A stretch of DNA of 64,000 nt, from NCBI GenBank assembly GCA_020248405.1, contig JADCHQ010000001.1, positions 1 through 64,000 of the forward strand, in the 5' to 3' direction. The position numbers and the translations under genes were made by a program. The stretch is from Rhodocyclaceae bacterium. GTDB taxonomy: Bacteria > Pseudomonadota > Gammaproteobacteria > Burkholderiales > Ga0077523. This document shows positions 1 through 64,000 of this stretch, piece after piece (positions within the stretch are counted from its first letter, which is position 1; each line of letters starts with the position of its first letter). A model generated the notes under the pieces. The model worked only from the letters and a program-made list of their open reading frames with translations. It made no database searches and had not been told where the DNA came from.

Positions 1-1
1 C

Positions 2-3000
2 CGCGCCCCCGACGGGCAGGTGCTGCTGGCCGCGGGCAGCCAGGTGAACCTGGTGGATACCTACCGGCCCGACATCCAGGTGAGCCTCAGCGCGCCCGCC
101 GGGGGCGAGGCGCTCAACGTGGGGCAACTGGTGGGCGGCCAGGTGGGCATCTACGCCGCGGCCATCCGCCAGCAGGGCGCGGTGCAGGCCACGGGGGCAC
201 AGGTGGGCGCGGGTGGCGAGATCATCTTCAGCGCCTCGCGCACCCTGGACGTGGCGCCGGGGGCGAGCGTGAGCGCTGACGGGCTGGCCGGCGGGCGCAT
301 CCGGCTGCAGGCCGGCGACACGGCCCAGGTGGCCGGCACCGTGTCGGCCACGGGCAGCGCGGGCGCGGGCGGGCGGGTGGAGGTGCTGGGCCGCCACGTG
401 GGTGTGCTCGATGGGGCGCGCATCGATGTGTCGGGCGCCATCGGCGGGGGCAGCGTGTACGTGGGCGGGGGGCTGCGCGGGGCCGACGGCGCATTACCCA
501 ATGCCCGGGCGCTGTGGTTTGGCCCCCAGGCCAGCATCCGGGCCGATGCCACCGGGGCGGGCCAGGGCGGCACGGTGGTGCTGTGGTCCGACGAGGTCAC
601 GCGCGCCTACGGCAGCCTGAGCGCCCGGGGCGGGGCCGCGGGCGGCAACGGCGGGTTCGTGGAAGTGTCCAGCCGCGGACAACTGGTGTGGGGCGGCACG
701 GCAGACACCCGCGCGCAACTGGGCCTCACCGGCACGCTGCTGTTCGACCCCACCAACATCTGGATCGCCACCGACCAGGCCTCGGCCACGCAAGCGGGTA
801 TGGTGGGGAGCGATAACTCGGCCAGCACCGGCGGCGGCATCCCCTTCACCTTCCAAGCATCCGGCACGCCCTCCGATTTCACTGCTCACTGTGGCTGCGC
901 TGCAGGCGGCGCTGGGCAGCAACCACGTCATCGTCACCACGTCCAGCGCCGGCGGCGGCGCGGGCGACATCAACGTGGTGGACGGGTTCTCCTGGAGCGC
1001 CAACACCCTCACCCTCAGCGCCGATCGCGATATCAACATCAACGCGGTGATCACCGCCGGTGGCTCGTCGGTCTTGTCCCTCAACCCTGGCACCGGCAGC
1101 GTGAAGGTGGGCTTCAACGCCGATGGCAGCTTCAAGGGCCGGGTGGACTTCCCCGGCCGATCGGGCACGGGATTCTTCACCATCGGCGGTCTGGACTACA
1201 CCGTCATCAACGCCCTGGGCAACCCGGGCAGCATCACCGCACTGGACCTGCAGGGCATGAACGGCGACCGCGCTGGGCGCTATGCCCTGGGGTCGAACAT
1301 CAACGCCAGCGCCACTTCCACCTGGAACAGCGGGGCCGGGTTCTCCCCCGTGGGAACGGACTCCTTCCCCTTCACCGGCAAGTTCAACGGGCTCGGGCAT
1401 ACCGTTTCCGGGCTTTACATCCGCCGCAACAGTCAGGACTACATCGGGCTCTTCGGGTACGTGAATACGGGAGCCGACCTTCGCAACGTGGGGCTCCTCG
1501 GCGGGGATGTGGAGGGCAAGGCGTTCGTCGGCGCCCTCGCCGGACTTAATGGGGGCGTGATCACCCGCAGTTTCGCGGCCACCGACGTGACCAACACCGG
1601 CATCGCGTTCATCGGCCCCGACGGGTACGCCGGTGGCCTGGTGGGCCTGAACAAGGGCACGATCCGTTCGAGTTTTGCCACCGGGGCCGTGACGGGCAAC
1701 AGTGCCCTTGGCGGGCTTGCCGGGTCCAACTTCACCGGAACCATCGAGGACAGCTTTGCCACGGGGTCTGTCACCCGAGATCCATTTTTGCCCCCCCCCG
1801 ATCGCTACGTGGGCGGGCTGACCGGGTACAACGCCAGCGGCACGATCAGACGCAGCTTCTCCACCGGTGGCGTCCAGGGCACGGGCGGAACCACTGATGT
1901 GGGCGGGCTGGTGGGGTACGGCGTGTCCGGAACAGTCATCGACAGTTTCTGGGACGAGCAGGCCAGCGGCCAACTCACCAGCGGCAGCGGCGGCCCGGGC
2001 GGCTTCGGCAAGACCACTACGGAGATGCAGGATCCCGCCACCTTCATCGCGGCTGGCTGGGTCGCTGCCGTCTGGCGGCTGCGCAGCGGCGCCTACCCGA
2101 CCCTGCAGGCGTTCAATGGCCAGTGCATCGTCGACGTGTGCTGGGACGGCGGCGCCGGCACCCACCTTTGGTTCGATGCGGCCAACTGGACCGGCAACGT
2201 GCTGCCCACATCCGACCAGAGCATCTTCATCGGCACGCGGCCGGATCCGGTGGTGTTCGACAGCACCGGCACCTACGCTGCCCTCACGAGCGAGGCGAGC
2301 CTCACGGTGCAGGGCACCGGTACCAGCCTCTCGTTCACCGGCACGGGGCAGCGCCCGCTACCCCGTACGGTCGCCTTCGGCTCCGGCACCACCCTGTTGC
2401 TGAATGGGGGCACGCTCACCCTGGATGCCGCCACCAGCCTGAACCATTTCACCATCAACGGCGGCGCCGCGGGCGGCGCGGGATCGGTCTCCATCGCTAG
2501 CACCTTCAGCCAGACCGGCGGCAACTGGCAACAGATTTCTCCTACCCTGCCGGCGTTCTACGCCGCGAACTTCGCTCTCAGCGGCGGCACCTTCCTGCGT
2601 GCCGCAGGTGGAGACGGCACCGCGCTCACGCCGTACCTCATTGGCGACGTTTATGGCCTGCAGGGCATGGCCAGCGTGAACCTGCTGGACAAGCGGTTCC
2701 ACCTCACAACCGACATTGCCGCCGGCATCACGGCGGGCTGGAATTCGGGCACTGGCTTCCGGCCCATCGGCTACGGCGCGGACCCGTTCACGGGCACGTT
2801 CGACGGCCAGGGGCATTCCATCGACGGCCTGATCATCAACCGCCCGCTCAGCGATGACGTGGGCCTGTTCGGGCGCGCGGGGCCGGGGGCTAGCATCCGC
2901 AACGTGGATCTCGCTGGTGTCAGTGTGACCGGCCATATCTTTGCCGGCGCCCTGGTGGGGTTCAACGCCGCCACGGTAACCAACAGCCATGCGAGCCTCG

Positions 3001-6000
3001 TGAACGTGGCGGGCTACTCCGACACTGGTGGCCTGGTGGGTCAGAACGTAGGCACGGTCAGCAACAGCTCTGCGAGCGGCAATGTGTCCGCCGCTTTCGG
3101 CACCGGCGGGCTGGTGGGGTACAACTCAAGCGGTGGAGTGGTAACCGGAAGCCATGCCCTCGGGCTTGTTTCCGGCAGTAACAGATTCACCGGCGGGCTG
3201 GTGGGGTATAGCTGGAACAGTACGGTGACCAACAGTTACGCTTCCGGTAGCGTCTTGGGCAACACCGAGACCGGCGGGCTGGTGGGGCTCAGCGAGAGCA
3301 GCACGGTGATGGACACCTACGCCACCGGCAGTGTCATGGGCAACAACCGGACCGGGGGGCTGATCGGTCATCTCGACGCCGGGTCGCTAAGCAACAGCTA
3401 CGCCACCGGCAGCGTGGCGGGCGCGGGCCAGACGGGCGGGCTGGTGGGACGCAGAGACGGCGGCACGGTAGACGCCAGCTTCTGGCTCAAACCCTCCGAC
3501 GGCAGCCGCAATGGCCTGGACAACGGCATCGGCACGGGTAAAACCGAACTCCAGATGACCGACCCGCTCACCTTCACCAGCGCGGGCTGGAGCACCACTG
3601 CCTGGGCATTCACTCCGGGGGATTATCCGGCCTTGCTGGCGGTAACCGCCTGCAGCTCCGACGTGTGCTGGGATGGCGGCGCCGGGACGTTCAACTGGTT
3701 CGATGCGGCCAACTGGACCGGCGACGCGCTGCCCAACGCGAGTCAAAGCATCTTCATCAACGCCCTCGCCAACCCGGTGCTGTTCGACCAGCCGGGCTCT
3801 TACGCCTTCAATAACCTCTCGAGCGATGCCAGCCTCACGGTAAGCCCGTCGGGCAGCCTCACTCTCGACTTCAACGGCCTTGTGAGTTTTGGCAGCGGCA
3901 CGGTCTTCGCCGTCAACGGCGCGAGCACGGTCAACTTCAACGGCGCCACCAACCTGCATCACTTCACGCTGTCGGATGGCAACATCAACGCCACGGGGGT
4001 GGTCTCCATCGCTGGCACCTTCAGCCAACTCGGCGGCTATTGGCAGCAGGTTTCCCCATCTCTACCGGCTTTCAGCGCCCAGAACTTCGCCCTCACCGCC
4101 GGCAGCTTCCTGCGCGCCAAGGGCGGGGATGGCACCGACGGCAACCCCTATCTCATCAGCGATGTCTACGGTCTGCAGGGCATGGCCTCGCAGCTCGGAG
4201 GGCGGTACAAGCTTGCCAACGACATCGACGCCACCAGCACGGAGAACTGGAATTCCGGCAAGGGCTTCCGGCCTATCGGCGACAGCACGTCGGACTTCTC
4301 CGGCAAGTTCGACGGCGACCACAAGGTCATCTCCGGGCTGTTCATCAACCGCAGCACCGAGGACCACGTGGGCCTGTTCGGCAAGGCCAACCTGTTCCTG
4401 GGCGACATCCGCAACGTGGGGCTCGCCGACGTCAACGTGACAGGGAAGGATTTCACCGGCGCCCTGGTCGGGCAGGCCCGGGACGGGTCCGTCTTCAACA
4501 GCTATGCAGACGGTACCGTCTCAGGGGGGAATAACACCGGAGGCCTCGTGGGCGGTGGCCCACTGGGTTCCCTGTTGGTGAACAGCTTCTATCGTGCGGA
4601 CACCATGGTGATCAACGGTTCCACGGGCGTGATCACCCCAGGGGCGGTGTACGGAGCCCAGTTCACGACTTGGCTCAACAACGGCAAGACGCTCAACGCC
4701 ACAACGTTTTTCGGCCCGCCCGTGGGCGGCTACTACGTCATCAACACGGTATCCCAACTCAAGGATTTGCTGGGCTTCGCCACCGCAGGTAGTGGCCTGA
4801 AGTTTCGCCTGGGCAGCGATCTGGACCTGAGCGGCAACCCCAATTTTTACGTGCCCCAACTCGCCATCGGCGAACTCGACGGGGCGGGACATACCCTCAG
4901 CAATCTTTCCATCGAGCGCCCCAATATCTCCACCATGGGTTTCATCGGCCGCATCTTCAGCGGCACGGTCAAGAACCTGAACTTGCAAAACATCTCGGTC
5001 ACGGGGCTCGAGTACGTGGGTGGGGTGACGGGGGAAAACGCCGGCACGCTCAGCAACATCTCCTCCAGCGGCAGCGTCACAGGGCTCGGCGAGTACACTG
5101 GGGGGCTGGTGGGGTGGAACGCCTCCGGGACGGTGGTGAACAGCACCGCCAGCGGCTCCGTGACCAGCGTCAAGAACACCGGCGGACTGGTGGGGTACAA
5201 CACCAGCAATGGTGTGGTGGCCAACAGCTTCTACGATGTGGACGCCGTGGCGATCAACGGCGACACTGGCGTGGTCAGCATCGGCGGGTTGTACTCGGGC
5301 CAGTTCACAGACTGGATCAACAACGGCAAGACGCTCAACGCCACCACCTATTTCGGCGCCCCGGTGGGCGGCTACTACATCATCGATTCGGTCGATGATC
5401 TCAAGAACCTGCTGGGCTTCGCCACCGCGGGCGGTGGCCTGAAATTCCGCCTGGGCAATGATCTGGATCTGGCTGGCCTCAGCAACTTCTTCGTACCACA
5501 ACTCGCCGTCGATGAACTGGACGGCGACGGATACGTGATCCGCAACCTCACCATCCTGCGCCCAGACGACAGCGCGATCGGGTTCATTGGCCGCATCATC
5601 AGCGGCACGGTGAAGAACATCGGCGTCGAAAACGTCAACGTGAGCGGTTACCAATACGCGGGCGGGCTGGCGGGCATCAACGGGGGAACAATCAGCGACA
5701 GCTATGCCACGGGAAGCGTGTTTGGCGGACCTGGCGTTGGTGGTCTGGTGGGATGGCAACGCGCCGTGGGTGTCATCACCAAGGCTCGCGCTGCTGTGAG
5801 TGTGGCGGGGAACACCTTCGTTGGTGGGCTGGTGGGGGACAACGAGGGTACGCTGACCAATACCTATGCCACGGGCGGTGTCACCGGCACCGCAAACGTT
5901 GGCGGACTGTTGGGTCGTAACAGCTTTGGCGGCACGGTCAGCAACAGTTACTCCACTGGCACCGTGCTGGGATCAACGTCGACCGGCGGTCTTGTGGGAA

Positions 6001-9000
6001 CCAACTGGGGTTTGGAGGCCTACAGCTTCTGGGACATGGACACCAGCGGCCGCACCACCAGCGACGGCGGAGCGGGCAAGGCCACTCTCGAGATGAAAAA
6101 CCCCGCCACGTTTACCACCGCGGGGTGGAGCACCTCGGACTGGAACTTCGCGGTGGGCGCCTATCCGGTATTGCGACCATCAAGCGTGCCCTGCGTACGC
6201 GACGTGTGCTGGGATGGCGGCGCCGGCACGTTCAACTGGTTCGATGCGGCGAACTGGACAGGGAACGCACTGCCCACCGCGAGCCAAAGCATCTTCATCA
6301 ATGCCCTCGCCAACCCGGTGCTGTTCTCGGGTACCGGCTCCTACGCCAGCCTCGCCAGCGACGCCAGCTTCACCGTGGGAAGCGGCAGCGTCCTCACCTT
6401 CACCGGGGGCGTGAGCTTCAGCAGCGGCACCACCTTCACGATTCAAGGCGGAACGGTCAACTTCAACGCCGGCGGCAACACGCTGCACCATCTCGACATC
6501 GCCGCGGCCGGAAGGCTCAACCTGGCGGGCAGCACGACGCTCGGCGGCATGTCCACCATCAGTGGCGTCGTGGGCCTCTCCGGCACGCTCTTGCGCAATA
6601 CCGGAACGCTCGGTCTGATGAATGCCGGGTCATTTGAGTTGTCCGGTGCGTCGACCCTCGAGAACGCCGCTGCGGCAGTGATGACTCTGTCGGGCAGCAG
6701 CGCGCAGCCGGTGACCTATCTCGTTGCCCCCGCCGGCAAGTTGTTCCACAACGCCGGCGTGCTGAACAAGACATCCTCCACTGCGCAAACCATCGACGTG
6801 GCGTTCGAGAACGCCGCCGGCAGCACGCTGAATCTGACACTCGGCTCCCTGTCCCTGACGTCGTTCCCCACCAACTCGGGCCAGATTTCCATCGCCGCCG
6901 GCGCTACGCTCGGCTCGGGCGGCGCCGCCCTCCTCAATGCCGGCGGGGCCACCATCGCGGGGGCCGGAACCATGGATCTGGGCACCGCCATCCTCACCAA
7001 CAACGGCACGGTGCAGCCCGGCGGCGCCGGCACTGCGGGCACTCTCGACATCATCGGCAGCTACACCCAGGGCCCGGGCGGCACGCTGGTCATCGACCTG
7101 GGCGGCATGTCCCCTGGCCAATACGACAAGCTCAGCGTGCTGAACACCGCCACCCTCGACGGCACGCTGCAGACGGCATTCATCAATAGCTACACCGGCA
7201 ATGATGGTGACACCTTCACCCAGGTGGTGACGGCCTCCAGCGTCATCGGCACCTTCGCGGCCATCGACCCGCCACCGGGTTTCAGCATCTCCCCCACGCT
7301 TGGCCCCACGTTCTTCGACATGGCCTTGAATGCCCCGTGCCCGGCGGACGTGTGCTGGACCGGCGGCAGCGGGCTGTGGTCGACGGGCAGCAACTGGAGC
7401 ACGGGGCTCGCGCCCACCGTCGGTCAGCGCGTGCGGATCAGCCGGCCCGGCGACCTGACCATCACCGTCAGCAGCGGCACCCAGTACGCCACCGACCTGT
7501 TTTTGGAGGAGAACCTGGTGGTGAGCGCGGGCAGCCTCATCTTGGCGGGCGCGGCGGGCCTCACCGGGCCACTCACGCTGTCGGGCGGTAGTCTGGAATT
7601 GGCGGCCGGCGCGTCGGCCACGGCCAGCGCCCTTACGCTCTCGGGCGGCACGTTCCTGGCCAACGGCAACATCAGCACCGCGACGTTTGTTCTCTCCGGC
7701 AGCGGCGTGCTGGCTGGCGGCGGTGCGTTCTCGGTCACCAATGGCTTCAGCCAGAGCGGGGGCACCATCTCCCGCACCGGCAACCTGAACATTACCCAGG
7801 GCAGTGGCGTGCTCAACTTCAACAGCGCCACCGTGGGCGGCCTCGCTCTTGTGGCCAACAGCGGCGGGATTCAATTGGCCGGGACGATCATCGCCAGCGG
7901 CAACGTGGTCCTGACCGGCCAGGGCGTTGGCGCAGCAGAGCCAGGCGTGAGTCTGGTGGGCGCTCTCTCCACCACTGGCTCGGGCAGCATCCAGATCAAC
8001 GGGACCGCCGGCACCAGCGCCGCGGGCAGTGCGGGCGTCCACATCGATGGCTCGGTGCAGTCGGCCAATGGCAACATCAGCATTCAAGGCAACCGCGGCG
8101 CGGCATCGAGTGGCGATTTGCACGTGGGCGTTGCCCTGGACGGCGCCACGGTGAAAACCACCGGTGCTGGCAACATCTCCATCAGCGGCGGCGGAGCCGC
8201 GACCGGCGCCACCACCGACAACGTGGGCGTGCTGCTGTCGGGCTCCACGATCAGGGCCCTGGGTAGTGGCCGGGTAAGCCTTACGGGCACGGCGGCGGGC
8301 AACACCGCAGGCGGCAACTACGGTGTGAGCTTGCAGGCGGGCAGCGAGGTCAGCAGCGCTGCCGCGGTGTCTGATGCCGTTATGGTCAGCGGCGCGGGCG
8401 CCGCAGGCGATGCGGGCGTGCACCTCTCCGGAGCTGGCAACAACGTGCTGGCCACCGGCATGGGGGGCGGGGTGTCGCTGATCAGCACTGCCGGGGCCAT
8501 CGAGATCGGCGCCAGCGATGCGGTGAAGGCCCTGAACGGCGCGCTCAGCTTCAACAGCGTGGGCGGCTTGAACCAGGCAGCAGGCAGCAGCCTCATCGCC
8601 GGTACCGGCCTGACTTTGATGGGCGGTGGCCTGTTCAGCTTGAAGGGCTCCGGCAGCTTCGGCGGCACCATCGCCCTGGCGGGGCCGGACGTGCGCTTCC
8701 AGGGCGGCAGCCACAGCTTCGCCGATGGCGCGGTGGTGATCGGCACCCTCAACGTGGACGGCGCTGGAGTCCTGTTCGGCACCGGGAGCGTCGATGGCCT
8801 GGCGCTGAGCAGCGGGTCGGTCGCGGTTTCGGCCGCACGCACCCTTGTCGTGGCCAATCTGTCGCAGTCCGGCGGATTGATCGACGGCCCCGGCAGCCTC
8901 GACGTCACCAACAGCTACGCGCGCAGCGGCGGGGCCTTCGGCGGTGCCTGGGAGCGCGTCTCTATCCGCCAGGCGAGCGGCGACCTGGAGATCAATACCA

Positions 9001-9731
9001 ACCTCGCGGCGAGCCAGGTGAGCCTCACGGCTGCTGCCGGTGCGTTGCGGGTGCGCGATGCCATGGTGGTCGCCGCGGGCGACGCCAGCCTGAGCAGCGC
9101 TGCCTCCGCCAGCGTGCTGGCCAACGGCACGGCCACGGGCGTGAGCGGGGCCCGGGTGACGGTGAACATCGGTGGCAATCTCACCTTGCAGGGCGGTAGC
9201 GCCTCGGGGGCGAGTGCAAGCATTGAAGCTACCACCTTTGAATGCGGCGGCACCGTGGCGGGCGACTTGGTGCTCACCGGCGGGACTGGCGCCGGCGCCC
9301 ACGCCGTGCTTAGCGGTTTCGACATCGGACGGCCGAATCCGGGCGAATTCACGGTGCGCGGCAGCATCGCCATGAATCCCGGGACCAACGGCCACGCCCG
9401 CATCCAGTCCACCTCGCCCACCTCCATTCATCTGTCCCTGCCCAATCATTCCTCCGGGGGATACACCGTGGCGGGCAGCCCGGTGGTGAGCATGGGCCAG
9501 TCGGGTTTCTTCGCTGGCCCCAATGCGGCGGTGCTGGATCTAAATCTTCTGATTCGCTACGGGTTGGTTAACGCGTCGGCCGTCACAGCCACACCCGTGC
9601 TGGTGGAGATCAACAACCTCTCGGCGGGGACGACAGTGGTCAGCCCGTTTTCCGGACCGAAGCCGCGGCAGGATGCCGGCAACCAAGATGGTGATGATCC
9701 GGCCCAGCCTCCCCTGGGGAGGTGCCTGTGA
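2..9731 (+). CDS. Filamentous-haemagglutinin-like giant adhesin, 5'-truncated by window edge and frameshifted
   Basis: Large secreted surface protein of the two-partner/filamentous haemagglutinin type. The frame is open to the window's left edge, so the N-terminus (signal and secretion domain) lies outside. The visible start carries a typical haemagglutinin-domain phrase (APDGQVLLAAGSQVNLVD). The first frame runs to about 877; the remaining 2,946 codons are in another frame. Removing one T from the TTT at 877-879 restores a continuous reading (SGTPSDSLLTVAAL), so this is a one-base insertion, real or a sequencing error. The body holds many GLUG-type repeats (GGLVGxN, ATGSVxG) near nt 1530-1950, 2930-3470, 4440-5240 and 5650-6000. 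It also has four CWDGG modules, then a Gly/Ser/Thr-rich beta-helix-like stretch to about 9500. No C-terminal autotransporter barrel is visible. The stop overlaps the following FecR gene. Family call is firm; function as adhesin is inferred. Confidence 0.85.
1791..1799 (+). repeat. C9 homopolymer tract inside the adhesin gene
   Basis: Nine consecutive C residues follow TTTTTG directly, encoding the Pro run in FLPPPDRYVGG. The tract is in frame as sequenced. Tracts of this kind in surface protein genes are known slippage sites, but variation here is not shown. Confidence 0.9.
2133..7460 (+). repeat. Four dispersed CWDGG modules inside the adhesin gene
   Basis: Copies begin near 2133, 3660, 6201 and 7347. 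The first three encode DVCWDGGAGT followed by WFDAANWTG and, about 15 residues later, a short QSIFI phrase; copies two and three are nearly identical in DNA over long stretches. The fourth is divergent (DVCWTGGSGLWSTGSNWSTG). Each module ends one GLUG/beta-helix block and opens the next, so the protein looks built from repeated domains. Each contains one Cys near its start, rare elsewhere in the protein. Confidence 0.85.
4581..5864 (+). repeat. Diverged 642-bp tandem duplication inside the adhesin
   Basis: The unit starting with NSFY at 4581 recurs at 5223, exactly 642 nt (214 codons) later. Matching landmarks include NNGKTLNATT (around 4680 and 5320), PVGGYY, DLLGFATAG versus NLLGFATAG, LKFRLG and GFIGRI. 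Amino-acid similarity continues through the GLUG repeats to about 5864. The register is in frame, so the duplication lengthens the protein without breaking it. Confidence 0.8.
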
Positions 9732-11125
9732 GCAGCCGGCAGTTGAGAGCCGTGCTGGGGGGGCTTGTGATGGGCGCTCTTGCCCTGTCGGCGGGCGCGC
9801 AGGAGGCTGGGCGGGTGGAGAGTGTCACCGGGGTGGTGTCGGTGCAGGGAGGCGACGGCGAACTCAAGCTCATGGCCCGCGGCTCCACGGTCAACGTGGG
9901 CGACACCATCGATACCCAGTCGGCGGGCTTCGCGCGCATCCGCCTCGCCGATGGCGCGGAACTGGCCCTGCGCCCCAACACCAGCCTGCGCCTGGAGGGC
10001 TTTCGCTTCAGCGACGCCCGGCCCCAGGAGGACAACCTCGCCATGCGCCTGCTCAAGGGCGGCCTGCGCACCATCACCGGTCTGATCGGCAAGCGCAAGC
10101 CCGGCGCCTTCCAGTTGAACAGCGCCACCGCCACCATCGGCATTCGCGGCACCGACTTCGTGGCCCGCCTGTGCGACACCGACTGCATGAAGGAGCAGGA
10201 GCAGGCCGGCAAGCGCCGCCTGCCACCCTTGAGCGGCTACGCCGGGCGCGTGCTCCAGGTGCAGGGCAGCCTGCGCGCCGCCGGTGCCGGGCGCCCCGCC
10301 GAGGGTGCCACGCTCGCCGCCGCAGCGATCCTCTACCCCACCGATGTGCTGCTCACCGGACCCCAGGACAACGCCGTGGTGGTGTTCCAGGATGGCTCGC
10401 GCCTGAGCCTGCAGCCCAACACCCGTCTGGCCATCGAGCGCTATCGCTTCAACCCCGACGCCGCCTCCGAGAGCTCGGCCGCCTTTCGCCTCCTGCAAGG
10501 CGGTCTGCGCGCCCTCACCGGCCTGATCGGCCAGCGCAGTCCCACCCGCTTCACCGTCAACACCGCCGTAGGCACCATCGGCATCCGTGGCACGGGCTTC
10601 GACGCCCAGTGCACCGGCGCCTGCGTCGACCCCAGCGGACCCAAACTGCCCGACACCAGCACCTCACCCCCGCCTCCCCCCCAGGGCGGCGCGCCCGAGG
10701 GCCTCTCGGTCACCACCTGGAAGGGCACCATCTTCGTGAGCAATGACGCCGGCGAGCTCACCGTCCCCGAAGGCGCCTCGGCCTTCACCCCAGGCAACGC
10801 GCAACTGCCGCAATACCTGCCAAACACTCCGCCGTTCTTCCAGAACAGCCCCGCGCCCCGCCCCGACGGCGTGCCCGTCGACATGCAGCAACTCTTCCCC
10901 AACCAGCAGGACTCCGCCGCGCCCGGCCTCTACGTGCACGTCTTCGACGGCGCCGTGCAGCTCAACACCCCCGCCGGTGCAAAACTCCTCAACCGCGGCG
11001 AGACCGGCTTCCTCGACCCCACCGGCACTCAACTCGAGCAGATCAGCATCCCCCCCAGCTTCATCCGCAACGACCCCTACATCCGCTACCCACAGTCAGA
11101 CGCGTTTTCCTGCGGCGTGAAGTAG
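9728..11125 (+). CDS. Exported protein with two FecR domains
   Basis: About 465 residues. I chose GTG at 9728 because GGGGAGG ends about 5 nt upstream and the start overlaps the adhesin stop as GTGA; a GTG at 9722 is also open. A signal peptide (AVLGGLVMGALALSAGAQ) leads into two FecR domains, roughly residues 30-145 and 200-300. Both contain parallel phrases: DGAELALRPNTSL / DGSRLSLQPNTRL and TIGIRGTDF / TIGIRGTGF. Each domain is followed by a Cys pair (CDTDC, CTGAC). A Pro-rich linker and a third beta-rich segment follow. No TonB-linked receptor or sigma factor gene is adjacent, so a ferric citrate role is unlikely. Coupling to the adhesin suggests a role in its export, surface retention or sensing, which is inference. 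Confidence 0.8.
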   Translation: MSSRQLRAVLGGLVMGALALSAGAQEAGRVESVTGVVSVQGGDGELKLMARGSTVNVGDTIDTQSAGFARIRLADGAELALRPNTSLRLEGFRFSDARPQEDNLAMRLLKGGLRTITGLIGKRKPGAFQLNSATATIGIRGTDFVARLCDTDCMKEQEQAGKRRLPPLSGYAGRVLQVQGSLRAAGAGRPAEGATLAAAAILYPTDVLLTGPQDNAVVVFQDGSRLSLQPNTRLAIERYRFNPDAASESSAAFRLLQGGLRALTGLIGQRSPTRFTVNTAVGTIGIRGTGFDAQCTGACVDPSGPKLPDTSTSPPPPPQGGAPEGLSVTTWKGTIFVSNDAGELTVPEGASAFTPGNAQLPQYLPNTPPFFQNSPAPRPDGVPVDMQQLFPNQQDSAAPGLYVHVFDGAVQLNTPAGAKLLNRGETGFLDPTGTQLEQISIPPSFIRNDPYIRYPQSDAFSCGVK

Positions 11126-11165
11126 CGCTGCAAGGGAAGACGTACCGCCACGAGGTAACCCCCGC

Positions 11166-11555
11166 TCAATTGGCCAGATGCGCCAGCGACCAGTCGACGC
11201 CCATGAGAAGGTCGAGCGATTCGACGAAGGCGGCAGGGTCGGCGAAGCTGGTTGATTCGCCACACACCGCCAGCACCGCCGCGCACCGGGAGACGACGGC
11301 TTCAGCGAGCCATTCCAGTGCACGTTTTTCAGCACCCCCAAGGAGCTCGACGGCGAAACGCCATGGAGCGGCGCCCGCCGTGGACACGGGTCTTCCGGCC
11401 GGCCCGCAGCAACCCCTCCCCGCGCCCTGGCCCCAGGGCAGCAAGCCGTGGCGGGCTTGCCGCGCTGCCCGTGGCGGCACAATCCGCATGCACCCGGGCT
11501 GACCCGGCGCGCCAGTTACATCGTTGCAGCGCCGGGGCATGGGTGGGGAGAACAC
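11166..11555 (-). CDS. Possible hypothetical protein downstream of the OmpA-like gene
   Basis: The 457-bp gap between the FecR and OmpA-like genes holds no firm gene. This minus-strand frame begins 28 nt after the OmpA-like stop. Its C-terminal half (PWRFAVELLGG, EKRALEWLAEAV, AAVLAVCGE, VESLDLLMGVDW) has protein-like helical character, but the N-terminal 60 residues are Arg/Pro/Gly-rich and look non-coding. No good ribosome binding site precedes the GTG start. It may be the decayed end of a gene. No family recognised. Confidence 0.3.
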   Translation of the reverse strand: MFSPPMPRRCNDVTGAPGQPGCMRIVPPRAARQARHGLLPWGQGAGRGCCGPAGRPVSTAGAAPWRFAVELLGGAEKRALEWLAEAVVSRCAAVLAVCGESTSFADPAAFVESLDLLMGVDWSLAHLAN

Positions 11556-11582
11556 CCAAGACCCCGGTGCCAGCAGCAGCGT

Positions 11583-12566
11583 TCACTGCACCTTCAGGTT
11601 GTATTCCTTCACAGTGGCCACCAGTTCCACGCGGCGGTCGCGCTGCAGGCATTCGATCAGCGCGTCGCGCTTGAGGCCCTTGCACTCCTCCTCGGCAACC
11701 AGGCTGCCCGTCTCGCCCTTGCCTTCCACCTTGAGTTTGTAGGGTGGCACGCCCTTGTCCATGAGGTATCCGGCAACGCTCCAGGCGCGCTTCTCCGACA
11801 GCTTGCGGTTGTAGTCTTCAGGACCGATACGGTCGGTGAAACCCACCACATGCAGGCGGTCATAGGGAGCCACGGCAAGCCGCGCGGCGATCTCATCCAG
11901 TTGCGCCTTGACGGCATCACTCAGGGCGTAGCTGTCGAAGTCGAACTGGCCCTTGTCGTCCATGTTGAGAACGGCCGGCAGGATACCGTCGAGGGTTTGC
12001 AGCTTTTCGTTTTCGCCGATGAGCACCTGGTTGGCGGCGGTCTCTACCCGGCCACGCCGCTCGCGCTCGGCGGCTTCCAGTTCGGCCTGGCGAGCACGGG
12101 CCGCGGCCTCGATTTCAGCCTGGCGGGCGCGCTCGGCCATGAGCGCATCCTCGCTCGCCTGGGATGCGGCACCGAGACGAGCGGCCGCTTCCCCGCGGGC
12201 ATTGGAGGCATCCGCTGCATCACCCGGGGCCGATGCACCCTTCCCGGTGGAGGAGCCCTGGGAAGCGCGCGCTGCGTTGCCCACGGCCCCATCTGCGCCG
12301 GCAGTACCCGCGCCCCCGACAGCCGCATTGCTCCCCTCTTTCGCTTGAGAGACCCCACCGGCGGCGGAGGTTTGCGAACCACTGGCACCGGAACCACCCT
12401 TGCCATCGGTTGCCGCGGATACCTTGGCGTCGGCCCCACCCGGGCTGGTTGTTTGCGTGGACTGCATGGGAACCGACTTGCCCGCGCAACCGGCAAGCAC
12501 CAGACCTGCCAGCACGGCGCCCAAACGCCAGCGACGGCCAGCATGTTCATAAGATGCGAACTTCAT
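11583..12566 (-). CDS. OmpA-family peptidoglycan-associated lipoprotein
   Basis: 327 residues. The start at 12566 is set by AGGAGG 8 nt upstream and by the lipoprotein signal that follows (LGAVLAGLVLAGC), so the mature protein should be lipidated and sorted to an outer membrane. Residues about 25-140 are Gly/Ala/Ser-rich and low-complexity. An Arg/Glu/Ala coiled-coil segment follows (ERARQAEIEAA, RQAELEAAERER). The C-terminal 110 residues are an OmpA domain (FDFDSYALSDAVKAQLDEIA, VVGFTDRIGPEDYNRKLSEKRA), which binds peptidoglycan. A Cys pair lies near the end (EECKGLKRDALIEC). The gene stands divergent from the DsbD-like gene with about 200 bp between. Confidence 0.88.
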   Translation of the reverse strand: MKFASYEHAGRRWRLGAVLAGLVLAGCAGKSVPMQSTQTTSPGGADAKVSAATDGKGGSGASGSQTSAAGGVSQAKEGSNAAVGGAGTAGADGAVGNAARASQGSSTGKGASAPGDAADASNARGEAAARLGAASQASEDALMAERARQAEIEAAARARQAELEAAERERRGRVETAANQVLIGENEKLQTLDGILPAVLNMDDKGQFDFDSYALSDAVKAQLDEIAARLAVAPYDRLHVVGFTDRIGPEDYNRKLSEKRAWSVAGYLMDKGVPPYKLKVEGKGETGSLVAEEECKGLKRDALIECLQRDRRVELVATVKEYNLKVQ

Positions 12567-12774
12567 TTGAAACCTCCTGCGCAATAGGAAAAAACAGCCT
12601 GTTTAGTCGATCCGAAAGGGCATCGGTTCCCTTCGCAGCGCGCCAAAGAGTGCCCGCTCAGCCTTGTTGACCGGATGTGGAACAGTTCGGTGCAAACGCG
12701 ACCCTACAGACGCGGTGACCGCGTGTTTGTGACGCCGGCGGATGCGCTGCGCCATGTTAACGTCCGACCCCGTG

Positions 12775-14928
12775 ATGAACTTTAGCCGTGTGATCTTCGC
12801 CTTACTGCTTGGCGCCCTTGCCGGCCCGGCCCTCGCCGCGCCCGCGGAGGTGCCCCACGCGCGGGTGGAATTGCTGTCGGCCAACGCGGCGGTGGCGCCG
12901 GGCGACACCTTGTTGGTGGGCCTACGCATCGAGCATGAGCCGGGTTGGCACACCTATTGGAAAAACCCGGGCGACTCGGGCATGCCCACGCGCATCCAAT
13001 GGACATTGCCCGAGGGGTGGTCCGCAGGGCCCATCTTGTGGCCTGCGCCACGCCGTATCCGCGTGGGCCCGCTGGCGAATTTCGGCTACGAGGACACCGT
13101 GGTGCTACCAGTGGAGCTAACGGTACCGCGGCACTGGAAGCAACCACGGGCGGCGCTCACCGCCCACGCCGAGTGGCTGATCTGCAAGGAAGTGTGCCTG
13201 CCAGGCGGCGTCACCTTGAGCCTGGATCTCCCCGCTGGCAGGAGCAGTCAGGACAGCGCTGCCGCGGCCACCCTGCAAGCCGCCCGCGATGCGGCACCGC
13301 GCGCACCGCGAGGCTGGCGACTGGAGGCCAAGGCTTCGAACAGCCATGTGCTGCTGAGGATGATTCCCGTATTTCCCTCGGCGCCTGTCCTGTCCTCGGC
13401 AGAGTTTTTCCCCGATCAACCCGATCTCATCGACAACGCGGCACCCCAAATTCTGGCGCGCGCGGATGATGGCGCGTGGAGCCTCGCGCTCACGGCCGCG
13501 CCGGGGTTTCGCGCCGACCTGCCGCGGCTTGGAGGCATCCTGGTGGTTTCGCCAGGACTGTCGCCCGACGGCACCGGGCAGGCAGCCACCGTGGATGTGC
13601 CATGGCCGGGCGGTGCGCCAGCGGCCCGGGCGAAGCCTCCCGATGCGCCCCTGGACGCCAGCGCCATCGCCGCTGCGGCAAACGGGCCTGCCAACGATCT
13701 TGGGCTGGCAATGGCACTGGCGTTTGCATTCTTGGGCGGACTGGTTCTGAACCTGATGCCCTGCGTGTTTCCGGTGGTGTCCATCAAGGTGCTCAACTTC
13801 GCGCGCGACGCCCATGGGAGCGCCGCGCGACTGCGCACCCAGGGGCTCGCATTCGCGTCCGGCATCCTGCTGAGCTTCTGGGTCTTGGCGGGCTTGCTGC
13901 TGGCGCTGCGTGCCGGGGGCCAGGCGCTGGGTTGGGGTTACCAATTGCAGTCGCCCCCGCTGGTGGCGGGGTTGGCAACGCTGTTTTTTCTGCTCGGATT
14001 GAACCTGTCGGGGGTGTTCGAATGGGGTACCCGGCTGCAGTCCACTGCCTCATCCGTGGACCACGGGGGCGGGCCGCTCGGCGCCTTCTTTGGCGGCCTG
14101 CTGGCCACATTGGTGGCCACGCCCTGCACCGCACCGTTCATGGGTGCGGCCTTGGGCTTTGCCCTGACGCGCCCGGCGATTCAATCGCTGCTGGTTTTCA
14201 CTGCCCTGGCACTGGGCATGGGCGCGCCTTATGTGCTGCTGGCGTTTCGTCCCGGCTGGTTATCGCGGTTGCCCCGCCCGGGACGATGGATGGAAACCCT
14301 CAAGCAGATGCTGGCCTTCCCGCTGTACTTGACGGTGGTCTGGTTGTGCTGGGTGCTGTCCGAACAACTGGGTAGCGGCGCTGGCGCACGCCTCATGGCC
14401 GGCCTGGTGCTGCTGGCAGCAGCGGCGTGGCTGTGGCAACGCTTCGCCGTTCAAGGCCGCTCCCGAGCGGTACGTCAGGCCGGTGTTGCCGGAGCACTTG
14501 CCCTGGCCGCCCTTGGAGCCTTTTACGGGGCGCCCACGCAAGAACCGCCCGCGCAGACCATGCCAGCCCAGGAGGGTCCGTGGCTCCCGTGGAGCGACGC
14601 CGCCCTGGCAGAGGAACTCTCTGCCGGACGGCCGGTATTCGTGGATTTCACGGCCGCCTGGTGCGTAACCTGCCAGGTGAACAAACGCCTCGTGCTTGAG
14701 TCCGAGCCAGTGCGCCGAGCCTTCGTGGCTCACAACGTGGCGCTTCTTCGGGCGGACTGGACCCGCCGCGACGAGGCCATCACCGCGGCGCTGGCGAAGC
14801 TCGGCCGCAGCGGCGTGCCGGTTTACGCGCTCTATCGCCCTGGTGAGTCCTTGCCGCAGTTGCTGCCGGAAGTGCTGAGTCCTGGACTGGTCACCGATGC
14901 CCTGGAGCGCGGCGCGGCGGATCGCTGA
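12775..14928 (+). CDS. dsbD: DsbD/ScsB-type membrane thiol:disulfide reductase
   Basis: 717 residues from ATG 12775, chosen because it places a signal peptide (VIFALLLGALAGPALA) at the N-terminus; the frame is open from 12742. Order: periplasmic N-terminal domain of the ScsB kind (PGWHTYWKNPGDSG), residues about 20-270; eight or so membrane segments carrying the redox Cys pair in LMPCVFP (about Cys330) and TPCTAPF (about Cys451); C-terminal thioredoxin domain with AAWCVTC (about Cys630/Cys633). The family moves electrons from cytoplasmic thioredoxin to periplasmic acceptors. The next gene encodes a periplasmic redoxin 32 bp downstream, a likely partner. Confidence 0.85.
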   Translation: MNFSRVIFALLLGALAGPALAAPAEVPHARVELLSANAAVAPGDTLLVGLRIEHEPGWHTYWKNPGDSGMPTRIQWTLPEGWSAGPILWPAPRRIRVGPLANFGYEDTVVLPVELTVPRHWKQPRAALTAHAEWLICKEVCLPGGVTLSLDLPAGRSSQDSAAAATLQAARDAAPRAPRGWRLEAKASNSHVLLRMIPVFPSAPVLSSAEFFPDQPDLIDNAAPQILARADDGAWSLALTAAPGFRADLPRLGGILVVSPGLSPDGTGQAATVDVPWPGGAPAARAKPPDAPLDASAIAAAANGPANDLGLAMALAFAFLGGLVLNLMPCVFPVVSIKVLNFARDAHGSAARLRTQGLAFASGILLSFWVLAGLLLALRAGGQALGWGYQLQSPPLVAGLATLFFLLGLNLSGVFEWGTRLQSTASSVDHGGGPLGAFFGGLLATLVATPCTAPFMGAALGFALTRPAIQSLLVFTALALGMGAPYVLLAFRPGWLSRLPRPGRWMETLKQMLAFPLYLTVVWLCWVLSEQLGSGAGARLMAGLVLLAAAAWLWQRFAVQGRSRAVRQAGVAGALALAALGAFYGAPTQEPPAQTMPAQEGPWLPWSDAALAEELSAGRPVFVDFTAAWCVTCQVNKRLVLESEPVRRAFVAHNVALLRADWTRRDEAITAALAKLGRSGVPVYALYRPGESLPQLLPEVLSPGLVTDALERGAADR

Positions 14929-14960
14929 TGGCCACGGCCACGTTTTTTTAGGAGACCTTG

Positions 14961-15563
14961 ATGAAAAGAGCCTTGCAACACGCCAGCCTTGTCGTCCTGC
15001 TTGCCGGAAGTGCGGCATTCGCCGAGGTGGGGCCGGGTGACACGGCCCCTGACTTCACTCTTCGCGACGTGAATGGCAAAACCATTCGCTTGTCTGACTA
15101 TCGGGGCCGCCACGTGGTGGTGGAATGGTTCAACGCCGGCTGCCCTTTCGTCCAGAAGCACTATGAGACGGGCAACATGCAGTCGTTACAGACCCGCTAC
15201 ACCGGACAGGGGGTTGCCTGGCTTGCCATCAACTCCACCAACCCGCGCAGCGCCGACTATCGCGATGCCGGACGCTCTCAAGCGCTGCTGCGGGACTGGA
15301 AGATGGCGCCCACCGCGCTCGCGCTGGACGAGGATGGGCGCGTAGGCAAGGCCTACGGCGCCAAGGCCACGCCCCACATGTTCGTGGTGGACCCGAAGGG
15401 CCGCGTCATCTATGCCGGCGCCATCGACGACAAGGCCACCTGGAAGCACGAGGACGTGAAGACCGCCCGCAACCTGGTGGCCGCGGCGCTGGACGAGGCC
15501 CTGGCGGGCCAGGCGGTGAGCACGACCTCCACGGCGCCCTATGGCTGCTCGGTGAAGTACTGA
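14961..15563 (+). CDS. Periplasmic AhpC/TSA-type redoxin
   Basis: 200 residues. ATG 14961 has AGGAG six nt upstream. The N-terminus is a signal peptide (HASLVVLLAGSAAFA). The thioredoxin-like fold shows GDTAPDFTLRDVNGK, the Cys site EWFNAGCPFVQKHYE, and the cis-Pro region KATPHMFVVDPKGRV. There is one Cys at the active site instead of CxxC and a second Cys near the C-terminus (APYGCSVKY), so a disulfide between them is possible. It follows dsbD closely and probably shares its transcript. The family is common in Proteobacteria but its exact substrate is not established. Confidence 0.8.
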   Translation: MKRALQHASLVVLLAGSAAFAEVGPGDTAPDFTLRDVNGKTIRLSDYRGRHVVVEWFNAGCPFVQKHYETGNMQSLQTRYTGQGVAWLAINSTNPRSADYRDAGRSQALLRDWKMAPTALALDEDGRVGKAYGAKATPHMFVVDPKGRVIYAGAIDDKATWKHEDVKTARNLVAAALDEALAGQAVSTTSTAPYGCSVKY

Positions 15564-15677
15564 CGGGGTGAGACGTTCCGGCCCATGGCCTGGTAACCCG
15601 CCCTGCTCGGGCAGTCCGGGCAAAAGCAGCTGCGCGCCTCGTCTGCTACAGCCCCTCCTGGCGCGAGCGCTGCCGCC

Positions 15678-16799
15678 GTGACGGCGCAGCAGCGGTGGGA
15701 CGTGTTCTGCCGCGTGGTGGACCATTTCGGCGACGTGGGGGTGTCCTGGCGGCTGGCGCGGCAACTGGCGGCAGAGCATCCGGTGAAGGTGCGCCTGTGG
15801 GTGGATGACCTGCACACCTTCCACCGGATCGAGGCTGCCGTGGACCCCTCGGTCCCGGTCCAGGCCGTGGGCGGCGTGGAGGTGCAGCGCTGGGACGATC
15901 TGGCGGAATTCAGCGCCCCTGCAGAGGTGGTGATCGAGGCCTTCGGCTCGCGTGTGCCGGCAGCGTATCTCGACGCCATGGCGGCCCAGCCGCGTGCGCC
16001 CGTCTGGATAAACCTGGAGTACCTCAGCGCCGAATCATGGGTGGAGGGTTGTCATGGCGTGGCCTCTCCTCATCCCACGCTGCCACTGGTGAAGCACTTC
16101 TTCTTCCCCGGATTCACTGCTGCCACGGGCGGGTTGCTGCGCGAGCGCCACCTGGAGTCGAGGCGCGTGGCCGAACTTGCGCAGCGCCCTGCGCGCGTGG
16201 GAGAAGTGTGCACCGTCTCGCTGTTCGGGTATGGCGGACCTGCGGTGGGCGGGCTGCTCGGCACCTGGGCCCATGGGAATCAGCCCATGCTGGCGCTGGT
16301 GCCCGAAAGCCGTCTGCTGGCCGACGTGGCCTCGTTCCTGGGACGGGACGCACTCGGCCCGGGAGATCGCGAGCAGCGCGGCGCGTTGACAGTGCTGGTA
16401 CTGCCTTTCCAGGATCAGGACGGCTACGACCGGCTGCTGTGGCGCTGCGACTGTAACTTCGTGCGCGGAGAGGATTCGTTCATGCGCGCCCAATGGGCAC
16501 GGCGGCCGCTCGTGTGGAACATCTACGCGCAGGAGGGTGGTGCCCACTGGGCGAAGCTACACGCCTTCCAGACCCGTTATTCTGAAACGCTGGACGAAGA
16601 GACGGCGGCGGCGCTTCGGGAGTTCTGGCGGCTGTGGAACCTCTCCAGTCCATCGCCCACCGCCCTGGCTACTGGCTGGCACCGCTTCTGGGCCTGCCGC
16701 GAGGCGCTGGCCCTGCACGCCGAGCGCTGGGCGGCCGCATTGCAGGCGCAGACTGATCTCACCACCAATCTGGTGACTTTCGCTCGCGAACGCCTATAA
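15678..16799 (+). CDS. earP: EF-P arginine rhamnosyltransferase EarP
   Basis: 373 residues from GTG 15678. EarP transfers rhamnose from dTDP-rhamnose to Arg32 of elongation factor P. Family signatures are visible: WDVFCRVVDHFGDVGVSWRL at the N-terminus, WVDDLHTF, VWINLEYLSAESWVEGCHG, LPFQDQDGYDRLLW and the nucleotide-sugar site region RGEDSFMRAQWA. Its substrate gene efp lies 90 bp downstream on the same strand, the standard arrangement, and that EF-P carries Arg at position 32. Confidence 0.95.
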   Translation: MTAQQRWDVFCRVVDHFGDVGVSWRLARQLAAEHPVKVRLWVDDLHTFHRIEAAVDPSVPVQAVGGVEVQRWDDLAEFSAPAEVVIEAFGSRVPAAYLDAMAAQPRAPVWINLEYLSAESWVEGCHGVASPHPTLPLVKHFFFPGFTAATGGLLRERHLESRRVAELAQRPARVGEVCTVSLFGYGGPAVGGLLGTWAHGNQPMLALVPESRLLADVASFLGRDALGPGDREQRGALTVLVLPFQDQDGYDRLLWRCDCNFVRGEDSFMRAQWARRPLVWNIYAQEGGAHWAKLHAFQTRYSETLDEETAAALREFWRLWNLSSPSPTALATGWHRFWACREALALHAERWAAALQAQTDLTTNLVTFARERL

Positions 16800-16800
16800 T
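16773..16800 (+). promoter_or_regulatory. Candidate sigma-70 promoter for efp
   Basis: GTGACT (4/6 match to the -35 consensus) and a perfect TATAAT at 16795-16800 are separated by 16 bp. The TATAAT contains the earP stop codon. This would give efp its own transcript with a leader of about 80 nt, separate from earP. Confidence 0.55.
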
Positions 16801-16889
16801 CCGCCGCTTTTTTCCTAACCTCGTGGGCGCTCCGCCGCGCAAACCTTTTCGCGGCTTTTCGGTGCCCCGCAAGCAAACTAGGTACAGCT

Positions 16890-17450
16890 ATGAAGATCGC
16901 CCAGGAACTGCGCGTCGGAAACGTCGTCATGGTCGGCAAGGACCCTCTAGTGGTGCAGAAGGCCGAATTCAACAAGTCAGGCCGCAACGCTTCCGTCATG
17001 AAGATGAAGTTCAAGAACCTGCTCACGGGCGCCACCAGCGAGGCTGTCTATCGCGCCGACGAGAAATTCGAAGTGGTGTTGCTGGAGCGCAAGGAGGCCA
17101 GTTACTCGTACTTCGCCGACCCCATGTACGTTTTCATGGATGCCGATTACAACCAGTACGAGGTGGAAAAGGACAACATGGGCGACGCGCTCAACTATCT
17201 CGAAGATGCCATGCCGGTAGAACTGGTGTTCTACGATGGCCGGCCCATCTCCCTGGCGATGCCCAACTCGGTGGTCCGAGAAATCACCTACACCGAGCCG
17301 GCAGTGCGCGGTGATACCTCGGGCAAGGTGCTCAAACCCGCCAAGCTCTCCACGGGCTTCGAAGTGCAGGTGCCCCTCTTCTGTGCCACGGGCGACCGGA
17401 TCGAGATTGACACGACCTCGGGCGAGTACCGCCGCCGGGTCACGGCCTGA
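16890..17450 (+). CDS. efp: Translation elongation factor P
   Basis: 186 residues, the usual EF-P length. It binds ribosomes stalled at consecutive prolines and promotes peptide bond formation. The modification loop reads [10 protein letters not shown], with Arg as residue 32, the residue rhamnosylated by EarP. The C-terminal domains include [27 protein letters not shown] and end with GEYRRRVTA. Convergent with the broken gene downstream, whose stop begins one base after the efp stop. Confidence 0.97.
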
Positions 17451-19066
17451 TTAGGCACGAGCCGCCAGCGCGAGCAGCGGCTCGAGCACGTCGAGCTGCA
17501 TCACCCAATGGTGGGGCAGGCCCCCCACGCCGCGGGCCGCACCGCGCAGCTGGCCCGCCAAAGAGGCCGTGGAGTCGGAGTCGCCGTCGTGGTTGGCGGC
17601 GATCCGCAGGGCGTGGGTGAAATCGTCACCCGCCAGCGCCGCCGGCAGGCCCATGGCCAGCGCCTCCTCAGCCACCCATCGGCCTCCCAGAAGGGCTACG
17701 CGTTTTTCCTCCTCGACAGGGCCAGGCGCCCGTTGGGCTGCCAGGGCAATTGCCTGATCCATCAGCCGACCGGTGAGCGGCGCTGCCGCTTGCCAGACGG
17801 TGGCCTGATGGCGTGCCGGTATCAGCGCTTGGCGCAACAGCGCCACCTCGGACGCGGCATCGGCAGCGTGGTCGGCCTCGAACAACGACTGCACCAGGCC
17901 AGCCATGACGGCACAGGCGGCGCCGGACTCTGGATGGACATGGGTGATGGCGCCGGCCTCGGCGGCCAGTAAAGCGCGGGATGGAACCGCTGCACCACCC
18001 GCGGTGCCGAACCCGTCAAAGCCAATAGGCGCCGAGCGCATGACGGCCCCGCAGCCCTTGCTGTCCTTGGCGAGACGGCCCAGGGTGCCCCGCCTGCCAT
18101 CGGCCATGGCCTTTAGACAAGTGAGCCCAGGCGCCCGGCACGCCTGCAACTCTGGCACCAGGGCAAGCATGCCGTGGGGCGCGAAGGGCCAGCGAGCGGC
18201 CGGCCCGGGCTGCTAGGTGAGCCACCAGTCGAGGTAGGCCTCCTGCAGGAAAGGGCGCGCATCCGTGGCCCCGGCTTCGCGGGCGCGGACCAGCCCCTCG
18301 AGGGTGGACAGGGTCATCTGCGTGTCGTCGGAAACCACCAGGCGCCCCGCCCGCAGCACGGGCTCGCGCAGGCCATCGGCACCGTGGCGGGCGCGGATGG
18401 ATTCGAGGGAGTCGAATTCGACGACGTAACCAAAGGCATCGCCCAGGGCGCCACCCAGAAGGCACCCCAACACCCGCGACTGGCGCAGCAGGGCAATTGA
18501 CGGTACGGGGCGGCAAGCGGCGAGGTGTGCACGCTGCGCCTCAGTTTCCACCGCGCCCGGGCGCGCCGCATGGACGGTTTGCACAGCTTGCGTTGGTGAC
18601 AATCCGCCAAATTCCACCAGCATCCGGGCCGCCACCGTCCCAGCACGCCCGAGACCGCCCTTGCAGTGCACCACCACCGAGCGCCCCGCTCTCAGGTGAT
18701 GTAGCAGGCGCAGACGCACCCAGGGCCATGCCTGTTCGAAGGCCTGCCCGGCGCCTCGCCGTCGGAAATGGGCGCGTGGTGCCATTCAATACCCCGTGCC
18801 GAGAGCGCTGCGCCCAGCGCCGGCACGCCGAGCGCCAGCAACTCCTCACCCGTGACAAGGGACAACACGGCGGCTGCACCCCAGTCGCACAGGGCGTCGG
18901 CGTCCGTTTCAAGGTCTCGCGCCCAGCGGGCGAACAGCGCATCGGGCCGGCTCTTTCCCGGGGACAGGGTGAGCCCCAGTCGTCCCGCTCCACCCGGCCA
19001 GGGCAGGGAATCCACTCTCAGAGGATCGCTGCTTCTGGTACGCAACCTGGCGGTATGGTTTTCCAT
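17451..19066 (-). pseudogene. Broken fusion: dual-specificity phosphatase + ADP-ribosylglycohydrolase
   Basis: Three open segments give one fused protein. The N-terminal segment starts at ATG 19066 and includes DALCDWGAAAVLSLVTGEEL and IEWHHAPISDGEAPG. A frame change near 18747-18752 (one base missing in a CCCGG stretch) leads into the phosphatase active site VVHCKGGLGRAGT. This continues into an ADP-ribosylglycohydrolase domain (GCLLGGALGDAFGY, SDDTQMTLSTLEG). An in-frame TAG at 18213-18215, one step from a Gln codon, interrupts it after YLDWWLT. The same frame resumes with PELQACRAPGLTCL, IGFDGFGTAGG and ends with the metal-binding DGDSDSTASL motif. Cys-Arg phosphatase and DraG-type metal residues are all still present, so decay is recent or the lesions are sequencing errors. 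If intact, it would remove phosphate and ADP-ribose groups. Confidence 0.8.
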
Positions 19067-19493
19067 GGCGGATTCAGCCTCGCTCGCGAACGGCGCGAGG
19101 CGTGGCCGCGCCACCCCTGGGCAAAGGGGCCGCCAGAGGGCCGTGTACCAGCGCAGCGTCGTTGCTCGCGCCCACGAGGACGCCGCGAAGCCTGGCCGTG
19201 CTGCCGACGCCGTTCTCCCCGAGTTTGCGGCGCAACCACGTGGGCACATCGAAATTCACACTGCCGTCGGAGCGACGGCCTGGCGCCCTGCCGGCGCCGG
19301 CGCCAGTGGTTCGGGAATGCTGCACAACCGGCGCCGTTGACCACCGCAGCTTGACCGATTCGACGGACGGAGGCAGGACCAGGCAAGGCGGGGGCAATCG
19401 GAACATGGCTGTGACTCACGCGAAACCCGCGGTTGCGGGCGTGATGGCCATGATGAGGGAGGCACAGGCTCAGGAGATGAGCCCGCCGAACAC
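19067..19493. other. 427-bp gap between the broken fusion gene and the WYL regulator
   Basis: No gene is firmly supported. A minus-strand frame at 19074-19406 ends 7 nt before the fusion gene start and contains a plausible stretch (SVNFDVPTWLRRKLGENGVG, TARLRGVLVGASNDAALVHG), but its first half is Arg/Pro-rich and no ribosome binding site is seen. It may be a small gene or remnant. No repeat or hairpin stood out. Confidence 0.35.
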
Positions 19494-20474
19494 TCAGTGC
19501 GCAGGCGGGTCGCCCAGGTAACCCGCCGCGGCGCGCGCCAGCTCCTCGGCCACCGCGTGGCGCAGCGCCGGGGGGTGGAGCACCTCCACTTCGGCACCAT
19601 GGCGCAACACATCCATGAGGAGCTCGCGGTGATCGCTGTAGGGCAATTCGAGAATCCAGCCGCCGTCGGGCTGGGATTCACCCCGCTGGGCGGGATGCCA
19701 CTGCTCCCGAGCCACCCAACGCGCCCGGGCCGGCGAAAAACGCAGCCTGGCCCACTGCACGTCCGCGCCACTGAAGATGCCGTAGCCACTGGCCAGCACG
19801 GCGTCGAGCACGTCCTCGGGCATTTCGCGGGCCGCGCCTTCCAGGGTGTGCACCGATTCGAGGGCATCCACGGCAAAGCTGCGCAGCCCTTCGCGGAGGT
19901 GGCACCAGGCATCCAGGTACCAGTTGTCGCGGTAGTGCACCAGACGCTGGGGCGAAACCTCGCGCTCCGTGCGGGAATTCGTGGCCCGGTTGTGGTGCAG
20001 GATGCGAATGCGGCGACGCTGCAGCACTGCTGCAGCCACGGCGTCGAACTGCCGCGCCCCGGTGAGGCGACGTGCCTGGTGCAGGATGCGGACACGGTGG
20101 CGCACCGCCTCGGCGTCGTGCCCGCGGCTGCCAAGCAGTTTCTGCAGGCGCGAGGCGAGAGGCCGCAGGTGCGCCTCGAGCACACCAGAGCCCAGGCTGG
20201 CCAGCAGATGTTCCAGCGTGAGGAGGGCGTGGGCCTCCGCATCGCTGAACCACAATCCCGGCAGTTCCGAACGGCCCTCGACCACCTCCAGGCGATAGCC
20301 CCCGGCCTGACGGTCCCACGTGATGGGCACGTTCATGCGGCTTCGCAGATACTCCACGTCGCGCTTCAAGGTGGCGACCGAGACCTCCAGTTCCTGGCGG
20401 AATGTCTGGCTCGAAACCACTCTGCGGGCGTGCAGAAGCTGCGTCATGCGATAAAATCTTTCAGTGCGATCCAT
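19494..20474 (-). CDS. YafY-type transcriptional regulator, HTH + WYL domain
   Basis: 326 residues. The N-terminus starts in the family style (MDRTERFYRMTQLLHARR) with a DeoR-like helix-turn-helix (VSSQTFRQELEVSVATLKRD). The centre and C-terminus form a WYL domain, with VSPQRLVHYRDNWYLDAWCH and the following strand-rich region, then a WCX-like tail (ELPYSDHRELLMDVLRHG). WYL regulators bind ligands or nucleic acid and often control stress, phage defence or metabolic genes. The neighbours do not reveal its target. The small membrane-protein ORF starts 116 bp away on the opposite strand, so the intervening region could be an operator site. Confidence 0.9.
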   Translation of the reverse strand: MDRTERFYRMTQLLHARRVVSSQTFRQELEVSVATLKRDVEYLRSRMNVPITWDRQAGGYRLEVVEGRSELPGLWFSDAEAHALLTLEHLLASLGSGVLEAHLRPLASRLQKLLGSRGHDAEAVRHRVRILHQARRLTGARQFDAVAAAVLQRRRIRILHHNRATNSRTEREVSPQRLVHYRDNWYLDAWCHLREGLRSFAVDALESVHTLEGAAREMPEDVLDAVLASGYGIFSGADVQWARLRFSPARARWVAREQWHPAQRGESQPDGGWILELPYSDHRELLMDVLRHGAEVEVLHPPALRHAVAEELARAAAGYLGDPPAH

Positions 20475-20589
20475 TCGGTTTTTCGATGGGTTGCGGTGGC
20501 GGGTCCACCTTGGAGTTTTTCATCATGACAGCCGCTTTCAGAGGGTGCTCCACGTGGCGAGAGCGGCATTTTCAGGGGGGAGATCTAGC

Positions 20590-20670
20590 ATGTCGATTCT
20601 GGATATGTCGTTGGTGAGTGGCTTCATCTTGCTGGTTGTGCTAATCGTCATTCGTACCAAACAGCGGTAG
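20590..20670 (+). CDS. Candidate 26-residue single-pass membrane peptide
   Basis: ATG 20590 is preceded by GGGGGGAGATCTAGC, a strong purine-rich ribosome binding site at suitable distance. The peptide begins MSILDMSLVSG, has a hydrophobic core of about 13 residues (FILLVVLIVI) and ends RTKQR. The basic tail predicts the C-terminus in the cytoplasm. No homologue is recognised. It lies between the divergent WYL regulator and a lipoprotein gene. Support is the ribosome site and the membrane-peptide pattern only. Confidence 0.5.
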   Translation: MSILDMSLVSGFILLVVLIVIRTKQR

Positions 20671-20833
20671 CAATGCACCGGTCGACGCGAGGGGCACGCT
20701 CCCTCCTCTGCTTGCGGCCAGTTGTAGCCGGCGTTCGCGGTCTACCCCAAGATCTCCGCAAGGAACCATCTTCTGTGGGCGACTCTCCATGTAGTCACTG
20801 GGCACGTCGCCCCAACTCCCTGGAGATCCAGCC

Positions 20834-21283
20834 ATGCACCTGACTTCCTCTCATTGGTTTCGCCTCTTCGGACTCGCCTGCCTGGTGGCAGCCCTTGGCG
20901 CTTGTGCAGCCACTGGCAGCAAGGAAGCCGACACCAAGCCTGCTACATCGGCCACCGGATACCAGCCGGTTTCGGACTTGCCTATCCCCTCGGGTACCTC
21001 GATCAAGCCCGAGCGTTCACTGATTCTTGGTTCCGGCGATGCGTGGCTGGGCCGCATGTCCCTGGACGTGAAGCTCAATTCCACCCAGACCTTCGCCTTC
21101 TACCAGGAGCAGATGCCAGCCTATGGCTGGCAGGAAATCACGGCGGTGCAAGGCAAGAACGGCATCCTCACCTACATTCGCGGCGAGCGGGCGGCCACCG
21201 TGGAAGTGGAGCCCGGCACGCTGGGTGGGTCCGCTGTGTCCATCACCGTCAGCCCGCGCAAGCAGCAGCCGACTTCCAAGTAA
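20834..21283 (+). CDS. Small lipoprotein of unknown function
   Basis: 149 residues. Signal peptide with lipobox (LFGLACLVAALGAC), a short Lys/Thr/Ala linker, then a compact domain of about 110 residues. That domain includes LPIPSGTSIKPERSLILGSG, MSLDVKLNSTQTFAFYQEQM, PAYGWQEITAVQGKNGILTY and ends with VSITVSPRKQQ. The amphipathic pattern, with a helix followed by strands after the GW, resembles small outer-membrane lipoproteins with one folded domain, but I cannot name a family. A GGAG site lies about 10 nt before ATG 20834. The VOC-family gene begins 28 bp downstream and may share the transcript. Confidence 0.75.
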   Translation: MHLTSSHWFRLFGLACLVAALGACAATGSKEADTKPATSATGYQPVSDLPIPSGTSIKPERSLILGSGDAWLGRMSLDVKLNSTQTFAFYQEQMPAYGWQEITAVQGKNGILTYIRGERAATVEVEPGTLGGSAVSITVSPRKQQPTSK

Positions 21284-21311
21284 CGAGCATTACGGCGTGG
21301 CCCTCCTGGGA

Positions 21312-21683
21312 ATGAACCACTTCACGGTGCTCACCGCCGATCTGAGGCGTTGCCTGGAGTTCTATGTGGGTGTGCTTGGCCTTTCCGAAGGACCACGCCC
21401 GGATCTGGGGTTTCCAGGAGCATGGCTCTACGCAGGCACGACCCCTGTCCTGCATGTGATTGCGGGACGGCCCCTGCCATCCGACCCGCGGGGAGTGCTC
21501 GATCATATGGCTTTCACGGCCAATGACCTTGCGGGCACCACGGCGCGTCTCGATGCGGCGGGCGTGAGCTTCGATCTCCGCCGCCAGAATGCGTCGGCCA
21601 CGTGGCAGCTGTTCTGTTTCGACCCGGACGGCGCCCGGGTCGAACTGGACTTCGACGCTTCGGAATCGATCACCGCTTCCTGA
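21312..21683 (+). CDS. VOC-family (glyoxalase/dioxygenase-like) protein
   Basis: 123 residues from ATG 21312, where the domain begins (MNHFTVLTADLRRCLEFYVG). The single VOC domain shows metal-site candidates: His3 in MNHFTV, His in VLDHMAF and Glu in ARVELDFD. Substrate pocket phrases include GLSEGPRPDLGFPGAWLY and FCFDPDGARVEL. Members include glyoxalase I and ring-cleaving dioxygenases; this small single-domain form is usually of unknown substrate. The upstream reading frame is open but not domain-like, so I rejected the longer start. Confidence 0.8.
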   Translation: MNHFTVLTADLRRCLEFYVGVLGLSEGPRPDLGFPGAWLYAGTTPVLHVIAGRPLPSDPRGVLDHMAFTANDLAGTTARLDAAGVSFDLRRQNASATWQLFCFDPDGARVELDFDASESITAS

Positions 21684-21716
21684 AGACCCCAGTAGCCCGC
21701 CAACCCGGGAAGCCCC

Positions 21717-22061
21717 TCAAGACTCTGCCTCGCGCATGCAACGCTCGAAGACGGCATCGCCGAACAACTCGAGCGGAAAGGCCTCGCCATGGCGCGCCCG
21801 GGCTTCCGCCCACGCTGCATAGCCTTCGTCGAGTAGCCGGTTCACGAAGGCAACTTCGTTTGCGCTTTCGTCACCGTGCCAGTGAATCTTCACCTGGGCA
21901 CGGGGCGTCCCCTTGCTGGAATAGTGCGCGGCCAGCACCTGCATGCGTGCGCTGTAGGCGCAGCGGTCCGCCCGGCTCATCTCACTGACCCGATCGGCAC
22001 GAACGTCGCCGGCGGAGACGACAAGAAAGCACGCGGCGACCGCGCCATAAGAACGTTTCAT
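21717..22061 (-). CDS. Small exported hypothetical protein
   Basis: 114 residues from ATG 22061, supported by GGGAG about 8 nt upstream and a signal peptide (MKRSYGAVAACFLVVSAGDVRA). The mature part is helical and has two Cys (SRADRCAYSARM and FERCMREAES), which could form a disulfide. Other phrases are YSSKGTPRAQVKIHWHGDE and NRLLDEGYAAWAEARARHGE. It belongs to a type of short periplasmic protein often seen in betaproteobacteria, with no known function. Convergent with the VOC gene, 33 bp between stops. Confidence 0.7.
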   Translation of the reverse strand: MKRSYGAVAACFLVVSAGDVRADRVSEMSRADRCAYSARMQVLAAHYSSKGTPRAQVKIHWHGDESANEVAFVNRLLDEGYAAWAEARARHGEAFPLELFGDAVFERCMREAES

Positions 22062-22244
22062 GAAAGGCTCCCGAAGGAAGTCTGTGCCGACGGCTACCCC
22101 TTTATCGGACATGCGAGTGTAGCGTGCCTTGCCCGCCGGGATCGGGACCACGAGCGCCATTGGTAAGCACCTGGGCCGATGGCTCCCAAAATACCCAAGA
22201 CGGGGGCGCTTCGGCCGGAAAAAAGCCAGCCAGCTTCACTACAA

Positions 22245-22446
22245 AGTTATCAAGAATTACCGACGCAAGCCCCCCATCCCACCATGCGTTCGTCACACAC
22301 TAGAAAGATACATATAACTAACTGTTTTATATGATTGTTTTCGTTGCCCGTTTTGCGAGCAGTCCAGCCGAAAACAAGCCGCTACAAGAACTTAGTTCAG
22401 TTTTCCGATGACTTTTCCACATCGTTATCCACAGTTTCTGTGGATG
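22245..22446. other. Low-GC patch with DnaA-box-like sites and an inverted repeat
   Basis: The stretch around 22250-22340 is AT-rich against a GC-rich background. Just to its right are TTTTCCACA (22413-22421) and TTATCCACA (22425-22433), the latter a perfect consensus DnaA box. The second overlaps a perfect 8-bp inverted repeat, ATCCACAG at 22427-22434 and CTGTGGAT at 22438-22445, with a TTT spacer. No replication gene is nearby, so this is not evidently the chromosome origin. No T-run follows the hairpin, so it is not an obvious terminator. Confidence 0.5.
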
Positions 22447-22474
22447 CGCGGGCCCGTCTGCAAAACGATAGCAA

Positions 22475-22891
22475 TCAGGCGTCCAGGTCAGGGGAGCAAT
22501 CGCATAATCCAATGAAACCAACCCAACTCCACGTGGTGGCACGGGGAGGATCAGCGTCAAGGTCCATATCCCAGTGCTGGCGGCCGTGAAAGGGGCCCAC
22601 TGCCTGGGTTTCTCCCTTGCAATTCCTGGCCCATCCCGTTGCCGGTGCACGCGCAGCACGCTCAGCCCTCTCCTTCCGCACAACCAGCGCACGGGAATAG
22701 GCCTGCTGAGCGTCATGCACTGCGTCGTCGCCAATGCCGTTACCCACCACCCATTCGAAGTGCAACTCAGACACTGGCGGACACCCCTGCACCGCAGCCA
22801 TGAGCTGAGCAATCCCGGTACTGCGCTCCTTACGATTCTTTTTCTTGCCACCGTCTTCCTCGGTGGCTTTGCGGTCCGACTTTCTGCCCAT
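22475..22891 (-). CDS. Hypothetical 138-residue charged protein
   Basis: ATG 22891 follows GGGAGACAAAA, a good ribosome binding site. The N-terminus is highly charged (MGRKSDRKATEEDGGKKKNR), followed by a helical part (STGIAQLMAAVQGCPPVSEL, GNGIGDDAVHDAQQAYSRAL) and a Trp-rich tail (RQHWDMDLDADPP, TTWSWVGFIGLCDC). No signal peptide or membrane segment. Codon use looks coding, though GC is below its neighbours, which hints at transferred or fast-evolving sequence. No family recognised. Confidence 0.5.
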   Translation of the reverse strand: MGRKSDRKATEEDGGKKKNRKERSTGIAQLMAAVQGCPPVSELHFEWVVGNGIGDDAVHDAQQAYSRALVVRKERAERAARAPATGWARNCKGETQAVGPFHGRQHWDMDLDADPPRATTWSWVGFIGLCDCSPDLDA

Positions 22892-23170
22892 TTTGTCTCC
22901 CAGATAGGCTCACGCCGCTGCACGATCCGCGAGGGCCAATCCGCCCATCAGGCGCCCGCATTGGATTGCACAGGCAAGGCCTCAACCACCGGATCCGGCC
23001 AACACTATCAATGGTCGGTCTGTCACGCATCCCTGAGTGGCCGACCAACACAACAGGGTCGCCACCAGCAGCAGCCGGAGTGTATCGCAGCCCCTCACGT
23101 GGGAACTTTTCACTGGTCAGCGCTCTCGCAGGTGCACTTCAAACCCTGTTTCGTTTCGAGGTTACCTTCC

Positions 23171-23713
23171 ATGTGGTCAATTCTCCGCGCAGCCCTGGCT
23201 GGTCTTCTATACGCCGCTCCCCTGGCGGCCTCCGCAGGATGCCCCGCCCTGCTCAACCATCAGTTCAAGGGCCTGGACGGCAAACCCCTTGACCTGTGCC
23301 AGTTCGAAGGCAAGGCTGTTCTAGTGGTGAATACAGCCAGCCGGTGCGGCTTCACACCCCAGTTCGAGAAACTGGAGGGGTTGTATCGCCAGTATCGAGA
23401 CAAGGGTCTCGTGGTAGTCGGATTCCCGTCGAACGATTTCCGTCAGGAACTGCAAAGCAACGCCGAGGTTGGTGATTTTTGCCGTAGTACCTATGGCGTG
23501 CAGTTTCCCATGGTGGAAAAGACTTCGGTGACGGGTGACGGTGCCAACCCCTTCTTCAAGCAACTGGCCACCTCCGCCAATGAAGCACCGCGCTGGAACT
23601 TTCACAAATATCTGATTGCCCCGGATGGCCGCACGGTGCATAGCTTCCAAAGCCAGGTGGAACCCGACGCACCGAACGTAATGGCCAAGCTTCAACCCAT
23701 GCTTCGCAAGTAG
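23171..23713 (+). CDS. Exported glutathione peroxidase-family protein (Cys type)
   Basis: 180 residues from ATG 23171. A signal peptide (AALAGLLYAAPLAASAGC) precedes the GPx fold, so it acts in the periplasm or as a lipoprotein (Cys follows the Ala-Gly). Catalytic Cys is in VNTASRCGFTPQ, where many animal enzymes have selenocysteine. Other signatures are VVGFPSNDF, PFFKQLATSANEAPRWNFHK with the catalytic Trp region, and KYLIAPDGR. It reduces hydroperoxides, more likely with thioredoxin-type than glutathione donors in bacteria. The 279 bp upstream (22892-23170) shows no other gene or clear signal. Confidence 0.88.
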   Translation: MWSILRAALAGLLYAAPLAASAGCPALLNHQFKGLDGKPLDLCQFEGKAVLVVNTASRCGFTPQFEKLEGLYRQYRDKGLVVVGFPSNDFRQELQSNAEVGDFCRSTYGVQFPMVEKTSVTGDGANPFFKQLATSANEAPRWNFHKYLIAPDGRTVHSFQSQVEPDAPNVMAKLQPMLRK

Positions 23714-23834
23714 CGCAAGCAAGCGCAATCCCCATGATGTGCCCGGTCGCTTTAATCGCGCGCCGCAGGCGAGGGGCTAAACCGGTGGATCCACCACGCC
23801 GGCGATGCCGGCGGCAACTATGGAGCAGTCCATC

Positions 23835-23978
23835 ATGACCAAGCGGGAACTGAAAGAACAGAACGAAGCGCTGCGCAACCTCCTTCTGGAGATACGCGAC
23901 ATGATCGATTCTGAACTCGAGGCCATCGACGAGATGGAGGACGACGAAGACGAGGAAGAAGAGGAAGATGAAGAGTAA
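23835..23978 (+). CDS. Candidate 47-residue acidic protein
   Basis: ATG 23835 follows a GGAG at about 10 nt. The peptide starts MTKRELKEQNEALRNLLLE, a predicted amphipathic helix with heptad-like leucines, then runs IRDMIDSELEAIDEMEDD and ends in an almost pure Asp/Glu tail of about 14 residues. This pattern suits a small coiled-coil or nucleic-acid-mimic protein, but nothing shows its function. An opposite-strand frame here reads as a long Ser run and is a shadow. It is 121 bp after the peroxidase gene. Confidence 0.55.
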   Translation: MTKRELKEQNEALRNLLLEIRDMIDSELEAIDEMEDDEDEEEEEDEE

Positions 23979-24132
23979 CTGACCTTCTCGCGTGCGACAG
24001 TGATCGCTGCAGCTGCCCTGACACCGTCGCGCCCACGTACATCGTAAGGTGAGTCCTGTATCACGGCGTGGCTTTGAGCGCTAACGCCGCAAAACACGGA
24101 TGACTCCCTGGCTGGCACCAGAAGCCACGCTA

Positions 24133-24208
24133 TGGCGTCCCCACGGGGATTCGAACCCCGGTTACCGCCGTGAAAGGGCGATGTCCTAGGCCTCTAGACG
24201 ATGGGGAC
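24133..24208 (-). tRNA. tRNA-Glu (anticodon TTC)
   Basis: 76 nt including encoded CCA. Acceptor GTCCCCA pairs with TGGGGAC; the anticodon loop reads CTTTCAC with TTC; the T-loop GGTTCGAATCC is standard. It lies 58 nt after tRNA-Ala on the same strand, downstream of gltX, whose product charges this tRNA. Confidence 0.97.
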
Positions 24209-24266
24209 CCGGTGAAGCCGGGCTAGGCCGGTACAGCAAGATTTTCGTTCCGTGCACCGGAGATGG

Positions 24267-24342
<76 letters not shown>

Positions 24343-24360
24343 GCCGGAACGAAGGCGCGG

Positions 24361-24389
24361 ATTATAGGTATCGACATGGGCCCTTGCAA
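24361..24389 (-). promoter_or_regulatory. Sigma-70 promoter of the tRNA-Ala/tRNA-Glu unit
   Basis: On the minus strand TTGCAA, a 17-bp spacer and a perfect TATAAT (24366-24361). The -10 lies 19 nt before the first base of tRNA-Ala, as expected for a stable RNA promoter. It sits in the 75 bp between gltX and the tRNAs. Confidence 0.75.
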
Positions 24390-24417
24390 CAGCCGCGACA
24401 CTTCGGCGTGTCAGCCG

Positions 24418-25848
24418 CTAATCCGGCAACCGGGGCCGTTCGGCGTCCATGCGCGCCAGGGTCTCTTCCCGGCCGAGCACCTCCAGCACAGCATCGATAG
24501 CCGGCGTCTGGGCTTCGCCGGTGACGATCACTCGCAAGGGCATGGCCAGCCTTGGCATTTTCAGTCCGTGAGCAGCCACGACTTGCTTGAGGCTTTCCTG
24601 GATGGTCACTCGATTCCAGTCGATGTGGGCAAACCGGTTGCGTAGTTCATCCATGGCGCGCCCCAAACCGACCATGTAGTGCTGCTCACGCAGTGCCGCA
24701 GAAGGTTCGAGGCGCCGGTAGAAATACACCGCTGCGTCAGCCAGTTCCTCCACGGTGTTGACCCGCTCCTTGAGCAGCGCCGCCACCTTCTCCGCCAGTG
24801 GCCCCCGGTCAGGGTCGCAGCCCGTCTTTTCGAGAAACGGACGCATCAGGGCCACCAACCGCGCGTCGCCGGCTCCCTTCAGATACTGCGCATTGAGCCA
24901 CAGAAGCTTCTCCGCATTGAAGCGTGCTGGACTGCGAGAGATATGGCGAAGATCAAACCACTCCACAAACTGCTTCATGGAGAAGATCTCTTCGTCGCCG
25001 TGCGACCAGCCCAGGCGCGAGAGGAAATTGTTCAGCGCCTCGGGCAGATAGCCATTGTCCAGGTACTGCATCACACTCACCGCGCCGTGGCGCTTGGACA
25101 GGCGTTCGCCGTCCTCGCCAAGGATCATGGGTACGTGGCCGAAGCTGGGAAGCGGTGCACCGAGTGCCCGGTACATGTTGATCTGGCGGGGGGTGTTATT
25201 CACATGATCATCTCCCCGGATCACGTGGGTGATGTTCATGTCCCAGTCGTCCACCACCACGCCGAAGTTATAGGTGGGCACGCCATCGGCACGCATGATG
25301 ACCAGGTCGTCCAGTTCCTCGTTGGCGAAGCTGATGGGGCCCTTGACAAGGTCGTCCCAGGTAACCACTCCGTCATCGGGGTTGCGGAAGCGGATCACCG
25401 GCCGCACTCCCGTCGGCGGGGTTCGGCCCTTCGCATTCTCTGGCCTCCAGCGGCCGTCGTAGCGCGGCTTGTCGCCCCGGGCGCGTTGCTGCTCCCGCAT
25501 GGCGTCCAGTTCGTCCTTCGAGGCATAACACGGGTAGGCCTTGCCCTCGGCTACCAGCCGCTCGCATACCTCCCGGTAGCGATCGAGCCGCTGCATCTGG
25601 TAGAACGGACCCTCGTCGTAGTCGATGTTCAGCCACTCCATGGCATCCAGAATGGCCTGAGTGGAAGCGGCGGTGGAGCGCTCGGTATCGGTGTCCTCGA
25701 TACGCAAAACGAACGTGCCGCCATTTTTCCGGGCGTAGGCCCAGGAGAACAGCGCGGTGCGCGCGCCGCCGATATGCAAAAAGCCCGTGGGACTGGGCGC
25801 GAAGCGGGTGCGAACAGGAGAAGGGGGGGCGGCCACGGCGCAGATCAT
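24418..25848 (-). CDS. gltX: Glutamyl-tRNA synthetase
   Basis: 476 residues, normal for bacterial GluRS. It charges tRNA-Glu with glutamate in the cytoplasm. The class I signatures are present: [17 protein letters not shown] (HIGH motif) and [15 protein letters not shown] (KMSKS-like). Other features are [43 protein letters not shown] and the C-terminal anticodon-binding helical domain. Direct proximity to tRNA-Glu is notable but not unique. The start at ATG 25848 has a weak ribosome site, and a GTG four codons later (in CAVAAP) is an alternative. Confidence 0.97.
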
Positions 25849-25891
25849 CCGGCAGGAAAAGCCCGCGATTCTACCCGCCCCCAGTGGGGGT

Positions 25892-25921
25892 TTGACCCCG
25901 TTTGGCGGGCTGTGGTGTAAT
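25892..25921 (+). promoter_or_regulatory. Sigma-70 promoter of tRNA-Val(CAC)
   Basis: TTGACC at 25892-25897 and TGTAAT at 25916-25921 with an 18-bp spacer, 18 nt before the tRNA 5' end. It lies in the divergent gap between gltX and the tRNA. Confidence 0.6.
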
Positions 25922-25939
25922 CCGCCCCCGCTGAACGGC

Positions 25940-26014
25940 GGGCGGTTAGCTCAGCGGTAGAGCACTGCCTTCACACGGCAGGGGTCACTGGTTCGATCCC
26001 AGTACCGCCCACCA
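25940..26014 (+). tRNA. tRNA-Val (anticodon CAC)
   Basis: 75 nt with encoded CCA. Acceptor GGGCGGT pairs with ACCGCCC; the anticodon stem CTGCC/GGCAG closes a loop TTCACAC with CAC central; T-arm CTGGTTCGATCCCAG. The ABC transporter gene starts only 42 bp downstream. Confidence 0.96.
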
Positions 26015-26056
26015 GCGTCATCCGCGCCCCGGCCGCCTTCCCATAGAATCCGGGCC

Positions 26057-26821
26057 GTGATCCCCGCCCAGGCAGATTCGCAGGCTCCGCTGGTTTCCCT
26101 GTCCGGCGTCTCGCTCACCTACCCCAATGGCGTGCGCGCCCTGGCGCCGGCGAGCCTGTCGGTGCGCGCGGGCGAATTCGTTTCCGTCATCGGTCCCTCG
26201 GGCTGCGGCAAGAGCACGCTGCTTCGCCTGGCAGCCGGGCTTCTGCTTCCCGCCGAAGGTGCCGTAGCGAGGTCCCCTGGCTGCCGCCCCGCTTTCGTTT
26301 TCCAGAGCCCAACGCTCATGCCCTGGGCGAGCGTGTCGCGCAACGTCGCTCTGCCCTTGGAGCTCGAAAAAGTGCCCATGGCCGAGGTGCGCAAACGCGT
26401 CGAGGAGGCGCTCCACCGGGTGGGTCTCTCCGAGTTCGGCGACGCCCTTCCACGCGAACTCTCAGGCGGCATGCAGATGCGCGCCTCCATCGCCCGGGCG
26501 CTGGTGACGCAGCCTCGCCTGCTGCTTATGGACGAGCCCTTCGGCGCGCTCGACGAAATCACCCGCGCGCGGCTCGACCGCGAACTGCTGAGGCTGTGGC
26601 ACGCGCGCACCCTAGGGGTGCTGTTCGTGACGCACAGCCTCTACGAGGCGGTGTTCCTGTCCACGCGCATCCTCGTGATGTCGCCGCGCCCCGGGCGCAT
26701 CGCCGCTGAACTGGTCGTCGACGAACCCGCGCCGCGTGAGGAAGATTTTCGCGTGAGCCCGCGCTTTGCTCGGCTCTGCGCGCACCTGCAGGACGAGATG
26801 ACCCGCGCCGGGGCCGAATGA
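26057..26821 (+). CDS. ABC transporter ATPase, nitrate/taurine/HMP type
   Basis: 254 residues from GTG 26057. ATPase of the SsuB/TauB/ThiZ group. Walker A is GPSGCGKSTLLRL; the Q-loop is FVFQSPTLMPWASV; the signature is ELSGGMQMRASIARAL; Walker B is LLLMDEPFGALDE; and the H-loop is FVTHSLYEAVFLS. It powers the permease encoded by the next gene, with which it overlaps by four bases (ATGA), and the binding protein after that. Substrate is discussed at the binding protein. Confidence 0.92.
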   Translation: MIPAQADSQAPLVSLSGVSLTYPNGVRALAPASLSVRAGEFVSVIGPSGCGKSTLLRLAAGLLLPAEGAVARSPGCRPAFVFQSPTLMPWASVSRNVALPLELEKVPMAEVRKRVEEALHRVGLSEFGDALPRELSGGMQMRASIARALVTQPRLLLMDEPFGALDEITRARLDRELLRLWHARTLGVLFVTHSLYEAVFLSTRILVMSPRPGRIAAELVVDEPAPREEDFRVSPRFARLCAHLQDEMTRAGAE

Positions 26822-27594
26822 ACGGCAGGCCCGCAGCGCTGATCGCGCCGGCCCTGGTGGGGCTTGCCGTGCTCGGGCTGTGGCAGAGCGCGGTGACCCT
26901 GTTCGAGGTTCCGCCCTGGCTCGTGCCGGGGCCTGTGCTCGTGGCGCGCACGCTGGTCGCGGACGCGGGATTGCTCCTGGGTGCGCTGGCCGTGACCCTC
27001 GCCATCGCGCTGGCCGCCCTTGCCTGCGCAGTGGCGCTGGGCGTGGCGCTCGCGTTCCTGTTCGTGCAGAGCCGCGCCATCGAAGCGAGCCTGCTGCCCT
27101 ACGCGGTGCTGCTGCAGGTCACGCCCATCGTGGCCATTGCCCCGCTCATCATCATCTGGGTGCGCGAACCGCTACCGGCGCTGGTGATCTGCGCCACCAT
27201 CGTGGCGCTGTTTCCCATGGTGTCCAACACCACGCTCGGGCTCAAGAGCGTGGATCCGGGCCTGCTCGACTTGTTCCGCCTGCATGGAGCCACGCGCTGG
27301 CAAGTGCTGACGCGCCTGCGCGTGCCCTCGGCGCTACCCTACTTCTTCGCCGGGCTGCGGGTCTCCAGCGGCCTGGCCCTGATCGGCGCGGTGGTGGCGG
27401 AGTTCGTGGCCGGCACGGGAGGCACCGCCTCGGGGCTCGCCTACCAGATTCTCATGGCCGGGCTGCAACTCAACATTCCGCGGCTGTTCGCGGCGCTGGT
27501 GCTGATCACTGCCACGGGGGTGGCTCTATACGGACTGACCAGCCTGGCGGCGTGGCTGGCGCTTCGCCGGTGGCACGAAAGCGCGCGGGGCTGA
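26818..27594 (+). CDS. ABC transporter permease, BPD type
   Basis: 258 residues with about six membrane segments, beginning with LIAPALVGLAVLGLWQSAV. The coupling EAA loop is visible at FRLHGATRWQVLTRLRVPSA. It forms the inner-membrane channel with the preceding ATPase, and starts inside the ATPase stop codon, so translation is coupled. The C-terminal segment reads GLTSLAAWLALRRWHESARG. The 92-bp gap to the binding protein contains no other gene. Confidence 0.92.
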   Translation: MNGRPAALIAPALVGLAVLGLWQSAVTLFEVPPWLVPGPVLVARTLVADAGLLLGALAVTLAIALAALACAVALGVALAFLFVQSRAIEASLLPYAVLLQVTPIVAIAPLIIIWVREPLPALVICATIVALFPMVSNTTLGLKSVDPGLLDLFRLHGATRWQVLTRLRVPSALPYFFAGLRVSSGLALIGAVVAEFVAGTGGTASGLAYQILMAGLQLNIPRLFAALVLITATGVALYGLTSLAAWLALRRWHESARG

Positions 27595-27686
27595 CTACGC
27601 GACAGCCCTCGGCGCCAGCTGCACCGCACACGCCCGGTGCGCCTGGCTGACCTAAAATCGAACGCCGTCCCCGGAGACCTGCCGCC

Positions 27687-28673
27687 ATGTTCCCCACTGC
27701 CCGTTTAGCGAGCGCCCTGCTCGCCGTTATCGCTTTGCTCGCCGCTGGCTCCACCCGCGCCCAGGCACCCGAGAAGTTCGTGTTCATCACCAACTGGCTC
27801 GCGCAGGCCGAGCATGGCGGCTTCTACCAGGCGCTGGCCGAAGGGACCTACCGCAAACACGGCCTTGACGCGGAAATCCGCATGGGCGGGCCTCAGGTCA
27901 ACGTCCTGCAACTGCTGCTGGCCGGGCGCGCCGACGCGGTGATGGGTTACGACCTGCAAACCATCAGCGCGGTGGAAAACGGCCTGCCGGTGGTGACCAT
28001 CGGCGCCACCTTCCAGAAAGACCCGGCGGCACTCATTGCCCACCCCGACGTGCAACGCATCGAAGACCTTAAAACCCGCACGCTTCTCATCGGGCAGGCG
28101 AGTGAAACCACCTTCTGGCCGTGGCTCAAGGCCAAGTATGGCTTCAGCGACGCGCAGAAGCGACCCTACGCCTTCAACGTCCAGCAGTTCCTGGTGGACC
28201 GCAATGTGGCCCAGCAGGGCTACGCCACTTCCGAGCCCTTTGCCATCGAGCGCGGTGGGGTGAAACCCATGGTGTTCCTGCTCGCGGACCTGGGCTATCC
28301 ACCCTATGCCCAGACCATAGTCACCACCCGGGCCGTGCTGGAGAAGCGCCGCGACGCGCTCACCCGCTTCCTGCGGGCCACAGCTGAGGGCTGGAAAAGT
28401 TATCTCGCCAACCCGGCGCCCGGCAACGCATTGGTGCGCAAAGCCAACCCGGAGATGGACGAGGCCATGCTCGCCTACGGAGTGGCGCGCATGAAGTCCT
28501 TCTCCCTGGTCACGGGTGGTGAGGCCGCCAGCCGCGGCATCCTGGCCATGACCGATGCCCGCTGGAAGCAGACCTGGGCCTTCATGTCCTCGGCAGGGCT
28601 GGCGAAGCCGGGCACGGACTGGAGCAAGGCCTATACGCTCGAGCTATTGGATTCGGTGCGCGTGCTGCCCTGA
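27687..28673 (+). CDS. NMT1/THI5-like periplasmic binding protein of the ABC importer
   Basis: 328 residues with a signal peptide (LLAVIALLAAGSTRAQA). The domain begins EKFVFITNWLAQAEHGGFYQ, the phrase common to ThiY-like proteins that bind thiamine pyrimidine precursors, and continues KHGLDAEIRMGGPQVN, VMGYDLQTISAVENG, IGQASETTFWPWLK and QQGYATSEPFAIERGG. Related proteins bind riboflavin precursors, nitrate or sulfonates, so the substrate is open. No TPP riboswitch was seen before the operon, which weakens a thiamine role. The 3' end overlaps the convergent dnaQ gene by 43 bp. Confidence 0.85.
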   Translation: MFPTARLASALLAVIALLAAGSTRAQAPEKFVFITNWLAQAEHGGFYQALAEGTYRKHGLDAEIRMGGPQVNVLQLLLAGRADAVMGYDLQTISAVENGLPVVTIGATFQKDPAALIAHPDVQRIEDLKTRTLLIGQASETTFWPWLKAKYGFSDAQKRPYAFNVQQFLVDRNVAQQGYATSEPFAIERGGVKPMVFLLADLGYPPYAQTIVTTRAVLEKRRDALTRFLRATAEGWKSYLANPAPGNALVRKANPEMDEAMLAYGVARMKSFSLVTGGEAASRGILAMTDARWKQTWAFMSSAGLAKPGTDWSKAYTLELLDSVRVLP

Positions 28674-29362
28674 GCCTTCCACAGACACTGGCCCCTGGAG
28701 GCCTTGTCCAGTTCTTCCAGATAACGCCCGTGGGCCTCGCGTTCGGCCTCGGTGGCTTGCTGGACCTTGAGCATGAGGGGGCCAGCCTGCGACAGCTCTG
28801 CAGCGCCCCCGGTGTTTTCGGCGGCGAGATCCATGGCGAGGCTGTCCTGGCCGCGGGTCATGGCGAGATAGGCTTCCGCCAGCAAACGGGCATCCAGCAG
28901 CGCACCGTGCAAGGTGCGGGCGGAGTGGTCGACGCCATAGCGCTCGCACAGGGCGTCCAGACTGTTGCGCTTGCCGGGATGCAGTTCCTTGGCCAGACGA
29001 AGGGTGTCGAGCACGCCGCTGGCGTGTGCGGCGATACCGGGCAGGTCAAGGCGGCGCAACTCGGCATCGAGGAATGCGGTGTCGAAGGGCGCGTTATGGA
29101 TCACCAGCTGCGCCTCGCGAACGAACTCCAGAAACTCCGCTGCCGCTTCTCCAAACAGCGGTTTATCGGAGAGGAACTCCTCGGTCAGTCCATGCACTTC
29201 CAACGCGCCTGGATCGCTGGGCCTCTTGGGATTGAGGTAGCGATGGAAGGTGCGGCCGGTGAGGCATCGATTCACCAGTTCAACGCCGGCCAGTTCGATG
29301 ACGCGATGCCCCAGCGCGGGGTCGAGACCCGTGGTTTCAGTGTCGAGAATGACCTGGCGCAC
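28631..29362 (-). CDS. dnaQ: DNA polymerase III epsilon subunit (3'-5' exonuclease)
   Basis: 243 residues. Proofreading exonuclease of the replicative polymerase. DEDDh residues: Asp and Glu in LDTETTGLDP, Asp in HNAPFDTAFLD, and His/Asp in LHGALLDARLLAEAY. The C-terminal tail (EAHGRYLEELDKASRG) is the region that contacts the polymerase alpha subunit in this family. It is read convergent with the importer gene and overlaps it by 43 bp. rnhA lies 5 bp upstream, the conserved dnaQ-rnhA pairing of proteobacteria, here on one strand in the order methyltransferase-rnhA-dnaQ. Confidence 0.95.
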   Translation of the reverse strand: MRQVILDTETTGLDPALGHRVIELAGVELVNRCLTGRTFHRYLNPKRPSDPGALEVHGLTEEFLSDKPLFGEAAAEFLEFVREAQLVIHNAPFDTAFLDAELRRLDLPGIAAHASGVLDTLRLAKELHPGKRNSLDALCERYGVDHSARTLHGALLDARLLAEAYLAMTRGQDSLAMDLAAENTGGAAELSQAGPLMLKVQQATEAEREAHGRYLEELDKASRGQCLWKAQGSTRTESNSSSV

Positions 29363-29367
29363 GGCGG

Positions 29368-29802
29368 CTAGCCACGCGCTGCGGTCGCAACGCCACGATT
29401 GGCGAGGCGGTCCGCGCGCTCATTACCGTCGTGGCCAGCATGGCCCTTCACCCACACCCATTCCACCCGGTGGCGTGCCGCCAACGCGTCCATCTGTCGC
29501 CATAGCTCGGCATTCTTCACGGGCTTGTTGTCCGCGGTCTTCCAGCCGCGCCGCTTCCAGGCATGAATCCACTCGGTGATGCCTTTCTGCACGTACTGCG
29601 AATCGGTGTGCAAACGCACTGCCGACCCTTCAGGCAGCGCCGCCAGCGCCTGGATGACGGCTGTCATCTCCATGCGGTTATTGGTGGTCAGCGCCTCGCC
29701 GCCGCACAGCTCGCGCTCCCCGCCAGCCTCGCGCAACAGAACACCCCATCCCCCCGGCCCCGGATTGCCCTTGCAAGCGCCATCTGTGAAAGCTTCCACC
29801 AT
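29368..29802 (-). CDS. rnhA: Ribonuclease HI
   Basis: 144 residues from ATG 29802, chosen over a longer frame because GAGGG lies close upstream and this start clears the methyltransferase stop by 7 nt. It cuts RNA in RNA-DNA hybrids. Catalytic residues: Asp in [17 protein letters not shown], Glu in [14 protein letters not shown], Asp in [12 protein letters not shown] and Asp in [12 protein letters not shown], with the flexible His in KGHAGHDG. Sits between a methyltransferase and dnaQ. Confidence 0.96.
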
Positions 29803-29809
29803 GGCGCCC

Positions 29810-30589
29810 TCAGGGTGCTCCGCCGCGTCTGTGACACGAGCCCTCACGCTGCGCAATGCGCTGGGGCACCGGGGAAAGCAGGCGCCTGCGCGAGGACGCC
29901 ATGCGCCAGCGCGGCGTGATCAATCGCACGCCGCTCACGCGCTTGACGCCGTGCAGCAAATAGACGCCGCCGGCGAAGGGCCACCAGCGGTCGCCAGCCG
30001 CCTCCATGAAGTTACAGCGCGCCAGCCAACGCTCGCCACGACAGGGCGGTACGTAGGCGGTCATGCGGCCCGCAGCCACTTCGAAGCCGAGCAACGCGAG
30101 CCAGTCCTTGATACGCGGCAGTCCCACGAACTGGCCGCACCAGGGGTAATCCCCGCTGCGAGCGCGTACCCGACGAGCCAACCCCCAAAGGCTCCAGGGA
30201 TTGAAGGCGGACAAAACCACGCGCCCCTCTGGGCGAAGCACCCGTTGCACCTCGCGCAGCAGCTGATGCGGGTTGGGGCTGAACTCCAGCGCGTGGGGCA
30301 GCAGCACCAGATCAACACTGCCGCTTGCGAAGGGCATTTCACAGGCATCGGCACACACGCGAACCGGCCCATCCGGTCCCAAGCAGGCATGCAAGGCCAT
30401 ACGGTTGGACCGCAGGAAGTCGAATTCGGGCAAACCCACCTGAAGGGCATTGAAGCCGAACACATCGCCCACTTCCGAATCGAACCAAGCAAACTCGCGC
30501 TGCAACAGATACGAACCCAGTGGCGTACGGAACCACTGAGCCAGACCCTGGGATACACCGGCTTCAATTGACACGGGAATCGATTGCAC
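29810..30589 (-). CDS. SAM-dependent methyltransferase
   Basis: 259 residues. Class I methyltransferase core: [12 protein letters not shown], then [20 protein letters not shown] with the acidic residue and post-II motif, [20 protein letters not shown] and [20 protein letters not shown]. The gene order methyltransferase-rnhA-dnaQ, divergent from gloB, is conserved in many betaproteobacteria, where this protein is annotated only as a methyltransferase. It resembles UbiE/BioC-type small-molecule enzymes more than nucleic-acid ones. The C-terminal 30 residues are Arg-rich ([17 protein letters not shown]). Confidence 0.85.
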
Positions 30590-30606
30590 TGGAGACTCGG
30601 CGGGCG

Positions 30607-31377
30607 ATGAAAACTGAAATCGTTCCTCTGCGGGCCTTCCGCGACAACTACATCTGGGCCGTTCACAATGGCAGGCATGCCGCCGTGATCGACCCGGGAG
30701 ACGCTGCCCCGGTGTTGGAGTTTCTGCGCGCTGGCGACCTGCGTTTGTGCGCCGTGCTATGCACCCATCACCACGCCGACCATGTGGGCGGATGCGCGCA
30801 ACTCGGCTTCGAGTATAACGTACCGATCATCGGACCCGCGGCCGAGCGCATCGCTGCGCTCACCACGCGGGTGCGCGGTGGCGATAGCGTCACGGTACCC
30901 GAGCTTGCGCTGCGCTTCGACGTGCTGGACATCCCTGGCCATACAGCAGGGCACATTGCCTTCACGGGCCACGGCTGGCTATTCTGCGGCGACACCCTGT
31001 TCTCCGTGGGTTGCGGGAGGCTGTTCGAGGGCACGCCCGCGCAAATGCATGCTTCGCTCTTGAAGCTCGCCTCCCTGCCCGATCACACGCAGGTTTTTTG
31101 TGGGCACGAGTACACCGCTGGCAACATCCGCTTCGCCACCCTGGTGGAGCCGCACAACGCCGCCCTGCTGGCTCTTCGCAACAAAGTGGATGCGCTGGCC
31201 CGCCAGGGTCTGCCATCTCTGCCTTCTCTCATGGGCGAGGAGCGCAGCGTGAACCCATTCCTGCGCACGGCTGTTCCCGAGGTACGCGCCGCAGCCGAGC
31301 GGCGCGCACAGCGCATCCTCGATGACGACGTGGCGGTGTTCGCGGTGCTGAGGGATTGGAAAAACCAGCCGTCCTGA
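30607..31377 (+). CDS. gloB: Hydroxyacylglutathione hydrolase (glyoxalase II)
   Basis: 257 residues from ATG 30607, preceded by GGAG about 12 nt upstream. Metallo-beta-lactamase fold with the dinuclear metal site: CTHHHADHVGG, DIPGHTAGH, FCGDTLFSVGCGRLFEG and FCGHEYTAGN. It hydrolyses S-lactoylglutathione to lactate and glutathione in methylglyoxal detoxification. The C-terminal domain (GEERSVNPFLRT) is the glutathione-binding half. Divergent from the methyltransferase, as commonly seen for gloB beside rnhA-dnaQ. Confidence 0.96.
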   Translation: MKTEIVPLRAFRDNYIWAVHNGRHAAVIDPGDAAPVLEFLRAGDLRLCAVLCTHHHADHVGGCAQLGFEYNVPIIGPAAERIAALTTRVRGGDSVTVPELALRFDVLDIPGHTAGHIAFTGHGWLFCGDTLFSVGCGRLFEGTPAQMHASLLKLASLPDHTQVFCGHEYTAGNIRFATLVEPHNAALLALRNKVDALARQGLPSLPSLMGEERSVNPFLRTAVPEVRAAAERRAQRILDDDVAVFAVLRDWKNQPS

Positions 31378-31553
31378 CGGCGTTGGCTGGGCAGGTCCGT
31401 CGCGCGGGTTTCTGCAAAAACGGCTTCGAGACGGCGGAGAAATCCTTCTGCAGGCCCCTGGACTCCTTACGGGATCGCCAAGCAGGCCAGAAATAATTGA
31501 CTGTAATCAATGGCCTGTTTACGCTCTCTCATCGACTTAAAGAGCTTTTTGCG

Positions 31554-33347
31554 ATGATCCTGGCATTTTTCAGGGCCAGCCTCTTATACGGTTTGATCGC
31601 GGCGGTTGGCTGGGCGTATGCCGCACAGCATCCAGCAGGCGATGGGGCAGGTACCTTCTCCCTTGATTTAACCGCGAGCCTGGCGCCTGCCAGCGCTCGG
31701 CACGACGTCGCCGGCGTTCGTCACCACGTCTCGTCCTTTCCTCTACAACTGGTGGAGGACACTCGGCCCATCAACGATGTGCCTCGGCTTCCAGTCTCGC
31801 TCGACCCGCCCATTCGCACCAATACCGCACCGGCTGCGCCCGTGGTGCCCGACAATGCATCCGTGACCAGCCCGCTTTCCGTGGAGCACGAACGCGCTGG
31901 CGTCGCTGGGCAATCCATCCAACCCGAAAGCGTCACGCGATCCAGTGCACTCCCGCCTGTTGCGAGCCCTGCTGCCAAGGGCGCCGCGCCGCCGGAGGCA
32001 AGGGATTCCTCCGCTATGCCTGAAGGACAGCCCCCCGGTAGCCTGTGGACGCGTATCCGGGCTGGTTTCGCCATCCCCGAGATCGAAACCGCCGCGGTGC
32101 GTCGCCACGAGGCGTGGTATCTGAATCGTCCTGCCTACATGGCGCGAATGGTGGAGCGCGGCCGCCGTTACTTGTTTTTCGTGGTGGAAGAGCTCGAGAA
32201 GCGGGGCATGCCCACGGATCTGGCACTGCTGCCCATGATCGAGAGTGCCTACAACCCGGGTGCATATTCGCGTGCCCACGCCGCAGGCATGTGGCAGTTC
32301 ATTCCGGCCACTGGCCGACGCTACGGCTTGGAGCAAAACTGGTGGTATGACGGCCGGCGCGATGTCATGGCTGCCACTCGGGCCGCTCTCGACTACCTGC
32401 AAAAGCTGTACGCCGACTTTGGTGACTGGCACTTGGCGCTGGCCGCCTACAACTGGGGCGAAGGTGCAGTGGGCCGCGCAGTGGAGAGGAATCGGCGTCT
32501 TCAACAGCCGTCGGGCTATCTCGACCTGCGCATGCCCGCCGAAACATCCAACTATGTGCCCAAGTTACAGGCGGTCAAGAACATCGTGGCTGATCCTGCG
32601 CGCTACGGTCTGAGCCTGGAAGATGTTCCCAACCAACCCTACTTCACCCGCGTGGCACTGCCCGCCCATATGGATGTGAAGCGCGCCGCGGCGCTGGCCG
32701 AAATGGAGCTCGAGGAATTCCGCTCCCTCAACCCCGCCCACAACCGCCCGGTCATTACGCCGGCTGGCGGCGCCAGCGTGCTGCTGCCCGTGGACCGGGC
32801 GGAGGTTTTCCACGCCAATTTCGAATCGAATGACGACCCGCTGGTTACCTGGCGGGTGCATACCCTGCGCCCGCGGGAAACCCTGGAATCCCTGGCCAGC
32901 CGCTATGGCCTGGCACCCACCACGCTGCGGCAGGTGAACGGGATCAGTGCACGCGGCCGTTTGCGCGCCGGACAGGCGCTGCTGGTACCCACGCCCGGTG
33001 CCTCCAAGGCGGTGGAGGTGGATTTCGCCTTTGCGACGCTATCGCGCCAGCCCGCCTTCATCGACGCTGCGCCAAGCTTCCACAAGGCGCGCCGCGGCGA
33101 AACCTTGCAGTCCATCGCCGCAGACTTCGGTCTGAGCGCCTCGGACCTGGCGCGCTGGAATCACCTCAAGGGTGGCAAGGCAAGGCCCGGCCAACGCATC
33201 GCGCTGGCGCCGCCAGTCCCGAAACATGCCCGCGGCGGGCACCGCTCTGTCCATGGCAAGGCCGCGAAGCAGGCGCCGCGGTCGAAGCTTCACGAGCATC
33301 CGCGGCGCACCGGAGCGACGCGGCCGCAATTGGCTGCCCGTAACTGA
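31554..33347 (+). CDS. mltD: Membrane-bound lytic transglycosylase D
   Basis: 597 residues from ATG 31554, which opens a hydrophobic N-terminus (MILAFFRASLLYGLIAAVGW). Residues about 25-160 form a Pro/Ala/Ser-rich linker, longer than in E. coli MltD. The SLT domain follows, with catalytic Glu in LLPMIESAYNPGAYSRAH and the motifs GMWQFIPATGRRYGL and WHLALAAYNWGEGAV. Two LysM repeats close the protein (VHTLRPRETLESLASRYGL and ARRGETLQSIAADFGLSASD), then a basic tail. It cleaves peptidoglycan glycan strands. The TTGACT at 31497 may be part of its promoter. It lies after gloB on the same strand, as in E. coli. Confidence 0.93.
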   Translation: MILAFFRASLLYGLIAAVGWAYAAQHPAGDGAGTFSLDLTASLAPASARHDVAGVRHHVSSFPLQLVEDTRPINDVPRLPVSLDPPIRTNTAPAAPVVPDNASVTSPLSVEHERAGVAGQSIQPESVTRSSALPPVASPAAKGAAPPEARDSSAMPEGQPPGSLWTRIRAGFAIPEIETAAVRRHEAWYLNRPAYMARMVERGRRYLFFVVEELEKRGMPTDLALLPMIESAYNPGAYSRAHAAGMWQFIPATGRRYGLEQNWWYDGRRDVMAATRAALDYLQKLYADFGDWHLALAAYNWGEGAVGRAVERNRRLQQPSGYLDLRMPAETSNYVPKLQAVKNIVADPARYGLSLEDVPNQPYFTRVALPAHMDVKRAAALAEMELEEFRSLNPAHNRPVITPAGGASVLLPVDRAEVFHANFESNDDPLVTWRVHTLRPRETLESLASRYGLAPTTLRQVNGISARGRLRAGQALLVPTPGASKAVEVDFAFATLSRQPAFIDAAPSFHKARRGETLQSIAADFGLSASDLARWNHLKGGKARPGQRIALAPPVPKHARGGHRSVHGKAAKQAPRSKLHEHPRRTGATRPQLAARN

Positions 33348-33402
33348 TCCTGAACCCGCCCTGGAACCTCAAAGGCCGCGTATTCGCCTCATACCTGCCG
33401 GC

Positions 33403-35424
33403 TTACGACGCCGCAGGCCCTGTCAGTACGCAACGCACGCTGTGTCCCGGGGCGACATTCACAGTCGAGGGGTAACTTTCACGGCAGGTCGGCTGTGCGT
33501 GGGCACAGCGCGGATGGAAGTGACAGCCCGCCGGAGGATTGGCTGGCGAGGGCAGGTCACCCTCGGCGCGTAGGCGTAGCCGCTCGCCCTGGCCATCAAA
33601 CCGCGGCACGGCCGCCAGCAGTGCCTGGGTGTAGGGATGGCGCGGCGATTCCAGCACCTGGCCCACGCCGCCGTGTTCCACGATGCGGCCCAGGTACATC
33701 ACCGCCACCTCGTGGGCCAGAAACTCCACCACCGACAGGTTGTGTGTGATGAACAGATAGGCCACCCCGAGCCGTTGCTGCAACTCGCGCAGCAGATTGA
33801 GAATTTGCGCCTGTACCGACACATCCAGCGCCGAAGTGGGCTCGTCGCACACGATGACTTTTGGTTCCACCGCCAGCGCACGGGCGATGGCGATGCGCTG
33901 GCGCTGTCCTCCCGACAGTTCGTGAGGATAGCGGTGGCGCATGTCGGTGCTCAAACCCACCTGTTCCAGAAGTTCATCCACACGTCGGTCACGGGCCGCG
34001 GCATCGCCGCCCACACCCAACGCCAGCATGCCCTCGCTGACGATTTCCGCCAGCCGCATGCGCGGGTTGAGGGAAGCGAAGGGGTCCTGGAAGATGATCT
34101 GGAAATCACGCCTACGGGTGCGCAGTGCTGCGCCGCCCAGAGCGGTTAGGTCCTCGCCCCGCAGCAGCACGCGCCCCCGGGTGGGCTCCAGCAGCCGCAC
34201 CATGGCCTTGCCGGCGGTGGTCTTGCCGCAGCCCGATTCACCCACCAGCGCCAGCGTGCGCCCGGCGTGCAGGTCCAGCGACAGTCCATCCACCGCGCGC
34301 ACCTGCCCCACCACCCGCTTGAGTACACCGCGGCAGATGGGAAAATGCACCGCGAGATCGCGCACCTCCAGCAAGGGCGCGGCAACCATCGGCTCTCGCG
34401 CCGCCGCCAACGGCGCGGACACCGTGGTCGCGGCCCGGGCAGCCCGCCCCGCAAAGCGCGGGTCGTGCAGGTGGCAGCGTGCCGCCTGGCCGCCTTCCAG
34501 TTGGAGGATGGCAGGCTGCGAGTTGCTGCACGCCTCGAAGGCGTGATCGCAGCGCTCGACGAAGCGGCAACCAGAGAACTCGCGCCACAGGGCCGGCACC
34601 TGGCCACCGATGGCCGCCAATGGCGCATCGCGCAGATGTCGGCCCGGAACGGAGGCAAACAGCTTTCGAGTATAGGGATGGGCTGGCGCGGTAAACAAAC
34701 GCTCGCGCGGAGCCGTCTCCACCAGTTCGCCCGCGTACATCACCGCCACGCGATGGGCCATCTCGGCCACCACCCCCAGATCGTGGGTGATCAGCAGCAC
34801 GGCCATGCCGGTGCGCTTCTGCAAGTCGCGCAACAGGCCAAGCACCTGGGCCTGGATGGTCACATCCAGGGCAGTGGTGGGTTCATCGGCGATCAACAGC
34901 TCCGGCTCGCAGGCCAGCGCGCCAGCGATCATGACGCGCTGCTTCAGCCCCCCCGAGAGCTGGAAGGGATATTCGTCCATGCGCCGACGCGGATCCGGGA
35001 TACCCACCGCCTCGAACAGTTCCAGCACCCGCCTGTCGGCGGCGCTGCCACGCAGGCCCAGGTGGCGGTCGAGCACCTCGCGCACCTGGTCGCCCACGGT
35101 CATCACCGGATCGAGGCTCGCCCCGGGCTCCTGGAAAATCATGCCGATACGCCGACCGCGCACATCGCGCATGGCGCGCTCCGGCAGCGCCAGCAGATCC
35201 TTGCCCTCCAGCCGCACTTCGCCGCCCACCACCCGGCCGGCGTCGGGCAACAGGCGCATCACCGACAGCGCCGTGAGCGATTTGCCGCTGCCCGACTCGC
35301 CCAGCAGCGCGAAAGTCTCGCCGCGATTGAGCGCGAGGGATATGCCGTCTACGGCCCGGATCACCCGGTCGCCCGCAGCGATACAGGTGCGCAGGTCGCG
35401 AATCTCCAGCAACGGTGCGGTCAT
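33403..35424 (-). CDS. yejF: Fused double-ATPase of peptide ABC importer (YejF-like)
   Basis: 673 residues from ATG 35424; the frame is open far upstream but that part lies over yejE. Two ATPase halves in one chain. First: GESGSGKSLTALSVM, QLSGGLKQRVMIAGAL and LLIADEPTTALDV. Second: GESGCGKTTAGKAMV, ELSGGQRQRIAIARAL and VIVCDEPTSALDVSV. Each half has the oligopeptide-family C-terminal extension with a Cys motif (GCRFVERCDHAFEAC, GCHFHPRCAHAQPTC). The fusion and the order yejA-B-E-F match the Yej/Dpp family that imports peptides, including microcin C in E. coli. Its start overlaps the yejE stop by four bases. Confidence 0.93.
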   Translation of the reverse strand: MTAPLLEIRDLRTCIAAGDRVIRAVDGISLALNRGETFALLGESGSGKSLTALSVMRLLPDAGRVVGGEVRLEGKDLLALPERAMRDVRGRRIGMIFQEPGASLDPVMTVGDQVREVLDRHLGLRGSAADRRVLELFEAVGIPDPRRRMDEYPFQLSGGLKQRVMIAGALACEPELLIADEPTTALDVTIQAQVLGLLRDLQKRTGMAVLLITHDLGVVAEMAHRVAVMYAGELVETAPRERLFTAPAHPYTRKLFASVPGRHLRDAPLAAIGGQVPALWREFSGCRFVERCDHAFEACSNSQPAILQLEGGQAARCHLHDPRFAGRAARAATTVSAPLAAAREPMVAAPLLEVRDLAVHFPICRGVLKRVVGQVRAVDGLSLDLHAGRTLALVGESGCGKTTAGKAMVRLLEPTRGRVLLRGEDLTALGGAALRTRRRDFQIIFQDPFASLNPRMRLAEIVSEGMLALGVGGDAAARDRRVDELLEQVGLSTDMRHRYPHELSGGQRQRIAIARALAVEPKVIVCDEPTSALDVSVQAQILNLLRELQQRLGVAYLFITHNLSVVEFLAHEVAVMYLGRIVEHGGVGQVLESPRHPYTQALLAAVPRFDGQGERLRLRAEGDLPSPANPPAGCHFHPRCAHAQPTCRESYPSTVNVAPGHSVRCVLTGPAAS

Positions 35425-36902
35425 GACGACGCCTTGGTGGCGGGCCGCGTGCGGGCCGCCAGTTGGCGCCAAGGGGAGGCGCGCAAGAAGTCGGCGCGCA
35501 CCCGCGGGTCGAGGGCATCGCGCACCGCGTCGGCGAACAGGTTGGCCGCCAGCACCAGCAGCAGCATGCAACCGAAGGCGGCGCCCAAGGACCACCACAC
35601 CACCGGCTCCCGGGCAAGCTCCAGGCGCGCCGCGTTGATCATGGTCCCGAAGCTGTTCATGGCCGGGTCCACACCCACACCCACGTAGGACAGCACCGCC
35701 TCCGCCAGCACCAGCGAGCTGAAGCCCAGCACCGTGGAAATGATGACGATGTGCAACACGTTGGGCAGCACGTGCCGCGCCAGGATGCGCCAGGGTCCCA
35801 GGCCGAAGGCGCGCGCCGCCTGCACGAACTCCAGCTCGCGAAGCTTGAGAGTCTCGCCGCGCAGCAGGCGGCACAGCCCCGTCCAGCTGGTGACCCCCAG
35901 GATCACGCACAGGAACAGCAGGCGAAAGTCGGCGCGCCGCGTGACGGAGTCGAAGGTCTCGGGCCGCGCGTCCATGTACACCTGCATCATCAGCACCGCC
36001 GCGGCAATCAGCAGCACACCCGGAATGGAACTCAGGGTGGTGTAGAGATACTGAATGATATCGTCCACCCACCCCTTGAAGTAGCCGGCCATCAGCCCGA
36101 GCGCCAGGGCGAAGGGCAGCATCACCAGCGTGGTGACGGTGCCGATCACCAGGCCGGTGCGGATGCTCTTTAGGGTGAGGTAGAGCACATCCTGGCCCAC
36201 CTTGTCGGTTCCGAACACGTGGTAGCGGCCCGACAGCACGATCAGCGGCCCCGCCACGAGCAAGATGACGGCGGCGGTGAGCAGCACGGCGCGCAGCGGC
36301 ACGTCCAGTTCGCCGCGCCACGCTGCACCCGACACCGCCGCGAAGCTGCTGCCGCGCGCCGCCGCCACCACCCCGGTGAGCAGCGAGGCCAGCATCACCC
36401 AGGCAAGCGCCGCGGCGGCTGCGCCGCGCGATGCGCCAGCGGCGATGTCGGCGCCACGCTCGCGGGCCGGGTCCTGCAGGTGCGCGCCGCCGTGCTTCAG
36501 GCGCGGGTACTCCCGCGCCATGGTCCCGTCGGGCCGGGTGATGGACTCCTTCGAGTGGCCGTGGACGGCAAAGGGCGCGGAAAAGGTGCGCTCCTGGCGT
36601 TGACGCAACGGCGCCGCCAAGGCATCCAGCGCTGACAGCACCTCCGGCGACCAGCGCTGCTCCGCCTTGCCGGGCTCGGGGAGCAGCGCCTTGCGGTAGT
36701 GCAGGCAGTCGAGCAGCCCCACCGCCACGAAACAGGCCAGCACCGTGGCGGCCACCATGCCGCTGGTGGATCGCGCCACCTTTCGCCAGGGGGCACGCAG
36801 GTGCTCGCGCGAGACCGTCAGCCAAACGAACGCCGCCACGCAACCGAGCAGCGCAAACACCAGCGCATCGGTCCACAGGATCACGGGCAGGATGGGCATC
36901 AT
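35421..36902 (-). CDS. yejE: Peptide ABC importer permease (YejE-like), enlarged
   Basis: 493 residues against about 340 in E. coli. The N-terminus has two membrane segments (ILWTDALVFALLGCVAAFVW, GMVAATVLACFVAVGLLDCL), followed by a hydrophilic region of about 90 residues (SPEVLSALDALAAPLRQRQE to HGGAHLQDPARERG) and another membrane segment. The core permease follows, with the EAA loop at FVQAARAFGLGPWRILARHV and the closing LAANLFADAVRDALDPRVR. The phrase VFGTDKVGQDVLYLTLKSIR is typical for the family. It overlaps yejB (ATGATG/TGA) and yejF by four bases, so translation is coupled. Confidence 0.92.
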   Translation of the reverse strand: MMPILPVILWTDALVFALLGCVAAFVWLTVSREHLRAPWRKVARSTSGMVAATVLACFVAVGLLDCLHYRKALLPEPGKAEQRWSPEVLSALDALAAPLRQRQERTFSAPFAVHGHSKESITRPDGTMAREYPRLKHGGAHLQDPARERGADIAAGASRGAAAAALAWVMLASLLTGVVAAARGSSFAAVSGAAWRGELDVPLRAVLLTAAVILLVAGPLIVLSGRYHVFGTDKVGQDVLYLTLKSIRTGLVIGTVTTLVMLPFALALGLMAGYFKGWVDDIIQYLYTTLSSIPGVLLIAAAVLMMQVYMDARPETFDSVTRRADFRLLFLCVILGVTSWTGLCRLLRGETLKLRELEFVQAARAFGLGPWRILARHVLPNVLHIVIISTVLGFSSLVLAEAVLSYVGVGVDPAMNSFGTMINAARLELAREPVVWWSLGAAFGCMLLLVLAANLFADAVRDALDPRVRADFLRASPWRQLAARTRPATKASS

Positions 36903-37879
36903 TCGAACCGGATGCGCGGGTCCACGAGCGTGTAGGACAGGTCGGTGAGCACCAGCCCGACGATGTACAGCACCGAGCCCAGGAACACCATGCTGCGCAC
37001 CACCGCGAAGTCCTGGGCGTTGATGGCGTCGATGGTGTAGCTGCCCAACCCTGGAATGCCGAAAAACGACTCCATCACCAGGCTGCCCAGGAACAGCGAC
37101 GGGATCACCACCACCACGCCCGTGAGGATGGGGATGAGGGCGTTGCGCAGCACGTGGCGGAACATCACCCGCGCCTCGCTCAAACCACGGGCCCGGGCGG
37201 TACGCACGTAGTCGCGGCCCATCTCCTCGAGAAAGATGGTGCGGTACCAGCGGCTGCTCTCGCCAAAACCGGCCACCAGGGCCACGGCCACGGGCAATAG
37301 CATGAAGCGCCACGCCGCCAGCCCTTCGGCGAAACCCGAGATGGGCGCCAGGTTCCACAACTTGCTCACCAGGTACTGACCGCCGATGATGTAGAACATC
37401 CCGGAAATGGACATGGCCACCACACACAGCACCACACCAGCGAAGTCCAGGGTTGTCGCTCGGAACAGGGCCATGAGCAGCGCGAAGCTCACATAGGCTG
37501 CCAGGCCCACCAGGAACACCGGCAGGGCGATCGCCAGGCTCGGGCCCATGCGCCGGCAGATCTCCTCGCGGATGTCGCGGCCGTCCGACTCGGCCTTGCC
37601 GAACTCGAAGGCGAACAGCTTCACCGAGTGGTCGAAGAAGATGGTGTCGGTGGCCTTCGCCGCACCGTGTGCCGCGCCGTTCCAGAGCACCGGCCGGTCA
37701 TAGCCGCGCTCGCGCTTCCAGCGCTCGATGGCCTCGGGCGTGACGCGCTTCATGCCCAGCTGCATGCGCGCCATGTCATCGGGCGTGTTGACCACGAAGA
37801 ACAAGGCGAAGGTGAGCAGATTCACACCGACCAGGATCGGGATGGCATAGAGCAGGCGCCGCGCGAGATAGCCGAGCAC
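36899..37879 (-). CDS. yejB: Peptide ABC importer permease (YejB-like)
   Basis: 326 residues, six membrane segments. N-terminus MLGYLARRLLYAIPILVGVN is the usual DppB/YejB start. The periplasmic loop carries ERWKRERGYDRPVLWN. The EAA loop appears as DYVRTARARGLSEARVMFRH, and the family end TDLSYTLVDPRIRFE is present. It starts 5 bp after yejA and overlaps yejE at its stop, so the four genes form one operon in the order A-B-E-F. Confidence 0.93.
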   Translation of the reverse strand: MLGYLARRLLYAIPILVGVNLLTFALFFVVNTPDDMARMQLGMKRVTPEAIERWKRERGYDRPVLWNGAAHGAAKATDTIFFDHSVKLFAFEFGKAESDGRDIREEICRRMGPSLAIALPVFLVGLAAYVSFALLMALFRATTLDFAGVVLCVVAMSISGMFYIIGGQYLVSKLWNLAPISGFAEGLAAWRFMLLPVAVALVAGFGESSRWYRTIFLEEMGRDYVRTARARGLSEARVMFRHVLRNALIPILTGVVVVIPSLFLGSLVMESFFGIPGLGSYTIDAINAQDFAVVRSMVFLGSVLYIVGLVLTDLSYTLVDPRIRFE

Positions 37880-37884
37880 TGTCT

Positions 37885-40098
37885 TCAGCCCTCGCCCGCC
37901 GCGGCAAGCCGCTCGGTGCGACGTTCACGCCGCCGCCACGACACCACGGCGGGCAGCGCCACGGCCGCCAGTGCCAGCGCACCCGCCACCAGCGGCCAGA
38001 GCACCGGGCGGTTCCAGGCGGCACGCTGCAACTCGCGCTTCGCCACGTGGATGCGCTGATATTTGAGCAGGTTGTTGGCGATCTGGTTGGGCTTGCGGTT
38101 ACCCACCCAGCCATGGGCCAGGCCGTACTCCTTGGGATGCAGGCCCCACAGCCAGGGCGCATCGCGGCGTGCGATGTCAGCCATCTCGTCGATGAGGGCC
38201 TGGCGCTCGGGGCCATTGTCCATGGCTTTCATGCGCCCGAACAGCCGGTCGAAGGCCGGGTTCTTCCAGTTGGCTGCGTTCTCGCCCTGGGCCTCCACCT
38301 TGGCCTGGGCACCGTGCAGCAGGAACAGGAAATTCTCCGGGTCGGGATAGTCGGCGTTCCAGCCCCACTGGAAAATCTGCGCATTGCCCTTGCGAATCTT
38401 CTCCTGAAAGCGGTTGTAGTCAGTGGCGCGCACCACCAGGTTGATGTCGAGCCTGGCGAACTGCTTGCGCAGCCAATCCAGGCGCGCCTTGTCGTCAGGC
38501 CCGCGGGCGGTGCTGTCCAGATAAAGGGTGAGCGGCGCGCCCGTGGCCGAGTCGGTGCCGCCGGGATAACCCGCCTCGGCCAGTAGCCGCTGCGCCGCCT
38601 CGATGGGCTTGCGCCGCGCCGCGCCGTCCACCCAGTCGTACACCACCGGGTTGATGCCCGCCTCGCCCTCGCGATAGCCGAAGATGCCCGGCGGTAGCGG
38701 TCCCATGGCCGGGATGCCGCGGCCATTGGCAAAGATGGTGATGTATTCCTCGTAATCCACGGCGATGGATATGGCTTGGCGCAGCTTGCGCGCCCGTTCC
38801 GAGTCACCACCCACCACCGCGTCGAGCATGTTGAAACCCATGTAGAAGGTGGACGGCGCCACTGCCGTCTTGAGCTGGATACCCTTGGCCTGCATTTCCT
38901 CGGTGAGCGTCACCTGCCCGCCGCTACCCACCTGCACCGCCTGGTCGAAGGCATCGGAGGTGATGCCCGAGGCGTCGTACCAGCCCTGCAGGAACTTGTT
39001 CCAGTAGGGGATGGCCTCCTTCTCCAGGCTGAAGACAGCGCGGTCGATGAAGGGGATCGGCTTGCCGGCGTCGGCGAGCAGTCCGGCCTCGGCGTCGGCG
39101 GGTTCACCGTCGGCGGGGTAGCTTTCGCCGAAGAAGTTGGGGTTGCGCTCCAGCACCATGCGCCGGTTTGGATCGTTGATCACCAGCATGTAGGGGCCGG
39201 CGCCCACGGGAAACCAGTCTAGCGTGACGTTGCGCGCCGACAACGCCGGCTGAGCATAGAAGCGCTCCGCCTCGAAGGGCAGCGGCGCGAAGAACGGCAT
39301 GGCCAGCCAGTAGATGAACTGCGGGTAGCGGCCCTTGAGCTTCACCCGATAGGTGGACTCATCCACCACTTCCACACCCTCCAGGGGGAAGCGGCGCAGG
39401 TCCAGCCAGGCGCCACGGCCGGCGGTGCGGTCGAGCTCCTCCTGGGCACGCTTGAGGGTGTCGCCGTACTCCTTCAGGCCCACGATGTAGTCGCTCATCA
39501 ACCCGAAGATGGGCGAATGCAGCTTCGGGTGGGCGAGCCGCTTGATCTGGTAGACGAAGTCCTCCGCACGCACGGCGCGTGTGCCGTGCTCGGCCAGTTC
39601 CATGGGCGATCGCAGCCGCCCCGCCTCGGCGGCATCGATGGGCACGTAGCGCGGGGTCCCGTCGGTGCCCAGCGCGAAAGCCGGGTGAGGCTGGTAGCGC
39701 AGGTCCGGCCGCAGTTTCACCTCGTAAACACTGAAGGCTACGCGCTCGGCGGGCGCCCCGTTTTCAAGCTGCCGCCCGTGGGCATCCAGGTAGCGCACTT
39801 CCGGCAGCGCGGCGGCGGCGAAGGGCGTCAGTTCGAAGGGCCGGCGCAGGTAGTGGTATTGCAGCGGCGGGGTGTAGACCTGCGCCGTAAACACGATTTC
39901 ATTGGAGCTGTAGGACTGCACCGGGTCCAGGTGCTTGGGTCGCTCAGTAAAGGACGAATACAGCGTATTGCTGGTGCGCTCGGCGGGCGGATAGGGATCG
40001 TTCCAGGGGTGATCGCAACCGCCCAGCAGCAGTCCCGCCCCGCAGACGGCAAACAGCCGCACGGTGGCAAGGGCAGTGGAGGAAATCGCGCAGTGCAT
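37885..40098 (-). CDS. yejA: Peptide-binding lipoprotein of ABC importer (YejA-like) with a C-terminal membrane anchor
   Basis: 737 residues, longer than the usual 600. Lipobox at the N-terminus (FAVCGAGLLLGGC). Family 5 solute-binding fold: TERPKHLDPVQSYSSNE, FTAQVYTPPLQYHYLRRP, RAEDFVYQIKRLAHPK, FPVGAGPYMLVIND and FQWGWNADYPDPENFLFLL. After the binding domain comes a hydrophobic segment (PVLWPLVAGALALAAVALPA) followed by a basic tail (RRRERRTERL). The protein would thus be anchored twice, by lipid and by a transmembrane helix. Its place at the head of yejBEF supports peptide import. The fabI gene is divergent. Confidence 0.9.
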   Translation of the reverse strand: MHCAISSTALATVRLFAVCGAGLLLGGCDHPWNDPYPPAERTSNTLYSSFTERPKHLDPVQSYSSNEIVFTAQVYTPPLQYHYLRRPFELTPFAAAALPEVRYLDAHGRQLENGAPAERVAFSVYEVKLRPDLRYQPHPAFALGTDGTPRYVPIDAAEAGRLRSPMELAEHGTRAVRAEDFVYQIKRLAHPKLHSPIFGLMSDYIVGLKEYGDTLKRAQEELDRTAGRGAWLDLRRFPLEGVEVVDESTYRVKLKGRYPQFIYWLAMPFFAPLPFEAERFYAQPALSARNVTLDWFPVGAGPYMLVINDPNRRMVLERNPNFFGESYPADGEPADAEAGLLADAGKPIPFIDRAVFSLEKEAIPYWNKFLQGWYDASGITSDAFDQAVQVGSGGQVTLTEEMQAKGIQLKTAVAPSTFYMGFNMLDAVVGGDSERARKLRQAISIAVDYEEYITIFANGRGIPAMGPLPPGIFGYREGEAGINPVVYDWVDGAARRKPIEAAQRLLAEAGYPGGTDSATGAPLTLYLDSTARGPDDKARLDWLRKQFARLDINLVVRATDYNRFQEKIRKGNAQIFQWGWNADYPDPENFLFLLHGAQAKVEAQGENAANWKNPAFDRLFGRMKAMDNGPERQALIDEMADIARRDAPWLWGLHPKEYGLAHGWVGNRKPNQIANNLLKYQRIHVAKRELQRAAWNRPVLWPLVAGALALAAVALPAVVSWRRRERRTERLAAAGEG

Positions 40099-40164
40099 GG
40101 GTTTTCAGAAAAAGGCAGCAGACCGAAGGCGGCAGCGTAAGGCATCGTTCCAGTCGACGGCACC

Positions 40165-40170
40165 TATAAT
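40165..40170 (+). promoter_or_regulatory. Candidate -10 element for fabI
   Basis: Perfect TATAAT about 75 bp before fabI, in the gap between it and yejA. No good -35 sits at the right distance, so support is limited to the -10. Confidence 0.35.
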
Positions 40171-40245
40171 AGCTGCCGCAAGGGTTGCGCATTTATCGGG
40201 CACACGCGACGAACGTGGCGCCTTCGATTTCGGTGAGGAAAACGC

Positions 40246-41031
40246 ATGGGCTTTCTGCAGGGTAAGAAGATCCTGGTGACCGGTCTGTTGAGCAGCCGGT
40301 CCATCGCCTATGGCATTGCCCGGGCCGCGCGGCGCGAGGGCGCGGAACTCGCCTTCACCTTTCAGGGTGAGCGGGTGCGCGAGCGGGTGATGGCTTTGGC
40401 GGGCGAGTTCGACAGTTCGCTTGTGTTCGGCTGCGACGTGTCGTCGGACGAGGAAATCTCCGCACTATTCACCCAGCTGGGTGCTGCCTGGGACGGTCTC
40501 GATGGCCTGGTGCATTCCATCGCCTTTGCGCCGCGGGAGGCCCTGTCGGGAGACTTCCTAGACAGCGTCAGCCGCGAAGCCTTCCGCATATCCCACGACA
40601 TCAGCGCCTACAGTTTTGCGGCCCTGGCCAAGGAGGCGCGACCGATGCTGCTCGGGCGCCAAGGCGCGTTGCTCACCCTGAGCTACCTGGGCGCGGAGCG
40701 CTCGCTACCCAATTACAACGTCATGGGGCTGGCCAAGGCAAGCCTGGAGGCCGCCGTGCGCTATATGGCCCAAAGCTTGGGCCCCCAGGGCATCCGCGTC
40801 AACGCCATCTCAGCTGGTCCCATCAAGACACTCGCCGCCGCTGGCATCGGCAACTTTGGCAAGATCCTGTCCTTCAACGAAAGGACCGCGCCGCTACGCC
40901 GCAACGTCAGCATCGAGGACGTGGGCAATGCCGCCGCGTTCCTGTTAAGCCCGCTGGCGGCGGGCATTACCGGCGAAGTGCTGCGCGTGGATGCGGGTTT
41001 CAGCACCACGGCGCTGGCCTCGCTGGACTAG
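40246..41031 (+). CDS. fabI: NADH-dependent enoyl-ACP reductase FabI
   Basis: 261 residues. Reduces the enoyl-ACP double bond in the last step of each fatty-acid synthesis cycle. The N-terminus [20 protein letters not shown] with the atypical Rossmann motif is characteristic. The catalytic pair is Tyr and Lys in [18 protein letters not shown]; the other FabI Tyr is in LSYLGAERS. The phrases [12 protein letters not shown] (here [15 protein letters not shown]) and [10 protein letters not shown] close to the end match the family. GGTGAGGA lies upstream of ATG 40246. Convergent with ppiD across a strong hairpin. Confidence 0.96.
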
Positions 41032-41037
41032 GCCATT

Positions 41038-41075
41038 GGCAGGAGTGCCCTCGCCATCGCGAGGGCACTCCTGCC
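41038..41075. terminator. Strong hairpin between convergent fabI and ppiD
   Basis: A perfect 17-bp stem (GGCAGGAGTGCCCTCGC with its complement) around a four-base CATC loop. No T-run follows on either strand, so it is not a classical intrinsic terminator, but its place 6 bp after fabI and 4 bp before the ppiD stop suggests two-way termination or mRNA end protection. Confidence 0.6.
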
Positions 41076-41078
41076 CCC

Positions 41079-42986
41079 TCAGGGGCCCTTGCGCTCCACC
41101 TTGGAGGCATCGATCTCCACACCCGCGCCCGCCTTGACCACGGCGGTGTAGGCCTCCAGTTGCTGCTGGGCGGCCAGTTGCGCGATCTGCCGTTGGAGAG
41201 ACTTGGCTTCCTCCGCACTCACAGCTTTGCCGTCGAGCACCTTGCTCACGCGGTAGACAACGTAGCGCCCATCGGCGGCAGTGGTGCCTATGTAGGCGGG
41301 CAGCTTGGCTGCATCGGCACTGAACACCTCGCGCGCGGCCTCCACCAATAGGGAGCCGGGTGCCTGCAATGACACCAATTGCGGTGCCTCGAAGGTGGCG
41401 CCCGCGGTGTCGCCCTTTCGCAACCGTTCCAGGGCGGCCTTGCCCTCTTCGGCGGCCCGCTTGCGGGCGCGCTCGCCCATCAAAACCACCGTGATGTCCG
41501 ACTTGACCTGATCGAAGGGCAGAAAGTCCGCGGCCTTGTGCTCCAGCACCCGGGCGGCCACGAAGGTGCCGTCGCCCATATCCACGGCCTCGGTGTTGCG
41601 CTTGTTTTTGATCGCGTCCTCCGAAAAAATCTTGCCCAGTAGCGCTGGCTTGGACAGTTGAGGATTTCCCCCACCGTTTCGAGTAATCCAATCGCTGGTC
41701 TGAATAGTCAGCTTCAGCGCATCGGCGGCTGGCTTCAAGCTATCGGGTTGCTCGTAGACGATGTTTTGAAAACTCTCCACCGCCTCGGCGAACAGCTTTC
41801 CAATTTTCGGCTTGCGCACCTCCTGCTCTATCTCGCGGCGCACCTTTTCGAGCGAAGTGGCTTCACCAGGTTTGATTCCGTCGAGTCGTATCACGTGAAA
41901 GCCGTACTGGGTCTCCACTGGCCCGGCGATTTCGCCAGGTTTCAGTCCGAACAGCGCCTCTTCAAAGGGCTTGACCATGGCGCCACGCGCCACAAAACCC
42001 AGGTCGCCGCCGCTGGCCGCAGACCCGGGATCCTGGGAATTGGCCCGGGCCAGCTCGGAAAACCGCTGCGGCGCTTTTCGAGCTTCCTGAACCAACGCCT
42101 CCGCCTTGGCTCGGGCAGTGGCCTTGGCATCGGCAGTGGCGTCTTTCGAAACTGTCAGGAGAATGTGGCTGGCGCGACGCTCTTCGGGCTTCGAGTATTG
42201 GGACGAATGACTGTCGTAGAAAGCTTTCACTTCATCCGCAGTAACCTCCACCCTGTTTTCCAGCGCCTGGGCCGCAAGCACCACGTACTCCACGCGCGCC
42301 CGCTCCGGGATGGAGAACTGCTGCCGCTTTTCTTCGTAATACTTACTCAACTCAGCCTCGGCGGGCGGATCCCCGCCCATGAAACGCGCAGGCGCAAAGA
42401 CCAGTTGGCTTACCTCCCTTTGCTGTTCCCGAATCCGGCCAAGACGCTCGCTGACGGAAGAAGCAACAAAGTTGGTGCGGATAACCGTTTCTCGAAGCTG
42501 GGACAGCGCGAGATCGCGGCGAACCCGCTCCTCGAAGCCTGCCGGTGTCAGCCCCTGGCTCTTAAGAATTTCCTGGTAGCGCTGCTCGGAGAACTTGCCC
42601 GTGGCGCGGTCCTGGAAAGCCGGGATCTCAGTGATGACCTTCGCAAGCTGCGCGTCAGTGGCCGTCATCCCCTGACCCAGAGCGTGGGCAAGCATGGCAC
42701 GGTTCTCCACCAGCGCGTTGATCACGCTGTTGCGGACTTCGCTGCTATTGAGCATCGCGTCGTCAGCCTTGCCCTGCATCATCTGCCGCAACTGGTCCTG
42801 ACGCTCCCGTAACGCACCCTCGAACTCAGGGGCGTAAATGCGGGTGCCGGCAACCTTTGCCACTGCGGCGCCTGTGCCGCTGTCCTGAAAATAGTAGTTG
42901 ATGCCAAACAAGGCAAACGGCGGCACGATCAGCACCAGCAAGACCAATTGCAGCCAGCGCTTGTGCTTGTTGACCCAATCGAACAT
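41079..42986 (-). CDS. ppiD: Periplasmic folding chaperone PpiD (SurA/PpiD family)
   Basis: 635 residues from ATG 42986. The start MFDWVNKHKRWLQLVLLVLI gives one N-terminal membrane anchor. A chaperone domain follows (SurA_N-like, TRIYAPEFEGALRERQDQLR), then a parvulin PPIase domain (ERRASHILLTV, ASGGDLGFVARGAMVKPFEE, QYGFHVIRLDGI), then a second chaperone region. It helps outer-membrane proteins fold near the Sec exit. It follows hupB and two tRNAs on the same strand, the common betaproteobacterial order, after an intrinsic terminator, so it probably has its own promoter. Confidence 0.93.
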   Translation of the reverse strand: MFDWVNKHKRWLQLVLLVLIVPPFALFGINYYFQDSGTGAAVAKVAGTRIYAPEFEGALRERQDQLRQMMQGKADDAMLNSSEVRNSVINALVENRAMLAHALGQGMTATDAQLAKVITEIPAFQDRATGKFSEQRYQEILKSQGLTPAGFEERVRRDLALSQLRETVIRTNFVASSVSERLGRIREQQREVSQLVFAPARFMGGDPPAEAELSKYYEEKRQQFSIPERARVEYVVLAAQALENRVEVTADEVKAFYDSHSSQYSKPEERRASHILLTVSKDATADAKATARAKAEALVQEARKAPQRFSELARANSQDPGSAASGGDLGFVARGAMVKPFEEALFGLKPGEIAGPVETQYGFHVIRLDGIKPGEATSLEKVRREIEQEVRKPKIGKLFAEAVESFQNIVYEQPDSLKPAADALKLTIQTSDWITRNGGGNPQLSKPALLGKIFSEDAIKNKRNTEAVDMGDGTFVAARVLEHKAADFLPFDQVKSDITVVLMGERARKRAAEEGKAALERLRKGDTAGATFEAPQLVSLQAPGSLLVEAAREVFSADAAKLPAYIGTTAADGRYVVYRVSKVLDGKAVSAEEAKSLQRQIAQLAAQQQLEAYTAVVKAGAGVEIDASKVERKGP

Positions 42987-43057
42987 GGCTTTAACGCATC
43001 CTTGGAAGGCTAAAAACGGGGCGATTCGGGCGAACCCGGAACGACGAGCGCACAAAC

Positions 43058-43085
43058 AAAAAGGCGAACTCGCGTTCGCCTTTTT
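43058..43085 (-). terminator. Intrinsic terminator after the hupB-tRNA unit
   Basis: Twelve-bp perfect stem (AAAAAGGCGAAC / GTTCGCCTTTTT) with a TCGC loop. On the minus strand the stem ends in a T-run (CTTTTTGTTTGT), so it ends transcripts from tRNA-Asp before ppiD. Confidence 0.85.
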
Positions 43086-43094
43086 CACCTTGAT

Positions 43095-43171
43095 TGGCGG
43101 AGTGGACGGGACTCGAACCCGCGACCCCCGGCGTGACAGGCCGGTATTCTAACCAACTGAACTACCACTCC
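43095..43171 (-). tRNA. tRNA-Asp (anticodon GTC)
   Basis: 77 nt with encoded CCA. Acceptor GGAGTGG pairs with CCACTCC; the anticodon region CCTGTCACG shows GTC; T-arm GCGGGTTCGAGTCCCGT. Second tRNA after hupB, ahead of the terminator. Confidence 0.97.
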
Positions 43172-43229
43172 CGACATCCGTGGCTTCCCGTTTGAATTGG
43201 AAAACCAAGCAAACTACAACTGCCATCAG

Positions 43230-43305
43230 TGGTGGGTGCTGACGGGATCGAACCGCCGACATTCGCCTTGTAAGGGCGACGCTCTACCATCTGAGCTAAG
43301 CACCC
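43230..43305 (-). tRNA. tRNA-Val (anticodon TAC)
   Basis: 76 nt with encoded CCA. Acceptor GGGTGCT pairs with AGCACCC; anticodon loop CTTACAA with TAC; T-arm GCGGTTCGATCCCGT. It lies 69 bp after hupB with no visible terminator between, so it is likely cut from the hupB transcript. Confidence 0.96.
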
Positions 43306-43374
43306 CTGATGGGTGCTCAAGGAACACTCACTGCAAGGCAGTACCGGAAACGCGAAGCCCCTGCCTGAAGCCTG

Positions 43375-43647
43375 TTATTTTAGCGCGTCTTTCAACGCCT
43401 TTCCAGCACGAAACTTGGGCACCTTGGCAGCCTTGATCTTGATGGCCGCGCCTGTTCGCGGATTACGCCCGCTGCGCGCGGCACGCTTTCCAACGTAGAA
43501 GGTCCCAAACCCCACCAGCGTCACGGTGCCGCCCTTGCGAAGCGACGCCCTGATGGAGGAGACCGTAGCATCCAGTGCCCGACCTGCCGCAGCTTTGGAT
43601 ATGTCGGCGTGCTTCGCAATGGCGTCAATCAGTTCGAGCTTGTTCAC
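43375..43647 (-). CDS. hupB: DNA-binding protein HU-beta
   Basis: 90 residues, exact HU length. Histone-like dimer that bends and compacts [23 protein letters not shown] opens the helical dimer part; the beta-arm [20 protein letters not shown] carries the conserved RNPRTG with the intercalating Pro. Directly follows lon, as in many proteobacteria, and is followed by two tRNA genes. Its own strong promoter lies about 170 bp upstream. Confidence 0.97.
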
Positions 43648-43819
43648 TTGGACTCCCTCGTGTTTCCTTCAGGTGTAAAAGTCAACCAGCGCATGACGTG
43701 ATGCGCGCTCCGGCACGAGTCAACACAAAACCTTGCGCCGGATGCTGCCAAACAGCCGCAGGAGGCCGCTTGTTCAACTCAATACCACGCAAGTACCGCA
43801 CCTGACCCGCTCGTTCAAT

Positions 43820-43849
43820 TTTATATCGCGCTGCTGGAAAAGGTGTCAA
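43820..43849 (-). promoter_or_regulatory. Sigma-70 promoter for hupB and the two tRNAs
   Basis: Minus strand TTGACA (43849-43844), an 18-bp spacer and TATAAA (43825-43820), a near-consensus promoter in the 262-bp gap between lon and hupB. It would give a leader of about 165 nt. The terminator at 43058-43085 is the next downstream end. Confidence 0.75.
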
Positions 43850-43909
43850 GGAAGGCTCATCGAAAGGCGAACGACCTGACGAAACCGCCGCTGGGCGCAA
43901 CATTTGCCA

Positions 43910-46336
43910 TCAGTGCTTGATGGTGTTCGCCGTCGTAGGGCTGGATTCCACCGGCAGCGGAGCCACCACCGCCTCTGTTTTTTCTGGAAGTGGTTCTGGC
44001 ATTCGTTCGAGGGCACGCTCCAACACTTGATCGATCCACTTCACGGGATGAATGTCGAGACGATTCTTGATGTTTTCCGGAATCTCCGCGAGGTCCTTGG
44101 CGTTCTCCTCCGGGATCAACACCAGTTTGATGCCGCCGCGGGTGGCCGCCAGCAATTTCTCCTTCAACCCCCCGATGGGAAGGACTTCGCCGCGCAGCGT
44201 GATTTCTCCAGTCATGGCCACGTCGGCCCGTACCGGGATGCCCGTAAGCAAGGACACCATGGCGGTGCAGATGGCAATACCAGCGCTTGGCCCATCCTTT
44301 GGCGTGGCACCCTCGGGAAGGTGGATGTGGATGTCGCTGTTCTGGTAAAAATCTTCCTTGATCCCGAGTTTATGGGATCGACTACGCACCACAGTCAGCG
44401 CCGCCTGAATGGATTCCTGCATCACCTCACCCAGTTTGCCTGTGGTGACCATCTTTCCCTTGCCGGGCATCACCGCACTTTCAATGGTGAGAAGTTCCCC
44501 TCCAACCTCGGTCCATGCAAGACCGGTGACTTGCCCCACTTGGTTCTGCTTCTCGGCCATGCCGAAGCTGTACCGGCGCACCCCCAGAAACTTGTCGAGA
44601 TTGCGCGCAGTTACCTGAAGGGCCGACTCGCGCTTCTTGAGCAATAGAGACTTGACCACCTTGCGAGAGATCTTCGAGATTTCCCGCTCGAGCGCCCTCA
44701 CACCCGCCTCGCGAGTGTAGTAACGGATGATGTCTCGGATGGCACTCTCCGACACATTGCATTCCTGTTCCTTGAGACCATGATTCTTCATCTGCTTCGG
44801 AAGGAGATACCGCATGGCGATATTCACCTTCTCGTCCTCCGTGTAGCCGGACAAGCGGATGACTTCCATGCGATCGAGCAAAGGCGCCGGGATGTTCATG
44901 GTGTTGGCCGTGGCAACGAACATCACGTCCGAGAGGTCGTAATCCACCTCAACGTAGTGATCCACGAATGTGTGGTTTTGCTCCGGGTCCAATACCTCGA
45001 GTAATGCCGACGCAGGGTCGCCGCGAAAGTCCATGCCCATCTTGTCCACTTCGTCCAGCAGGAAGAGCGGGTTACGCACGCCGACCTTGGTCATGTTTTG
45101 CAGAATCTTGCCCGGCATTGAACCTATGTAGGTGCGCCGATGCCCTCGGACCTCTGCCTCGTCGCGCACACCGCCCAAAGACATCCGTACGAACTTGCGG
45201 TTGGTGGCGCGGGCAATGGACTGCCCAAGAGACGTCTTGCCAACGCCGGGCGGGCCCACCAGGCACAGGATGGGCGCCTTGACCTTGTCCACCCGCTGCT
45301 GGACCGCCAAGTACTCGAGGATGCGTTCCTTGACCTTCTCGAGCCCGTAGTGATCCTCTTCGAGCACCGTCTCGGCCGCCACAAGATTCTTTGAAATCTT
45401 GCTCTTTTTCTTCCAGGGAAGCCCCACTAAGGCGTCGATGTAATTACGCACCACCGTCGCCTCGGCAGACATGGGCGACATGAGACGCAGCTTCTTCAAT
45501 TCCGCCTCGGCCTTGGCGCGCGCCTCCTTTGGCATGTGCGCACCCTTGATGCGTTTTTCAATTTCGTCGAGATCCTGACCCTCGTCAAGGTCGCCGAGCT
45601 CCTTCTGGATCGCCTTGACCTGCTCGTTGAGGTAGTACTCGCGCTGGCTCTTCTCCATTTGACGCTTCACCCGGCCGCGGATGCGCTTCTCCACCTGCAG
45701 GATGTCGAGTTCGGCCTCCAGAAGCGACAAAAGGTGCTCGAGCCGGCGCCGCACGTCGATCATCTCCAGCACGGCTTGCTTCTGCTCAAGCTTGAGGGGC
45801 AAGTGGGCTGCGATGGTGTCAGCGAGGCGCCCTGCTTCGTCAATACCCGCGAGGGAGGTGAGAATCTCGGGAGGGATTTTCTTGTTGAGCTTCACATACT
45901 GGTCGAACTGGGCAATCATGGCGCGGCGCATGGCCTCGCTTTCATGTCTCTGTTCAGGCGACAGCGCGTCATGGGGCACCACCGCAGCCTCGGCAGCAAA
46001 GTGCGTGTGCAAATCCTCCACCTGAAGCACGTTGGCACGCTGCACGCCCTCCACCAGCACCTTGACCGTGCCATCGGGCAGCTTGAGCATCTGCAGGATG
46101 TTGGCGACGCTGCCCACGCGGTAAAGATCCTCCTCGCCAGGTTCGTCCTTCGCCGCCGACTTTTGCGCCACGAGCAGGATGCTCTTGCCCGCCTCCATGG
46201 CGCTCTCCAGAGCCTTGATGGACTTCGGGCGCCCCACGAACAGCGGGATCACCATGTGAGGGAACACCACTACGTCGCGCAGCGGAAGCAGCGGGAGCGA
46301 CAGCAGGTTCTCGGCGGCATCGGAAAACTGGCTCAT
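43910..46336 (-). CDS. lon: ATP-dependent protease Lon
   Basis: 808 residues from ATG 46336, preceded by GAAGGTGAG. Degrades misfolded and regulatory proteins. Order: N-terminal substrate domain (LPLLPLRDVVVFPHMVIPLF), coiled-coil middle, AAA module with Walker A GPPGVGKTSLGQ, then the protease domain with catalytic Ser in PKDGPSAGIAI and Lys in the GGLKEKLLAA region. It follows clpX and precedes hupB. A sigma-32-type promoter match lies just upstream. Confidence 0.97.
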   Translation of the reverse strand: MSQFSDAAENLLSLPLLPLRDVVVFPHMVIPLFVGRPKSIKALESAMEAGKSILLVAQKSAAKDEPGEEDLYRVGSVANILQMLKLPDGTVKVLVEGVQRANVLQVEDLHTHFAAEAAVVPHDALSPEQRHESEAMRRAMIAQFDQYVKLNKKIPPEILTSLAGIDEAGRLADTIAAHLPLKLEQKQAVLEMIDVRRRLEHLLSLLEAELDILQVEKRIRGRVKRQMEKSQREYYLNEQVKAIQKELGDLDEGQDLDEIEKRIKGAHMPKEARAKAEAELKKLRLMSPMSAEATVVRNYIDALVGLPWKKKSKISKNLVAAETVLEEDHYGLEKVKERILEYLAVQQRVDKVKAPILCLVGPPGVGKTSLGQSIARATNRKFVRMSLGGVRDEAEVRGHRRTYIGSMPGKILQNMTKVGVRNPLFLLDEVDKMGMDFRGDPASALLEVLDPEQNHTFVDHYVEVDYDLSDVMFVATANTMNIPAPLLDRMEVIRLSGYTEDEKVNIAMRYLLPKQMKNHGLKEQECNVSESAIRDIIRYYTREAGVRALEREISKISRKVVKSLLLKKRESALQVTARNLDKFLGVRRYSFGMAEKQNQVGQVTGLAWTEVGGELLTIESAVMPGKGKMVTTGKLGEVMQESIQAALTVVRSRSHKLGIKEDFYQNSDIHIHLPEGATPKDGPSAGIAICTAMVSLLTGIPVRADVAMTGEITLRGEVLPIGGLKEKLLAATRGGIKLVLIPEENAKDLAEIPENIKNRLDIHPVKWIDQVLERALERMPEPLPEKTEAVVAPLPVESSPTTANTIKH

Positions 46337-46371
46337 GTACTCACCTTCGAATTGATTTCTGTGCCTTGAGG

Positions 46372-46400
46372 AGGTGGGGCGCCAGCGATCGCATTTCAAG
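46372..46400 (-). promoter_or_regulatory. Sigma-32 heat-shock promoter for lon
   Basis: On the minus strand CTTGAAA (46400-46394), a 14-bp spacer and CCCCACCT (46379-46372). This fits the heat-shock consensus CTTGAAA-N11-16-CCCCATNT at all but one fixed base. The -10 ends 35 bp before the lon start. It lets lon be induced apart from clpX. Confidence 0.75.
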
Positions 46401-46485
46401 ACGTTCCAGCGCGAGGCGAATGCTCAACACCACACCCCGGTGCCTAGAAAGACCACGCCGGCGACTAACTCGGCCGGCTCGCGGA

Positions 46486-47751
46486 TCAAGCGGAACCGGC
46501 AACCTTGGGTTGATCCGAGTAAATGAGGATCGGTTTGACGTCGCCCGTGATCGTGCCTTCGTCAATCACCGCCTTCTGGACATTTTTCGTCGAGGGCAGG
46601 TCGAACATCGTGTCCAGGAGCACGTGCTCCAGGATGGAACGCAACCCGCGTGCGCCGGTCTTGCGCTGAAGCGCTTTGCGTGTGATCGCGAGCAGCGCAT
46701 CGTCGCGAATCTCCAGTTCCACCCCCTCCATTTGGAACATCCGCTGGTATTGCTTGATCAAGGCGTTTTTGGGCTCCGTGAGAATCTGGATCAGCGCCTT
46801 TTCGTCGAGTTCCTCGAGGGTCGCCACGACCGGCAACCGCCCCACGAACTCAGGAATCAACCCATACTTGATAAGGTCTTCCGGCTCCACGTCACGCAGC
46901 ACCGATGAGATGTCCTTGCGGTTGTCTCTGCTCTTAACCTCCGCGCCGAAACCGATCCCGCCCTTCTCCGACCTGGAGCGTATGACCTTGTCCAGGCCGT
47001 CGAAGGCACCACCACAGATGAACAGGATGTTCGTGGTGTCAACCTGCACGAACTCCTGGTTGGGGTGCTTGCGCCCTCCCTGGGGTGGCACCGACGCGAT
47101 GGTGCCCTCGATCAGCTTGAGCAGCGCCTGCTGCACGCCCTCGCCCGAAACGTCGCGGGTAATCGAGGGGTTGTCGGACTTGCGGGAAATCTTGTCGATT
47201 TCGTCGATGTAGACGATGCCGCGCTGCGCCTTGTCCACATCGTAGTCACATTTCTGCAAGAGCTTCTGGATGATGTTTTCCACGTCCTCGCCCACATACC
47301 CCGCCTCCGTCAGCGTAGTGGCGTCTGCCATCACGAAGGGCACGTTGAGCAATCGCGCGAGCGTCTGGGCGAGCAACGTCTTGCCAGACCCGGTCGGCCC
47401 CACCAAGAGAATGTTGCTCTTGGAGAGTTCCACATCATCTTTCTTGGAGACGGTCTTGAGGCGCTTGTAGTGGTTGTATACCGCCACCGCAAGAATCTTC
47501 TTCGCCTGATCCTGGCCAATCACGTACTGATCAAGTATCGCGCGGATCTCCGAGGGAACAGGAAGATCCGACCGGTTGCCCTTGGCGGCAGCATCCCCAC
47601 CGGTCTCCTCGCGGATGATGTCGTTGCAAAGCTCGATACACTCATCGCAGATGAAAACGGAAGGACCCGCGATCAACTTGCGGACCTCGTGCTGGCTCTT
47701 GCCGCAGAACGAGCAATAGAGCAGTTTTTCTCCGGAGGACTTTTCCGACAT
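46486..47751 (-). CDS. clpX: ATP-dependent unfoldase ClpX
   Basis: 421 residues. Hexameric unfoldase that feeds ClpP. The N-terminal zinc domain shows four Cys ([14 protein letters not shown] and [12 protein letters not shown]). Walker A is [14 protein letters not shown], Walker B lies in [11 protein letters not shown], and the ClpP-contact IGF-type loop is in the [13 protein letters not shown] region. The C-terminal AAA sensor part includes [16 protein letters not shown]. It follows clpP by 48 bp in the usual tig-clpP-clpX order. Confidence 0.97.
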
Positions 47752-47799
47752 CGCTTTGAATGACTCCCGGCGTTGGCGTGGTTGGGATTCGAGCCAGGT

Positions 47800-48435
47800 T
47801 CAGACGCCCTCGGCGCGGCTCACGAGGACCTTGTCCACGAGGCCATATTGCACCGATTCTTCTGCGCTCATGAAGTTGTCCCTGTCGGTGTCCTTCTCGA
47901 TGGTCTTGATATCCTGCCCGGTATGACTGGACATGATGGCATTGAGCTTCTCCCGCAGATACAGGATTTCGCGGGCGTGAATCTCGATATCCGAGGCCTG
48001 CCCCTGAAAACCGCCCATGGGCTGGTGGATCATCACCCGGGAATTTGGCAGCACGAAGCGCTTGCCTTTTGCGCCGGCAGCGAGCAAGAAAGCCCCCATG
48101 CTGGCGGCCTGCCCGATACATAGGGTTGAAACGTCCGGCTTGACGAACTGCATGGTGTCGTAGATGGCAAGACCGGCAGACACTGAACCTCCCGGAGAAT
48201 TGATGTAGAAAAAAATGTCCTTGTCGGGATTTTCGGACTCTAGAAACAACAACTGGGCGACGATCAGGTTTGCCGTGGACTCAGTAACCGGTCCCACCAG
48301 AAAAACGACCCGCTCCTTGAGCAGGCGGCTGTAGATGTCATAGGCCCGCTCACCCCGCCCGCTCTGCTCGATAACCATGGGGATCAGGCCGAGCCCCTCG
48401 GGTTCGCGATCCCACCGAGATCCGCCCCAGTTCAT
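47800..48435 (-). CDS. clpP: ATP-dependent Clp protease proteolytic subunit
   Basis: 211 residues. Serine peptidase forming a double heptamer. Catalytic Ser in [13 protein letters not shown], His in [10 protein letters not shown], and Asp in the [11 protein letters not shown] region. The core start is [20 protein letters not shown]; the start at 48435 adds about 18 residues and overlaps the tig stop by four bases, so a start at the Ile-Pro-Met (MVIEQ) is also possible. [19 protein letters not shown] is the family signature. Confidence 0.97.
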
Positions 48436-49739
48436 GACGCCCCTCCCATGAGTTCATCGAAGGGAGTATCGCGGTCCGTGAGACTCACCCGGCCGAGCAC
48501 CCAGTCGACAACATTGTTCTCAAGCACCACCGCTTCCACTTCGCGCACGCGTTCCGGCGACTGGTAGTACCAACGCACCACTTCCTCCGGCTCCTCGTAG
48601 CTTTGAGCATATTCGCCGATTAGGGTGCGAATCTGTTCGGGTTCGGCCTTGATTCCCTCGCGCCTGACCAACTCGTTGAGCACCAACCCGATGCTGACAC
48701 GACGCCTTGCCTCGGGCTCGAAGGCGTCCCGGGGAATGTTGACGTTCTCCGCATTCATTCCCCGCCCCCGCAAGTTCTCCATCATGCCTGCGGCAAGTCG
48801 ATCGGTCTCCGCTTCGATGAGTGCCTTCGGTACGTCGAATTTCGACGCGTCGAGCAGAACCTTGAGGGCTTGATCCTTGGTGTTCTGACGCACTCGGCGT
48901 TTCACCTCGCGCACGAGATTCCCTTTGACGTCGGCCCGCATGCGATCAAGATCACCGTCGGCAACGCCCAACGCGCGCGCGAATTCCGCGTCTACCGCCG
49001 GAATCTTAGCTTCCTGGACCTTGTGCAGTGTCACGGTGAATTCCGCCTTCTTTCCGGCAACATCCTGACCATGATAGTCCGCTGGGAAGGTCAGTTCAAA
49101 CGTGCGCGCCTCCCCTGCGGAAACGCCTTCAAGGGCAGCCTCGAACTCGGGTAGAAGACGCCCCTCCCCCAGCGTAACGGCCTGCCCTTTGGCCTCGCCG
49201 CCTTCGAAGGGCACGCCATCGATCCGGCCCTGGTAGTCGATGATCACAAGGTCGCCCTTGAGGGCGGCGCGATCCACAGCTTCATAGGTGGTGCGCTGAC
49301 GGCGCAACACCTCCACAGTCCTCTCCACGTCGGCCTCGCCCACCGTCACCATGGGCCGGGCAATGGAATGGGCGGCTAGGTCTCCCAGTTCGATTTCGGG
49401 GAACACCTCGAAGGTGGCGGTGAACTCAAATTGATCCTGGGCTTCGGCCGCCGGTTTGGCCTCGATGCGCGGCAGGCCCGCGACCCTCAGGTTTTTCTCG
49501 CGTACCGCTTCGCCGAACGTGCGCTCCACCATGTCGCCAAGCACCTCGTGGCGCACCTGCGGCCCGAACTGGCGCTCCACCACCTTGATGGGCACCTTAC
49601 CTGGCCGAAAGCCGGCCAGCTTAACCGTGCGTTGCAGGCGCTTGAGGCGGTTGTCCACCTCTGCATTGATCTGGTCGAGGGGAACAGCAACCTTCAGGCG
49701 CCGCTCCAGCGTGCCGAGGGTCTCGATGGAAGCTTGCAT
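48432..49739 (-). CDS. tig: Trigger factor
   Basis: 435 residues. Ribosome-bound chaperone for nascent chains. N-terminal ribosome-binding domain with the signature GFRPGKVP ([19 protein letters not shown]). The middle FKBP-like PPIase domain spans [20 protein letters not shown] to [19 protein letters not shown]. The C-terminal helical arms follow, ending [12 protein letters not shown]. First gene of the tig-clpP-clpX run, 134 bp after tRNA-Leu on the same strand. Confidence 0.96.
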
Positions 49740-49873
49740 CGCGGGGTCTCTCAGGTTTCAGGGTTGCCACGGCAGCGACTCCGGCGGGCCATGCCCGGCG
49801 GTCCGGTCAACTCGTTCTCAGGATCGAGGGGACGGGGTTTGAGGACGGCGAGGTGCTGGCCCGCCGGGGTCGC

Positions 49874-49958
49874 TGGTGCGAAAGGGGGGACTCGAACCCC
49901 CAAGCCTTGCGGCGCCGGAACCTAAATCCGGTGCGTCTGCCAATTCCGCCACTTTCGC
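49874..49958 (-). tRNA. tRNA-Leu (anticodon TAG)
   Basis: 85 nt with long variable arm and encoded CCA. Acceptor GCGAAAG pairs with CTTTCGC; anticodon region GGATTTAGGTTCC shows TAG; the variable arm is CGCCGCAAGGC; T-arm GGGGGTTCGAGTCCCCC. It stands before tig on the same strand. Confidence 0.96.
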
Positions 49959-50074
49959 GATGCGTCATTCTATTACAATGCGCCGTCGCTCGCACCCGCC
50001 GCACCCATGCGCCCGCTGCCATTGCCATGGCAACCCACTGATGGGAATGCATTTTTCGGGTCGGGCGGCAGTTC

Positions 50075-50884
50075 ATGGGCGTTGATCACTACGAGAATTT
50101 TCCGGTTGCCTCGGTACTGCTTCCGAAGCGTCTGCGCGCCCCGGTGGTAGCGCTGTATCGTTTCTGTCGAGAGGCCGACGACATCGCCGACGAGGGGGAC
50201 GACGCACCCGAGGTTCGGCAGGCGGCCCTGGATGCGCGCCGCCAGGACCTGGATCGCGTCGAACGCGGCGAGAACCCGCTGCTTCCGCACTACGAGGCCG
50301 TAGCCCGCCTGATACGCGAGCACCGGTTACCCGTTCAGCCCTTTCGCGACCTGCTGGACGCCTTCCGGCAAGACACTCACAAGACCCGTTACACGGACTT
50401 CGGCGAACTCATGAATTACTGCCGGCGCTCTGCCAATCCCGTGGGCCGACTGGTGCTAACCCTGGCGGGCGCCGCCACACCGCGCAACCTGGCGCTCTCC
50501 GATGGCATCTGTTCGAGCCTGCAACTCATCAACTTTCTCCAGGACGTGGCCGTGGACTGGCGCAAAGGCCGGGTCTATCTGCCCCAGGACGAACTGGCGC
50601 GCTTCGGCCTCACCGAGGCCAGCATCGCCGCCGGCGACGCTGGCGCCGCCTGGGGCCGGATGATGCGCTTTCAGGTTGAACGCACCCGGCGCCTGCTGCA
50701 GGCGGGCGCACCGCTGGCCCGCCAGGTGGGCGGGCGCCTGGGGATGGAACTTCGCATGGTGGTCATGGGCGGTGATCGCATCCTGGAGAAAATCCTCAAG
50801 GCCGATGGCGACGTGTTCCGCCGCCGGCCCGTGCTGGAAACGGGCGACTGGCCGCTCATGGCCTGGCGTGCGCTAACGCGCTGA
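50075..50884 (+). CDS. hpnC: Squalene synthase HpnC
   Basis: 269 residues. One of three enzymes that convert farnesyl diphosphate to squalene for hopanoids: with HpnD and HpnE it replaces the single eukaryotic squalene synthase. First Asp-rich motif DDIADE in YRFCREADDIADEGDD; second motif region INFLQDVAVDWRKGRVYLPQ. The start MGVDHYENFPVASVLLPK is usual for HpnC. Its gene leads hpnC-hpnD-hpnE, with 15 bp to hpnD. Confidence 0.93.
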   Translation: MGVDHYENFPVASVLLPKRLRAPVVALYRFCREADDIADEGDDAPEVRQAALDARRQDLDRVERGENPLLPHYEAVARLIREHRLPVQPFRDLLDAFRQDTHKTRYTDFGELMNYCRRSANPVGRLVLTLAGAATPRNLALSDGICSSLQLINFLQDVAVDWRKGRVYLPQDELARFGLTEASIAAGDAGAAWGRMMRFQVERTRRLLQAGAPLARQVGGRLGMELRMVVMGGDRILEKILKADGDVFRRRPVLETGDWPLMAWRALTR

Positions 50885-50899
50885 GCGGGCGAGACAACC

Positions 50900-51733
50900 G
50901 TGACGCCCGATCAGTATTGCCAGCAAAAGGCCGCTGCCAGCGGCTCGAGCTTCTATTACTCGTTCCGCTTCCTGCCGCCGCCGCGGCGGCGCGCCATCAC
51001 GGCCCTGTATGCCTTTTGCCGCGAGGTGGACGATGTGGTGGACGAATGCGCCGACGCCCAGGTGGCCCGCACCACACTTCAGTGGTGGCGGCGCGAGGTG
51101 AGCGCGCTGTACGACGGCAACCCCAGCCACCCGGTGACGCGCGCCCTGCAACCAGCCCTTGCCGCCCACGGTCTCGAACAGCCTCGCCTGCTGGACATCA
51201 TTGACGGCATGGACATGGACCTGGAGTGGAACCGCTATCCGGATTTCCCCACACTCGAGGTGTATTGCCACCGCGTGGCGGGCGTGGTGGGAATGCTGTC
51301 GGCCTCCATTTTCGGCTACACCGATCCCGCCACCCTCGGCTATGCCCGCGACCTGGGCATCGCGCTGCAACTCACCAACATCGCCCGCGACGTGGGCGAG
51401 GATGCGCGCCGCAACCGCATCTACTTGCCGCTCGACGAACTGGTGCGCTTCGGCGTGAGCGCCGATGACATCCTGCTGTTTCGCGAAACGCCCGCCGTGG
51501 CGGCGCTACTGGCGCACAACGTGGCCCGTGCCCGCCACTACCACGCTCGCGCCCTCGCCCAATTGCCCGCAGCAGACCGCACCGCCCAGCGCCCCGGATT
51601 GATCATGGGCGCGATCTACGCCCGGCTGCTGGAAGAAGTGGCCGCCGAGGGCGCCGGCGTACTGAACCGGCGTGTCTCGCTCACGCCGCTGCGCAAGCTC
51701 TGGATCGCCTGGAGGACCTGGCGCCGTGGCTGA
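50900..51733 (+). CDS. hpnD: Presqualene diphosphate synthase HpnD
   Basis: 277 residues. Joins two farnesyl diphosphates into presqualene diphosphate. Motifs: FCREVDDVVDECAD and LTNIARDVGEDARRNRIYLP, the two Asp-rich metal sites, plus YCHRVAGVVGMLSASIFGY. The 3' end overlaps hpnE by 8 bp. The middle gene of the hopanoid precursor set. Confidence 0.94.
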   Translation: MTPDQYCQQKAAASGSSFYYSFRFLPPPRRRAITALYAFCREVDDVVDECADAQVARTTLQWWRREVSALYDGNPSHPVTRALQPALAAHGLEQPRLLDIIDGMDMDLEWNRYPDFPTLEVYCHRVAGVVGMLSASIFGYTDPATLGYARDLGIALQLTNIARDVGEDARRNRIYLPLDELVRFGVSADDILLFRETPAVAALLAHNVARARHYHARALAQLPAADRTAQRPGLIMGAIYARLLEEVAAEGAGVLNRRVSLTPLRKLWIAWRTWRRG

Positions 51734-53045
51734 GACACGCACGCCGCCTGGCGTATCGACCGCGCGCGTGCGGGTGATCGGCGCCGGCTGGGCAGGGCTC
51801 GCCGCGGCCGTCACCCTGGCCCGCCACGGGGTGAGCGTGGCAGTGCACGAAGCGGCCTCTGCACCCGGCGGCCGGGCACGGCGCGTGCTGCTGGACGGCG
51901 TCGGCGTGGACAACGGCCTGCACATCCTGCTGGGCGCCTACGAAAGCACCCTGCAACTGCTGCACACGGTCTCGCCAGGCCTCGCGGGCCTGCAGCGCCT
52001 GCCGCTGCGCCTCGAGGTGGCCGGGCGCCTGTCCCTGCGCAGCGCCGCCGCGCCGCCGCCCTTCGATCTTCTCATTGGCCTGCTGCGCGCCGAGGGACTG
52101 ACCGCCTCGCAACGCCTGGCCACCGTGGGCTTCATGCTGCGGCTGCGCCTGGCGCGCTTCCGCGCGCTGCCTGGCGAAACCGTGGCCGGGCTGCTGGATC
52201 GCTTCGGCCAGCTCGGCGCCGCCCGCACCTGGCTCTGGGAACCGCTGTGCATCGCAGCCCTCAACACCGCGCCCGCCGAGGCCGATGCCCAGGTGTTTCT
52301 GAACGTGGTGCGCGATGGAATGGCCAACGGCGGGCGCGCCAGCGATCTGCTGCTGCCGGCCAGCGACCTGGGCAACCTGTTTCCCGAGCCTGCCTGCCGC
52401 TGGCTCGAGGCGCGCGGCTGCGGCGTGCACTTGGCCGACCCGGTACGCGCCATCCGCGTGCGGGGCAGCGGCTTTACCCTCGAATGCCGCTCCGGCAACC
52501 ATGGCGCCAGCCAGGTGATATGCGCCACCGACCCGACGCGTGCCGCCGGCCTGGTGGAGGAACTGCCTGCCCTGGGCGCGCTGGCGCAGCGCTTGAGGGG
52601 GCTGCGCCACCTGCCCATTACATCGGTGTACCTGCAGTACGAACCCGAGCGCACCCTCCCCGCGCCCATGCTGGGACTGCCCGACGGACCGCTGCAGTGG
52701 GCCTTCGACCGCGGCGCGCTGTGCGGGCAGCACGGCCTGCTGGCCTGCGTGGCAAGCGCCGCCAGCCATTTCGATTCCTGGGGCCGCGATCGCATCGCGG
52801 CGGCCGCCCACGCTCAACTGTCGGTGCTGCTGCCCGACCTGGAGCCACCGCGCTGGCAGAGCGTCATTTCCGAGCGCCGTGCCACCTTTGCCTGCGTGCC
52901 CGGCATCGACCGGCCAGCACCACGCACCGCCCTGCCCGGACTGCTGCTGGCCGGTGACTACACCGCCAGCGACTACCCCGCCACCCTGGAGGCCGCCGTA
53001 CGCAGCGGCATCGCCTGCGCCCACGCCATTCTGGAATCCTCATGA
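51726..53045 (+). CDS. hpnE: Hydroxysqualene dehydroxylase HpnE
   Basis: 439 residues from GTG 51726, inside the end of hpnD, with GGAGG about 10 nt upstream. FAD enzyme that reduces hydroxysqualene to squalene. Dinucleotide motif RVIGAGWAGLAAAVTLARHG, then EAASAPGGRARR, LDGVGVDNGLHILLGAYEST and the C-terminal LAGDYTASDYPATLEAAVRS typical of phytoene-desaturase-like proteins. Its last bases overlap the next gene (ATGA). Confidence 0.93.
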   Translation: MAETRTPPGVSTARVRVIGAGWAGLAAAVTLARHGVSVAVHEAASAPGGRARRVLLDGVGVDNGLHILLGAYESTLQLLHTVSPGLAGLQRLPLRLEVAGRLSLRSAAAPPPFDLLIGLLRAEGLTASQRLATVGFMLRLRLARFRALPGETVAGLLDRFGQLGAARTWLWEPLCIAALNTAPAEADAQVFLNVVRDGMANGGRASDLLLPASDLGNLFPEPACRWLEARGCGVHLADPVRAIRVRGSGFTLECRSGNHGASQVICATDPTRAAGLVEELPALGALAQRLRGLRHLPITSVYLQYEPERTLPAPMLGLPDGPLQWAFDRGALCGQHGLLACVASAASHFDSWGRDRIAAAAHAQLSVLLPDLEPPRWQSVISERRATFACVPGIDRPAPRTALPGLLLAGDYTASDYPATLEAAVRSGIACAHAILESS

Positions 53046-53794
53046 GCCTCCCCGAACCCTACACCCCCTCGCCGCAGTTGCTGCGCGATCGCGTCATCCT
53101 GGTGGCTGGCGGCAGCCGCGGCCTGGGCCTTGCCTGCGCGCAGGCCTTCGCTGCCCTCGGTGCCCAGGTGGTGATCACCGGCCGCAACCCCGAGCGGCTG
53201 GAGCACGCCTGCGAGAGCATCGAAGGCGCGGGCAGCACGCCGCCGGCGGCCGTGGGCATCGACTTCGAAGCCGCAACGCGGCGCGACTACGACGGCGTGG
53301 CCGGCGCGGTGGAACAGGCCTTCGGACGGCTCGACGGCCTGCTGCACTGCGCCGTGCACCTGGAAAAACTGGCCGCCGTGCAGGACCTGGATTTTGATGC
53401 CTGGAACCGGCTGCTGCGGGTGAATTTTCTCGCCCCTCTGGCCTTGACCAACGCCTGCCTGCACCTGCTGTCGCGCGCGCCCGATGGCGCGGTGGCCTAC
53501 GTCATGGACGAGCACGTGCTGTCACCCGGCGCGTGGTGGGGCGGCGTGGCCGCACCGCGGGCGGCGCTGCTGGCTGCCATGGGCGCCCAGGCGCAGGAAT
53601 GGCAGGCGCGCGCCGGACTGCGGGTCAATGCCCTGCTGCCCGGCACCATGGGCTCGCCCGCACGGGCCTTCACCCATCCAGGCCAACACCCTGCCAGCCT
53701 GCCGCCGCCGCAGGCCGTGGTGCCGGCATGCTGCTGGCTGATGGGCCCCGACAGCCGCGGCACCACCGGCCAGGTGATCCACGCACAGGGCTGA
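53042..53794 (+). CDS. Degenerate short-chain dehydrogenase coupled to hpnE
   Basis: 250 residues, starting inside the hpnE stop codon. Rossmann start is intact (ILVAGGSRGLGLACAQAFAA, then VVITGRNPERL), so NAD(P) binding is likely. The rest of the SDR signature is lost: the NNAG region reads LLHCAVHL; the Ser region reads YVMDEHVLSPGAWWGG; and the YxxxK active site reads GGVAAPRAALLAAM, with neither Tyr nor Lys. The fold resembles YciK/FabG relatives, and the end TGQVIHAQG is preserved. It probably acts as a binding or regulatory subunit, or on a reaction needing no Tyr. Place in the hpn operon suggests a link to isoprenoids, which is inference. Confidence 0.8.
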   Translation: MSLPEPYTPSPQLLRDRVILVAGGSRGLGLACAQAFAALGAQVVITGRNPERLEHACESIEGAGSTPPAAVGIDFEAATRRDYDGVAGAVEQAFGRLDGLLHCAVHLEKLAAVQDLDFDAWNRLLRVNFLAPLALTNACLHLLSRAPDGAVAYVMDEHVLSPGAWWGGVAAPRAALLAAMGAQAQEWQARAGLRVNALLPGTMGSPARAFTHPGQHPASLPPPQAVVPACCWLMGPDSRGTTGQVIHAQG

Positions 53795-53795
53795 T

Positions 53796-54206
53796 TCAGC
53801 CCGCCAGCAGCGCTCGCATGTGAGCCGGTAGCGGCCGCGAGCGCCCCTCGGCCAGGTTCACCCACACCAGCGTGGCGGCACCCTCGGCGAACACCGGCGA
53901 GTCCGCCGTGTCCGGGCGCATGCGGTGCTCGAGCACGAAACTCGCGCTGCCCACGCGGCCAGGCCGCAACTCGATGGCCAGATCCGCCGGATAGAGCACC
54001 GGCCGGATGAAGCGGCAGTCGATGCTGCCCAGCAGGGCGCCCTCCTCGTCCCTGACGTAATCGAAACCCAGGCGCTCGAACCAAGACAGACGCGCCTGTT
54101 CGAAATATCGGAAATAGGAAACGTTGTTGAGGTGCCGCAGGGCATCCAGCTCGCCCCAGCGCAACCGCATGCGTTCCACATGGATGGGTGAACGCTCCAT
54201 GCTCAT
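53796..54206 (-). CDS. Hotdog-fold acyl-CoA thioesterase
   Basis: 136 residues. 4HBT family: active-site region [20 protein letters not shown] with the characteristic Asp-x-x-x-His-x-Asn pattern, followed by [15 protein letters not shown] and [20 protein letters not shown]. It hydrolyses acyl-CoA or acyl-ACP thioesters; chain specificity cannot be read. Convergent with the SDR gene, one base between their stops, and divergent from the ETF-QO gene. Confidence 0.9.
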
Positions 54207-54314
54207 GGGCGGGGTCTCCGGCTTCGGGCCGGCGGGGGGCTTGGCGGTATCATCGGCAACCTTTTTGTATCGCGGAAGCGGCGCATTCTAGCCGCCCGCT
54301 CGCAGGAGAAGACG

Positions 54315-55952
54315 GTGGCGCAACGGGAGTTCATGGAGTACGACGTGGTGATCGTGGGCGCGGGGCCCTCCGGGTTGGCCTGCGCCATTCGCCTGCGGCA
54401 ACTGGCCGCCCAGCATGGCAACGAGTTGTCGGTGTGCGTGCTCGAAAAAGGCTCCGAGGTCGGCGCCCACATCCTGTCGGGCGCGGTGGTGGAACCACGC
54501 GCCCTCGACGAACTCATTCCCGATTGGCGCGAACGCGGCGCGCCGCTGCACACCCCGGCGCGCGAAGACCGCTTCCTGTTCCTCACCGCCCAGGGCTCCT
54601 GGAAGCTGCCCACGCCGCCCCAGATGCACAACCACGGCAACTACATCGTCAGTCTCGGCAACCTGTGCCGCTGGCTGGGCGAGCAGGCAGAGGCCCTGGG
54701 CGTGGAAATCTATCCCGGCTTCGCCGCCGCCGAGGTGCTGTACGACGACGCCGGCCGGGTCACGGGCGTGGCCACGGGCGACCTGGGCGTGGGCCGTGAC
54801 GGCCAGCCCACCGACCACTACCAGCCCGGCATGGAATTGCGCGCTCGCCAGACCGTGTTCGCCGAGGGCTGCCGCGGCTCGCTCACGCGGGAACTCATGG
54901 AGCGCTTTGGATTGCGCGACGGGGCCGAACCCCAGACCTACGGCATCGGCATCAAGGAACTGTGGGAGATCGACCCGTCCAGGCATCAACCCGGTCTGGT
55001 GGTGCACACCGTGGGCTGGCCGATGGACTTCAACACCTACGGCGGTTCGTTTCTCTACCACCTGGAAAACAACCAGGTAGCCGTGGGCTTCGTGATCGGC
55101 CTCGATTACACCAACCCTCACCTGTCCCCCTTCGACGAATTCCAGCGCTACAAGACCCACCCCGCCATCCGCCCCACCTTCGAAGGCGGCCGGCGCGTGG
55201 CCTACGGCGCGCGCGCTCTGTCCGAGGGCGGGCTTCAGTCCATCCCGCGGCTCACTTTCCCCGGCGGGCTGCTGGTGGGCGACACCGCGGGCTTCCTCAA
55301 CGTGCCCAAGATCAAGGGCACCCACACCGCCATGAAGTCGGGCATGACGGCCGCCGAAGCCCTTTTCGGGCACCTCACGGCCGCCGAGGCGGGCACCGAG
55401 GTGGCCACCTACCCCGACCGGCTGCGCACCACCTGGCTGTGGGACGAGCTGCACCGCGTGCGCAACATCCGGCCGGCGTTCCGCTGGGGGCTGCTGGGCG
55501 GCGTGGCGTACTCGGCCCTCGACACTTACCTGCTGCGCGGCCGCGCGCCCTGGACGCTGCGCCATCACCACGACCATACCCAGTTGCGGCGCGCCGCCGA
55601 CGCGCCCCGCATCGACTATCCCAAGCCCGACGGCAAGGTGAGCTTCGACAAACTCTCCTCGGTGTTCATCTCCAACACCAACCACGCCGAGCACCAGCGC
55701 GTGCACCTCACCTTGAGGGACCCCTCCATTCCGGTGGCCCACAACCTGGCCCTCTATGACGCGCCCGAACAACGCTATTGCCCGGCGGGCGTGTACGAAA
55801 TCGTGCGCGAAGCCGACGGCTCCGCGCCCCGCTTGCAGATCAACGCCCAGAACTGCGTGCACTGCAAGACCTGCGACATCAAGGACCCCACCCAGAACAT
55901 CCGCTGGGTAGTGCCCGAGGGCGGCGGCGGGCCCAACTACCCGAACATGTGA
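54315..55952 (+). CDS. Electron-transfer flavoprotein-ubiquinone oxidoreductase
   Basis: 545 residues from GTG 54315 with AGGAG about 6 nt before. Passes electrons from ETF, reduced by acyl-CoA dehydrogenases, to quinone at the inner membrane. FAD motif [20 protein letters not shown], then [39 protein letters not shown] and [20 protein letters not shown]. The C-terminal 4Fe-4S part is complete: Cys in [10 protein letters not shown] and [20 protein letters not shown]. The stop overlaps the next start (GTGA). Links to the thiolase/hydroxyacyl-CoA genes at the window end and the nearby thioesterase fit fatty-acid oxidation. Confidence 0.95.
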
Positions 55953-57928
55953 CGCTCGCGCCGCACCCACTCGTGAGCGCCCGGCTGGAAGACTGCCTGG
56001 AAGCCCTGGCCCAGGCCGACGATGGGCAGCTCGCGGCGCGGCTCGCCGCGCTGGTGGATGTCCTTCGGCCCGGCGCGGCAGACGATCAGGCGGCGGCACT
56101 GCGGCCGTTGCTGGCACTGCTGGGCACCCATCCCGACCTGGCGGCCGCCCTGGGCAATACGCTGGCGCGGCTGTTCGCCGGGCAGCATGCTCAAGGGCTG
56201 TTTGCCGATCTCGGCTTGCTGCCTGGCACCGGCTTCTACAGCGAACTGTGGCGACGCTTCGCCCATCGGGTGCTACCCGCCGCGCCCGATCCCCTCGAAC
56301 TTGCCGACACCCTGGCTGCCGTGTTCCACGCCCCTGGAGATGCCCCGTGGGTGGACGCCGTTGCCGAAGACGAGTGGCTGGCGCTCTTCGCCCTGGTGGC
56401 GCCCGGCTTCACGGCCGGCGGCGGGCAGAGAGCCCTGCTGGGAGACGTGAACCGCGCGCTCAAGGTGCTCTCGCACCGCGTGGCGGCGCTGGGGTCCGAC
56501 CCCCGCCTGCGCCGGGTACACCCGCGGCTCGCCGAGGGGGAATCGCCGTTCCTCGCCCAGGCCGCGGAGGTTGCCGCCGTGGCGGACGCGGAAACCGCCC
56601 GCCTGGCGAGCACCGGCCTGCCGCCGCCGGATGGGCGCCACGCCCTGGTGATGCTGGAGCAGTGCGAGGCCACCATTCGCAAGGTGCGCAACGCCACCGG
56701 CACCACAGGCATCAGCATCGCTCTCACCTACCTGCTGGAGCGCCTGTCGGACCACATGGCGCGGCTGCGGCTGTTGCTCGACGTGGCGGCCTCCGGCGCA
56801 GGCCCAGCCGCGGTGGCGCTGCTGCGCACGGCGGTGAACGCCTCCCGCCGCCGCAACGACCTGGGCGAGCATCTGGCGCGCAACACCGAGCTGGTGGCCC
56901 GCGAGGTGACCGAACACGCCGGCCGCACCGGCGAGCACTACATCGCCACAGACCGGGCCCAGTATCGCGCCATGCTCGGCGCGGCACTGGGCGCGGGCAT
57001 GATCGTGCCCTTCATGGCCCTGGCCAAACTGGGCCTGCACGGCCTGCACGCCCCGCCGCTGGTGGAGGGATTGCTCTACAGCCTGCTCTACGCCGGCGGC
57101 TTCATGCTGATCCACGTGCTGCATTTCTCCCTCGCCACCAAGCAGCCTGCCATGACCGCCGCCCGTATCGCCGCCGCCCTGGAGGGCGACGGCCGCCGAG
57201 GCCCCGACGTGGCAGCCCTGGCCGAGCTGGTGGTGCGGGTGGCGCGCACCCAGTTCATTGCCGTGGTGGGCAACGTGGCGCTCGCCTTGCCCCTTGCCTG
57301 GTTGGTGTGCACCGCCGCACTGCGCTTCAGCGGCCTCGCCGTGGCGGGCCCGGACAAGGCCGCCGGCATGCTGCACGATGTCCACCCGCTGGCGAGCCTG
57401 GCGCTGCTGCACGCAGCCATCGCGGGCGTGTACCTGTTCCTGGCGGGCATTGTGTCCGGCTACCACGACAACTTCACGGTGTACGGGCGCATTCCCGATC
57501 GGGTGGCGCAGCTGCCCTGGCTGGTGCGGCTGGCCGGACCGGAGCGCGCCGCACGGCTGGCCGCTTACCTGGAGCACAACCTGGGCGGCCTGGCCGGCAA
57601 TTTCTACTTCGGCTTCATGCTCGGCATGACCGGCAGCATCGGCCTCATCACCGGTCTGCCCCTGGACATCCGCCACGTCACCTTTTCCGCCGCCAACGTG
57701 GGTATCGCCACCGCCTCGCTCCAGGGGCTGCCCTGGGGCACGCTGCTGTGGACCGCCGGTGGCGTGGCTTTGGTGGGGGTGGTGAATCTGACGGTGAGCT
57801 TCAGCCTGGCGCTGCTGCTGGCCATGAAGGCCCGCCGCATGCGCTTCCGCCACGGGCGCCCGCTGGCCCTGGCGCTGTTGCGTCGTCTGCGCCACGCACC
57901 GCTGGATTTCGTGCGTCCGCCGGCCTGA
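55949..57928 (+). CDS. COG4389 'site-specific recombinase' family membrane protein
   Basis: About 659 residues from GTG 55949, overlapping the ETF-QO stop. I recognise the family often labelled site-specific recombinase (SpecificRecomb, COG4389), but the sequence shows no recombinase active site. The first 340 residues are soluble and Ala/Leu-rich ([33 protein letters not shown]). Then come several membrane segments ([100 protein letters not shown]). [16 protein letters not shown] is a conserved phrase. Likely an inner-membrane protein of unknown role, coupled here to ETF-QO. Confidence 0.8.
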
Positions 57929-57994
57929 CGCACCGCGGGGCTGCGCCGCTACCGTCCTATTATCTTCCCTCACCACCCATCCGGAGCCTTCTCC

Positions 57995-58738
57995 ATGTCC
58001 TCACTCGACCCGGTCCAACAGGCGCGCATCGATCTCACCGCCGCGCTGCGATACGCCGCCCGCACGGGCCTGAACGAAGGCGTCTGCAATCACTTCAGCC
58101 TCGAAATGCCCGGCGCCCCGGACCACTTCCTCATCAACCCGCAAGGACTGCACTGGTCGGAGCTCACCCCCGAGGACATGATGGTCGTGGACGAGCGCGG
58201 CGTGGTGGTGGAGGGCCGTCACAAGGTGGAACCCACGGCCTTCTTCATCCACGGCCGCATCCACCTGGGCAAGCGCAAGAAGTGCGTGTTGCACACCCAC
58301 ATGCCGCACGCCACCGCCCTGACGCTGCTAGAGGGCGGCGAACTGGACGTGTTCGCCAACCAGAACGCCATGCGATTCTTCGGCCGCGTGGGTTATGACC
58401 GGGATTACGGCGGCGTGGCGCTGGACAACGCCGAGGGCGACCGCATCTGCAATGCCCTTGGAGACAAGGACGTGGTGTTCATGCAGCACCACGGCGTCAT
58501 GGTGTGCGGAGAAACCGTTGCCTACGCCTTCGACGACCTTTACTACCTGGAGCGCTCCTGCATGGTGCAGTTGCTGGCCCAAAACACCGGCCGGCCGCTC
58601 AAGCGCGTGCCCGAGCCCATGGTGGCCGAGGTGGCACGCCAGATCGAGGGCGAGCGCCAGCAGTCGGTGCTGCACTTCGAGGCGCTCAAGCGTCTGCTGG
58701 ACCGCCACGAGCCGGGCTGGCGCGGCGGGCACCGCTGA
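57995..58738 (+). CDS. Class II aldolase/adducin family protein
   Basis: 247 residues from ATG 57995, with GGAG 8 nt upstream. Zinc site typical of the fuculose-aldolase group: VLHTHMPHATALTLL supplies two His and HHGVMVCGETV supplies a third; the catalytic acid is near KVEPTAFFIHGRIH. N-terminus RYAARTGLNEGVCNHFSLEM. The members split sugar phosphates or act in other retro-aldol or decarboxylation steps; substrate not readable. Encoded after the COG4389 gene with a 66-bp gap. Confidence 0.88.
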   Translation: MSSLDPVQQARIDLTAALRYAARTGLNEGVCNHFSLEMPGAPDHFLINPQGLHWSELTPEDMMVVDERGVVVEGRHKVEPTAFFIHGRIHLGKRKKCVLHTHMPHATALTLLEGGELDVFANQNAMRFFGRVGYDRDYGGVALDNAEGDRICNALGDKDVVFMQHHGVMVCGETVAYAFDDLYYLERSCMVQLLAQNTGRPLKRVPEPMVAEVARQIEGERQQSVLHFEALKRLLDRHEPGWRGGHR

Positions 58739-58771
58739 ACGGATCGCCGGACGGACCAGGGGCCTGCGCAG

Positions 58772-58822
58772 CTACTGCTCCCGAACCCAGGTCTGCGTGC
58801 GCCCGATGCGCGATACGCTGCG
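58772..58822 (-). pseudogene. Remnant of the C-terminus of a DUF2147-type gene
   Basis: About 49 nt here match the 3' end of the intact DUF2147 gene at 59729 with five mismatches, including the stop codon. The remnant would encode IGRTQTWVREQ against IGRTQTWIREQ in the intact gene. It is in the same orientation, 957 bp away, and the rest of the gene is missing. The small exported protein gene lies between the two copies. Confidence 0.75.
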
Positions 58823-58966
58823 CTTTGGCGCCATCATGCGATCACCGGCCGAGCACGTGATCCGGTTCCGCGGCAGGACCGAGCGGCATGCTCGCCCTGC
58901 CGTTGCGTGATGCCGTCAACGCGCGCCGGGTGAACCACAACGCCGGACGATGCCCATGTCGCAGCG

Positions 58967-59404
58967 TTACTGCGAGGGGAGACCTCTCGCGTGTGGCAGC
59001 TCGGCACCCACCTGCAAGACACACCACTTCCCCTCCGTGAACAGCAGGCTCAAGCCTCGCCGGTCTCTTTCCGCGCCATATTGGAAACCCACGTAACCCA
59101 TATCCTTCATTTCGGGATCAGGAACAAAGTAAAGAGTCGTGATCTTTCCCTTCCCCGATTCGAGCTTATTGATCTGCCGTCGCCAGTGTTCAAACATCTC
59201 GGGTTCGTATGTGAGCCGGAGCCCCACGTTGTTTTTCCAACCAGGCGGGGCATGAAGAACGTAGCGGTCGTAGTGCCCCATGCGTAGCGACTCGAGGAAG
59301 GCTTTTCCGGCTTCGATAGCGCTGTCTTGATCTCTCGCCTGCGACGGCGACAGGAGGGCAAGAAACAAACTGGCAACAAAGATCCATCGATACTTTTGCA
59401 ACAC
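58967..59404 (-). CDS. Small exported hypothetical protein
   Basis: About 145 residues. AGGAGG upstream supports TTG 59401 (spacing about 6) or GTG 59404 (too close). A signal peptide (QKYRWIFVASLFLALLSPSQ) precedes an alpha/beta domain: IEAGKAFLESLRMGHYDRYV, LHAPPGWKNNVGLRLTYEPE, IPDPEMKDMGYVGFQYGAER-like strands and FTEGKWCVLQVGAELPH at the end. A fold of the NTF2/DUF4019-like sort is possible but not proven. GC is a little lower than around it. Upstream, 59405-59728 (324 bp) shows no gene and no clear signal. Confidence 0.65.
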   Translation of the reverse strand: MLQKYRWIFVASLFLALLSPSQARDQDSAIEAGKAFLESLRMGHYDRYVLHAPPGWKNNVGLRLTYEPEMFEHWRRQINKLESGKGKITTLYFVPDPEMKDMGYVGFQYGAERDRRGLSLLFTEGKWCVLQVGAELPHARGLPSQ

Positions 59405-59728
59405 GACCTCCTCAATGACGATGCGAATCCGCCTGCAACAGGTACGCCACGGTGCCAGGTGCGCCGCTGCGGTCGGCGTGGCTTGGAAGTAAACGGCCAC
59501 GGGGGCGAGGTCGCGGGCGGCGAATAGGCATCGTGAACGACGCTTGCCGCACGCTGACGCTAACAGCCACGGGCGCGGCACCAGCGTGGGACGGCGTCGC
59601 ATGAGCTCCTGCGGGCGCAGGACGGTACAGGCGGTGCCCACGGCACGGGCTCTTCAGCCGCAACACCACCTGCGCCGCGCTATGGCGGCCTTCGTTGGCG
59701 AGCGCCGGGCGAGCCCGGGCCCGAGCCG

Positions 59729-60178
59729 CTACTGTTCGCGAATCCAGGTCTGCGTGCGCCCGATGAGCGATACGCCGATGTAGCCGCGCACATCCAGCGT
59801 CCGGCCGTCGCTGCTTACCTTCATCTTGCAACGGTAGGTCTTGCCGTTCTTGGGGTCGAGGATCTCGCCGCCGTCGAAACTCTCGCCGTCCTTCTTCAAG
59901 CCCCACAGAATGGTCATGCCGAGGATCGCCTTGTCCTTGCGCTCGCCGGTGCAGGCACGGCACAGGTTGTCAGGATCGTCGTCGGGCTGGCGGTTGAGAA
60001 TCTTTTCGATGCGGCCTTCGTACACGCCGTTGACCTCCACGATGCGCACCAGCGAGCGTTCCTGCTTGGTCTTGTCGTCGATGGTCTTCCACAGGCCTGC
60101 GGGGGTTCCCGGGTTGGCCAGGGCGGGCAGGGCCACCGCCAGGGCGGCGGCGAACAACCACTGCAAGCTGCGTTTCAT
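59729..60178 (-). CDS. DUF2147 exported protein
   Basis: 149 residues from ATG 60178, with GGGAGAAGAC just upstream. Signal peptide (WLFAAALAVALPALA), then the single domain: GLWKTIDDKTKQERSLVRIV, YEGRIEKILNRQPDDDPDN, LCRACTGERKDKAILGMTIL, GGEILDPKNGKTYRCKMKVS, GRTLDVRGYIGVSLIGRTQT. The GxWK..D..... start and the LIGRTQTW end are the usual family marks. Two Cys near the middle (CRAC) may bond. Function unknown; often beside fatty-acid or envelope genes. Confidence 0.88.
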   Translation of the reverse strand: MKRSLQWLFAAALAVALPALANPGTPAGLWKTIDDKTKQERSLVRIVEVNGVYEGRIEKILNRQPDDDPDNLCRACTGERKDKAILGMTILWGLKKDGESFDGGEILDPKNGKTYRCKMKVSSDGRTLDVRGYIGVSLIGRTQTWIREQ

Positions 60179-60319
60179 GTCTTCTCCCGGTGGCCGGCAC
60201 AGCCGGCATGTGATTGCGCGATGACCGCGCGGGGTGCAATGGCGGCACCCCACACAGGCCGTTGATCGAGGCCCCGCGCCGTCGGCACCCTGCACCGGCG
60301 GCCCGAACGCCTGCGAAGC

Positions 60320-61519
60320 CTACACCGCCTCGAACAAGCCCGCCGCTCCCATGCCCGTGCCCACGCACATGGTCACCATACCGCGGCGCAGCCCCCGGCG
60401 ACGCAGGCCGTGCACCAGCGTGGCGGTGCGGATGGCACCAGTGGCGCCCAGAGGATGACCAAGAGCGATAGCTCCGCCCAGCGGGTTGACCTTGGAGGCG
60501 TCCATGTCCAGGTCGCGCATCACCGCCAGCGACTGGGCAGCGAAGGCCTCGTTCAGTTCGATCCAGTCCAGATCGGCCAGCGACCAGCCCGCCTGCCGCA
60601 GCGCCTTGGGTACCGCCTGCAGGGGGCCGATGCCCATGATCTCGGGCGCCACGCCCGCCACGGCAAAGGACACGAAACGCGCCAGCGGCGTCAGGCCAAA
60701 GCGCGCCAACGCCGCTTCGCTGGCGAGAATCACCGCGCCGGCACCGTCCGAGGTCTGGGAGCTGTTGCCCGCGGTCACCGATCCCTGGGCGGCAAACACC
60801 GGCTTGAGTTTCGCCAGCCCCTCGGCCGAGGCGTCGGCACGCGGCCCCTCGTCGGTGTCGGCCAGGCGCGCACGCACCGCCACCGACTGGCTGGCCAGGT
60901 CGGGACGGCGCTCTTCGATGGCATAGGGTGCGATCTCGTCGCGAAACTCGCCCGCTGCAATGGCCGCCAGGGCCTTGCGGTGGCTCTCCAGCGCGAAACC
61001 ATCCTGGGCCTCGCGGCTCACCCGCCAGCGCTGCGCCACCGTCTCGGCGGTCGTGCCCATGCCGTAGGCGATGCCCACGTGCTCGCCCCTTGCGAACACC
61101 GCCTCGTTGAAGGCGATGTGATGGCCCCCCATGGGAATCAGGCTCATGGTCTCGGCGCCGGCGGCCACCATGACCTCGGCCTCGCCCAGGCGGATGCGGT
61201 CGGCCGCCATGGCCACCGCCTGCAGACCCGAGGCGCAGAAACGGTTCACGGTGACGCCTGCCACAGACTGTGGATATCCCGCCAGCAGGAGTGCGATGCG
61301 GGCCACGTTCATGCCCTGCTCGGCTTCGGGAATGGCGCAGCCCACGATCACATCGTCCACCGCCGCCAGGTCCAGTGCTGGCACGCGGGCCGCGGCCTGG
61401 CGCAGCACATGGGCAAGCAGATCATCGGGCCGCGTGCGGCGGTACATGCCGCGCGGTGCCTTGCCCACAGCCGTGCGGGCTGCGGCAACGATGTAGGCCT
61501 CCTGGACTTGGCGGGTCAT
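60320..61519 (-). CDS. fadA: Acetyl-CoA acyltransferase (thiolase)
   Basis: 399 residues from ATG 61519, supported by GGGAG about 8 nt upstream. Cleaves 3-ketoacyl-CoA to acetyl-CoA and a shortened acyl-CoA. Active sites: nucleophile Cys in VNRFCASGLQAVAM, His in LGHPLGATGAIRTA, and Cys in TMCVGTGMGAAGLF. NEAFAAQSLAVM is the thiolase NEAF motif. It lies 17 bp after the multifunctional beta-oxidation gene on the same strand, giving the FadB-FadA pair. Confidence 0.93.
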   Translation of the reverse strand: MTRQVQEAYIVAAARTAVGKAPRGMYRRTRPDDLLAHVLRQAAARVPALDLAAVDDVIVGCAIPEAEQGMNVARIALLLAGYPQSVAGVTVNRFCASGLQAVAMAADRIRLGEAEVMVAAGAETMSLIPMGGHHIAFNEAVFARGEHVGIAYGMGTTAETVAQRWRVSREAQDGFALESHRKALAAIAAGEFRDEIAPYAIEERRPDLASQSVAVRARLADTDEGPRADASAEGLAKLKPVFAAQGSVTAGNSSQTSDGAGAVILASEAALARFGLTPLARFVSFAVAGVAPEIMGIGPLQAVPKALRQAGWSLADLDWIELNEAFAAQSLAVMRDLDMDASKVNPLGGAIALGHPLGATGAIRTATLVHGLRRRGLRRGMVTMCVGTGMGAAGLFEAV

Positions 61520-61536
61520 TGATCGCTCCCTGGTGC

Positions 61537-64000
61537 TCAGTTGCGCAGCGGCTTGCCGGTCCTGAGCATGTGCTCGATGCGCGCCTGAGTTTTTTCGGTG
61601 GCCAGCAATTCCATAAAGCCTCGTCGCGCGAGTGCCAGCAGCCACTGCTCGTCCACCAGGCTGCCGGCATCCACGTCGCCGCCGCACAGCACCTCTGCCA
61701 CCTTTGAGCCAACAAGGAAATCATGCTCGGAGATGAACCCGCCGACCAGCAGGTTGGTCATGTGAGCCTTGAAGGTGGCGATGGCGGTGCGCCCACCCAC
61801 GGCAATGGGCGCCGGGGGCCCCGGTGGCCGCCAGCCAGACTCGGTCAAGGCCACCACCTGAGCCCGGGCCACGTGCAGCAGTTCGTGGCGGTTCATGACA
61901 ATAACGTCGCCCTCGGTGAGAAACCCCATTTCGCGGGCCTGGAGCGCGCTGCGCGCCACCTGCGCCGTGGCCACCGCTTCGAAGGCACGGCGCAGCGGCG
62001 CGAACAAATCGCCGCCCCGGGCCTCGGCGGCGGCGCGGCGGGTGAGCTCCTTCAAGCCGCCGCCACCCGGCAGCAACCCGACCCCCACCTCCACCAGGCC
62101 AATGTAGCTCTCGAAGGCTGCAACCGTGCGCGCGCAGTGCATGACGAACTCACACCCTCCGCCCAGGGCCATGCCGTCCACCGCCGCCACCACCGGCACG
62201 CGCGCCTGCCGCAGGGCCAGCGTGGTGGCCTGAAACTGCCGCACCAGCCCTTCGACTTTTTCCAGCCGCCCGGCCATCAGGGCGTCGGCCACGTTGAGCC
62301 GGTGAGCCGCCTTGAGCAGCGCAGATTCCGCCTCGCGCCGCAGGCGCTTCATCATGGTGCCCACCGCGGAGGGCTTCGGTCGGTCCGAGCGCGGCGCCCT
62401 GGGCCCGGAGAGGTTCGCGCCCACGGAGAAAGGCGGCTCGTCCTGCCAGATCACCAGACCGCGGAAGTTACGCTCCGCTTCGTCGATGGCCTGCATCAGG
62501 CCGTCGAGCACGTCCTCGCCGATCGCATGCATCTTGCTGCGAAACCCGATCACGGCGATATCGTCCCCAGCGCTCCACAGGTGCACCGCGTCCGTTTCGA
62601 ACACGCTCCGGCGAGGGCCCGGCGCCTCGCCCAGGACACGGTCGGGCATGGCCTGGCGCCGATAAACGAGCAGCGCCGGGCGCTGCGCCTGCGTGCCCCG
62701 TGACGGGCTGAAGGAGCCTTGCGTGTCGTGCACGCCCGTACGCGAGGGATCAGCCGCCCATCGGGGCAGCGGCACTGGCGCCAGCGCCTCGCCCGCCGCC
62801 ACCTCGGCGGCAATCCAGCCCGCCACCGTCTGCCAGCCGGCGGCTTGCCACGACTCGAAGGGCCCCTCGCGCCAACCGAATCCCCAACGCATGGCAAGGT
62901 CCACGTCGCGGGCGTTGTCGGCCATGTGCTCCAGATGGAAGGCGGCGTAGTGCAGCGTGTCGCGCGTCACCCGCCACAGGAAGCGCGCCTGGGGTTGCGT
63001 GCTCTGACGCAAAGCCGCCAGCCGCTCGGCGGGCGCGCGGCCTTTGAGGATCTCTACCACCTCCGGATGAGCGCTGCGATCGGCCAGCCGATACTCGCCC
63101 GTGGCGGGATCGAGCACTTGGATTTCACGCCCCTGCTTGCGATAGACGCCACGCCCCGTCTTATGGCCCAGCGCCCCGGCCCGCAGCAGTGCCTCGAACC
63201 ACCCGGGTGCCTGAAAGTGCCCATGCCACGGGTCCGCCGCCAGTTGCGTGCGCTGCGTGTCGAACACATGGCCCAGCGTATCCAGTCCCACCAAATCCAT
63301 GGTGCGAAAGGTGGCGCTCTTGGGGCGGCCCAACAGCGTGCCCGTAACCGCATCCACCTCGTCGAAACCCAGCCCCAGCTCGCGGGCGTGGTGGAATGCC
63401 GCCAGCAGCGAAAAGGCGCCGATGCGGTTGGCGATGAAGTTGGGGGTGTTCCGAGCCCGGATCACGCCCTTCCCCAGCGTGGTGACCAGGAAGCTCTCCA
63501 GGGCGTCGAGCACGGCCGCGTCCGTGGCCGGGGCGGCAATCAGTTCCACGAGGTGCATGTAGCGCGGCGGATTGAAGAAATGCACGCCGCAGAAACGCCG
63601 CCCGAGAGCATCGGGCAGCCCCTGGGCCAGCGCCCCCAGCGACAGCCCGGAGGTGTTGCTGGCAAGCACTGCTTGGGGTGCGAGATGCGGCGCGATACGC
63701 CCGTAAAGCGCATGCTTCCAGTCCAGCCGCTCGGCAATGGCCTCGATGACCAGTTCGCACCCCGCCAGGGCTTCGAGGTCGTGGTTGTAGTTCGCCAACC
63801 CGATGCGATCGGCCACGGAGGCAGCGCCCAGCGGGCTGGGCTCGAGACGCCGCAGCGTCTCCACACCCTTGCGTGCCGTGGCGTTGGCGTCCGCCCCGCT
63901 AGCCGGCAGGTCGAACAACACCGCCTCCACGCCGGCATTGACCAGATGGGCGGCGATCTGGGCGCCCATCACGCCCGCGCCCAGCACGGCGGCGCGACGG
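61537..64000 (-). CDS. 3-hydroxyacyl-CoA dehydrogenase/enoyl-CoA hydratase, 5' end outside the window
   Basis: At least 820 residues; the frame stays open to the right edge. The visible start reads RRAAVLGAGVMGAQIAAHLV, so only about ten residues are missing. N-terminal dehydrogenase: NAD motif GAGVMGAQIAAHL, SNTSGLSLGALAQGLP, HFFNPPRYMHLVELI, then KGVIRARNTPNFIANRIG. C-terminal crotonase part: GLVIWQDEPPFSVGANL, VVAAVDGMALGGGCEFVMHC and LVEVGVGLLPGGGGLKEL with the two oxyanion/acid regions. Dehydrogenase-first order differs from E. coli FadB and matches the FadN-like group. Functions in beta-oxidation with the thiolase downstream. Confidence 0.93.
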   Translation of the reverse strand, partial: RRAAVLGAGVMGAQIAAHLVNAGVEAVLFDLPASGADANATARKGVETLRRLEPSPLGAASVADRIGLANYNHDLEALAGCELVIEAIAERLDWKHALYGRIAPHLAPQAVLASNTSGLSLGALAQGLPDALGRRFCGVHFFNPPRYMHLVELIAAPATDAAVLDALESFLVTTLGKGVIRARNTPNFIANRIGAFSLLAAFHHARELGLGFDEVDAVTGTLLGRPKSATFRTMDLVGLDTLGHVFDTQRTQLAADPWHGHFQAPGWFEALLRAGALGHKTGRGVYRKQGREIQVLDPATGEYRLADRSAHPEVVEILKGRAPAERLAALRQSTQPQARFLWRVTRDTLHYAAFHLEHMADNARDVDLAMRWGFGWREGPFESWQAAGWQTVAGWIAAEVAAGEALAPVPLPRWAADPSRTGVHDTQGSFSPSRGTQAQRPALLVYRRQAMPDRVLGEAPGPRRSVFETDAVHLWSAGDDIAVIGFRSKMHAIGEDVLDGLMQAIDEAERNFRGLVIWQDEPPFSVGANLSGPRAPRSDRPKPSAVGTMMKRLRREAESALLKAAHRLNVADALMAGRLEKVEGLVRQFQATTLALRQARVPVVAAVDGMALGGGCEFVMHCARTVAAFESYIGLVEVGVGLLPGGGGLKELTRRAAAEARGGDLFAPLRRAFEAVATAQVARSALQAREMGFLTEGDVIVMNRHELLHVARAQVVALTESGWRPPGPPAPIAVGGRTAIATFKAHMTNLLVGGFISEHDFLVGSKVAEVLCGGDVDAGSLVDEQWLLALARRGFMELLATEKTQARIEHMLRTGKPLRN

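What the first reader, a model, noticed from the sequence alone, without database searches (positions are those of the whole stretch)
17451..19066. Phosphatase fused to ADP-ribosylglycohydrolase, broken twice
A Cys-Arg phosphatase and a DraG-type hydrolase lie in one reading unit, suggesting an enzyme that reverses two modifications, or acts on ADP-ribose phosphates. A frame change near 18750 and an amber codon at 18213 break it, while all catalytic residues remain.
Basis: partly seen in the sequence, partly recalled or inferred. Interest (0 to 1): 0.6.

Follow-up and report, generated by a model that had tools for sequence, protein, structure and literature searches.

The report
Decayed phosphatase–ADP-ribose hydrolase fusion gene
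A bacterial gene joins a cysteine phosphatase to an ADP-ribose-removing enzyme, an enzyme type already predicted to fight viral protein tagging; intact copies occur in other bacteria, but this copy is probably a dying pseudogene, so the finding is largely ordinary.

Summary
On the minus strand, 19066-17451, a CDKN3/DSP-like Cys-x5-Arg phosphatase runs into a DraG-fold ADP-ribosylglycohydrolase (ARG). The frame changes at about 18743-18749 and a TAG sits at 18215-18213. The catalytic motifs of both domains remain.

I found eleven other fusions with both domains in one frame, in proteobacterial MAGs, Rhodobacterales plasmids and viral-collection contigs. The linker is short.

The fusion type is not new. 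Iyer et al. 2022 (PMC9503650, section 3.8) describe ARG systems with a rhodanese-superfamily phosphatase in the same polypeptide, often with a WYL regulator and sometimes nuclease/helicase effectors, predicted to reverse virus-made ADP-ribosylation.

This copy is most likely a pseudogene. Flanking vertical genes are unbroken. Its ARG branch is 1.47 changes/site against a median of 0.3. It breaks 12 of 80 otherwise invariant columns. None of 11 same-genus genomes has it. It sits in a variable slot between efp and a WYL gene inherited independently of it.

New details: the window's clade includes a conserved fusion–HIT/ATP-adenylyltransferase-like gene pair (five loci). Rhodobacterales fusions sit in an AAA–WYL–fusion–PD-(D/E)XK/UvrD–helicase operon.

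The parts
18743..19066 (-). N-terminal part of the phosphatase domain (first ATG at 19066; includes the candidate acid Asp in IxD), frame -1
   Evidence: aligns with residues 3-96 of intact fusion L018 at 49% identity
18743..18749 (-). frame change inside the phosphatase domain
   Evidence: the two HSPs abut at residue 96 of L018; same place with L023 and L116
18213..18749 (-). C-terminal part of the phosphatase (HCKGGLGR) and N-terminal ARG (VEF, SDDTQM), frame -3
18213..18215 (-). in-frame TAG in the ARG domain, where intact relatives have a sense codon in a conserved segment
17451..18212 (-). rest of the ARG domain (TH motif, GDSDST metal motif) to the stop
19494..20474 (-). intact HTH-WYL-WCX transcription regulator upstream on the same strand, 427 bp from the fusion's ATG; orthologous to WYL genes of same-genus genomes
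16890..17450 (+). efp (elongation factor P), convergent and abutting; marks the vertical flank of the slot
15678..16799 (+). earP (EF-P rhamnosyltransferase), vertical flank

Best explanation
The window holds a decaying, patchily distributed copy of a known enzyme type: an N-terminal rhodanese-superfamily (DSP/CDKN3-like) cysteine phosphatase joined by a short linker to a DraG/ARH-type ADP-ribosylglycohydrolase. In intact relatives the ARG domain most likely uses its two-metal site to cut ADP-ribose from modified macromolecules (or a related ADP-ribose derivative). The phosphatase, through a phosphocysteine intermediate, most likely strips a phosphate from the released or phosphorylated ADP-ribose product. 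WYL and nuclease/helicase neighbours on plasmids suggest a conflict (anti-phage) role there. Shown here: architecture, catalytic motifs, intact relatives, neighbours, two lesions, long branch, patchy presence. Inferred: substrate, order of reactions, defence role, and that the window copy makes no full-length active enzyme.
For: Domains and motifs. Intact single-frame fusions: L018-L023, L024-L026, L098, L115 and L116; L114 is also fused but runs to the ends of its fetched stretch. Published prediction for ARG plus rhodanese-phosphatase plus WYL systems: PMC9503650 section 3.8. Defence-like operon AAA-WYL-fusion-PDDEXK-UvrD-unknown-unknown-helicase in L025/L026, and the same without PDDEXK/UvrD in L115. 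Pseudogene: two lesions in one gene while seven flanking genes align without lesion; ARG branch 1.47 against a median of 0.3; 68 of 80 otherwise invariant columns kept; absent from 11 same-genus genomes; only ARG in its genome.
Against: Catalytic residues of both domains persist, so decay is recent or partial. No reads were available to exclude assembly error. The phosphatase-domain branch (0.82) is not flagged as an outlier. The drop in conserved columns is not far beyond the other long-branch members (L116 68/75, L018 68/74). No biochemistry exists for the fusion itself in anything I found.
Confidence: 0.72

Rival explanations
1. The gene is intact and working; both lesions are assembly or sequencing errors.
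For: All catalytic motifs are kept, and codon-position GC is still gene-like in both frames.
Against: Two independent lesions in one gene, with none in seven flanking homologous genes. A very long ARG branch cannot come from two errors.
Confidence: 0.15
2. Programmed frameshifting and stop readthrough produce the full protein.
For: Both reading frames keep coding character.
Against: The complete fusions reach across the same region in a single frame with no stop, and by inspection I saw no obvious slippery heptamer at 18743-18749. Two recoding events would be needed.
Confidence: 0.03
3. The broken pieces still work separately, for example an ARG-only product started internally after the TAG or a phosphatase fragment.
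For: Stand-alone ARG and stand-alone phosphatase relatives exist in the order.
Against: The frame change splits the phosphatase before its Cys motif, and the TAG separates the VEF/SDDTQM metal residues from the TH/GDSDST half of the ARG site, so no single fragment holds a full active site.
Confidence: 0.04
4. It is the nitrogenase regulator DraG with an accessory phosphatase.
For: Best NCBIfam hit is dinitro_DRAG. In Rhodobacter sp. CZR27 a stand-alone relative of the phosphatase lies next to draG-draT.
Against: Score 64 against a cut-off of 337. No DraT match in the genome (although that control rang nowhere).
Confidence: 0.03
5. The fusion is a housekeeping enzyme that repairs ADP-ribose or dinucleotide by-products, not a defence enzyme. 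(This concerns what intact relatives do, so it can hold alongside the pseudogene reading.)
For: In the window's own clade, five loci pair it with a HIT/ATP-adenylyltransferase-like gene; in four of these metH lies upstream (my reading of the ORF translations).
Against: Other members lie on plasmids in nuclease/helicase operons or near a TOTE-conflict primase. Presence is patchy: of 399 genomes of the order, only the window's genome and G294 showed both domains at one place.
Confidence: 0.3

Closest known systems
ARG-centric systems with rhodanese-superfamily phosphatase (Iyer et al. 2022, PMC9503650, section 3.8 / Fig. 7)
   Same: ARG domain coupled to a Cys phosphatase in one polypeptide, no linked ADP-ribosyltransferase found, WYL regulator next door, nuclease/helicase modules in relatives
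   Different: The window copy is broken, has only a WYL neighbour of independent origin, and no effector or chaperone genes; the HIT/ATP-adenylyltransferase partner of its sister clade is not mentioned in that paper's text
DraG / TIGR02662 ADP-ribosyl-[dinitrogen reductase] hydrolase
   Same: Same fold and metal/TH/GDSDST motifs
   Different: Far below the family cut-off (64 against 337), extra phosphatase domain, no DraT found
Human ARH3 / ARH1
   Same: Best structural matches of the modelled ARG half of intact relative L018
   Different: 18-24% identity; single-domain enzymes
CDKN3/KAP and bacterial DSP-type phosphatases (PF05706, PF22784, PF22785)
   Same: H-C-x5-R loop and acid Asp; profile matches chain 1fpz (CDKN3, E = 1.3e-18)
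   Different: Fused to ARG, and here split by a frame change

Membership tests
ARG-centric phosphatase-coupled system (Iyer et al. 2022) | ARG (PF03747) domain | tested here: met
   E 2e-53 to 5e-53, about 181-182 bits against cut-off 26.2
ARG-centric phosphatase-coupled system (Iyer et al. 2022) | rhodanese-superfamily Cys phosphatase in the same polypeptide or adjacent gene | tested here: met
   PTP-SAK/DSPc/Y_phosphatase hits (plus CDKN3 in intact relatives) with HCx5R; same reading unit in intact relatives
ARG-centric phosphatase-coupled system (Iyer et al. 2022) | WYL or Nudix one-component regulator of the operon (over 42% of systems) | tested here: inconclusive
   A WYL regulator is adjacent, but it is orthologous to same-genus WYL genes beside other cargo (61-64% identity) and only 22-29% identical to the WYLs near plasmid fusion/ARG genes
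ARG-centric phosphatase-coupled system (Iyer et al. 2022) | no coupled ADP-ribosyltransferase or sirtuin | tested here: inconclusive
   No DraT hit in the genome, but no control genome rang; other transferase and sirtuin families not searched
ARG-centric phosphatase-coupled system (Iyer et al. 2022) | intact reading frame | tested here: not met
   frame change and TAG in the window; relatives intact
ARG-centric phosphatase-coupled system (Iyer et al. 2022) | removal of ADP-ribose in phage defence | not testable with these tools
DraG (TIGR02662) | equivalog score cut-off 337.05 | tested here: not met
   64.2 bits
Tri1 ADP-ribosylarginine hydrolase (NF041672) | equivalog score cut-off 490 | tested here: not met
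   51.4 bits
DSP/PTP phosphatase superfamily | H-C-x5-R active-site loop and acid Asp | tested here: met
   HCKGGLGR and ISD retained, in two different frames

The most novel reading that the evidence does not exclude
In the betaproteobacterial clade nearest to the window gene, the fusion and the adjacent HIT/ATP-adenylyltransferase-like enzyme form a dedicated three-activity route (glycohydrolase, phosphatase, nucleotidyl phosphorylase or transferase). It would clear a phosphorylated ADP-ribose or dinucleotide signal, a metabolic or alarmone role different from the published anti-viral one.
Probability: 0.15. Interest if true: 0.45.

Novelty: new member of a known kind. Interest (0 to 1): 0.22.

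Why it matters
It adds a well-documented set of intact phosphatase–ARG fusions, with exact loci, to a predicted but untested anti-ADP-ribosylation system. It shows the two domains in one chain with a short linker, a recurring HIT/ATP-adenylyltransferase partner, and a Rhodobacterales AAA-WYL-fusion-nuclease/helicase operon that could be assayed. The window copy itself matters little: it documents loss of such a gene.

Tried and rejected
(1) Two separate genes: rejected, because complete relatives read through both domains in one frame.
(2) WYL next to the fusion as proof of an operon: weakened. The WYL is a vertical gene of the genus and sits beside a different gene, or none, in relatives.
(3) One fusion origin: the ARG tree needs at least two changes for the fusion label and the phosphatase tree is unresolved. 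One ancient fusion with later losses, or two fusions, are both possible.
(4) PADLOC named no defence system for the fusion, the HEPN-annotated protein or the PD-(D/E)XK protein.
(5) No E. coli genome carries the L116 fusion, and no phage record of the annotated collection covers at least 80% of the query.
(6) The HIT partner gave no match in the window's genome; no positive control was run.
(7) Literature searches for the two-domain enzyme outside PMC9503650 gave nothing.

Full report
WHAT IS THERE. The gene lies on the minus strand between a convergent efp (16890-17450) and an upstream WYL regulator (19494-20474, minus). Read from 19066, the first frame gives the N-terminal part of a DSP-like phosphatase up to ...PISDGEAP. 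At about 18743-18749 the frame changes. The second frame gives the phosphatase active-site loop HCKGGLGR, a short linker and a complete-length ADP-ribosylglycohydrolase domain, interrupted by TAG at 18215-18213 and ending at 17451. Pfam finds PF03747 (E 4.7e-53) and PTP-SAK PF22784 (E 2.9e-8) above their cut-offs.

INTACT RELATIVES. L018 and L019 (two copies in one Magnetospirillum MAG) and L020-L023 (betaproteobacterial MAGs) encode both domains in one frame. So do plasmid loci L024 (Cereibacter), L025 (Leisingera) and L026 (Fuscovulum), genome locus L098 in the same order, and IMG/VR contigs L115 and L116. L114 is also fused but is incomplete in the stretch fetched. Pairwise identity to the window is about 36-46%. 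The phosphatase matches end near residue 178 and the ARG matches start near residue 183 of L018, so the linker is short. An AlphaFold2 model of L018 (pTM 0.82, mean pLDDT 77, six sequences only) gives a single two-domain protein. Its ARG half matches ARH3, ARH1 and DraG structures. By sequence the profile matches CDKN3, bacterial PTPs and DraG chains.

IS THE WINDOW COPY A PSEUDOGENE? Seven genes of same-genus genomes from this neighbourhood align to the window without lesion, whereas the fusion has two. In the ARG tree the window's end branch is 1.47 changes per site against a median of 0.3, the only one flagged as long. It keeps 68 of 80 columns that are invariant in the others, although two of the 12 losses are the stop itself and a boundary position. 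The next-lowest complete sequences keep 68 of 75 and 68 of 74. The phosphatase branch (0.82) is not flagged. Eleven same-genus genomes show no orthologue, and PF03747 occurs once in this genome. The slot between efp and the downstream lipoprotein/glyoxalase genes is variable. By my reading of the ORFs, it holds a transporter in G002, an alcohol dehydrogenase in G003, apt in G007/G008 and little in G001. I conclude an acquired gene in decay (about 0.8), with assembly error as the main rival (about 0.15). Loss of both active sites as complete units follows from the lesion positions; it was not measured.

NEIGHBOURS AND FUNCTION. Rhodobacterales members sit in an operon AAA-WYL-fusion, followed in L025/L026 by PD-(D/E)XK and UvrD genes, then two unnamed proteins (the second looks phospholipase-D-like to me, with no Pfam hit) and a ResIII/SNF2-type helicase. 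L115 keeps the same order without the PD-(D/E)XK/UvrD pair. L018 lies beside a TOTE-conflict primase and an N6/N4 methylase. In L020-L023 and L098 the fusion is followed directly by a HIT/ATP-adenylyltransferase-like gene (PF01230 E 8.4e-5 in L021; PF09830 E 1.8e-4, just under its cut-off, in L098). This last group is the closest clade to the window gene, with moderate support of 92/82 and a long branch. The window has only a WYL neighbour. That WYL is 61-64% identical to same-genus WYLs that lie near other cargo and 22-29% identical to the WYLs near the plasmid fusion/ARG genes, so its pairing with the fusion may be coincidental.

MECHANISM. From family knowledge, the ARG fold uses two divalent metals held by the SDDT and GDSDS aspartates to cleave the ADP-ribose glycosidic bond. 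The Cys phosphatase transfers phosphate to its cysteine and releases it with help from the acid Asp. Fusion argues for acting on one substrate in sequence, or on the product of one by the other. Iyer et al. 2022 make that argument and propose removal of virus-made ADP-ribosylation with WYL/Nudix de-repression (PMC9503650 section 3.8). The step order and substrate are inferred. The HIT-linked clade leaves room for a metabolic reading.

KNOWN OR NEW. The fused architecture, the WYL association and the effector modules are all in PMC9503650. The HIT partner is not mentioned in its main text; figures and supplements were not read. TIGR02662 and Tri1 memberships fail their cut-offs. The finding is a broken new member of a known kind.

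LIMITS. No reads, no proteomics, no activity data. DraT absence is uncontrolled, as is HIT absence. Trees have long branches. The full text searched is open-access only.

Noticed in passing
L020:3823-4890, L021:3827-4930, L022:2747-3859, L023:3646-4731, L098:5460-6530: HIT/ATP-adenylyltransferase-like gene directly downstream of the intact fusion in five loci, in four of them with a metH-like gene upstream; a conserved pair not mentioned in PMC9503650's main text.
   Followed up: partly
L025:8574-24646, L026:8534-25092, L115:2867-13286: Conserved AAA-WYL-fusion-(PD-(D/E)XK-UvrD)-unknown-unknown-helicase operon on Rhodobacterales plasmids and a viral-collection contig, with no whole-system match in PADLOC; a candidate defence system.
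   Followed up: partly
L028:9710-10210 (Rhodobacter sp. CZR27): Unannotated stand-alone relative of the phosphatase domain next to draG-draT.
   Followed up: no
L018 and L019 (Magnetospirillum MAG): Two fusion copies (88% identical) in duplicated mobile regions with a ParB-N6/N4-methylase gene; one copy is next to a TOTE primase.
   Followed up: no
L030:9225-10210 (G058): A lone ARG relative that matches in two separate open frames and so looks frame-broken too, in a different family of the order.
   Followed up: no
L116:5989-8046 and 8917-9432: A longer fusion (685 aa) near what looks like a T6SS Tlde1-type (DUF2778) effector gene; probably a bacterial island in the viral collection rather than a phage.
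   Followed up: no
window 17451-20833: The interval downstream of efp is a variable cargo slot in this genus: transporter, alcohol dehydrogenase, apt or nothing in relatives.
   Followed up: partly
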